Part shown: positions 1 through 31,764 of the stretch, piece after piece
How positions within the stretch are numbered: the stretch's first letter is position 1
Layout of the letters: every line of letters begins with the position of its first letter
Origin: a virus
Length of the DNA: 31,764 nt
Strand: one strand, 5' to 3'
Virus record (IMG/VR): IMGVR_UViG_3300042090_001631
Span: 1 to 31,764 of that record
Notes under the pieces: generated by a model
Told to the model about the DNA's origin: nothing
The model's input: the letters and a program-made list of their open reading frames with translations, nothing else
Databases searched by the model: none
Translations under genes and position numbers: made by a program

Positions 1-487
1 GACTTTCAGTCATATCATGGTAACCGGGCGTATCATGAGCTCTTTTAATTGCATCGATTTGTTGCGGAGGAACAGGTCGTTCGCTTATTGGAGGTTGAGG
101 GTGATAAGCTTTTTGTAAAGCAGCAGCTTCTTGAGGAGTAAAATAGGACAATTCATCCGCAGTTAAAGGTTCTCCTTTTTGAAATTTTTCTATCGATTTA
201 CCTTTAATTTTCTGAAGGTTTTCATTCTGCTCTTGCTGATCAAATTGAATCTTTTGCATCAATAATTTTTCACCCTCTTTTCCATAGGGAGCCATAGCAG
301 AACGAATAGCTTCCCATCTCTTGGACAGAGGTGCATTTTCAAGAGATTTATCTTTCATGACACTTTCTAAACTTCTATTAGCAAAGTAGGTATTTAACCC
401 AGAGCCAATGCCTTGACCGAGAGCCTCTGCTAATATACCTGTACCTGCATATCGTAAATCCGGTGCTCCTCGAACGAAATTAGCCAT
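1..487 (-). CDS. Putative internal virion or tail-associated protein, partial
   Basis: The reading frame starts at an ATG at 487 and runs off the left edge, giving about 162 residues of an incomplete protein. The Shine-Dalgarno is a run of GGAGG units that lies inside the last glycine codons of the upstream gene, so the two are probably translationally coupled. The visible part has a glycine/alanine-rich N-terminus followed by a charged, glutamine-rich and probably helical stretch. It has no recognisable catalytic motif. It follows another Ala/Gly/Gln-rich protein at the end of the late operon, where podoviruses often encode internal or DNA-ejection proteins. That role is inferred from position and composition only. 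Confidence 0.6.
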   Translation of the reverse strand, partial: MANFVRGAPDLRYAGTGILAEALGQGIGSGLNTYFANRSLESVMKDKSLENAPLSKRWEAIRSAMAPYGKEGEKLLMQKIQFDQQEQNENLQKIKGKSIEKFQKGEPLTADELSYFTPQEAAALQKAYHPQPPISERPVPPQQIDAIKRAHDTPGYHDMTES

Positions 488-488
488 A

Positions 489-1106
489 TTAGCCTCCTCC
501 TCCCATCTTGGCTTTAATCAAAGCTGCTATTAACTGTGCTGCAAAACCTTGTTTTCCAGGATTTTCATAATGTGTATATGGCGATGTTAAACCCGTCTGT
601 GCAAATTGTCCATATTGAGAGGTAGCCCCAGAAGCTGCCTGTTGTTGTAATTGAGAAAACAGTTGCGCTAAGGAAGATTGTAAACCGGAAGCAGCTCCCC
701 CAACTGCCTGTCCGAAACCGCTAGAAGAGAGAGCCCCAGCACCAGCATATCTTTCCTCAATCATAGGCAGTAACTTTTCTTGAAACTCTTGTAAATAGGG
801 CTGAGAAAAATTCTCATATGCTTGTGATCCGGGCTGAAGTATACCGGCATAATAATTTTGCGCATTATAAGCTGCACCGCCCGGTTGTGCCGATTGACTC
901 ATTAATCCTACACCATGCGATAAAGCTTGCATTTGCTCAGGAGTTAAATTTTGCAGCTGCTCAACACTTGGTGCTTCTCCAAATAAAAAACTATTAACTC
1001 CTTTTCTAAAATTTTTATTCGCACCATAGGCACCAGCAACTCCAAATAATCCTTTAGCTGCTGTACTTGAAAAAAAATCTTTTATACCTGAACTCGATCC
1101 TGCCAT
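489..1106 (-). CDS. Ala/Gly/Gln-rich virion protein, possible ejection protein
   Basis: A 205-residue protein rich in Ala, Gly, Ser and Gln. Its N-terminal third contains small-residue stretches (GLFGVAGAYGANK). Its middle has a glycine-alanine-rich segment followed by a glutamine-rich helix (SLAQLFSQLQQQAA). The C-terminus ends KMGGGG, and those glycine codons also provide the ribosome-binding site of the next gene. Proteins of this composition near the end of podovirus tail operons are often internal virion or DNA-transfer proteins. No family was recognised with certainty, so this is a positional and compositional inference. It is co-oriented with, and within 11 bases of, the upstream virion gene. 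Confidence 0.65.
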   Translation of the reverse strand: MAGSSSGIKDFFSSTAAKGLFGVAGAYGANKNFRKGVNSFLFGEAPSVEQLQNLTPEQMQALSHGVGLMSQSAQPGGAAYNAQNYYAGILQPGSQAYENFSQPYLQEFQEKLLPMIEERYAGAGALSSSGFGQAVGGAASGLQSSLAQLFSQLQQQAASGATSQYGQFAQTGLTSPYTHYENPGKQGFAAQLIAALIKAKMGGGG

Positions 1107-1116
1107 AATATACCTA

Positions 1117-1620
1117 CTAGTTTTTTAAATATTGCATAACCCAAACACACCATGTCAGAGCGTTACCCGAATTATTTTGAATAATAATCGTATTTGTCGA
1201 GTTATTATATCGTATGTAAATAGAAGGATCATTTAGGAAGTAGGAAAGGCCGGAAGTATCTAGAGCCCCTCCGAAGCCTTGGACGGGATAGAGATAGCCC
1301 GTGATATTCATGGGTTGCGTTGATGACGATAAAACAAGATTTGTTGTACCTGTGGGGATATTACCACCATTGAGTATAACTAAATCAGCTGTAATACGAT
1401 AACCATTCCTATTTTGCTGGGGATTAGCAACCTGATACCACTGTTCAAAGTTAGCATTTTCCTGAAGTAGAAAAAGGCCACTTTCCTTAGTATTAACGGC
1501 ATTCGCTATACGACGAAGATATAAAAGAAGAATATTACCGAATTCCTTTTCATCTGGGTTGACATCGAGGGAGATAGGCAACTGATTAGTATCTAACGGT
1601 ATATTACTTGAAAAAGTCAT
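1117..1620 (-). CDS. Small virion-associated protein of unknown function
   Basis: A 167-residue protein preceded by a clear AAGGA ribosome-binding site. After a short helical N-terminus (about residues 20-45) it is rich in Asn, Thr, Ser and aromatic residues, with alternating hydrophobic positions typical of beta structure. It ends in a tryptophan-rich strand (LTWCVWVMQYL). There is no signal peptide or catalytic motif. It lies directly downstream of the 853-residue tail protein, so a tail accessory role is likely, but I do not recognise the family. Confidence 0.6.
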   Translation of the reverse strand: MTFSSNIPLDTNQLPISLDVNPDEKEFGNILLLYLRRIANAVNTKESGLFLLQENANFEQWYQVANPQQNRNGYRITADLVILNGGNIPTGTTNLVLSSSTQPMNITGYLYPVQGFGGALDTSGLSYFLNDPSIYIRYNNSTNTIIIQNNSGNALTWCVWVMQYLKN

Positions 1621-1631
1621 GTTATCATTCC

Positions 1632-4193
1632 TTAGTTAATCAAACGACCACCCTCGCGGAACCAGATATTCATAGCATTTAATTCCATAGGCGTCTGATG
1701 AGTAGCCAATTGATTCATGAGATTATCATCATACGTCATGCCTATACGAAGATATTGACCAAATTGCGTGCTATAGAAGCGGTACCAGGCATATTCCGAG
1801 CCATAGGTATACGTCTGGCCATTGACAGGAGTAGCATTCCAAACGCCCCCAGAAACGTAGGCGCTAAAGCCTGTTGCATCTATTCCATTGAGAGTAAAAT
1901 TATTTGCGTCTACAACGGTTATAGAATAGATAGCAGCATTCAATTGCGTCATACCAACAACATTAGCTATATAAATTGTAGTACCTGTTACCAAACTATG
2001 ATCAGGACTTGTTATCTGGCATGGATTTGTTTTCATAGCATTTGTGATAATTCCACACGTCTGCGATGAATTTACTAATTCCTGATTAGCACTAATCATA
2101 TTAGCTTGCGCAGCTAGATATGCATTTATAAAAAGCTGAATTGTTGTTGCTGTTATAGCAGGAGAAAAGACGTTAGCATCCATTTGGAAGTCAATAAAAG
2201 ATAATTTGAACTGTTTCCCGGCAGCTTGGAAGGGGTTGAAATCCTTGCCTTGAATATTCATCTTTGGAAATAATGTAATGATACCATTGCCTAAATAGAC
2301 AGCAGAAGATGAAAAGGTAACAGCTTCATAATTTTGTGAAGTAAAATTCCATGTAGATAAAGTAATATTATTTGTATCTACTATTGTTACGTTATAAATT
2401 TTATTATTCAAACCAGGATCTGTCGTTTGCCATAGAGTATTTTGAATATATATTATCTCTCCATTGGCCAGATTATGACTAGGTATAGTTATCACAGTAG
2501 GACTAGGATAAGCACTAAAGTTAATTGCAGTTATGGCCATGGTAGGTGCGAAGAGAGTAGTGCTAGGTTGTGGAGTAGAAGCGTCAGGATTTTGATATAT
2601 ATTTATAAATCCATGCTGTGTTCCTAAGGTAACATAATCAACATATTGTTGATCATCTACGTTATCCCACGTGACGTCACTATCCCAAGTAACAGTTAAA
2701 CTATCCCATGTAATGTTAAAGGGGAATTGAGATATACCGAAACAGGTAATGGTATCTCGAAATTTAGCCCATGTATTATTTCTATAGTTATAAAGAAGGA
2801 CAGTATTTGGATAATTTTGCACTGTTGATGCAGTAGACGTATCTAAATAATTCCAATAAACTAATTCCTTTTCAAAATCCCTTACACCATGAACAAAGTT
2901 AGGAGCGCTATTCATAATTTCAAAGCCGAAGACTTCTTCAGGTATTTGTTCATCTAATCGGCTTACACCACCTGCATTTGCTTGTATAATACCTCGATCA
3001 CCTACTGTCATGACTCCTTGATCAAATACTATAGGGCTATAAGTGCAAATGCCTCCAAAATCTGAAGAAATCCTTTCCCAGATGAAAGGTAAACCATATT
3101 CACCAACATATCTTAATTGCCATGTAGAATATTCAAAAAAGACAATCAAAGTATTTCTGAAAAATGCTGCACTTACAATGGCTTCATTCGTTGGAGCATC
3201 TATAAAGCCGCCTCGGCCAAAGATATCAGATCGCCATGCATTAGTTTGATCGGTAGGGTTTCCAATCTGGCAAAAGCGACAGCGGGCAAAGAAGTTCGTG
3301 GCTGTTGTATATGTTCCAGAAGTACCCCCTTCCCAAGTATTCAAAGCTAATAGACGGCCATAGTAGGGGATTAAAATTAAGGCTTGCCAAAGCGTCGTTG
3401 AGCTAGAAACAAGAGGCTGTAAATTTGTCCATACACTATTATTATAATATCTTATTGGATCATATTTACTATTGACTATATCTATGTTATTATTAGTTAC
3501 AAAAAAGTATCGTAAATCTGTCGTTGCTCCTTGATAATTAGCAGCCCAGAAGAAGTTAGTATTCGTCCCTGTCCATGTTGTCCCAGGAGCTAGTTCCTGA
3601 AATCCTCCGTTATATTGATAAGCGTATTTAGTATCAAAAAAAATGGTTGCATCTATTCCGATCGTGGGAACATCTCTTTTTAAAATTCCCATGACAGGAA
3701 GCATGGGATAATAATTAAATGTGGTAACTGTTGGCAAACCATTAGGAGGATTGCCAGAAGTGAAATTTAATTGCATTTCACCCGTCAGGTAATTTATAAA
3801 AGATGCAGCATTGATTGGATAAATGCCTGATAAGCCTATCATACCACCTGTACCATTGTCTCCGTAGGCATTATTTGGATAATTAATCCAAAATTGAATA
3901 GTTCCGGGTATTATTATTGCGTTTGGTTCAGTTGCTCTGACGGAGGAAAGTAAATCAGCTACATGATAAGTAGATGATCCATTTGTATTAGGCTCAGGTA
4001 AAAGATTTACCGTTCTTGTAAGCCTTCCCATGGGGACTTCACCATCTCTCTTCTTCGTCCTATCGCGAAAAACGTAGGCATTTTCCAAGTCGGAATAGGC
4101 TTCATTGGCAAGTAAAAATGGTTTTTTATCCTGCGTTAAACCGCCTCCTGGATAGCCGCCTATTAGTACTTGATGAAAGCCACTTTGTGTCAT
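1632..4193 (-). CDS. Large tail hub/tubular-type structural protein with FCCH-like domains
   Basis: An 853-residue protein, the largest in the window. The N-terminal pattern (a Gly-rich turn, then AYSDLENAYVFRDRTKKRDG) and the long beta-rich body resemble the tail hub or tail-tubular B type proteins of podoviruses (P22 gp10 or T7 gp12 roles). It carries two copies of a beta module similar to the FCCH domain found in many phage proteins, at about residues 555-637 and 717-785. Each has a hydrophobic-polar alternation, an H-x-L-x-x-G turn and a VVDANNFTL-like strand. The start ATG directly abuts the stop codon of the upstream fibre gene (TAAATG). The structural role is confident; the exact P22 or T7 equivalence is inferred. 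Confidence 0.75.
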   Translation of the reverse strand: MTQSGFHQVLIGGYPGGGLTQDKKPFLLANEAYSDLENAYVFRDRTKKRDGEVPMGRLTRTVNLLPEPNTNGSSTYHVADLLSSVRATEPNAIIIPGTIQFWINYPNNAYGDNGTGGMIGLSGIYPINAASFINYLTGEMQLNFTSGNPPNGLPTVTTFNYYPMLPVMGILKRDVPTIGIDATIFFDTKYAYQYNGGFQELAPGTTWTGTNTNFFWAANYQGATTDLRYFFVTNNNIDIVNSKYDPIRYYNNSVWTNLQPLVSSSTTLWQALILIPYYGRLLALNTWEGGTSGTYTTATNFFARCRFCQIGNPTDQTNAWRSDIFGRGGFIDAPTNEAIVSAAFFRNTLIVFFEYSTWQLRYVGEYGLPFIWERISSDFGGICTYSPIVFDQGVMTVGDRGIIQANAGGVSRLDEQIPEEVFGFEIMNSAPNFVHGVRDFEKELVYWNYLDTSTASTVQNYPNTVLLYNYRNNTWAKFRDTITCFGISQFPFNITWDSLTVTWDSDVTWDNVDDQQYVDYVTLGTQHGFINIYQNPDASTPQPSTTLFAPTMAITAINFSAYPSPTVITIPSHNLANGEIIYIQNTLWQTTDPGLNNKIYNVTIVDTNNITLSTWNFTSQNYEAVTFSSSAVYLGNGIITLFPKMNIQGKDFNPFQAAGKQFKLSFIDFQMDANVFSPAITATTIQLFINAYLAAQANMISANQELVNSSQTCGIITNAMKTNPCQITSPDHSLVTGTTIYIANVVGMTQLNAAIYSITVVDANNFTLNGIDATGFSAYVSGGVWNATPVNGQTYTYGSEYAWYRFYSTQFGQYLRIGMTYDDNLMNQLATHQTPMELNAMNIWFREGGRLIN

Positions 4194-4835
4194 TTAATTA
4201 CCTATTGCAAACCAATAGAAGTTTGTATACTTATTAGAAACGGTAAAGCATTCCCAAGAAAAGGCCGTTTTGCTGCTGATAGGTGTAGAATAAGCAATGG
4301 TACAAGGGTTATTATTTGTAGGGGGATTGCCAGAAGCAAAACCAGGAGTAGTTTGCACAGCAAAGCAGTTATTAGGAAAAGCTACTGGAAAAGTTACCGT
4401 CCCTGTTGTTCCCGGCCCTAGAGTTGTTACAACTTGACCCCATTGGAATAGGATACCTCCTGACCAAACAAAACCATTGGTCATAGCACTGGCCCCTGTA
4501 AGTTGCGATAATTTACCCATGGCACTTAAAGAATATAATTGTGTATCGCCACCAGAGGGAATCGTTGGCGTTGTTACGCCATTGACAATTAAAGTTCCCG
4601 GAACTCCTGCAAAGACTTGGTTATAGCTACTGACGGTAGAAACACTTGCTTGCGATACTTCATGTATTACGGTATGATATCCCGCGGGCTGAGATCCGGG
4701 TTGACCATTGTTATTAACATGATCAATGCCCAGAGTTTGAAACGTACCGTCGAGGTTATTTCTTATCGTCGCCTTCGTTTGCCCTAGCGACGCTCCATCG
4801 GGGGGATAACCAGATGTGTATGTTGGTATAGGCAT
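4194..4835 (-). CDS. Tail fibre / receptor-binding tip protein, gp53-like C-terminus
   Basis: A 213-residue protein with a good ribosome-binding site (AGGAG, 7 bases before ATG). The N-terminal part is Gly/Pro/Asn-rich and probably attaches to the tail. The C-terminal ~80 residues match the pattern of gp53-like phage tail-fibre tips: GGILFQWGQV, then TVTFPVAFPNNCFAV, then a terminal aromatic strand ending WFAIGN. Such domains form trimeric receptor-binding tips. It sits between two tiny basic genes and the large tail protein, consistent with an adhesin. Other fibre candidates in the window are the glycine-rich protein at the right edge and the beta proteins near the capsid gene. Confidence 0.75.
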   Translation of the reverse strand: MPIPTYTSGYPPDGASLGQTKATIRNNLDGTFQTLGIDHVNNNGQPGSQPAGYHTVIHEVSQASVSTVSSYNQVFAGVPGTLIVNGVTTPTIPSGGDTQLYSLSAMGKLSQLTGASAMTNGFVWSGGILFQWGQVVTTLGPGTTGTVTFPVAFPNNCFAVQTTPGFASGNPPTNNNPCTIAYSTPISSKTAFSWECFTVSNKYTNFYWFAIGN

Positions 4836-4849
4836 ATTATTACTCCTGC

Positions 4850-4987
4850 TTAACTAACCGCTGTAGTTGGTATAGGCTGTACATCTAACGGTCTACGCAA
4901 CTTCTTCTTAGCCTTTTCACTTAACGTTGCATGCACCGCGCGCATAGGTTTATTTAACTTCTTTTCCTTTCCTTTAATAACAACCAT
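4850..4987 (-). CDS. Tiny lysine-rich protein
   Basis: An open frame of 45 residues, strongly basic (KGKEKKLNKP, then EKAKKKLRRP) and co-oriented with the late genes in an otherwise empty space between the head-tail gene cluster and the fibre tip. A poly-purine ribosome-binding site is not obvious. No family was recognised. It could bind DNA or contribute a small internal virion peptide. The tight packing with its neighbours supports a real gene. Confidence 0.45.
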   Translation of the reverse strand: MVVIKGKEKKLNKPMRAVHATLSEKAKKKLRRPLDVQPIPTTAVS

Positions 4988-4994
4988 AAAATAT

Positions 4995-5126
4995 TTATCC
5001 TGTTGTATGTCGCCCTACAAAGGGACCACCACCTAGAGGGATAGCCTTGTTCGGCAGTGATTTTACTTTTTTTTTTCGCATCTCCGGCAACTTTTGCACC
5101 TTACTTGTTTGTTTTTTATCTGTCAT
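4995..5126 (-). CDS. Tiny basic protein coupled to the head-tail gene
   Basis: A 43-residue basic protein whose ATG overlaps the stop codon of the upstream 456-residue gene (ATGA). This is a strong sign of translational coupling. It contains MRKKKVK encoded by a run of ten adenines, followed by a Pro/Gly-rich C-terminus. There is no recognised family. The overlap and the similar lysine-rich neighbour at 4850-4987 suggest a pair of small cationic proteins made with the head-tail proteins. Function unknown. Confidence 0.55.
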   Translation of the reverse strand: MTDKKQTSKVQKLPEMRKKKVKSLPNKAIPLGGGPFVGRHTTG

Positions 5127-6493
5127 AGAGATCCAAAGGTTGATGATATACCGCCTAATCCGTAATTATATTTCAACTGATCGCTGTAAATCGTATTAAT
5201 ACTTGCCTGTCCTATCTGCGCATAAGTTCTCGTTTCAATGATGTCATAGCGCTCCTTGAGCATCTTATCGATAAAGATCACACCGTCAGAATCAAGCCGC
5301 TCCTCAAAGATCTTCTTGGCGGCGCCGACAGCCAGAATTTCCCACCATTCCGATAGCTCCGGATTGCCTGTCATGTCTTCCGCTAATAGCGCCTGTATAG
5401 GTTGCCTATAACACTGCATCTCTATGGTATAACCGGCATCAGGCACGGGTGCTAGGGTAAATTGGTTTTGATAGAAGAGGATGGCTAGGGGGATAGATAA
5501 TTGCTTAGGGTTATATTGAATCTGTATAGTCGTACCTGCTGGAATAGGTTCAGCAAAGGTTAAGCCTATTATCTCACCCGTCTGATAGTTTATTGTGGCA
5601 TTCCCCGGCTCTGTAGGCGTTGCAGAGGCATACTGGCGATAGTACGTCCATCCGAAATTTTGATTGCTACTGTTACTCGTCTGAAAGATTTGAATTAAAT
5701 TGCCCTGCCCATCATCGGTAACATTCTGCGTCTGACCTACTCCATTTTCACCAATGACGTTCGCTGTAATAAGAATATTTTGAACTCGGCTTTGAGGGAA
5801 GAAAAGGTTAGGATTAATTTGAGGCCCGGGGTCATTGTTTACACTCGGAACAAATGGGAAGGCCGTGGTGAAGCCATTGTAAGGTGAGGAATACCAAGAG
5901 CCGCCTGAAGAGTAGACGCCAAAGGAAGAGGAATTAACCCCAATGGTGAAGGTATCAGCATCTATGACCGTAACTATGTATGAATTTCCATTCAATTGGA
6001 CCATGCCTTCGACATAATTGATGATTATGGAAATGCCGGAGACGAGTCCATGATTATCCGATGTTACGACAGCATCCGTGGCATTCGTTATGCCAGTTAT
6101 TGCACCTGTTTGCGCTCCTGTCGTTCCATCGCCAGTAGCAAAATTGGTAAATTGCTGCCAGTTGTAATTGTTAGCATAAAAGGACCAAGGGCTATCGAAC
6201 CAGCGCAACTCTCTTTTTGCGCAGGAAGCTGGCTCGCCTACAGTTGTATATAATTCGCTATTGAAGGAGTAAACCTCCTGTCCCACATTTGTGGTAAAGG
6301 TGTACACATCCTGCAACTTTAACGATCTAAACTTTGCAGGCAGATCGTAAGCATAGAAGCTATGCATTTGCTGGACGATATACGAATCCGTTACCTGGAA
6401 GGAATTACTCGATCCTGTAAGCTTACGCGTTTTTGTAACAGCATTTGCCAGCGTGGGATAAAGAGGAAATGTAGGCACAAATGTATTTGTCAT
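5123..6493 (-). CDS. Head-to-tail connector / tail tubular-type protein with FCCH-like insert
   Basis: A 456-residue structural protein. The N-terminal ~110 residues and the C-terminal region (LSEWWEILAVGAAKKIFEER, then a helical tail) have the helical character of podovirus head-tail adaptors (T7 gp11 / P22 gp4 role). Residues 131-200 are an inserted beta module: TSDNHGL, then GMVQLNG, then VIDADTFTI. This module also occurs in the 853-residue tail protein. The gene starts inside the stop of the methyltransferase gene (ATGA) and ends overlapping the next tiny gene. The structural assignment is by position and fold pattern, not by a decisive motif. Confidence 0.65.
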   Translation of the reverse strand: MTNTFVPTFPLYPTLANAVTKTRKLTGSSNSFQVTDSYIVQQMHSFYAYDLPAKFRSLKLQDVYTFTTNVGQEVYSFNSELYTTVGEPASCAKRELRWFDSPWSFYANNYNWQQFTNFATGDGTTGAQTGAITGITNATDAVVTSDNHGLVSGISIIINYVEGMVQLNGNSYIVTVIDADTFTIGVNSSSFGVYSSGGSWYSSPYNGFTTAFPFVPSVNNDPGPQINPNLFFPQSRVQNILITANVIGENGVGQTQNVTDDGQGNLIQIFQTSNSSNQNFGWTYYRQYASATPTEPGNATINYQTGEIIGLTFAEPIPAGTTIQIQYNPKQLSIPLAILFYQNQFTLAPVPDAGYTIEMQCYRQPIQALLAEDMTGNPELSEWWEILAVGAAKKIFEERLDSDGVIFIDKMLKERYDIIETRTYAQIGQASINTIYSDQLKYNYGLGGISSTFGSL

Positions 6494-7566
6494 TTCAGCC
6501 TCGCAATTGCTATATCACAATATTCCTTTTGTTTCTCAATTCCGATAGCATTTAAACCAAGATGTTTAGCTGCAATTAATGTAGATCCAGAACCCACAAA
6601 GGGATCTAAAACTATTCCATCTTTTGGAGTAATGAGTTTAATGAGGTAATCTAAAAGCTTGAGAGGTTTTACTGTTGGGTGATGATTCATTTGAGGTTTT
6701 GTTGTTAATCCAGCGCGAATTTTTTCTGAAGATAAATCCCAATTAGCAGGATCACCATCTTGTTGTCTCGATTTACAGGGCAATCCCTCTAATCCCTCAT
6801 TCCTTTCGGCAGTAGAAGCTTTGGCGCAGTAGAAGAAACGAGATGCTCCGCCTGAATTTGCAAAGAATTGATTTATATTTGCTTTATGAAAATGTCCATA
6901 TATATCATTTGATTTTGTGTGATTTAATAGACCAATAGAACCACTTGTCAATATCCCTGTTTGTTCATCTAACATTTCCGCTGCTTCTTCGTCGAATAAT
7001 ACATTTGCTGGCCAACGGCCCTGAACATTATTTATTTTAGGTTCAAAATTATCAGCATTCTTTGGGCTAATATCAAAAATATTTTCTCTATGTAAGCCAG
7101 AGGGTTGAGTATTTTCAAATGTTCCAATCCTACATTCATCAATATTCAAGAAATTATCAGCAATCTTTCGACTTGCTTTGCGTGCTAAGATTATAGGCTC
7201 ATAAGCAGGCTTCAGACATGCTTTACCCTTTGGGAATCCGGAGCCATATATCCACATGAGACAATCTCTTATTTCCCATCCTGCATCTTCAATAGCGCAT
7301 GTTAATCGATGATAAGTGCGTGTACCTCCAAAAGCTAGCATCCATGAGCCAGGTTTACATATTCTCAATGTTTCAGCCCAAAATTCCTTACCTGGAATGC
7401 CATGATCCCATTCTTTTCCCATGAATTTTAAGCCGTATGGAGGATCGGTTACGACAGAAGAAAAATAATTATCCTCGAATTTTCGCATTTCTTCGAGGCA
7501 ATCCCCATGGATAACCTGCTGTTGTTCATGCTCTTCACATAATATTGGCACACTATCTATAGTCAT
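6490..7566 (-). CDS. DNA adenine/cytosine-N4 methyltransferase, beta class
   Basis: A 358-residue S-adenosylmethionine-dependent DNA methyltransferase. The catalytic motif IV is DPPYG at residues 41-45. The S-adenosylmethionine-binding motif I is at the C-terminus (DPFVGSGST, residues 321-329), followed by the acidic IGIE of motif II. This order, catalytic motif first and FxGxG last, defines the beta class, which makes N6-methyladenine or N4-methylcytosine. The middle region (about 100-290) presumably holds the target-recognition domain. No restriction enzyme gene is adjacent, so it is probably an orphan methylase protecting phage DNA or altering regulation. It is unusual in sitting inside the virion operon, coupled at both ends by ATGA overlaps. 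Confidence 0.92.
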   Translation of the reverse strand: MTIDSVPILCEEHEQQQVIHGDCLEEMRKFEDNYFSSVVTDPPYGLKFMGKEWDHGIPGKEFWAETLRICKPGSWMLAFGGTRTYHRLTCAIEDAGWEIRDCLMWIYGSGFPKGKACLKPAYEPIILARKASRKIADNFLNIDECRIGTFENTQPSGLHRENIFDISPKNADNFEPKINNVQGRWPANVLFDEEAAEMLDEQTGILTSGSIGLLNHTKSNDIYGHFHKANINQFFANSGGASRFFYCAKASTAERNEGLEGLPCKSRQQDGDPANWDLSSEKIRAGLTTKPQMNHHPTVKPLKLLDYLIKLITPKDGIVLDPFVGSGSTLIAAKHLGLNAIGIEKQKEYCDIAIARLK

Positions 7567-7967
7567 AATACCGGTTGATTATCAAATGCATCTTCTAAAG
7601 TAACCGTCGTCGTTCCCTGAATAACTCCAGAGCCTACCGGCACTGCTACGCAGGGAACCTGCGGATCTTGTACATATATAAACGGATAAAAATTACTTGT
7701 GTCTACAGCTATTGTTACAGTATTAGACGTAATAGATATTATTTGCCCCTTTTGATTATTCAACTGGATCATACCGTTAGCCGGAGGGATACGAAAACCT
7801 ATCCATTCGGCTACGGTAAAATTGTGATTGCCTGCAAAGGTAACGAGGGCAGTAGCTGCCTGAGTAATATCCGTTATATATTGCAAATTCGGAATAAAGT
7901 CAGAACCGTAAGGAGGGCCATAGTTAGAAGCACCTCCCGGCACGACATGAATAGACGAATTGCTCAC
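7563..7967 (-). CDS. Short beta-domain virion protein, paralogue of the 362-residue protein
   Basis: A 134-residue protein. Residues 29-103 form an FCCH-like beta module (ITDITQAATALV, then GMIQLNN, then SNTVTIAVDTSNF). It ends with CVAVPVGSGVI followed by LEDAFDNQ. The same signature (CVPAGSGVI, then LADAFDN) ends the module in the 362-residue protein just upstream in the operon, so this looks like a shortened duplicate. Both junctions are ATGA overlaps. Probably a head or tail surface/decoration protein; function inferred. Confidence 0.65.
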   Translation of the reverse strand: MSNSSIHVVPGGASNYGPPYGSDFIPNLQYITDITQAATALVTFAGNHNFTVAEWIGFRIPPANGMIQLNNQKGQIISITSNTVTIAVDTSNFYPFIYVQDPQVPCVAVPVGSGVIQGTTTVTLEDAFDNQPVL

Positions 7968-8326
7968 AGAACATCCATGGGAGTAAATCTGACGCGCGAT
8001 ACCGTTTCGTATTTCCTTGGCGCCTTTTGACCGTCAGAAGGCAATTCCAAGTTATAACGACGAATTTTCCTCTTCGTATTATTCAAATGCTTTATAATTC
8101 CCATGGGCAAATCGCATATTTCGCCATGAGTTAGCTTAATGATCTGAATAGGCTCTCCGGGATATTTCCTGTAGGAAAAATCCAGCCATCCACCCTGAGC
8201 ATCGAGGAATTCAAACATGCCCTTGCGCTCCTTGTCATCTTCCTTACGCATCTTTTTAATCAATTCTTCCCTTTCAGCATGGGGCATCGTATTCTTCTGC
8301 TTCTTATTTATTTCTCTAATTTCCAT
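7964..8326 (-). CDS. Conserved-type hypothetical protein of the head-neck region
   Basis: A 120-residue protein with a highly charged, helical N-terminal third (REELIKKMRKEDDKERKGMF). This is followed by a mixed region with FLDAQGGWLDFSYRKYPGEP and a C-terminal basic segment (RKIRRYNLELPSDGQKAPRKYETVSRVRF). No transmembrane segment or catalytic motif. It follows a terminator-like hairpin and is coupled by ATGA to the next gene. Placement between capsid and connector genes suggests a head-completion or assembly role, unproven. Confidence 0.55.
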   Translation of the reverse strand: MEIREINKKQKNTMPHAEREELIKKMRKEDDKERKGMFEFLDAQGGWLDFSYRKYPGEPIQIIKLTHGEICDLPMGIIKHLNNTKRKIRRYNLELPSDGQKAPRKYETVSRVRFTPMDVL

Positions 8327-8353
8327 AAATATAAAATCCTTTATTTAATTAAA

Positions 8354-8375
8354 GGAGGAGGAATAATCCCCCTCC
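8354..8375 (-). terminator. Terminator- or attenuator-like hairpin between late genes
   Basis: On the minus strand the segment forms a nine-pair G/C-rich stem (one G-U pair) with a TTAT loop, followed by TTTAATTAAAT. It lies just after the stop codon of the 362-residue protein gene and before the 120-residue gene. It may reduce transcription past the highly expressed capsid genes. The U-tract is imperfect. Confidence 0.5.
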
Positions 8376-8383
8376 CCTTGTGA

Positions 8384-9472
8384 CTATGCGTTAGTGATTC
8401 CATTGAAGAAATCTGCTTTAAATGCAAAAACTTGCATGTTAGCACTTGCCACACCTACAGCTGACAAACCTATGTTCATGATGTATTGCGACCTATTGTC
8501 GAATGCATCTGCTAAGTTTGTTCCTGGAGGCGATGCAGGAATTGTTGCACTACCGTTAAGTGGTATAACTCCTGAACCAGCAGGTACACACACGGCGGGA
8601 GATGCTCCCCCTGCAAAAGCAGCCGATGTTGGATACTGGAATGCAGTAAATCCTGTTGTGTTTACATCTATGGTAATAGAAGAAACAGTTGCAGAATTCG
8701 TTACACTCAAGACACGGGCTGCACCAGCAGGATTACTTGCAAATGGTCCACTGCCGGAATGACCTGTTAAATTGCTTAACTGAGTCATGCCATAAGGCGT
8801 TGGAATTTGGAAATCTACAAGTTGCCCTGGTGAATATGGGTTCTGTCTGAAGAAGTACACAACTGCCTGTGTTGCTTGTGTTATGTAAGCAACGGGCAAT
8901 GTGTTAGGCAGGAATTGTCCTGGATATACCTTTTGATAGTATCCAGTGGTTCCATTGGCTACAACGAGACCTGCACTTGCTGCCGATGCAGCATACCCTA
9001 GGGTAATGCTTACTCCCGCTGATACAGCAGTAACCTGATAAAGGTTAGGACCGCTGATTGTTTGTGCTCCTGTCACGTTAATAAGACGGACATAGTCGCC
9101 AACGTTAATTCCTGTTGTTGTGCCTGTTGACACAACAAAAGTCGTTCCATTAACTGCTGTAATCGCAACTTTAGAAAAAGTTGGAGGACTAGTTTGATTA
9201 ATGAATGTAAAGCCACCCGATGTGCCTTGAGAGGCATACGTGGTAACGCCTGTAGTTGTTGAACTTGGTTGCCCCAGAGCTAAATATGAGCCGGCTGCCA
9301 TGGAACTAAACCATTCGGAATAGATCGGATTAGCAGCTGTACTCTGTGCGCCCCAGTTCGTAGTATCCTTGACAAAGACCCAATCAGGCATATCTGTCAT
9401 AGGAATGTTTTGAGCAACAACTGTTGCTGGGTTGGTATATGTCCAAGCCCCAATGAATGAATATGGTAACAT
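8384..9472 (-). CDS. Capsid-associated beta-rich virion protein (decoration or head fibre candidate)
   Basis: A 362-residue protein when started at the ATG preceded by GGAGG with ideal spacing; an upstream in-frame extension of 14 codons lacks a site. It is rich in Gly, Ala, Thr, Val and Ser with strong beta alternation. It contains two tandem FCCH-like modules. The first is around VAITAVNGTTFVV, then GDYVRLINVTG, then YQVTAVSAG. The second runs from AYITQATQAVV to TIDVNTTGF, with a GMTQLSN turn. A CVPAGSGVI/LADAFDN segment follows, shared with the 134-residue protein downstream. Lying directly after the capsid region and bearing a strong ribosome-binding site, it is likely an abundant virion surface protein. 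The role is inferred. Confidence 0.65.
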   Translation of the reverse strand: MLPYSFIGAWTYTNPATVVAQNIPMTDMPDWVFVKDTTNWGAQSTAANPIYSEWFSSMAAGSYLALGQPSSTTTGVTTYASQGTSGGFTFINQTSPPTFSKVAITAVNGTTFVVSTGTTTGINVGDYVRLINVTGAQTISGPNLYQVTAVSAGVSITLGYAASAASAGLVVANGTTGYYQKVYPGQFLPNTLPVAYITQATQAVVYFFRQNPYSPGQLVDFQIPTPYGMTQLSNLTGHSGSGPFASNPAGAARVLSVTNSATVSSITIDVNTTGFTAFQYPTSAAFAGGASPAVCVPAGSGVIPLNGSATIPASPPGTNLADAFDNRSQYIMNIGLSAVGVASANMQVFAFKADFFNGITNA

Positions 9473-9480
9473 GGTTCCTC

Positions 9481-9633
9481 CTATATACCTGTTGATCTTA
9501 AGTTTTGAATCCAAAGATCATTCGTGATGCACTGTCCTTGGTAGAACGAGCATCCAGCAGTGTGCCGAAGCATGCAAGGGTCGTTATTATCTAACTCTAT
9601 TACTTTCAACGACTTACGTCGTTTACAGACCAT
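9481..9633 (-). CDS. Possible small cysteine-rich protein
   Basis: An open frame of 50 residues beginning MVCKRRKSLKVIEL and containing DPCMLRHTAGCSFYQGQC. The spacing C-x7-C-x6-C with His and aromatic residues resembles small zinc- or iron-binding proteins. It fills the gap between the HNH gene and the 362-residue protein gene and ends 8 bases before the latter's start. The ribosome-binding site is weak (GAGG about 19 bases upstream), and an in-frame extension into the HNH gene exists. It overlaps a predicted hairpin at 9608-9623, so the region may instead be structured RNA. Confidence 0.4.
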   Translation of the reverse strand: MVCKRRKSLKVIELDNNDPCMLRHTAGCSFYQGQCITNDLWIQNLRSTGI

Positions 9634-9687
9634 ATTATATATGGCGGGGAAACCTCTTCGGATCTCCCTCTCTATGTTTCCATAGAG
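9608..9687 (-). other. Two GNRA-capped hairpins downstream of the HNH gene
   Basis: On the minus-strand RNA, 9687-9670 folds as CTCTATG, GAAA, CATAGAG (7 perfect pairs). Positions 9623-9608 fold as AACGAC, GTAA, GTCGTT (6 perfect pairs). Both loops are GNRA tetraloops. The first begins two bases after the HNH stop codon. GNRA loops are typical of structured RNAs such as self-splicing introns, but no intron core was identified here. Confidence 0.45.
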
Positions 9688-9688
9688 T

Positions 9689-10240
9689 CTAGACTTTCGC
9701 ATCTCCTTCTGGAGTCTTCTCGTTAAGTCGTTCAGCGTGATTGATCCTATGTTCGAAACCATGACATTTCGTACATAGCCATATAACATCGATAGGTTTT
9801 GAATAATCGGGGTGATGACCTTGCGGTTTACATTTTTTGCCGCATTTTGAACAAGAATCAGGTCGAACCAAATGACCATATTCAATGGCCAATTCCACAT
9901 ATAAATGTGCCCGCTTTTTGTGTGGGTATTTATATTTGTATTTTTTAACTGGTTCATTTTCCTTCCTCTTTCGATATGCTATCGAACTAGCCTTTTGGGG
10001 CTCAGGATTCTCGGCGTATCTTTTTCTTCTATATTCCGCTACGTGATCCTTGTTTTTTTCATACCAACGATCATGTTTAGAGGTCATTTTTTCAGTGTTA
10101 GTCTGTTCGTATTTCTTATCCTTAATACGTTTACAAACTTTACACTGCTCTCTCTTTCCCCATTTTCCTTTTTTGTAGTTTCCAAACTCTGCAAAAGGTT
10201 TTTCTATGTTACATGCGGTACATATTCTACTGGTTATCAT
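9689..10240 (-). CDS. HNH-type (homing) endonuclease with zinc-ribbon N-terminus
   Basis: A 183-residue protein started at the ATG preceded by AGGAG with 8-base spacing; an upstream TTG is too close to that site. The N-terminal zinc ribbon has C7-x2-C10 and C33-x2-C36. A very basic linker (about 40-110) follows. The C-terminal nuclease module has C130-x2-C133, HH at 142-143 and CTKCH at 156-160. This is the arrangement of phage HNH enzymes that nick or cut DNA to spread their own genes. It is inserted immediately downstream of the major capsid gene, a conserved locus that such elements favour. Function as a mobile endonuclease is confident at family level; its target is unknown. Confidence 0.82.
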   Translation of the reverse strand: MITSRICTACNIEKPFAEFGNYKKGKWGKREQCKVCKRIKDKKYEQTNTEKMTSKHDRWYEKNKDHVAEYRRKRYAENPEPQKASSIAYRKRKENEPVKKYKYKYPHKKRAHLYVELAIEYGHLVRPDSCSKCGKKCKPQGHHPDYSKPIDVIWLCTKCHGFEHRINHAERLNEKTPEGDAKV

Positions 10241-10324
10241 ATACAAGCTCCTTATAAAGCTAGTTTATTATAACCTGGTGATAAATATATTACCAACCAA
10301 TCTTCGCCCTTGTTGTCCGTCCGT

Positions 10325-11221
10325 TTAAGCGGCGAGGAGTTCCAAGTCAATTAGAGAAGATTTAACCTGGGCATAATCTTCTAACCCAGGAGGCAGATAG
10401 ATAAAGCGAGCTTTACCACCTGCTTGCCAAACGACTTTGTAAGCCTCTTTAGCTGCTACGAAACAGTTAGCAATGTCATTACCAAGCAAAGATGCATTGG
10501 CACTGACAGAACCTTGCTCAGAAGCAAAGAAGCGCACGTTGTTAGCTCCTCCTATCTCTGTACTTAAAGTTTGAGAGATGTTAGGATATTGGAACTTCTT
10601 GATGAAACCAGTCATGTTATACAAAACAGGGATCATGCGAGTCGTTAACATGCAACCGTATGCATCGCCGATTGGTGATGTTCCAAAGCGTAATTCCGCT
10701 TCTACAATATTTGTTATATACTCGCCGCTATTGTTTTGGAGAACGGTAAAGACATCATCCACGTCTGCGATTGTCATCTCAGTTGGAATATCTCCGTTAG
10801 TTCCGCCAACACAGTTGATAATACTTGCAGAGCTTTCCAAGTTATCTCTCTGGAGGGCGTCCTGAGTTTCACGAAGACTTTGTCCTAATCTAGCCGCAGC
10901 AGAGTTAAGCACAGGGTCTTCATTCGTGATTGTAACTTGGCGAGTAAGCACGATGTACGTGGCATATACTCTAACGCGGCAATCGACATCAACGCGATTA
11001 AGCTGTTGTGGTGGTGGGTTATTTTGTCCATCATCGAGAGGCACTTCAAACAGATCTAATCTGTCGTAACGTGACTGACGATCAATGAAACCTTGATTGT
11101 CTGGCAACTCAACAGGGGTAGCAAACAACTGGTGAATCAAGTTGTGCTCTGGAGTTGACAGCAATTTTGCGTTATACCGCTGTTGTATTTGCGGTGGTAA
11201 CGATGCAATTGATACTGTCAT
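10325..11221 (-). CDS. Major capsid protein, N4 gp56-like
   Basis: A 298-residue protein. The opening IQQRYNAKLLSTPEHNLIHQLF, the central VRVYATYIVLTRQVTITNEDPVLNSAAARLGQS and the following NCVGGTNGDIPTEM are characteristic of the N4 gp56 family of HK97-fold major capsid proteins. Position directly downstream of the scaffold gene (21-base gap) and upstream of the capsid-associated proteins supports this. No N-terminal scaffold or protease domain is fused. It should be the most abundant protein of the virion shell. Confidence 0.85.
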   Translation of the reverse strand: MTVSIASLPPQIQQRYNAKLLSTPEHNLIHQLFATPVELPDNQGFIDRQSRYDRLDLFEVPLDDGQNNPPPQQLNRVDVDCRVRVYATYIVLTRQVTITNEDPVLNSAAARLGQSLRETQDALQRDNLESSASIINCVGGTNGDIPTEMTIADVDDVFTVLQNNSGEYITNIVEAELRFGTSPIGDAYGCMLTTRMIPVLYNMTGFIKKFQYPNISQTLSTEIGGANNVRFFASEQGSVSANASLLGNDIANCFVAAKEAYKVVWQAGGKARFIYLPPGLEDYAQVKSSLIDLELLAA

Positions 11222-11242
11222 ATTTGTTATTCCCTTGACCTA

Positions 11243-12013
11243 TTAGGTCATTTCGGGAACCGAAGAGGCATAGGCTGCATAGCCGTGCATTTCACGGTAT
11301 AAGTCCTTCTTCATAGCATCCGTGAGCTTGAAAGCTTGAGCAATAGGCCTCTTATCGTAAGCCATGGGGGACGTTACCGCCTTCTCTGACTTCTCGATAG
11401 CCTTATCTATTTCCTTCTCTCTCCTACTCTCTTTCGCTACTTTAGCAAGACCCATGGCCTTGATATACTTATAGCTTTGCATTCCGATCTTATATGGATC
11501 TTTTAGGTCCGCAATCGTCGCTGCCAACTCTGGTTCCTTTTCTTCCAAGGTTGATAAAGTTTCAGGAGTGACGACCTCGGAGAAATCCGAATATTGACGA
11601 TTCAAGCGATCCATGAATTGATTATCTTGCTCTTTCTTGATAGCCTTTTGAACTTCTTGACGAACAAAATCTTCAGCGTTTTTGAGAACCTTCTGAGTAT
11701 TCTTTTCGGTTAGCTTTTTCACCTTACCTAAAGGAATGAATTCCTCGTCGCTGATTTTATCAAACTCATCTACCTCTTGTTGACGTACAGGTTGCGCATT
11801 AGCAAGCTGAGCTTGCATAATCTGCATCTGCGTGTCTCGCAATTGTTTCAGCTCTCTTTCGAGTTCGGCATTCTTAAGACGCATCGCCTTCAAGTGCTGG
11901 TTCGTTACCGGCTCTTGAGTTTGCTGTGTCTCTTTTATTTCATTGACTTGTACTTCTTCCTGAGGTGCTACCTCTTTAACTACTTCGCTGTTTTGGTTTT
12001 CAATTTCAGTCAT
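11243..12013 (-). CDS. Capsid scaffold protein
   Basis: A 256-residue, highly charged, mostly helical protein. The N-terminal 40 residues are acidic and glutamine-rich (EVQVNEIKETQQTQEP), followed by a coiled coil (MRLKNAELERELKQLRDTQ). The body is Lys/Glu-rich and contains a conserved-looking segment EEFIPLGKVKKLTEKN. This composition, and its place immediately upstream of the major capsid gene, is typical of podovirus scaffolds. It has a good AAAGGA ribosome-binding site and begins the leftward capsid operon. No protease motif is present. Confidence 0.78.
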   Translation of the reverse strand: MTEIENQNSEVVKEVAPQEEVQVNEIKETQQTQEPVTNQHLKAMRLKNAELERELKQLRDTQMQIMQAQLANAQPVRQQEVDEFDKISDEEFIPLGKVKKLTEKNTQKVLKNAEDFVRQEVQKAIKKEQDNQFMDRLNRQYSDFSEVVTPETLSTLEEKEPELAATIADLKDPYKIGMQSYKYIKAMGLAKVAKESRREKEIDKAIEKSEKAVTSPMAYDKRPIAQAFKLTDAMKKDLYREMHGYAAYASSVPEMT

Positions 12014-12096
12014 GAATTTCCTTTCTGTTCAGTGGTCGGCTATTCCCACAAAATACGCCATGACGGTAGGCTACACCACTTTTTTTACGCCTTACG

Positions 12097-12125
12097 TTGA
12101 CTTTGTATGATAAAAATCATATAAG
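12097..12125 (+). promoter_or_regulatory. Sigma70-type promoter for the rightward accessory pair
   Basis: TTGACT (12097-12102), a 17-base spacer, then TATAAG (12120-12125). Transcription would start near 12132, about 15 bases before the GTG at 12147. It lies in the divergent gap next to the scaffold gene. Confidence 0.6.
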
Positions 12126-12146
12126 TCTAATAAAAAGTGAGCACTT

Positions 12147-12461
12147 GTGATTTGTGATAATTGCAAAAATGAACGGTTAATTACTGATTTTATAAATAAT
12201 CAGAAATTTTGTTACCAGTGCACATATCGGATAAAGCTTGAAAAAATTAAGAAAAAGCAACCACCTAAAGTCCTTTTCTGTCGCGTTTGCAAAGAGGAAA
12301 TAATCAATAACAATAGTTCAAAAACTAAGCACCGATCTGTCTTTTGTTCAGAGGCATGCGCAGATATAGGGCATAGGGAAAGTCGTAGAAGCTATTGGAC
12401 GAGGCACGTTGGCTATGGAAGAGGGCAAAAACTTTTTACATCGGGAGATAATCATGGATAA
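12147..12461 (+). CDS. Small double zinc-ribbon protein
   Basis: A 104-residue protein beginning at GTG shortly after a good promoter. It has two pairs of metal-ligand motifs: C-x2-C (MICDNCKNE) with C-x2-C (FCYQCTY), and C-x2-C (FCRVCKEE) with C-x3-C (VFCSEACAD). The latter half resembles the FCS/MYND-like ribbons seen in the N-terminal part of phage HNH proteins and in another small gene here (19969-20274). The start is uncertain because the ribosome-binding site is weak. It overlaps the next gene by 8 bases, so the two are probably co-translated. Likely a DNA- or protein-binding accessory factor. Confidence 0.6.
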   Translation: MICDNCKNERLITDFINNQKFCYQCTYRIKLEKIKKKQPPKVLFCRVCKEEIINNNSSKTKHRSVFCSEACADIGHRESRRSYWTRHVGYGRGQKLFTSGDNHG

Positions 12462-13017
12462 GGAATATAAATCACACTTTGATCCTACAAGGAATACTGT
12501 AGGTTCTATTTATCGAGATGCACAGATAAACGGAGAAAAGGGCGTCATAATTGGCGATGTTAATCACGAAATAAAAAAAGATCTAGTAAAAGATATTAAC
12601 GAAGCTATTGAACTTGGTAGTAAAAGTGATGAATTTAGTAATAAACCCTTCTATGTTGCTATATATGAAAAGTACGATCTAATGCTAAAATGCGGCCTTG
12701 TTCGCATTCGTAAAATCACGAAGTATAGACCCTATCCCGAGCAGGATAGCATGGTTTTTCACGTCTATCCCGGCGGTTCAATCTTCTTCTGCTGGGAATT
12801 GCCTCATAGGACGCAAATGATGAACATTCTTATGAATCCTGATTTTTATGATGCTGAATATATCCAAATGCTAAGAGACTGGGAAAATATACGACTAGAA
12901 AACTTTGGTTTTAAAAAGGACGATGAGGGCTTTTGGGTAGAAAATGAATTATATCGCGGGGATAAAGTGCTAGCTTTGCCTTCCAGGGAGGAAAAGCCTA
13001 AGACGCTACTCGTCTAG
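12454..13017 (+). CDS. Hypothetical accessory protein
   Basis: A 187-residue protein starting at the ATG preceded by GGGAG; an in-frame upstream TTG and ATG lack sites. It is mixed alpha/beta, with a hydrophobic strand-rich middle (FYVAIYEKYDLMLKCGLVRIRKIT), then FHVYPGGSIFFCWELPH and a C-terminal acidic helix. No signal peptide or catalytic motif recognised. It is on the opposite strand to the late genes and shares a promoter with the zinc-ribbon gene, like an inserted accessory (moron) cassette. Its 3' end overlaps the convergent gene by 12 bases. Confidence 0.6.
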   Translation: MDKEYKSHFDPTRNTVGSIYRDAQINGEKGVIIGDVNHEIKKDLVKDINEAIELGSKSDEFSNKPFYVAIYEKYDLMLKCGLVRIRKITKYRPYPEQDSMVFHVYPGGSIFFCWELPHRTQMMNILMNPDFYDAEYIQMLRDWENIRLENFGFKKDDEGFWVENELYRGDKVLALPSREEKPKTLLV

Positions 13018-13338
13018 CCAAGAACCCCAGCGTTTCAAATATACGCAAATTTCGTACATTTGATCTAATCCTAATTCCTCACACCATAAGGCATCTCTTA
13101 TTATAGCCTCATGTTCGGCTCTACCCGAAACATTTATCCTCTTTACCGATAACTCGCTATCATCTTTATCTACAACATTTAAATGTGTATAATGTTCTTT
13201 GAAACGACATGGACAAGAAGGACTGCATGTTTGCGCGAGGATATATTTAGGGCTGCAATTATTACTTTCACCAGACACAAGAATAACCTTAGTAAAGCTA
13301 CTGATTCCCAGGTTGTCATGGCCCAGTAGCCAAGCCAA
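13006..13338 (-). CDS. Hypothetical protein with cysteine cluster
   Basis: A 110-residue open frame with a C-x3-C-x-C cluster (TCSPSCPCRF), which could bind metal, and an aromatic C-terminus (YLKRWGSWLDE). The start is uncertain. The TTG at the given position lies four bases from the upstream stop and could work by reinitiation; an internal GTG with AAGG eight bases upstream is an alternative. It converges on the rightward accessory pair. No family recognised. Confidence 0.45.
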   Translation of the reverse strand: MAWLLGHDNLGISSFTKVILVSGESNNCSPKYILAQTCSPSCPCRFKEHYTHLNVVDKDDSELSVKRINVSGRAEHEAIIRDALWCEELGLDQMYEICVYLKRWGSWLDE

Positions 13339-13341
13339 AAA

Positions 13342-13521
13342 TTATTGCTTAGGAGTATGCAAAGTAAGCGTCATTTTATCTTGACGCATACGCAAATGCT
13401 CCATGTCGCGGATAGTATGCTCAGGCTCACGACGTAGTTGCTCGGAATATTGCTCGTGCATGCTAATCGGGCCTTTCTGCACTTCTACCTTATAGGACTT
13501 ATGCTCTGCTCTTTTAGCCAT
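13342..13521 (-). CDS. Small charged protein downstream of the portal
   Basis: A 59-residue protein, MAKRAEHKSYKVEVQKG at the N-terminus, then a charged helix rich in Arg/Glu/Met (EQLRREPEHTIRDMEHLRMR). It is co-directional with the portal gene, 10 bases after the 65-residue protein. No family recognised. Gene reality is supported by compact packing and lack of any competing frame. Confidence 0.55.
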   Translation of the reverse strand: MAKRAEHKSYKVEVQKGPISMHEQYSEQLRREPEHTIRDMEHLRMRQDKMTLTLHTPKQ

Positions 13522-13531
13522 AATATGCCTA

Positions 13532-13729
13532 TTAAGAATATCTGCCGTTGTACGCCTGCTTATTCACATCTTTGGCCATGCTGCTCTGCCTTTTATCCTG
13601 TCTTTCAATATATTCAGTCGTCTTGCTGAAACCACGCTCAGCAAAATCTTTCTCAGGCTTTTGGTAGCTCTCAACACGAGGACTCATGTCGCCTTGTGCA
13701 TACCCTGCTTTTGACATTTTTTCTTTCAT
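13532..13729 (-). CDS. Small hydrophilic protein downstream of the portal
   Basis: A 65-residue protein starting at the ATG with an AAGGGG site; a longer in-frame version would overlap the portal's 3' end and is less likely. It is hydrophilic and rich in Lys, Glu, Gln and Ser (YQKPEKDFAERGFSKTTEYIERQ). No motif or membrane segment. Possibly a head or portal accessory protein by position. Confidence 0.55.
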   Translation of the reverse strand: MKEKMSKAGYAQGDMSPRVESYQKPEKDFAERGFSKTTEYIERQDKRQSSMAKDVNKQAYNGRYS

Positions 13730-13769
13730 AATAATACCCCTTTTAATTCCTTCCTCTATAACTTTAATT

Positions 13770-15815
13770 TCATGCAACACTTGGATTATTTGCAACTGTT
13801 TCGTGTCTTTCTGGAACATTTGAAACGGTGCTCTTTTCCGGATTAGCCGCAGGGCTTAGAGCGTTCAAGATCTCCACCTGTTTCATTACATGATCTAAAT
13901 CCATGCCTTGAAGTTCCTTAATTGCCTTAACAACGTTGAGAAGGCTATTAGTATCCTCTTGATGAGCACGACGTAACTTATCTTGAGCAACGGCGCTATC
14001 TGTTTGAATTTTAGCTACTCTCTCCTTAGCTAATCCCTCTTGGCTATGGGCGTAAGCAACTTTCGTCATGTTATCAACTTGCATTTGTTGCATTTGCAAC
14101 TGCTCCATTTTTTGCTGCTGTTCCTGCATTGCTTTCTGCTTAGCCATGACTTTTTCAATAATGCGATCCTTATTTTGCAAGGTCATACATTCAAGAATCT
14201 CATCAGGAGGAATTAAATCAGGGTATAATTGCTGAGCATGAAGTATTTGCGCTAACTCTAATTGTTGCTGTGTTTCTGTAAGAGCTGCCTGAACTACCTT
14301 ACAACCATATTTAAAGAAGATTTTACTATCAAATTCTGGCGTAGGATCTTCGCCTATGACCTGCTTAACTTTTCCATAGGTCCAATTCTTTTGAATATAT
14401 TCTATCTCGATATCGCAGCATAGCCTTTGCGATTCATCGGCCTGATCAAAAAGACGTTGCAAATTTCTAGCTGTAGCTGCTTGCCTCATCATGGTAACAA
14501 TGCCAGATCTATCGTCTATATCCATGCCCATGGCATTCGGATCAATGCCCGCAATACTGAAGAAGATGCCCTTGAGCATCTCTTCCATTTGAAGCATGAC
14601 GGGCGAAGGAGGCACAATGGGCATGGGCTGTACATCATCCATTTGGAAATCGGGATCTATGGATAGCACACGGCCATGACCGGAATTTAGAGCATCTGAA
14701 GGCGTTACAAGGGCTCCTTTCTTTACCTTAAGTCCTTGCTGCTGAGCGTCGAGAATTTCAAGATTTGATACCTTAAGCCTATTGAGGAGGTACTGGCAAT
14801 CACGTAGCATTGTCATGGGAGAATTAAACTTATACGCGTAATACGGCGTATCAGCGGTTAGGAAAGCTGTGAGCGGTACCACGGGGTAGCGATCCATGCC
14901 GTATGGGTTAGGTTCATCGACTATAACGCGATCATTGATTATGATACTTCTACGCACGGTCGGAACCTGCCTCTTAATCGTAGTCAATTGGCCCTTGAAG
15001 GCTACCATAATCTCTTTTAACTGCTCTTTCGTACCTTGAAACTCTTGGCATTCCTCTGTTTTTTTATCGACTAGGAAAGTAGCTTCACGGTTAGTTTGAT
15101 ACCAGTATTCATCAAAGGCTATCAAGTTTGGAAATTGAATTTGATAAACTTCAGGCATATAATAAAATTTATCATCTCGATACGTACCTTTAGGCAGGGA
15201 AAGAATTTGATCAGCAAACTGCGGGTATATGATAGCTGCTTCCTGAGTATCAAAGAAGGTTCTTACCCACCAAAAGCGAGCATCACTCATGTCACTACGC
15301 CTGTAGTAGGGATCAAAGAGCGCCGCCTTCATATCTATGTATCGCCAGCGGGGGTCGGGGCTTATGGGATCTTTCGTGCTATCTCCGTACATGTACATGA
15401 AGCCTAGGCCCTGAATAACGGCCCCTTGCTGGAAGGCATCGCTAAAGGTAGTATGAAAGCCTTCCTTATGATTATGATAAAGGCATTTCGTCAACTGATC
15501 TGCCGTCTTTTGCATCCCGTTACGCACAGGAATAACGGCACCACTCTTTCTTGTTTGCCTTTGATGACCACTAATAGCCTCGCTAATAGGGTTCATGATA
15601 TTGAAATTCCATATCTTCCTGCGATATGTAGCAACACCTGGGAAGATAAGCCCCCAAACTTCCTGATCATTCATGGTAAAACGCTGATTTAAATCAGCTT
15701 GATACCATTGCGTTTGTAATATGTTAATGCTATCAGAATAGTTCTTCTCCATGCTCTGGCGTAAAGATATGTTTAATGAATCTTCTGGCCAAAAAATCGG
15801 TGAATTATTTCTCAA
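13770..15815 (-). CDS. Portal protein, P22-like
   Basis: A 681-residue protein matching the P22-type portal pattern. An early [22 protein letters not shown] region (about residues 70-92) corresponds to the conserved portal segment, followed by the large beta/alpha wing and stem (residues 100-480). The C-terminal ~130 residues form a long Gln-rich coiled coil ([19 protein letters not shown]) like the barrel/crown of long podovirus portals. The start is a TTG preceded by GAGAGGAG at 8-base spacing; the next ATG is 21 codons inside. It forms the dodecameric DNA gate and is docked by the terminase encoded at 20476-21984. Confidence 0.87.
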
Positions 15816-15873
15816 TTTTCAATCTCCTCTCTTATTTCTTGGACAGAAAAACAAAATATATTATCATAAAGAT

Positions 15874-16362
15874 ATGAGTACCATGACATATAAAGACGTT
15901 GCCAAATTTTGGATGAAAGTAAAAATTTGCGATCAAACCAAAGATCAGAGATATAAAATGAAGTACATTGGACCTTGTTGGATTTGGCAAGGTTCTTTTT
16001 TTCAAAGTGGATATGGCCGTTTTTCAATACATCAAACTCTTTATCGCTCTCATCGAATAGCTTACGAAATTGCTTTTGGTGAAATTCCAAAAGATAGAAT
16101 TGTCTGTCATAAGTGCGATAACCCATCCTGTGTGAATCCTCAGCATTTATTTTTAGGAACACCCAAGGAAAACACTCAAGACATGATTTTAAAGGGGAGG
16201 CTAAACCGTTGTAGAGGATCTGAAAAAGGAATTTCGTACCGCCAAGAAACTGGCAAATGGAGAGCAAGATATATGAAAAATTACAAAAATATTCTTGTAG
16301 GAGAATTTGAAAGTAAAGAAGAAGCTTTACAAGCGTTGAAAAAATCACGTATCTCACCATAG
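15874..16362 (+). CDS. HNH endonuclease with C-terminal AP2-like DNA-binding domain
   Basis: A 162-residue protein. It has the classic pattern GPCWIWQG (33-40), GYGRF, SHRIAYE (59-65), then [20 protein letters not shown] (77-96) with the His/Asn/His metal site, followed by [10 protein letters not shown]. Residues about 119-156 form an AP2/ERF-like module ([15 protein letters not shown], then [14 protein letters not shown]) that should bind DNA. Oriented against the late operon directly upstream of the portal gene, it looks like a free-standing homing endonuclease. The start is the first ATG after the divergent gap; its ribosome-binding site is weak. Confidence 0.85.
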
Positions 16363-16416
16363 CTATTTATATTCATTATGGTGTAAGATAAAAATTATTA
16401 TAAGCAAGGAACTATT

Positions 16417-16677
16417 ATGGACGAACCGTCTCTATCGCAAGATGATATTTTAGACGTTGCAGAATTAACAGATAAATTAGAAGAATTTATATATGATACT
16501 CTTGAGCAACATGACGGTAGGATAGCTATGAGCGCTCTTATGAGCGCTAGTGTAAATTGCATGCTTACTCAATGTAATGATTTAGAGCAAGTCATGTATT
16601 ATAGACATTTGTTTATATTCGTTTTAGATAATTCAATACGAAATATCAAGATCAGTGGCCCTGATACATCTACTTAG
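16417..16677 (+). CDS. Small acidic hypothetical protein
   Basis: An 86-residue protein with an AAGGA site 7 bases before ATG. Acidic, helical N-terminal half (LDVAELTDKLEEFIYDTLEQ) and a more hydrophobic C-terminal half with two cysteines. No signal peptide. It follows the HNH gene in the same direction and converges on the coiled-coil gene with an 8-base overlap. No family recognised. Confidence 0.55.
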   Translation: MDEPSLSQDDILDVAELTDKLEEFIYDTLEQHDGRIAMSALMSASVNCMLTQCNDLEQVMYYRHLFIFVLDNSIRNIKISGPDTST

Positions 16678-16957
16678 GCTTTGACTTTCTTTCTTCAAAA
16701 GCTGCCCTAGCTAAAGATACACAGCCCTTGAATTCATTTATCATAGCGTTTAGCTTATCGACATTCTTTAAACATTCGTCAACCTTGTCTATGGATTCTT
16801 CTAAACGCCTATGAAGTTCATCTTGTTCTTTATGTATTAAATCATTATCCAACTGTAAATTTTTAAGTCTATTTGCACATGTTGTCATCCAAGAATGAAT
16901 ACTTTGAACTGATGATTTAATATCTTTTATGTCATTCCAAAACATGATTACTTTCAT
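16670..16957 (-). CDS. Small coiled-coil protein
   Basis: A 95-residue protein that is almost entirely helical with heptad-like spacing (DNDLIHKEQDELHRRLEESIDKVDECLKNVDKL). A start four codons downstream (MFWND) is also possible. It overlaps the 3' end of the secreted-protein gene upstream. No transmembrane segment, so a spanin role is unlikely. Function unknown. Confidence 0.5.
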   Translation of the reverse strand: MKVIMFWNDIKDIKSSVQSIHSWMTTCANRLKNLQLDNDLIHKEQDELHRRLEESIDKVDECLKNVDKLNAMINEFKGCVSLARAAFEERKSKPK

Positions 16958-17267
16958 GTTTTATAAGAATGGTTTGCTCGAGGTAATTATCAATACCCTT
17001 GAAAATTGAATCCACGTGCTCCTTATGCCCTGCTTTATAGTGAACGTAGGCTATCACAAAGGCATTGATCAAAACGTCATTGATATTATCGATAGGACGT
17101 GCGAGGGCCATTTTATGTACTAGAGAAAAGTTACCTTCATAGGCGCTTTCCCACATGATTTTATCAATATCAATCTCGCTGATATCGATATCGCCTTCAT
17201 CGGCATATGAGTAGCCAGAGAAAAATAGCGAAAAGAGGGCTAATAAAAAAAATAATTTAGACTTCAT
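16932..17267 (-). CDS. Small exported (periplasmic) protein
   Basis: A 111-residue protein with a textbook Sec signal peptide: Lys-containing n-region, hydrophobic core LFFLLALFSLFF, and predicted cleavage after SYA at residue 22. The mature part is acidic and helical with DIDISEIDIDKIMWESAYEGNFSLVHK. No cysteine pairs or enzyme motif. Overlaps the upstream gene by 11 bases. Exported small phage proteins often alter the envelope, block superinfection or act in lysis; none of these can be chosen here. Confidence 0.65.
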   Translation of the reverse strand: MKSKLFFLLALFSLFFSGYSYADEGDIDISEIDIDKIMWESAYEGNFSLVHKMALARPIDNINDVLINAFVIAYVHYKAGHKEHVDSIFKGIDNYLEQTILIKHESNHVLE

Positions 17268-17598
17268 TGTTTATTCCTTGTGTTTCTGTTCCTGTTGACC
17301 ATATGTTTAGCACTGCTTCGAAAATCTTAGCTGCTGCTTCTTCATCTTCACACTCTATATACTGAGCCTTTGCGTAAATTTCGAAAGTAACGCGTTTACC
17401 TTCGAATGATATTAACGTAACGTGGTCGAGATTGATAGCGATAGGGGTCGCGCCATTGAAGCGGATAATATCTCTTTTGCCTCTTACATTCTTCTTTGCC
17501 TCTGAATGCTTCTTGATACTTGTTTGGCAACCAGTAACACCGTCTATGCACTTTTCATAATCAGCAACGATAATTTCCTCTATTCCTTCTTCGCTCAT
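17257..17598 (-). CDS. Hypothetical protein, first gene after a strong promoter
   Basis: A 113-residue protein with an AAGGAG site and a near-consensus promoter just upstream (17627-17656). Acidic N-terminus, a beta-rich centre (TPIAINLDHVTLISFEGKRVTFEIYAKA) and a C-terminal helix (DEEAAAKIFEAVLNIW). The centre resembles a small beta-sheet fold. It heads a leftward set with the exported protein and the coiled-coil protein, perhaps early genes. Function unknown. Confidence 0.6.
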   Translation of the reverse strand: MSEEGIEEIIVADYEKCIDGVTGCQTSIKKHSEAKKNVRGKRDIIRFNGATPIAINLDHVTLISFEGKRVTFEIYAKAQYIECEDEEAAAKIFEAVLNIWSTGTETQGINNEV

Positions 17599-17626
17599 AA
17601 TAGCAGCTCCTTAAATTTGTTATCGT

Positions 17627-17656
17627 ATCTTACTTTTAATCCCTTTTTTTTGTCAA
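17627..17656 (-). promoter_or_regulatory. Leftward sigma70-type promoter
   Basis: On the minus strand, TTGACA (17656-17651), an 18-base spacer and TAAGAT (17632-17627), upstream of the 17257-17598 gene. It is back-to-back with a rightward promoter at 17703-17731. An inverted repeat, TATTCA (17660-17665) with TGAATA (17690-17695), lies between the two and could be an operator. Confidence 0.65.
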
Positions 17657-17702
17657 AAATATTCATTTCGTTTTTGCTTATATATCTTTTGAATAAACCC
17701 TA

Positions 17703-17731
17703 TTGACCTATATTTGAGTTTGCTTTATTCT
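17703..17731 (+). promoter_or_regulatory. Rightward promoter giving a probable leaderless mRNA
   Basis: TTGACC (17703-17708), a 17-base spacer and TATTCT (17726-17731). The expected transcription start, about 7 bases past the -10, falls on the ATG at 17738. No Shine-Dalgarno precedes that ATG, so translation is probably leaderless. Confidence 0.6.
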
Positions 17732-17737
17732 ATCACC

Positions 17738-18196
17738 ATGACAGAAGGAAAGAAATTAACAAAATTATCCTTAACACTACAAGAACGTAGAGAAATTGAA
17801 AGATTGCTAAAAGAAGGCCTATCTATATCGCGAACAGCAAGGACTATAAATCGTTCATCAAGTGGAGTTTCGGCCGAAGTATTAATAAATGGCGGTAGAA
17901 AACTATATAATGCTGAGAAAGCTCAAAAAAATCATATTCATAGGATATCAGTACCCCGTGGAAAAAACCAATGGAAAGCAATTGGAGCTGATCAAAAAAA
18001 AGAAATAATACAACTTTTGGACATGGGTAATAGCATTAAACAAATTAACCTTAAGACCAAAATCCCATGCAGTATGATTCTTCTTATTAAACACGAACAA
18101 AGGAATAATATGGAAGATGCACAAAGTTTTGAAGATAGAATAGGAGCCCTAGAGGCTCAAATGGAAATATTAATTGAACAATTAAGGAAAAGATGA
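17738..18196 (+). CDS. IS30-type helix-turn-helix DNA-binding protein (regulator candidate)
   Basis: A 152-residue protein. Residues 10-63 match the N-terminal HTH of IS30-family transposases: LTLQERREIERLLKEGLSI, then ARTINRSSSGVSAEV, then NGGRKLYNAEKAQ. A second helical unit (85-120, QKKEIIQLLDMGNSIKQI) may be another HTH, and the last 25 residues are a coiled coil (IGALEAQMEILIEQL). The DDE catalytic domain of a transposase (normally some 200 further residues) is absent and no inverted repeats flank it. It is therefore best seen as a DNA-binding regulator derived from or related to IS30 HTHs. Expressed from an apparent leaderless promoter and coupled by ATGA to a ParB-like gene. Confidence 0.72.
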   Translation: MTEGKKLTKLSLTLQERREIERLLKEGLSISRTARTINRSSSGVSAEVLINGGRKLYNAEKAQKNHIHRISVPRGKNQWKAIGADQKKEIIQLLDMGNSIKQINLKTKIPCSMILLIKHEQRNNMEDAQSFEDRIGALEAQMEILIEQLRKR

Positions 18197-18924
18197 CAAA
18201 AATTTACGTTACAAAAGATTACAGTATGTTTAAAAAACATGAAAACAATAGGGCCATAGACCGAATGAATTTGAAAAGGATTATCTTCTCAATCCAATCT
18301 CAAAATCTTTTACAGTTTAGACCTATGGTAGTTGATAACCAAATGCGCGTTATTGACGGTCAACACCGCCTTGAAGCTGCGAAGTCTTTAGACGTTGAAA
18401 TCTATTATCAAATTACTGATCAAGGAAATTCAGAGGAAATCATTCTTTTGAATGCTAACCAAAAAAACTGGAATGTCGATGATTATGTTAATTACCATTG
18501 TGCTCATGGAAATGAAAATTATTTAAAATTGAAAAAATTTGCTACGGAAAGAAATATGACGATATATGAATCGTTAAAATTTTTAACTGGAAGGGACTTT
18601 AAATCACAGCAAAAGGTAAAATCAGGGCAATATATTTTTCCTGATGAAGAAAGAATTGCTGCTTTAGATGAAAAGTTGAAAAAATTAAATGAAATTATTG
18701 ACTTACTTAAAAGATATATAATTTCTAATAGAAATATAATGAAGTCAAACAATTTAAAACATGCACTGATGATGATATTTAATAATCCCAACTTGGATTA
18801 TAATATCTTTATTGAAAAGCTAACTTACAAAGCAGAATCATTAAGAGTGTGTACTAACTCTGGTGCCTATTACGCTCTCTTTAGGGATATATACAATTGG
18901 AGAAATAGCAATCCGATAGAGTAG
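18193..18924 (+). CDS. ParB/Srx-superfamily protein
   Basis: A 243-residue protein whose N-terminal ~100 residues form a ParB/sulfiredoxin-type domain. It has FRPMVVDNQMRVIDGQHRLEAA with the GQHR nucleotide-binding motif at 56-59, and an NANQKNW segment at 87-93. The C-terminal part is helical (LDEKLKKLNEIIDLLKRY) and ends in an unrecognised domain. ParB domains bind or hydrolyse CTP in partition proteins; phage versions often lack a ParA partner, as here. ATGA coupling to the HTH gene suggests the pair acts together in regulation or segregation. The exact role is unknown. Confidence 0.75.
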   Translation: MTKIYVTKDYSMFKKHENNRAIDRMNLKRIIFSIQSQNLLQFRPMVVDNQMRVIDGQHRLEAAKSLDVEIYYQITDQGNSEEIILLNANQKNWNVDDYVNYHCAHGNENYLKLKKFATERNMTIYESLKFLTGRDFKSQQKVKSGQYIFPDEERIAALDEKLKKLNEIIDLLKRYIISNRNIMKSNNLKHALMMIFNNPNLDYNIFIEKLTYKAESLRVCTNSGAYYALFRDIYNWRNSNPIE

Positions 18925-18927
18925 GAT

Positions 18928-19347
18928 TTACAGCTTTTTAAATAAACTAGGCATGGGATATGCCAGTAGATTGGGATCAAAGCCTTGGAGCACTTCTGGT
19001 ACATGCCTAGTTTCGTAAGGTTTATCACTATGCATGACTTTCCCATCTACTATTGGATCCTGAGAATCTAGATCATAGCGAAGAACCCATCGGGAAACCA
19101 TCTCACCTTCAGGTGTAATCCCGTAGGTTAGGTAACAATCACCCCAAAGATTTAGCTTTTCTTGTATATCACGTGGAATTGTTGAAAAGTCATAATAGTA
19201 AGCATCTACCATGCAATATCTATCAATCTTCTCATGATTTAAAAGAGCTGCTATTCTATCAGCGAAAGCATCATCTAATTGATTTATTTCATCAAAATCA
19301 AGATACATATTATCTTTAATTCGCTCTATTCTTTCACTTTGATCCAT
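18928..19347 (-). CDS. Hypothetical protein
   Basis: A 139-residue acidic protein rich in Asp and aromatic residues (DRYCMVDAYYYDFSTIP, then WGDCYLTYGITPEGEMVSRWVLRYDLD). It looks globular and cytoplasmic. It starts 3 bases after the stop of the small lipoprotein gene, consistent with coupling, and converges on the ParB-like gene with only a 3-base gap. No family recognised. Confidence 0.55.
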   Translation of the reverse strand: MDQSERIERIKDNMYLDFDEINQLDDAFADRIAALLNHEKIDRYCMVDAYYYDFSTIPRDIQEKLNLWGDCYLTYGITPEGEMVSRWVLRYDLDSQDPIVDGKVMHSDKPYETRHVPEVLQGFDPNLLAYPMPSLFKKL

Positions 19348-19350
19348 AGC

Positions 19351-19527
19351 CTATTTGCACTTCTCTTTAGGGATTGGTTTGATCTCTATATCAATCCCCT
19401 GCCCTTTCTTAAGCACAGTTTCAGTAAGACCTTCCATTTCATTAGAGGAAGCATTTTTCTGAAACATGGTGCAGCCTAGTATACATAAAGTGCAAAGACC
19501 TAATACTATAAACAATACTTTAGTCAT
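19351..19527 (-). CDS. Small lipoprotein
   Basis: A 58-residue protein with a good AAGGAG site. N-terminus MTKVLFIVLGLCTLCILGC is a lipoprotein signal peptide with lipobox ILGC, predicting lipidation at Cys19 and a mature protein of 40 residues (QKNASSNEMEGLTETVLKKG, with a C-terminal basic tail ending KCK). The size and type match small phage outer-membrane lipoproteins such as o-spanins. No matching inner-membrane spanin is adjacent, so the lysis role is only a possibility. Envelope modification is the alternative. Confidence 0.65.
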   Translation of the reverse strand: MTKVLFIVLGLCTLCILGCTMFQKNASSNEMEGLTETVLKKGQGIDIEIKPIPKEKCK

Positions 19528-19556
19528 ACAACTCTCCTTAACATGATTTTCATCTG

Positions 19557-19772
19557 TTATTCTACATATTGATTCGGGTCGATTACTGTTCCATCTTCAA
19601 AGTAATACAACCCATCACTTTTTATCTCTGCTCTCATTCCAAAAAAATCATTTTTTTTTGAATCTATAAGTTTTACATATAACTTCTTACCCGATGTATG
19701 TACTATCAAAGGAAAATCATCCATTTTTATTTCTATATAAATTTCTGTTTCAGTTTGCTCGACTATTTTCAT
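19557..19772 (-). CDS. Small hypothetical protein
   Basis: A 71-residue beta-rich protein (ETEIYIEIKMDDFPLIVHTSGKK at the N-terminus, then LYYFEDGTVIDPNQYVE). It overlaps the 3' end of the upstream gene by 23 bases and lies 29 bases before the lipoprotein gene. No motif. Likely cytoplasmic, function unknown. Confidence 0.5.
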   Translation of the reverse strand: MKIVEQTETEIYIEIKMDDFPLIVHTSGKKLYVKLIDSKKNDFFGMRAEIKSDGLYYFEDGTVIDPNQYVE

Positions 19773-19968
19773 CTTTACTCAATAATTTTATTATAACATT
19801 CATCATCTCTTCTTGTCTCTTCAGAGAATTCATTATATTTGTCATATGCTTGTCAACACCTCTAATAGTATCAAAGATATTGTTGCCGTTTTCATCCCAT
19901 TCAAACAAGTCGGATAAATGTCTAATCCTCTCTGCGAGGCTAACCAGTTGATCTTGTGGTTTTGTCAT
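19750..19968 (-). CDS. Small helical hypothetical protein
   Basis: A 72-residue, all-helical protein with an AAGGAG site inside the previous gene and its ATG directly after that gene's stop (TAAATG). Contains DQLVSLAERIRHLSDLFEW and a methionine-rich helix (HMTNIMNSLKRQEEMMNVI), suggesting oligomerisation. No family recognised. Confidence 0.55.
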   Translation of the reverse strand: MTKPQDQLVSLAERIRHLSDLFEWDENGNNIFDTIRGVDKHMTNIMNSLKRQEEMMNVIIKLLSKDENSRAN

Positions 19969-20274
19969 TTATTCTACTCCTTCCGTTAACCATCGAAATC
20001 TATCAGGATTTATTTTTTTTAATAATGAGGTACCCCTTCTAGAAAAATACTGGCAATCTTTAGAGCAATAAGAACTTCTTTTCATTTTGCTAACGCTTTT
20101 TTCGTATTTCTTTCCACAATAACCACAAACACCTTCAACTTGATTCTTTTTATTGACAGGCTGAATAATATTCTTGCATCGCCTAGAACAGAAAGCAAGC
20201 GAGCTTTTTTGTTGAGTCTTATATCTTAAAAACTCTTTATTACAGGCTAAACATATGTATTTTTCTTTAGGCAT
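19969..20274 (-). CDS. Double zinc-ribbon protein
   Basis: A 101-residue protein with two repeated metal-binding units: C-x2-C (YICLACNKEF) with C-x3-C (FCSRRCKN), and C-x2-C (GVCGYCGKKY) with C-x3-C (YCSKDCQYF). The same ribbon type precedes HNH domains in many phage homing nucleases, and the rightward protein at 12147-12461 is built the same way. No HNH motif follows. It could be a DNA-binding accessory protein or the remnant of such a nuclease. It overlaps the upstream gene by 28 bases. Confidence 0.62.
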   Translation of the reverse strand: MPKEKYICLACNKEFLRYKTQQKSSLAFCSRRCKNIIQPVNKKNQVEGVCGYCGKKYEKSVSKMKRSSYCSKDCQYFSRRGTSLLKKINPDRFRWLTEGVE

Positions 20275-20486
20275 TGTTTAATTTCCGTCGGTGGTTTTGG
20301 TACATAAGCCCAATAAGTCCAATTTATTTTTCCAATTGGTTTCACCTCTCCTGCAATTTGTATTAAAAAAGGCGAAGATTCAGATCCCCTTATGTAAAGT
20401 GAATTTCCATCTGCTATAAAGTGAACCTTGTTTAAATCTGGTTTTTGATCTTCAAATTTAATCCAATGAAATTCCTTAGCTTCCAT
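20247..20486 (-). CDS. Small protein resembling the DUF551 pattern
   Basis: A 79-residue protein with an N-terminal FHWIKFEDQKPDLNKVHFIA and C-terminal YWAYVPKPP. This resembles the tryptophan-start and W-x-x-x-P-x-P-P ending of DUF551-type small phage proteins, which usually sit near packaging or replication genes. Function unknown even for the family. It overlaps the terminase stop by 11 bases and the next gene by 28 bases. Confidence 0.5.
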   Translation of the reverse strand: MEAKEFHWIKFEDQKPDLNKVHFIADGNSLYIRGSESSPFLIQIAGEVKPIGKINWTYWAYVPKPPTEIKQCLKKNTYV

Positions 20487-21984
20487 AATATCTATTTACT
20501 GCCTTTATATCATCATCGACGGTACCACTGTCCTTCCTTTCCAGCCCCTTTAAACCTACTGCAAGGTACCGAAAGGCATCGGCTGCGTGGCTGTGCTCAT
20601 CATGTAGCGGTGTATTCTTATAACACCCGAGCCTCTCATCCCAAAGTTTTTTATAGCTTTCCAAGTGTTGGAATCCTTTGGCTGTTTTGCTTTCATCGAA
20701 GAGACATCTACCCAAGATACTCCGCACTGTTTGTATACCTTCAAGCTTATCACATTCCTTAATGTCCAAAACAATGAACTTACCATCAAGTAACGGCGTG
20801 ACATAGTCGAGATATTGCGTCTTTGACCCAAGATCCCTCTTCCGCGCGTCATGAGGAAAAATATGTCTACCAAAACGATATTTCTGTCTGTTAAGCCAAT
20901 CACAGTAATGAGCTGCTCCTTCATCCCAATTTTCATAGTAGTTTATGATAGAAACTTGTCCTCCACGATTGACTTGAAAAACCCAAATGGACGTAAAATC
21001 ATCCAAGCCAAGATCCCAAGCGGTATGAACAGGTAACGAATCATCGTAAGGAACGCGAGTAAAACCACCATTAGCGCGAAGCTTAGCAAGCTGTAAACCA
21101 TAATAAAGCCCTTCATTAGCACTTTCAAATGCCTCCTTTGGCGTAGAGGGATATTCCTGCTTCATAGCATCTCCCAGCATACGCTGCTTCATTTCATACC
21201 ATCTCCTCTGTTCTTCGTCAATCTTTCTTTGCCTCTCTAATTCAATCCTATCTAAATATTCATTCGTCTCTTTGCTCACGGTAATTTCTCTTGATACTGC
21301 TCTGTAGGAGGGCTCTTCGAACCAAGGGAAGAAGAAAAATCTTTGCTGCATTGGGGACAAGAGCCGTCCAGACAGGGATAGGGCTTCGGATTCCTTACAG
21401 AAGTCATAGAAGTATCCTTCTCTTCCTTCGGCTGTGGATTCAATCGCGATGAGCTGATCTGTTGATACGGTATTAAGACTACCTGTAACGATCTCCTTAG
21501 CAATATCTGGAGATTTAGAGCAGATCTTACCGTATTCGGATATAAGCAATCGTTGGTATGTTCCAGAGCGAAAGCCTGTAGAGACCCGATAAGAGCTTCC
21601 GTTTTCGAAAGCCAATTCTCCAGCTCTATCGTTTGTCGCGCTGTTAAATGTTCTAGTCCATGAGGGCATTCTGTCATAAGCGTATTTTACCTTTTGTTTA
21701 AAAATTTGCTCAGCATCTTCCTTTCTATGTGCTATTATACCAGCATGAGTATTGCTGTGCCAAAAGCAATCGTCAAGGAAATTGATAGAAAAGTAAGTTG
21801 TAACGCCTAATTGCCGGGCTTTAAGGACTAACATTTGATACCACTCCTTGTGGTATAATTCCTTCTGTGCCCAATTAAGATTGAATAAGATCTCTTCTCC
21901 CGACTTGTTGGTAATGTAATAGAGATGAGTTAGACGCCAAAGCTTATCGTTTAACTGCTCTTGAGTGGGGATATATTCATTCAC
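20476..21984 (-). CDS. terL: Terminase large subunit
   Basis: A 502-residue packaging ATPase and nuclease. The adenine-binding region NWAQKELY is near residue 38, the Walker A variant KARQLGVTT at 55-63, and the Walker B region LLISEYGKI around 146-153, with Ser where many have Asp before the catalytic Glu150. The coupling motif IESTAEG is at 181-187. The C-terminal RNase H-like nuclease shows Asp324 (AWDLGLDDF), Asp379 (FPHDARKR) and Asp469 (HAADAFRY). Length is normal. It threads DNA through the portal encoded at 13770-15815. A small terminase candidate lies about 1.1 kb upstream. Confidence 0.93.
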   Translation of the reverse strand: MNEYIPTQEQLNDKLWRLTHLYYITNKSGEEILFNLNWAQKELYHKEWYQMLVLKARQLGVTTYFSINFLDDCFWHSNTHAGIIAHRKEDAEQIFKQKVKYAYDRMPSWTRTFNSATNDRAGELAFENGSSYRVSTGFRSGTYQRLLISEYGKICSKSPDIAKEIVTGSLNTVSTDQLIAIESTAEGREGYFYDFCKESEALSLSGRLLSPMQQRFFFFPWFEEPSYRAVSREITVSKETNEYLDRIELERQRKIDEEQRRWYEMKQRMLGDAMKQEYPSTPKEAFESANEGLYYGLQLAKLRANGGFTRVPYDDSLPVHTAWDLGLDDFTSIWVFQVNRGGQVSIINYYENWDEGAAHYCDWLNRQKYRFGRHIFPHDARKRDLGSKTQYLDYVTPLLDGKFIVLDIKECDKLEGIQTVRSILGRCLFDESKTAKGFQHLESYKKLWDERLGCYKNTPLHDEHSHAADAFRYLAVGLKGLERKDSGTVDDDIKAVNRYYGS

Positions 21985-21986
21985 GT

Positions 21987-22175
21987 TTACTTATGAAAGT
22001 GACGGAGCGTTTCGGCCAAGACGGCTCTCTTCTTAGTTGTCGGGTTCTTACTATGCTCGGCTTTCTTTAGCTTTGAAGCGGGAATCTTTTCGCCCTCTTT
22101 AACATGAAGTGCTTTTCTTAATGACCCTTTATGTTCGGGGTTAATTGCTCCTTGAATCCATTTATCTTTTGCCAC
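21987..22175 (-). CDS. Small basic phage protein upstream of terminase
   Basis: A 62-residue lysine-rich protein starting at GTG after GAGGGT. The pattern WIQGAINPEHKGSLRKALHV, then KIPASKLKKAEHSKN, then KKRAVLAETLRHF is one I associate with small phage and plasmid proteins of unknown function. It ends 2 bases before the terminase start, so the two are probably co-translated. DNA binding is possible from its charge. Confidence 0.65.
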   Translation of the reverse strand: MAKDKWIQGAINPEHKGSLRKALHVKEGEKIPASKLKKAEHSKNPTTKKRAVLAETLRHFHK

Positions 22176-22209
22176 TTTACCCTCTTAGTAGTATAATCAT
22201 GAAATATAC

Positions 22210-22305
22210 ATGTTTGACTTGCTAACGATATATATAATTTTTCCTGTCTTAATCATCAATGTTATTTTCATTGCAATCATAACATTGATACAGATAACTA
22301 AATAA
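22210..22305 (+). CDS. Possible 31-residue membrane peptide
   Basis: An open frame encoding MFDLLTIYIIFPVLIINV and a further hydrophobic stretch ending QITK: essentially one transmembrane helix with a short positive tail. It fills the gap between two leftward genes on the opposite strand. No ribosome-binding site is visible, so it may be chance in AT-rich DNA. Confidence 0.22.
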   Translation: MFDLLTIYIIFPVLIINVIFIAIITLIQITK

Positions 22306-22318
22306 ACTATTTACTGCT

Positions 22319-22492
22319 CTATTTTCCACTGCCTCTATCCGATTTATCACCGCTTAATACTCCACACCCTTTTTGACATATTCGTCTTATGCTCTTATCC
22401 CATAATTGCGTTTCAATACGTACAGATTTTACAGAGTTACATTTTTCACAATCGAAAAGAGAGTTTTTTTTATCATCAACTACTCTTTCCAT
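22319..22492 (-). CDS. Small zinc-ribbon protein
   Basis: A 57-residue protein with an AAGGA site before ATG, overlapping the end of the exported-protein gene. It has C-x2-C (FDCEKCNSV) and C-x3-C (ICQKGCGVL) spaced as a zinc ribbon, then a hydrophilic Ser/Asp/Gly tail. This is a third kind of small ribbon protein in the window. Probably nucleic-acid or protein binding; no family recognised. Confidence 0.58.
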   Translation of the reverse strand: MERVVDDKKNSLFDCEKCNSVKSVRIETQLWDKSIRRICQKGCGVLSGDKSDRGSGK

Positions 22493-22710
22493 CCATTATC
22501 CTTAGGACAATCGTTATATCCCGAATCATTAGCCGTAGTCTCATTCTTTGAATCATTGCTGCTATCAGATGAAGTGTTCTTCTCTCCCGAGTTATTGTTA
22601 TCACCATTGATAACATTAATCTCGACATCTATCATGATACGACCTCCTGCATGCACGGAAGTTCCTACCAAACATAATAACGCTACGCAATATTTCATAT
22701 ATCGATTCAT
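22480..22710 (-). CDS. Small exported Asn/Ser/Asp-rich protein
   Basis: A 76-residue protein with a Sec signal peptide (KYCVALLCLVGTS core, predicted cleavage after VHA at residue 21). The mature chain is low-complexity, rich in Asn, Ser, Asp and Lys, with one late cysteine. Its ATG overlaps the stop of the upstream small membrane gene (ATGA). Such disordered periplasmic proteins are of unknown role; envelope modification or exclusion are possibilities. Confidence 0.55.
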   Translation of the reverse strand: MNRYMKYCVALLCLVGTSVHAGGRIMIDVEINVINGDNNNSGEKNTSSDSSNDSKNETTANDSGYNDCPKDNGWKE

Positions 22711-22844
22711 ATACCCTTCTCCAAAATGTATTTCTTAATCTCCGGTACAGATGCTGTACCTTTGCTCTTGATAGTCACTCTTATATCTACACGTGTTTTA
22801 AAGATAAAAAGCAAAGTCAAAATTGTCAACCAGCTAAATATCAC
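22707..22844 (-). CDS. Small single-pass membrane protein
   Basis: A 45-residue open frame from GTG: VIFSWLTILTLLFIFKTRVD forms one transmembrane helix followed by a basic cytoplasmic or periplasmic tail. It overlaps the upstream gene's end by 11 bases and couples by ATGA to the exported-protein gene. The ribosome-binding site is weak, so initiation may depend on upstream translation. Could be part of an envelope or lysis set; not proven. Confidence 0.42.
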   Translation of the reverse strand: MIFSWLTILTLLFIFKTRVDIRVTIKSKGTASVPEIKKYILEKGI

Positions 22845-23103
22845 AACGTATTTTGTGCTTAAATTTTTCATTCAATTGTTCATCCTGTTGTTCGATTGCC
22901 ACGTCTACAATATTATCAATAGAAAGATCTTCGCCTTCTTTGAGGAAAAAGGTTACAATCTTTCCATTTATTCTCATAACAACTATAGTTGTGTATTTCA
23001 TGCTTATCGTTATACCATCATCCACAATAACCCGCATGTGATCATGATAAGATAAGTTAGGATTAAGATTAAGATTAATCTCTCTATTTTCATTGGGAAT
23101 CAT
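22834..23103 (-). CDS. Small hypothetical protein
   Basis: An 89-residue protein whose ATG overlaps the stop of the putative small terminase (TAATG). Beta-rich middle (MRVIVDDGITISMKYTTIVV, then GKIVTFFLKEGED) and acidic/glutamine-rich C-terminus. No motif, no signal peptide. Function unknown. Confidence 0.5.
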   Translation of the reverse strand: MIPNENREINLNLNPNLSYHDHMRVIVDDGITISMKYTTIVVMRINGKIVTFFLKEGEDLSIDNIVDVAIEQQDEQLNEKFKHKIRCDI

Positions 23104-23537
23104 TATTGAATCATTCGCTTGTTTCTCATGACTTCTTCTAAGACTTTGATTTTTTCTTCTTCAATGGCTCTGGCTTCGCTTTTAAGAGCGGAAGCTTTCC
23201 TATGTTCATCTGCGTCTTTGTCTTTATCTTCTTGCTCTGTAAGCTCTGGATCATATATTCTCAGGTATCTGTGTGCTATTGATTGATGTATCGTTCCGTC
23301 TATCCATTTCTCTGCTAAATGCACCTGAGCAGCCTCGTAATAAGGTCGGAATTCCTCCGTATCAAGCATACGTTTCCATTGCTTGCGTATGAAAAAATGC
23401 TTCTTAGCATACCATTCACACCAACGGCAACGTAATTCTCCCTCTTTCTTGGTAGAGGCCCATGACAAAAGATCTTCACCTAGCTTTATCAATTCTTTCG
23501 TCTCAGGCACTGAAGTTCTTGGCCTTCCAGCAACCAT
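23103..23537 (-). CDS. Putative terminase small subunit
   Basis: A 144-residue protein beginning MVAGRPRTSVPETKELIKLG, a start typical of small terminases and related DNA-binding proteins. The middle is helical, with an HTH-like stretch (CRWCEWYAKKHFFIRKQWKRML). The C-terminal region is a charged helix (KSEARAIEEEKIKVLEEVM) that could oligomerise. Located upstream of terL on the same strand, but four to five small genes lie between, which weakens the inference. It overlaps its neighbours on both sides (TAATG). Confidence 0.5.
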   Translation of the reverse strand: MVAGRPRTSVPETKELIKLGEDLLSWASTKKEGELRCRWCEWYAKKHFFIRKQWKRMLDTEEFRPYYEAAQVHLAEKWIDGTIHQSIAHRYLRIYDPELTEQEDKDKDADEHRKASALKSEARAIEEEKIKVLEEVMRNKRMIQ

Positions 23538-23722
23538 TAATCAACCTCTAAGTGTATCTTTATCTGAACTGATTCAGGTTCACCCTTAAAATTCTTTTTA
23601 GCTTCCTCAATGCATTTTCTTACTATATGATCTTCTTTCGAAACAAGATAAGTTACATACAAGAGGAATTTCTGTCTATAAGTTCGTTCGCTATCTTTCA
23701 ATATGACTGTAAGTTCATTCAT
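23537..23722 (-). CDS. Small helical hypothetical protein
   Basis: A 61-residue protein from ATG, or 63 residues if an upstream GTG is used. Largely helical (RTYRQKFLLYVTYLVSKEDH) with a charged C-terminus. It is first in the leftward set ending at terL, and its stop overlaps the next ATG. Upstream there is a TTGACT at 23758-23753 but no convincing -10. Function unknown. Confidence 0.45.
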   Translation of the reverse strand: MNELTVILKDSERTYRQKFLLYVTYLVSKEDHIVRKCIEEAKKNFKGEPESVQIKIHLEVD

Positions 23723-23884
23723 AAGCACAAGCTATTTAATACTAAAGAATTTAGTCAACAGGGAAAAGAGATAAAAGATTATTTTATTTCTTTTTCTCTT
23801 GTAGAAAATAGTCGATCATGTTACATTTAGAGCATTAAAACGCACTGATATATCAAAGAGTGCACTAAATAAAGGAACATACAA

Positions 23885-24379
23885 ATGGACGAGGTAACTA
23901 CATCCGATCTGGCGGATTTTGGCTTTTTTGAGCGAGCTGCTTTAATAACACTTTTACAAGCATGGTTTAACCAAGGATTGCCTTTTGGCTTTCAAGATAA
24001 AGGAGTAGTTCCGATGTTGAATAAAAATAGTGATCATGTATTCCTAACAAATTCAGATTACCAAACAGCTATGATGAATGGCGATAAATTAGAATTGTGG
24101 CACGATTGTTCTTACTGCGGTAATGAAGGCTTCGAGGAAGATTGTCAATTAAACGATGAAGGGTGTAATATTTGTAACCCAAAAGAGGAAGAAGGAGAAA
24201 AAAGATTTTATATTGAATGTATAAACGAATATGGATACTGGGAACCAGGTTTTGGCGATGTAGAAGGATTTGAAACAATGGAAGAGGCTAACGAAGCAGC
24301 CTTCTCTATGCAAACATACTTTGCCTCTACTGGCGAATGGAATGACGATACAGATCAATACAGAGTAGTTGAAAGATAA
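23885..24379 (+). CDS. Acidic protein with central cysteine cluster
   Basis: A 164-residue protein with an AAAGGAAC ribosome-binding site. Acidic (Asp/Glu-rich), with a central cluster CSYCGNEGFEEDC, then EGCNIC (about residues 77-98) that could bind zinc, and a C-terminal half rich in Gly/Trp/Glu (GYWEPGFGDVEGFETMEEAN). No family recognised. Rightward, with a small co-directional gene downstream; a weak promoter may lie at about 23803-23830. Confidence 0.55.
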   Translation: MDEVTTSDLADFGFFERAALITLLQAWFNQGLPFGFQDKGVVPMLNKNSDHVFLTNSDYQTAMMNGDKLELWHDCSYCGNEGFEEDCQLNDEGCNICNPKEEEGEKRFYIECINEYGYWEPGFGDVEGFETMEEANEAAFSMQTYFASTGEWNDDTDQYRVVER

Positions 24380-24391
24380 AAGGAGCGTAAA

Positions 24392-24589
24392 ATGTCACAG
24401 GTTAAAGAAAAATCAGAATATTTCCAACAAAAATTAAGAGAATATATTTATTATAAGGCAAAAAAAGAAAGAATAGATATGTACAAATTCTGCAATTGGG
24501 ATTTAATCGACTGGTGCGCAGAAGACGAAGTTTGGATTGATAACCGCATTATGCAACTGTGCGAAGAAAATAATATAATTCCTTGGTAA
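24392..24589 (+). CDS. Small hypothetical protein
   Basis: A 65-residue protein with an AAAAGGAG site, 12 bases after the acidic protein gene. Basic helical N-terminal half (YFQQKLREYIYYKAKKER) and tryptophan-rich acidic C-terminal half (DLIDWCAEDEVWIDN). Convergent with the GroES-like gene (5-base gap). Function unknown. Confidence 0.5.
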   Translation: MSQVKEKSEYFQQKLREYIYYKAKKERIDMYKFCNWDLIDWCAEDEVWIDNRIMQLCEENNIIPW

Positions 24590-24594
24590 AATAA

Positions 24595-24834
24595 TCACGT
24601 AACTTTCGCCAAAATACTCGACTCATCGATTACGATAAACTTCTCATTATCGTAGTCGATCTCCGCCCCGAAGTGCTTATCCAAAAAGATCACGTTACCG
24701 GGAGTAACTTTCGTAACTTCATCGCCTATCGCAATTACTTTAAACTGCGTATACTTTTGCGTATTTACAATTAACGTTCCGTGTTTAATTTCCACAGGTT
24801 TAATAATAATTCTTTTGCCTACAGGTGTTAACAT
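24595..24834 (-). CDS. GroES-like co-chaperonin (Cpn10), minimal
   Basis: A 79-residue protein from the ATG preceded by AAGGAG. Its sequence follows the Cpn10 beta-barrel: LTPVGKRIIIKPVEI, then the loop KHGTLIVNTQ, then KVIAIGDEV, then PGNVIFLDKHFGAEID, and finally EKFIVIDESSILAKV, which matches the GroES ending. It is shorter than bacterial GroES (about 97 residues). The mobile loop is reduced, with GTLIV in place of the usual GGIVL, and the roof hairpin appears deleted. Phage co-chaperonins (T4 gp31, RB49 CocO) work with host GroEL to fold the capsid protein. Here it may serve the N4-type capsid protein. Fold assignment is confident; function is inferred. Confidence 0.82.
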   Translation of the reverse strand: MLTPVGKRIIIKPVEIKHGTLIVNTQKYTQFKVIAIGDEVTKVTPGNVIFLDKHFGAEIDYDNEKFIVIDESSILAKVT

Positions 24835-24900
24835 AATTTGAAACTCCTTGCTTTTTTTTAGACTTTCCATTATCTTAAAATTTTACACAAGGTGAAAGAA

Positions 24901-25422
24901 TTAGTATGTAATTTCAATCCTGATTCCGTAAGCTTTACTCTTCTCTTGCCCACAGGCGATAGATATTCTCTTATCGCTATCGGCTTGCCCTGCCCTAAAA
25001 TTTCCCGTAATTATCGCACAGATGGTATCAACAATATATTTGAAACTCATAGGCAAATTATCAAAAGCATCGAGCTCATCGGGAGCAAATCGAGTAAGCA
25101 TGATCTTGCACGGCAGGGTAATGCGCCCCCGATGCGGGCTCAGGGCGAGCGATACCACTCTCTGCTGCTCCTTGTGCCGAGCATACTTCACCCGCCACGG
25201 CTCAAAACAATTTGCCTCACTGCGAGTTTGTATCGGCAACTCTAAAAGTACCTTTCCCTCACAAATCTCAAATTTTGGGCTTATTTTGACCGCTATTCGC
25301 TTCTTTTTCTTAAGCGCTACCCTTACCTTACTCGCCCCCCGATAGTTGATTTTTGACCCCTTTCTGATTGAATTTGGGCTATTTGTATAACTCGATAACG
25401 ATTCAAAACGGCAACCCGTCAT
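24901..25422 (-). CDS. RusA-like Holliday junction resolvase family protein
   Basis: A 173-residue protein. The core from residue ~60 (LPIQTRSEANCFEPWRVKYARHKEQQRVVSLAL) through ITLPCKIMLTRFAPDELDAFDNLPMSFKYIVDTICAII to a final YGIRIEI follows a phage family related to RusA. DxxDN...D holds the likely catalytic acidic residues. The long basic N-terminal extension (KVRVALKKKKRIAVK) is unusual. The start is uncertain: ATG at 25422, or a TTG 21 bases upstream with a G-rich site. It overlaps the SSB-like gene's end. It likely resolves recombination or replication branches. Confidence 0.65.
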   Translation of the reverse strand: MTGCRFESLSSYTNSPNSIRKGSKINYRGASKVRVALKKKKRIAVKISPKFEICEGKVLLELPIQTRSEANCFEPWRVKYARHKEQQRVVSLALSPHRGRITLPCKIMLTRFAPDELDAFDNLPMSFKYIVDTICAIITGNFRAGQADSDKRISIACGQEKSKAYGIRIEITY

Positions 25423-25723
25423 TATCGCTTTTTTCCGGCGCAACCCTACCCCCCTGCTGTGGCTTTTCCCAAGATCGGGCCTCGAGGAAGGCGATGATAT
25501 CCTCCCGGAGGAAATTACTATCCGCCTTCCATGCTTTCAAATATTTCTTTTCACCATCCTTCGTGACACCTGCAGAAACTTCATCCCAAAAGCGCGCTCC
25601 ATTCTGCATCGCCTTCCTCACGTACGTCACTCGATACTTTCCCTCTATGCACAGTGTAGCACTTTCGCAAATAAATTTATCCTCCGGGTAGCTCTCATGA
25701 CTAACAAAATCAAATCCGCTCAT
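25403..25723 (-). CDS. Probable ssDNA-binding protein with acidic tip
   Basis: A 106-residue protein started at the ATG preceded by GAGGAG. Its central region (YRVTYVRKAMQNGARFWDEV, then TKDGEKKYLKAWKADSNFLREDI) is beta-rich. The tail is disordered and glutamine/glycine-rich and ends SDNDGLPF. An acidic stretch ending in L/I-P-F is the hallmark tip of single-stranded DNA-binding proteins that recruits partner enzymes. Its place between a replication-initiator-like gene and a RusA-like gene fits. It is not a canonical SSB in length or sequence, so the role is inferred. Confidence 0.6.
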   Translation of the reverse strand: MSGFDFVSHESYPEDKFICESATLCIEGKYRVTYVRKAMQNGARFWDEVSAGVTKDGEKKYLKAWKADSNFLREDIIAFLEARSWEKPQQGGRVAPEKSDNDGLPF

Positions 25724-25776
25724 AGACAATCTCCTCTTGTTTTCTTTTTTGTTTTTACTTCATATCCCTGCAATTA

Positions 25777-26724
25777 TCAAACTATTTTTTTCCTCATGCT
25801 CTTCATCGAGATAAAATTTTCGCATACAAGTTGCATTTCCCCATCGGCCAGAGAGACGAAAAAAGTTTCCTGATACGCACTTTCATGCTCGAAGAGCACA
25901 CCTCGCTGATCTTTCGTTTTTTCATGGTACAAAGAACATCTCCAACCTCGGCCGCTCTTGTATTCGCAAAACTCCTCGCATAACTTTTCCGCATATGAAA
26001 AATTTTCTTTGCCTTTCGCACTCTTCTTGCTTTTCGTTTCCCACGTGGAAAGAGCATGAGGCCAATCTTTGATCGCATATTTGCGCTTTGGGCTAGCGAG
26101 TATTTCCGCTATCGCTTGCTTAACGCTCTCCAAGTTCCCCTTGATTTTCAAACACAAGTCTAAGTCGCCCTTCGTCATGAAAACGCCTTGGCCAACCTCT
26201 TCCTTTTCGCGAGAAAAAGAAAAGTCATCCGTCATCTGCCCGTCATCCCGATCCGCCAAAGTCCGGTCAAAAGAAGGGGTAGAGGGATGATTCTTTCTTA
26301 TCTTTCTTATCTTTCTTAGTTTGTCGTTGGTCGGTCGTTGGTCGGTCGTTGGGCAGTCGTTATTTCGGTCGTTACCATCATTTGAATTTATATCCCAAAC
26401 CGTTGAAGATAAGAGCTTTACTTTAGTTGAAACGGTCGTTATTCCGGTCGTTGAATTTTTGCGAGTACGGCAAGTTTCGATGATTTTGAGGTGTTGGCGC
26501 TTTACCAAAATTGCTTTTGCGGTGCGGTAATTTTGTTCACTCATATCATAGTTTTTAAAACCGCCAATATAGCATTCACCAATATGTAAACCATCGGGAT
26601 CACCTTCATATCGGCGGGCGGATTCTGCAATAATAGTGAGTAAGCGGAAGGCGTGGCCTCTATTTTTTAGTAGCCACATAGCTTCTTCTGAGGGAATGAA
26701 TTTTATAAATCTTTCTTTTGTCAT
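25777..26724 (-). CDS. Replication initiator-like protein (phage O/DnaD-type layout)
   Basis: A 315-residue protein from the ATG after GGAGG. Residues 1-110 look like a winged-helix domain (SEEAMWLLKNRGHAFRLLTI, then GFKNYDMSEQNYRTAKAILV). A polar, low-complexity linker follows (about 115-185, Asn/Asp/Thr/Lys-rich). The C-terminal domain is helical (DWPHALSTWETKSKK, then FSYAEKLCEEF). This architecture resembles phage replication initiators and helicase-loader recruiters. The linker region coincides with iteron-like DNA repeats, as in lambda O. No Walker motifs are present. It heads a leftward set with SSB-like, RusA-like and GroES-like proteins. Confidence 0.6.
   Translation of the reverse strand: MTKERFIKFIPSEEAMWLLKNRGHAFRLLTIIAESARRYEGDPDGLHIGECYIGGFKNYDMSEQNYRTAKAILVKRQHLKIIETCRTRKNSTTGITTVSTKVKLLSSTVWDINSNDGNDRNNDCPTTDQRPTNDKLRKIRKIRKNHPSTPSFDRTLADRDDGQMTDDFSFSREKEEVGQGVFMTKGDLDLCLKIKGNLESVKQAIAEILASPKRKYAIKDWPHALSTWETKSKKSAKGKENFSYAEKLCEEFCEYKSGRGWRCSLYHEKTKDQRGVLFEHESAYQETFFVSLADGEMQLVCENFISMKSMRKKIV
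26292..26318. repeat. Three tandem 9-bp AT-rich repeats beside the iterons
   Basis: TCTTTCTTA occurs three times head to tail (26292-26300, 26301-26309, 26310-26318). Read on the coding strand it gives repeated Lys-Ile-Arg. It is adjacent to the GTCGTT array and could serve as an unwinding element of an origin, or simply reflect a repeated basic peptide. Confidence 0.7.
26323..26452. repeat. Phased GTCGTT array, candidate replication origin iterons
   Basis: GTCGTT occurs at 26323, 26334, 26345, 26356 and 26368 (spacings 11, 11, 11, 12), and again at 26435 and 26447 (spacing 12). Most copies are preceded by CG or GG, giving CGGTCGTT. The 11-12 bp period places them on one face of the helix and changes reading frame between copies, so the repetition is at DNA level. 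Confidence 0.7.
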
Positions 26725-26909
26725 AAATCCTCCATAAAAGGCTTGCACAAATCTTCATGGAGTGTTATGATAAAGGCGTAGTTACAATCTTTATAAGTCT
26801 TACTCCATAAGACAGACAGCCTTATACCCCGTTTAGTACACGGGGTATTTTCATTTAAAAAGCTACCACAAGTGGTAAATCTAGAGCAATAAAGTTTTAT
26901 ATTACTCAT
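26721..26909 (-). CDS. Doubtful small open frame before the initiator gene
   Basis: A 62-residue frame (MSNIKLYCSRFTTCGSFL and onward) overlapping the stop of the 91-residue gene and the start of the initiator gene. It is cysteine-containing with no recognisable fold and contains a strong hairpin (26824-26848). The ATGAGTAA overlap favours it, but the region could equally be an untranslated structured leader. Confidence 0.28.
   Translation of the reverse strand: MSNIKLYCSRFTTCGSFLNENTPCTKRGIRLSVLWSKTYKDCNYAFIITLHEDLCKPFMEDL
26824..26848 (+). other. Strong hairpin upstream of the initiator gene
   Basis: ATACCCCGT (26824-26832) and ACGGGGTAT (26840-26848) form nine perfect pairs with a 7-base loop. 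On the plus strand it is followed by TTTC and then ATTT, so it may terminate rightward transcription. On the minus strand it lies in the leader between the 91-residue gene and the initiator gene. Confidence 0.45.
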
Positions 26910-27177
26910 TTACCTGTGGACCCGAAACGGTGATATCAAATTTATCATCCCCTTCACAGTAGTGAAGAAGATTCAGAAACGCCAAAGGGGCAAGTAAATT
27001 CCTAAATATTGTTTGCGATATAAGATAGTCCTTTCGGATATCTTTTTTCCTAATAATAACATGTAAACGTCTATCTGCCTTTTCCCATATTTTTGTATAA
27101 AGGAAAGCCGATCTAGGGCAAGTTTTTAAAACTCGTATAAAAGATTTTATAGGGGGAAATTCGCTGTAATCGTCCAT
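26902..27177 (-). CDS. Small hypothetical protein at head of replication block
   Basis: A 91-residue basic protein starting at an ATG with GAGGA close upstream. Pattern FPPIKSFIRVLKTCPRSAFLYTKIWEKADRR and QTIFRNLLAPLAFLNLLHYC suggests a compact helical, possibly winged-helix DNA-binding fold. It ends with a beta strand (KFDITVSGP). Position, first in the leftward replication set, suggests a regulator or replication accessory protein. No family was identified. Confidence 0.52.
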   Translation of the reverse strand: MDDYSEFPPIKSFIRVLKTCPRSAFLYTKIWEKADRRLHVIIRKKDIRKDYLISQTIFRNLLAPLAFLNLLHYCEGDDKFDITVSGPQVNE

Positions 27178-27221
27178 AGTCCTCAACAATTAAATTTTTC
27201 TTTTTTTTTCTTGTTTAATTT

Positions 27222-27344
27222 ATCGAGGAAACAGTACTATCTTTTGCGAAAATATCTTACCTTCCTCGATGAACACGCATGGTTGGTTGATGTTTTTGAT
27301 GATATCACGTTCCATGGTGCAGCTAATTGGCGTTAGCTGCATCA
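27222..27344. promoter_or_regulatory. Two large dyads in the leftward leader/control region
   Basis: ATCGAGGAA (27222-27230) is matched by TTCCTCGAT (27262-27270), a 9-bp perfect inverted repeat around 31 bases. TGGTGCAGCTAA (27315-27326) pairs with TTAGCTGCATCA (27333-27344), 12-bp arms with one G-T. The 27190-27446 interval has no convincing gene; these dyads are its main content and may be operators or leader-RNA structures. Confidence 0.5.
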
Positions 27345-27370
27345 CTTTCATAATATTTTTCAAAAATTAT

Positions 27371-27399
27371 TTGCAACTTCTTTCGTTATCCATTAATGT
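27371..27399 (+). promoter_or_regulatory. Candidate rightward promoter
   Basis: TTGCAA (27371-27376), a 17-base spacer and TAATGT (27394-27399), about 47 bases before the small membrane-protein gene at 27447. Transcripts would run antisense into the repressor gene. It is moderately close to consensus only. Confidence 0.35.
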
Positions 27400-27446
27400 C
27401 AAGATATGAAGAAAGGAAAATATTTTTTACCTATAGAGGTATATGT

Positions 27447-27578
27447 ATGAAACATGTCTTAAAAGAAATTTGGGCAGGCGTAAAGTCTTATCCAGAATTT
27501 TACTACTTATGCATTTCTTTACTCGCTGCCTTATTGATTACCTTATTTTTTTGCCGACTCTCATCTATCCAATCATAG
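27447..27578 (+). CDS. Small single-pass membrane protein antisense to the repressor
   Basis: A 43-residue protein with an AGAGGT ribosome-binding site. The N-terminal half is amphipathic (KHVLKEIWAGVKSYPEFYY) and is followed by one transmembrane helix (LCISLLAALLITLFFC). Its 3' part overlaps the 3' part of the repressor gene on the other strand by 76 bases. It might be a tiny toxin, exclusion protein or other membrane peptide. No family recognised. Confidence 0.5.
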   Translation: MKHVLKEIWAGVKSYPEFYYLCISLLAALLITLFFCRLSSIQS

Positions 27579-27748
27579 ACTGTGATCGCGCCTTTGGTAT
27601 AAATTTCAATAGCATAAGCTACTCGCAGGCTAGGCATTTGCCCTTTCCTGATTATCTCATGAAGGGTAGACGCATTGATTCCAAGTTTTTCCGCTACACT
27701 TTTCTGTTTTTTATCATTATCCTTTATCCATGTGGCAAATTTGTTCAT
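27503..27748 (-). CDS. Cro/CI-type HTH repressor
   Basis: An 81-residue protein from the ATG preceded by AAGG; an in-frame upstream extension lacks a site. Residues 4-55 form a Cro/C1-type helix-turn-helix: FATWIKDNDKKQKSVAEKLG, then INASTLHEIIRKGQMPSLRV, then TKGAITVYDWID. It is a bare DNA-binding domain with no cleavage or oligomerisation domain, so it is Cro-like in size. A perfect palindrome (27782-27796) and a rightward promoter lie upstream, suggesting it controls the early recombination operon and perhaps itself. Confidence 0.78.
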   Translation of the reverse strand: MNKFATWIKDNDKKQKSVAEKLGINASTLHEIIRKGQMPSLRVAYAIEIYTKGAITVYDWIDESRQKNKVINKAASKEMHK

Positions 27749-27781
27749 AGTAGCCTTTTTTTTATATTTTTTTTCTTGCGA

Positions 27782-27796
27782 GAAATTCAGAATTTC
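27782..27796. promoter_or_regulatory. Perfect 15-bp palindrome, candidate repressor operator
   Basis: GAAATTC, A, GAATTTC lies between the divergent HTH repressor gene and the rightward promoter. Seven-base arms around one central base suit a dimeric Cro-like protein. TTGCGAG occurs on both sides of it, the right copy forming the -35 of the early promoter. Confidence 0.55.
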
Positions 27797-27804
27797 CGAT
27801 ATAG

Positions 27805-27832
27805 TTGCGAGTATATTACTTAATGGTATAAA
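27805..27832 (+). promoter_or_regulatory. Rightward early promoter
   Basis: TTGCGA (27805-27810), a 16-base spacer and TATAAA (27827-27832). It is 26 bases upstream of the 27859 gene and 9 bases past the palindromic operator candidate, so a bound repressor would overlap RNA polymerase. Confidence 0.55.
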
Positions 27833-27858
27833 AAACAACCATGAAATAAGGAGATCAT

Positions 27859-28047
27859 ATGAATGTGAATATCATCGAGGAAGCTATCGCCAATATAGCT
27901 TCCACATCTAAAGCAATAGAAAAATGCTGTAACGATCCTAACACCCGTTTCAGCCCCTATGCCGTCGGCTTGCTGGAAAGCATGTCATGGGAATTGCATA
28001 GACAGGCAGAAGAGCTGAGAGAGATCAACTATCTTTATATCTCATAG
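27859..28047 (+). CDS. First small protein of the early operon
   Basis: A 62-residue protein with a TAAGGAG site. Helical, with two cysteines (AIEKCCNDPNTRFSPYAVGL) and an acidic C-terminal helix (SWELHRQAEELREINYLY). It is the first gene after the operator-promoter region and precedes the recombination genes. No family recognised. Confidence 0.58.
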   Translation: MNVNIIEEAIANIASTSKAIEKCCNDPNTRFSPYAVGLLESMSWELHRQAEELREINYLYIS

Positions 28048-28049
28048 CC

Positions 28050-28202
28050 ATGAGCGCCGCCTATTGGTCGCAATGGACATATGAAGAAATTATGTCCATG
28101 CACGGTGTAGAGATAGATAGCTATCATTATGACGATCATAATGATAGCCACGATGCCTATCATTATGACGATCATGCTGATGATAGGGAAGTAGAGGAAT
28201 GA
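28050..28202 (+). CDS. Small His/Asp-rich protein with internal repeat
   Basis: A 50-residue acidic protein. After a W-rich N-terminus (MSAAYWSQWTYEEIMSMHG) it carries two near-identical units, SYHYDDHND and AYHYDDHAD, suitable for binding divalent metal. It starts 2 bases after the upstream stop without its own Shine-Dalgarno, consistent with coupled translation. No family recognised; it may be a metal buffer or simply an expanded repeat. Confidence 0.5.
   Translation: MSAAYWSQWTYEEIMSMHGVEIDSYHYDDHNDSHDAYHYDDHADDREVEE
28121..28175. repeat. 19-bp direct repeat inside the His-rich gene
   Basis: CTATCATTATGACGATCAT occurs at 28121-28139 and 28157-28175, 36 bases apart (in frame, 12 codons). 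It encodes the repeated Y-H-Y-D-D-H unit and is identical over its whole length, suggesting a recent duplication. Confidence 0.85.
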
Positions 28203-28247
28203 TAACGCCAAAAAATAATCATCAAAAACATAAGGAGGTCATGATAT

Positions 28248-28913
28248 ATGGCACACTCAGAAGTAATAAACGAATTAGCAGCAGCCTTATCTAAGGCGCA
28301 AGGAGAAATGCAGGCAGCTATTAAGGATAAGATTAATCCCTTTTTCAAAAGCTCCTACGCCGATCTAGGCAGCGTATGGGACGCAGCTAGACCCGTATTA
28401 AGCAAATACGGTCTCTGCGTCATGCAAACGACAGAAATGAGCCCCGATGGTAGTAAAATCGTCATGGTAACAACATTAGCGCATACATCAGGCCAGTGGA
28501 TGAAGTCCTTTCTTCCATTGAATCCCTCAAAGAATGATAGCCAAGGTATAGGCGCAGCTCTTACCTACCTAAGAAGATATTCCCTATCCGCCATTGTCGG
28601 TGTTGTATGCGATGATGATGATGACGGTGAAACGGCCGTTGGTCGTGGTAAAAACCATGAGACTAAGCAGCAGGGAGCAAATCAATCAGGAGAGAAGGAA
28701 AAGATAGGGCAACAAGAAATTATACCCTTGACAACTCTAATGCGCACTTTAGATGAAGAAAGCAATAAATCCTTCCTTGAATGGATTAAGCAGGAATATA
28801 ATGCTTCTTCTCTTCCTGAGATTCCTAAACGTGGATTTGATCGCTGCGTAGCTCTTCTCAATGCTAAAGTTAAGTATTTAAAAGATAAGAATAAATCTAT
28901 GGCGGTGGCCTAA
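28248..28913 (+). CDS. erf: ERF-family ssDNA annealing recombinase
   Basis: A 221-residue protein with an excellent TAAGGAGGT site. Residues ~1-130 match the ERF family. They show an early ELAAALSKAQGEMQAAIKDKINPFFKSSYADLGSVW, then LSKYGLCVMQTTE, and QGIGAALTYLRRYSLSAIVGVVCDDDDDGE. ERF proteins coat and anneal single-stranded DNA during phage recombination. The C-terminal part is a polar linker and a small helical domain. It is paired with a YqaJ-type exonuclease downstream, the usual two-component arrangement. Confidence 0.9.
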   Translation: MAHSEVINELAAALSKAQGEMQAAIKDKINPFFKSSYADLGSVWDAARPVLSKYGLCVMQTTEMSPDGSKIVMVTTLAHTSGQWMKSFLPLNPSKNDSQGIGAALTYLRRYSLSAIVGVVCDDDDDGETAVGRGKNHETKQQGANQSGEKEKIGQQEIIPLTTLMRTLDEESNKSFLEWIKQEYNASSLPEIPKRGFDRCVALLNAKVKYLKDKNKSMAVA

Positions 28914-29104
28914 TGATAAAAGAAGATATAATTAAAATTATTTGTCAATTGCAACACTTTTTAACTGACATGCCTGAAGTCACGATGACATTTAATCATG
29001 AGCTTTCGGACAGGAGATATCAAATAAGATTTTCCAGAACAAGAGACAAGTTTAGTTATTTTCAAATATTTGACATGGGCGGGGTGAAAGATGAAAATAC
29101 TTGA
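28913..29104 (+). CDS. Small protein between the recombination genes
   Basis: A 63-residue protein whose ATG overlaps the ERF stop (TAATG) and whose end overlaps the exonuclease start by 14 bases. Helical N-terminus (DIIKIICQLQHFLTDM) and basic beta-rich middle (YQIRFSRTRDKFSYFQIF). Possibly a recombination accessory protein. No family recognised. Confidence 0.55.
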   Translation: MIKEDIIKIICQLQHFLTDMPEVTMTFNHELSDRRYQIRFSRTRDKFSYFQIFDMGGVKDENT

Positions 29105-29966
29105 TTTAGAGCAAGGTTCAGACTTATGGCTCTCCTGGCGAAAAACAGTCATAACCGGAACAGATTGCCCCGCGATCCGGGGCTCTTCTCCCTGGTCAAC
29201 AGGATACAAGGTATGGCAAAGGAAACTCGGTCTTGCTGAGGAGCAAAAGAGTAATGAGGCTATGGAAAGAGGTAAGCGTCTAGAGCCTATAATCCGGGAA
29301 AGGTTTAATAGACTACATGGTGGCGATGGCCTGCGGTTGATTCCAGCTGTTGTAGAAAGCTCAGAATATGAATTTCTTGGCGCTTCCTTAGATGGAATAT
29401 CATACGATGGTACGGTCATCTTGGAAATTAAAACAGGTGGTAAAAATCTTCTTGATATGGCTATGGACGGTATCATTCCTGCTTACTACATGGATCAAAT
29501 GCAACATCAATTACTAGTTACAGGGGCTAAGGCATGTTTCTATATTGTAGGCAGTGAAAGAGAAGTTGATGACATAACAATCGTGGTGCATCCTGATCCT
29601 TCCTTTGCCGAGGCTTATCTACCGGTAGCCAGAGACTTCTGGCGCTGCGTAGCCTTTGGCGAGCCCCCTGCCTTGCAGGATTCCGACTATAAAGACATGT
29701 CTAATGCACCCCTATGGACGGAATATGCCCGGCAATACCGTGGCATCAATGAGCAGATTAAATCTCTGGAAGAGGCTAAGGAAAGCTACCGCAAAGAGCT
29801 GCTCGCCCTCTGTGCCGATCAAAACTGCTCAGGAGCCGGAATTAAAGTCATGAAAACCATTATGCGCGGTCGCGTAGCTTATGACGAAATTCCCGAAATT
29901 AAAGGCATTGATTTAGATAAGTACAGGAAAAAACCCATAACATCCTGGAAAATTATGACTGCATAA
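29091..29966 (+). CDS. YqaJ/lambda-exonuclease-type recombination nuclease
   Basis: A 291-residue protein. The N-terminal substrate region QGSDLWLSWRKTVITGTDCPAI carries the conserved W...R and G-T/S-D residues. Glu65 is in RGKRLEP, Asp101 in GASLDGI, and Glu112/Lys114 in LEIKTG. Gln136 and Gln140 lie in YMDQMQHQLLVTG. This is the PD-(D/E)XK alkaline exonuclease pattern. A long helical C-terminal region follows, about residues 205-260. It would resect double-strand ends to give single strands for the ERF protein. Last gene of the rightward operon; a leftward terminator faces it. Confidence 0.9.
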   Translation: MKILDLEQGSDLWLSWRKTVITGTDCPAIRGSSPWSTGYKVWQRKLGLAEEQKSNEAMERGKRLEPIIRERFNRLHGGDGLRLIPAVVESSEYEFLGASLDGISYDGTVILEIKTGGKNLLDMAMDGIIPAYYMDQMQHQLLVTGAKACFYIVGSEREVDDITIVVHPDPSFAEAYLPVARDFWRCVAFGEPPALQDSDYKDMSNAPLWTEYARQYRGINEQIKSLEEAKESYRKELLALCADQNCSGAGIKVMKTIMRGRVAYDEIPEIKGIDLDKYRKKPITSWKIMTA

Positions 29967-29978
29967 AGAAAAGCAAAA

Positions 29979-30008
29979 ATCCCTATAGTATTTCATCATT
30001 ATAGGGAT
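29979..30008 (-). terminator. Leftward rho-independent terminator
   Basis: ATCCCTATA (29979-29987) and TATAGGGAT (30000-30008) form a 9-bp stem with a 12-base loop. On the minus strand the stem is followed by TTTTTGCTTTT. It ends transcription of the small leftward genes and lies in the convergent junction with the recombination operon. Confidence 0.7.
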
Positions 30009-30022
30009 ATGCCTTAAAGATA

Positions 30023-30157
30023 TTAACATCCCTTACGCTTCATGGCCTTCTTATAGCCTTCCTTTTCATGCTTCTTGTCATTCTTCTTATCCATGGCAAC
30101 AAGCTTATTCATGCCCTTGTCTATAGCCTTCTTCTCTTTCTTTATCTGTTTATCCAC
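30023..30157 (-). CDS. Tiny lysine-rich protein
   Basis: A 44-residue protein from GTG after AAAGGAAAG; nearly half its residues are charged (KKEKKAIDKGMNKLVAMDKK). The 3' end is followed immediately by a terminator, which supports a real gene. It resembles the other tiny basic proteins of this phage. Function unknown; nucleic-acid binding possible. Confidence 0.55.
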   Translation of the reverse strand: MDKQIKKEKKAIDKGMNKLVAMDKKNDKKHEKEGYKKAMKRKGC

Positions 30158-30160
30158 GGG

Positions 30161-30319
30161 TTACTTTCCTTTTTTTATACTATGATGCTTATATGCTTTT
30201 TTAGCCATTTTCGCTAATGCATGCATATGCTTTTTCATTTCCTTATGATGATGCATGGCATGATGAGCATGATGCTCATGGCTATGCTTACCACCCTTGG
30301 CTTCATCCTTCTCTGTCAA
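30161..30319 (-). CDS. Small histidine-rich protein
   Basis: A 52-residue frame from a TTG; 13 residues are His, clustered as HSHEHHAHHAMHHH near the middle and KHMH, KHH later, plus many Lys. The start is uncertain because the ribosome-binding site lies about 20 bases upstream. It sits between two other small basic genes, with 3 and 7 base gaps. Likely metal binding or a highly cationic virion/DNA-associated peptide. Confidence 0.5.
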   Translation of the reverse strand: MTEKDEAKGGKHSHEHHAHHAMHHHKEMKKHMHALAKMAKKAYKHHSIKKGK

Positions 30320-30326
30320 TTTATGT

Positions 30327-30479
30327 TTAATAACTTTTTCCTTTACTAGGCACTTTTGCTCCAGCCTTACGAGCTACATTTAATGCTATCGCCACGGCTT
30401 GCTTATGAGGCTTTGTTTTTTCCTCTGTCTTTATATTTTCACCTATCGCCTTCTTTGAACCACTTTTAATCAATGGCAT
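30327..30479 (-). CDS. DUF6496-like small protein
   Basis: A 50-residue protein with an AGGAG site overlapping the stop of the fibre gene. MPLIKSGSKKAIGENIKTE, then KPHKQAVAIALNVARKAG, matches a small family (DUF6496-type) widespread in phages and bacteria, with a conserved SGSKKAxxENI start and QAVAIAL helix. Function of the family is unknown. Confidence 0.72.
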   Translation of the reverse strand: MPLIKSGSKKAIGENIKTEEKTKPHKQAVAIALNVARKAGAKVPSKGKSY

Positions 30480-30489
30480 AATTAAACTC

Positions 30490-31764
30490 CTATATATATT
30501 CTGTAATTATTACAACACCAGGCGCTCCATTTCCTCCACTTTGTCCTGAAGCATTACTATTTACTGAAGATGCTCCTCCTCCTCCCCCCCCATAACCCAT
30601 GGCATTTCCTCCATTGTTTGATGCTACACTACAAGCGCCTCCACTACCATAGAAAGATGCTCCTCCTAAACCTCCTGCAGAATAATATGCTCCTACAACT
30701 GGTATAGTCAATCCAAAGCCACCAGCTTGTCCACCACTTCCAACATCTCCCGTACCAAGACTGCCAGCCGCTCCACCTCCTGCTGGAATTATTGAAGATA
30801 TTGCGCCTGCATAACTTGCACCTCCTCCATAAGGAGCCAAACATAAAGTTCCTACAGAAGAAGCAGATCCATTGCTTCCAAATGGCGATCCTGCCGTTCC
30901 ACCTGCTCCTCCTGAGCCTACGGTTACTGTTTGACTAGATCCTATAGTAGCAGCAGAAGCTGTTTTTCTAGCATATCCACCACCACCACCACCACCACCT
31001 GCTGAACATTGTGTTGAATTAGTTGCTTGTGCTCCTCCTCCTCCTCCTCCTCCTCCAACACATTCTATTGTACAATAAAGCATTCCAGCTGTAGGTGTAT
31101 ACGTTCCAGATGTTGTAAATACTTGAACAGTTATAGAAGTAAAACCAGAAGCATTAGTAGCAGCAATACTAATAGAATTATGACCGTTTGTTATTGAAAT
31201 ACCAGATCCTGCCGTTAATGTCGCAGCTGCTGGATTACCTGCGCTACTTCCTATAGCTAACTGTCCATCTGTCAATGTAACAGCTGTTAATGCTGTAGTT
31301 GAAGTTGCTCCAGAAATTACAACGCCTGTAGTATTAAAACTTGTTGATGCAGTGCCACCTCCTGCAATTAAAGCAGTCGAAAAAGATGGATCAGAAGAAG
31401 AGCCATTTGACACGAGAGGTACTCCGGAAGTTGCAGAGGGAGCAACATTGGTAATTGTAGCACTTCCTGCTCCTACTAGAACATTATGATTCGTTAATCC
31501 TGTTAATTGAGTTGTAAGCGTGCTACCACTACCTGCAATTGTAATGCTTCCTGTGCCAAGTGTGTTGATATTTCCTGCACTCGGCGAAATAGCCCCTCCT
31601 GTATTACCAGTCAAGGTCTCTAAAACGGTAGATCCATTTGCAGCAATGGTAATAGAATTATGCCCATTGGTTATAGTTATTCCAGTTCCTGCTGTTAATG
31701 TAGCGGCTGCAGGTGCGCCTGCTGAAGATCCTATAATTAACTGCCCATCTGAAGCTAAAGCTGT
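30490..31764 (-). CDS. Glycine-rich tail fibre/adhesin, 5' end beyond the window
   Basis: The frame is open to the right edge, so the visible 424 residues are the C-terminal part of a longer protein; the TTG at 31614 is internal. The N-terminal visible half has repeats of DGQLxIGSSAGxPAAATLTAG, then TNGHNSI-IAA (two copies about 120 residues apart) and the pattern TNHNVLVGAG. The C-terminal half begins FTTSGTYTPTAGM, then ECVGGGGGGGG, the common phage glycine-rich domain. It continues with many Gly runs and ends VVIITEYI. Such domains form poly-glycine tips for receptor binding. It ends just before small accessory genes. Confidence 0.8.
   Translation of the reverse strand, partial: TALASDGQLIIGSSAGAPAAATLTAGTGITITNGHNSITIAANGSTVLETLTGNTGGAISPSAGNINTLGTGSITIAGSGSTLTTQLTGLTNHNVLVGAGSATITNVAPSATSGVPLVSNGSSSDPSFSTALIAGGGTASTSFNTTGVVISGATSTTALTAVTLTDGQLAIGSSAGNPAAATLTAGSGISITNGHNSISIAATNASGFTSITVQVFTTSGTYTPTAGMLYCTIECVGGGGGGGGAQATNSTQCSAGGGGGGGGYARKTASAATIGSSQTVTVGSGGAGGTAGSPFGSNGSASSVGTLCLAPYGGGASYAGAISSIIPAGGGAAGSLGTGDVGSGGQAGGFGLTIPVVGAYYSAGGLGGASFYGSGGACSVASNNGGNAMGYGGGGGGASSVNSNASGQSGGNGAPGVVIITEYI
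31032..31056. repeat. Trinucleotide microsatellite in the fibre gene
   Basis: CTC repeated about eight times, coding for a run of eight glycines in the adhesin tip. A similar CCA tract (30977-30999) lies nearby. Slippage by whole triplets would lengthen or shorten the glycine run without a frameshift. Confidence 0.8.

Follow-up and report, generated by a model that had tools for sequence, protein, structure and literature searches.

In phage lambda, iterons followed by an AT-rich tract lie in the middle of the O initiator gene, and the four iterons of ori-lambda are imperfect inverted repeats of 19 bp (PMC7466680). For 80alpha ORF20 and SPP1 gene 38, the origin is likewise located inside the replisome-organizer gene; that of 80alpha was placed in ORF20 by its authors because complementation in trans failed, and ORF20 is paired with a helicase loader, ORF21 (PMC5499656). 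Among plasmids, the RepA_N protein Rep of pSK41 is a 319-aa initiator whose first 120 residues form a winged helix that binds boxes central in rep. The origin-encoded middle part is dispensable as protein and the C-terminal domain is genus-specific; in a pPR9 hybrid, which has a phage-like N-domain, the binding domain and the origin have been swapped as a block (PMC5703833). Most boxes of the RepA_N type are semi-palindromes surrounding a poly-A tract (PMC7145576).

The window analysed here is the whole of a 31.8-kb viral contig (IMG/VR record IMGVR_UViG_3300042090_001631, 31,764 nucleotides), on which terminase, portal, head, tail, ERF and YqaJ-type genes are annotated. Based on its translation and a weak PHROG match, a replication-initiator gene (315 aa) was assigned to the minus strand at 25777–26724, stop codon included. 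A sequence-only reading of this gene had likened it to lambda O. The layout, iterons and then an AT-rich tract midway through an initiator gene, is indeed common to both, but the window carries five plus two sites in the form of 11-bp direct repeats, not 19-bp imperfect inverted repeats, and the nearest domain plan is that of pSK41 Rep. Phage_rep_O (PF04492) was matched neither by the window protein at E 0.01 nor by any of the 22 members of its family at E 0.1. Central origin-like DNA and an exchangeable C-terminal domain are common to pSK41 Rep and the window family, whereas the sites differ from the semi-palindromic boxes of RepA_N plasmids in being 11-bp direct repeats, and no Pfam match to RepA_N (PF06970) was found in the 22 family members, window included. 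As regards 80alpha ORF20 and SPP1 gene 38, which were compared by published description and not by DNA, the origin-in-gene layout is common, but the window protein belongs to a different family by sequence, and neither a helicase gene nor a loader gene was found in the vicinity of the array.

For characterization of the protein, profile searches were combined with AlphaFold models and structural comparison. The sole PHROG profile matched by the window protein was 'replication initiation protein' phrog_2562, weakly (E 0.004), and no Pfam family was matched at E 0.01. Across the 22 family members, 'replisome organizer' phrog_13246 was matched by five (best E 5.7e-19) and phrog_2514 by three (best 8.8e-8), with DnaD-like and O-like PHROGs among the matches. 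The model and its structural matches place a winged-helix DNA-binding domain at residues 1–112 (26389–26724, minus strand), with block means of pLDDT between 81 and 94 for residues 11–80 and lower values in the wing loop (87–97). Matches to this domain were ordinary winged helices; the RepA_N-type N-domain 4pql and the 'Rep-DNA complex' 5kbj were found amid many others (Z 7.3 and 6.5, 81–82 residues, rmsd 3.0–3.1), and because all matches had Z below 8, only the fold class is claimed. The linker (residues ~115–171) is unstructured in the model, with pLDDT mostly below 50. It leads to a C-terminal domain, residues 174–315 (25780–26205, minus strand), which presumably recruits the replisome and is swapped for other domains in relatives. 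Modelled separately, this domain had a mean pLDDT of 81 and matched no PDB structure with Z of 5 or more; neither model had a Foldseek match in the PDB with E below 0.001, and a sequence profile gave only weak, implausible matches to PDB chains.

On the plus strand, GTCGTT starts at 26323, 26334, 26345, 26356 and 26368 (steps of 11, 11, 11 and 12), then at 26435 and 26447, which bears out the seven copies and the spacing reported at first. In the gene direction these are AACGAC sites at nt 272, 284, 351, 363, 374, 385 and 396 (steps of 12, 67, 12, 11, 11 and 11), lying in reading frames 2, 2, 0, 0, 2, 1 and 0. All seven had been assigned to the linker. This is correct for the main array of five (26323–26373, minus strand, codons 118–134, all three frames), but iteron 1 (26447–26452, minus strand) and iteron 2 (26435–26440, minus strand) are located in codons of the winged-helix wing (STTGITT); the distance between these two is 12 bp in most homologues, and their core covaries with that of the array. 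Tandem Repeats Finder recovered the main array independently (period 11, 4.5 copies at 26323–26373). By shuffling, about seven copies of GTCGTT are expected over both strands of the window; the chain at 10–12-bp spacing is five long and never exceeded one in 300 first-order Markov windows, far beyond what base composition gives. When the gene was redrawn synonymously at the phage's own codon usage (2000 draws), a mean of 0.54 sites and a maximum of 4 were obtained, against the 7 present. A protein or codon repeat was ruled out by this resampling together with the frame rotation.

The three tandem 9-mers previously seen beside the iterons are present as TCTTTCTTA at 26292–26318, reading TAAGAAAGA on the coding (minus) strand, and Tandem Repeats Finder gave period 9, 3.0 copies and 100% match. 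These units are in frame in the window phage, so the earlier argument from a spacing that is not a multiple of three covers the 11-bp array only. Most relatives have their A-rich units at a 10-bp step, out of frame (19 cases of 10 bp against 7 of 9 bp, with varying frames), and the first starts 10–11 bp past the start of the last iteron in most homologues. By nearest-neighbour stability, the 35-bp stretch from 26287 is the weakest near the array and ranks in the weakest 3% window-wide, although the A-rich tract is not the gene's single weakest stretch in every homologue. By sequence, an AT-rich region adjoins the repeats as in iteron origins embedded in initiator genes, and the three units are a candidate unwinding element.

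Conservation was followed in 22 aligned sequences, the window and 21 homologues with 31–62% protein identity. One homologue came from a protein search, 12 loci from a profile search and more from DNA-pattern scans; a protein search of genome contigs returned no relative. The spacing of the seven sites was identical in eight homologues (L069 being a near duplicate of L107), and in most others the array differs by simple loss or gain of one unit, with L108 and L248 partly outside the standard register. One homologue, L002, has one 11-bp unit fewer with its A-rich units intact, and the DNA beyond is therefore read in another frame. Four others (L245–L247 and L249) match the window at residues 4–150 only and carry another C-terminal domain behind an intact array. 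Where aligned amino acids were identical, the N-domain had the same codon in 46% of cases and the C-domain in 42%; the corresponding values were 73% for the wing iterons, 72% for the spacer, 87% for the array and 76% for the A-rich part (array versus rest, Fisher P 1.5e-31, with all pairs sharing the window sequence and relatedness uncorrected). From this profile a cis-constrained element was delimited at about 26275–26460 (minus strand, codons 89–150, synonymous identity 0.72–0.87 against 0.46 before and 0.42 after), slightly wider than the 26292–26452 of the first reading. Direct repeats within the initiator coding sequence are thus conserved at the DNA level, as in embedded iteron origins. 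The alignment that the sequence-only reading had called for shows spacing, core and A-rich units kept while linker frame, iteron number and C-terminal domain vary. The opposite pattern, a linker peptide kept with its phased repeats lost, was not seen; homologues lacking AACGAC carry another core in the same places. In the L031 initiator, the wing-to-DIN segment (residues ~113–165) is apparently duplicated, the first iteron set being degenerate and the second intact.

The replaced cores are GACGAC (L242, L250), GACAAC (L243, L059), GACGAA (L244), AACCAA (L012) and AACCAC (L349). The wing sites change along with the array, and the TTG.TT wing peptide is largely kept. Compared with the core of their own array, wing sites matched at 124 of 126 letters; the shuffled mean was 107.9 and none of 20,000 shuffles scored as high, in a model that leaves relatedness aside. 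Because the cores drift in concert, the wing and linker copies are taken as one set of putative binding sites, and this joint drift is the strongest single reason for that reading.

As the repeats are kept even where the protein is swapped or the frame changed, they very probably mark the start of DNA copying. We regard a phage replication origin inside its own initiator gene as the best explanation of the locus, and a highly probable one; the earlier proposal of an origin is strengthened by the kept spacing, core and A-rich units, and initiation at the window array is what we infer from them. The N-terminal winged helix would bind the AACGAC iterons, reading each 11-bp unit from one helix face. 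Five sites would be stacked one helical turn apart on a single face of the DNA, with two more about 67 bp upstream in the wing codons. A filament of initiator, together with bending strain, could open the neighbouring A-rich units, and the C-terminal domain would bring in the replication machinery; the linker peptide may be largely a by-product of origin DNA. GC skew was dropped as an origin marker: on this linear contig the cumulative minimum falls at 31086, near the contig end, and the curve tracks gene direction, leaving the array unmarked. DnaA boxes numbered 41 against 38 expected, with no cluster at the array.

Viral contigs were then scanned blind for AACGAC or CGAACA triplets at 11 bp. 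The AACGAC scan returned at least 107 viral loci outside the family that came from the triplets alone, at least 79 of them with an ORF of 120 aa or more over the array; among the matches listed, 76 ORFs were sense and 3 antisense, and 67 had the array 85–180 aa from the start. Of 64 proteins among the matches listed, 38 matched DnaD-like helicase loader PHROGs and 26 an O-like PHROG, and in Pfam 11 of the 64 matched DUF1376 and 9 Lin1244_N. Again among the matches listed, an A-rich tract (52% A, 67% A+T) came after the arrays, and an extra AACGAC was present 40–110 bp upstream in 16 of the 66 scan loci listed, against one in the equivalent downstream window. The permuted hexamer CGAACA was intended as a negative control. 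It gave 89 sense and 4 antisense ORFs, 69 with the array at 85–180 aa, among the matches listed; it also lands in phage initiators, so it is the spacing and the place that are special and not the core. Both scans together, among the matches listed, placed the array in ORFs of 120 aa or more 165 times in sense and 7 times in antisense, with 136 arrays 85–180 aa from the ORF start. In the main, then, a blind search at 11-bp spacing leads to initiator genes of phages, whose arrays lie in sense orientation immediately after the N-terminal domain. A control at 10-bp spacing gave 36 matches, against at least 120 at 11 bp. Nine of its 17 larger ORFs had the array at 85–180 aa on the sense strand, and 10-bp versions may therefore exist. 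AACGAC arrays with a 10-bp step (e.g. TSTTVNDRQRPST) were also noticed at L268, L272 and L295, in a further gene that is apparently a phage gene.

Known-phage initiators sharing the N-domain were picked by protein alone, and 10 of 13 had a significant 11/22-bp array: those of Enterococcus EH-TP1, Bacillus 000TH010, Staphylococcus StB27, SA7 and SP5 (arrays in the linker in these three), Vibrio 1.177, Lactobacillus Lrm1 and Lc-Nu, Listeria 188 and Pseudomonas Orisa03. The closest cultured-phage relative is NVP1177O_71 of Vibrio phage 1.177.O (MG592544; 34.5% over residues 14–126), annotated as hypothetical; its three 11-bp repeats of the AAGCGACAGGC type and the A-rich tract after them follow the layout of the window gene, but with another core and another C-terminal region. 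Seven initiators reached via the C-domain only, including an E. coli phage O gene, had no clear 11/22-bp array. In DUF1376 genes of Pseudomonadota genomes, 11 or 22 came first among 13 lags for 11 of 23 (about 3.5 expected were all lags alike), and in Bacillota phrog_2514 genes for 6 of 16, a weaker signal. Out-of-frame repeats of 11/22 bp or 7 bp are frequent in DUF1376 genes (L462–L485), which suggests that these encode phage initiators and contain their origins. The 11-bp layout is thus common in phages, though not universal, and possibly widespread. We put at even chances the broader proposal of a general tailed-phage origin design, spread over many initiator families including DUF1376, in which 11-bp iteron arrays in all three frames follow a winged helix and adjoin an A-rich tract. 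Binding domain and origin would then be exchanged as a single module and shift their specificity together, and the codons of the DNA-contacting wing would hold some of the sites. No description of such phage arrays was found in the open-access literature; subscription journals lay outside this search, and an earlier description may exist.

Iterons of plasmids serve both as origins and as control sites. The array could accordingly be a site at which the initiator is bound for copy control, autoregulation or incompatibility, with replication starting elsewhere, for instance in the gap at 27190–27440, which lies between divergent operons and is AT-rich with operator-like inverted repeats. We consider this improbable: the array lies 270–400 bp inside the gene, away from its start, and an A-rich, unwinding-like tract adjoins it both within the family and at the loci from the blind scans. 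Still less probable is a recognition site for packaging, partition or inter-module recombination. The swapping of C-terminal domains directly behind the array speaks for it, but such exchange is what a self-contained module of binding domain plus origin predicts, and array and winged-helix domain go together in initiator genes of many unrelated phages. A low-complexity coding stretch grown by slippage, with no role at the DNA level, would fit the tandem repeats and the linker's model confidence below 50, but it is scarcely credible for repeats that are read in three frames, conserved synonymously and kept across exchanged C-terminal domains, and is in essence refuted by wing sites some 67 bp away that drift in step with the array.

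If the embedded-origin reading is true, the origins of many uncultured phages could be read from sequence alone, by finding the initiator gene and then the out-of-frame 11-bp repeat behind its N-terminal domain, and DUF1376 proteins, whose function is given as unknown in Pfam, would gain a testable role. The cores AACGAC, GACGAC, GACAAC and AACCAC would provide a natural initiator–iteron series for studying joint specificity change, in which DNA-binding domain and sites are encoded by the same bases.

A scan of bacterial genomes for AACGAC triplets gave mostly unrelated arrays. Those at L197, L204, L182, L238 and other Bacteroidales loci (e.g. RKRHVNDTETTRKRDVNDT, in Bacteroidales/Paludibacteraceae MAGs) lie within or at the ends of housekeeping genes on both strands and are apparently an unrelated dispersed repeat. 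Elsewhere in the window, a strong hairpin with a T-rich tail, terminator-like on the plus strand, is located at 26824–26848, just upstream of the initiator gene. A small GroES-like co-chaperonin gene (24595–24870, minus strand; Cpn10, E 8.5e-8) lies near the replication genes, and an ORF at 7636–7941 of L002 resembles it. A DNA methyltransferase-like gene (6490–7566, minus strand; phrog_67, 8.9e-64) is found amid the structural genes.
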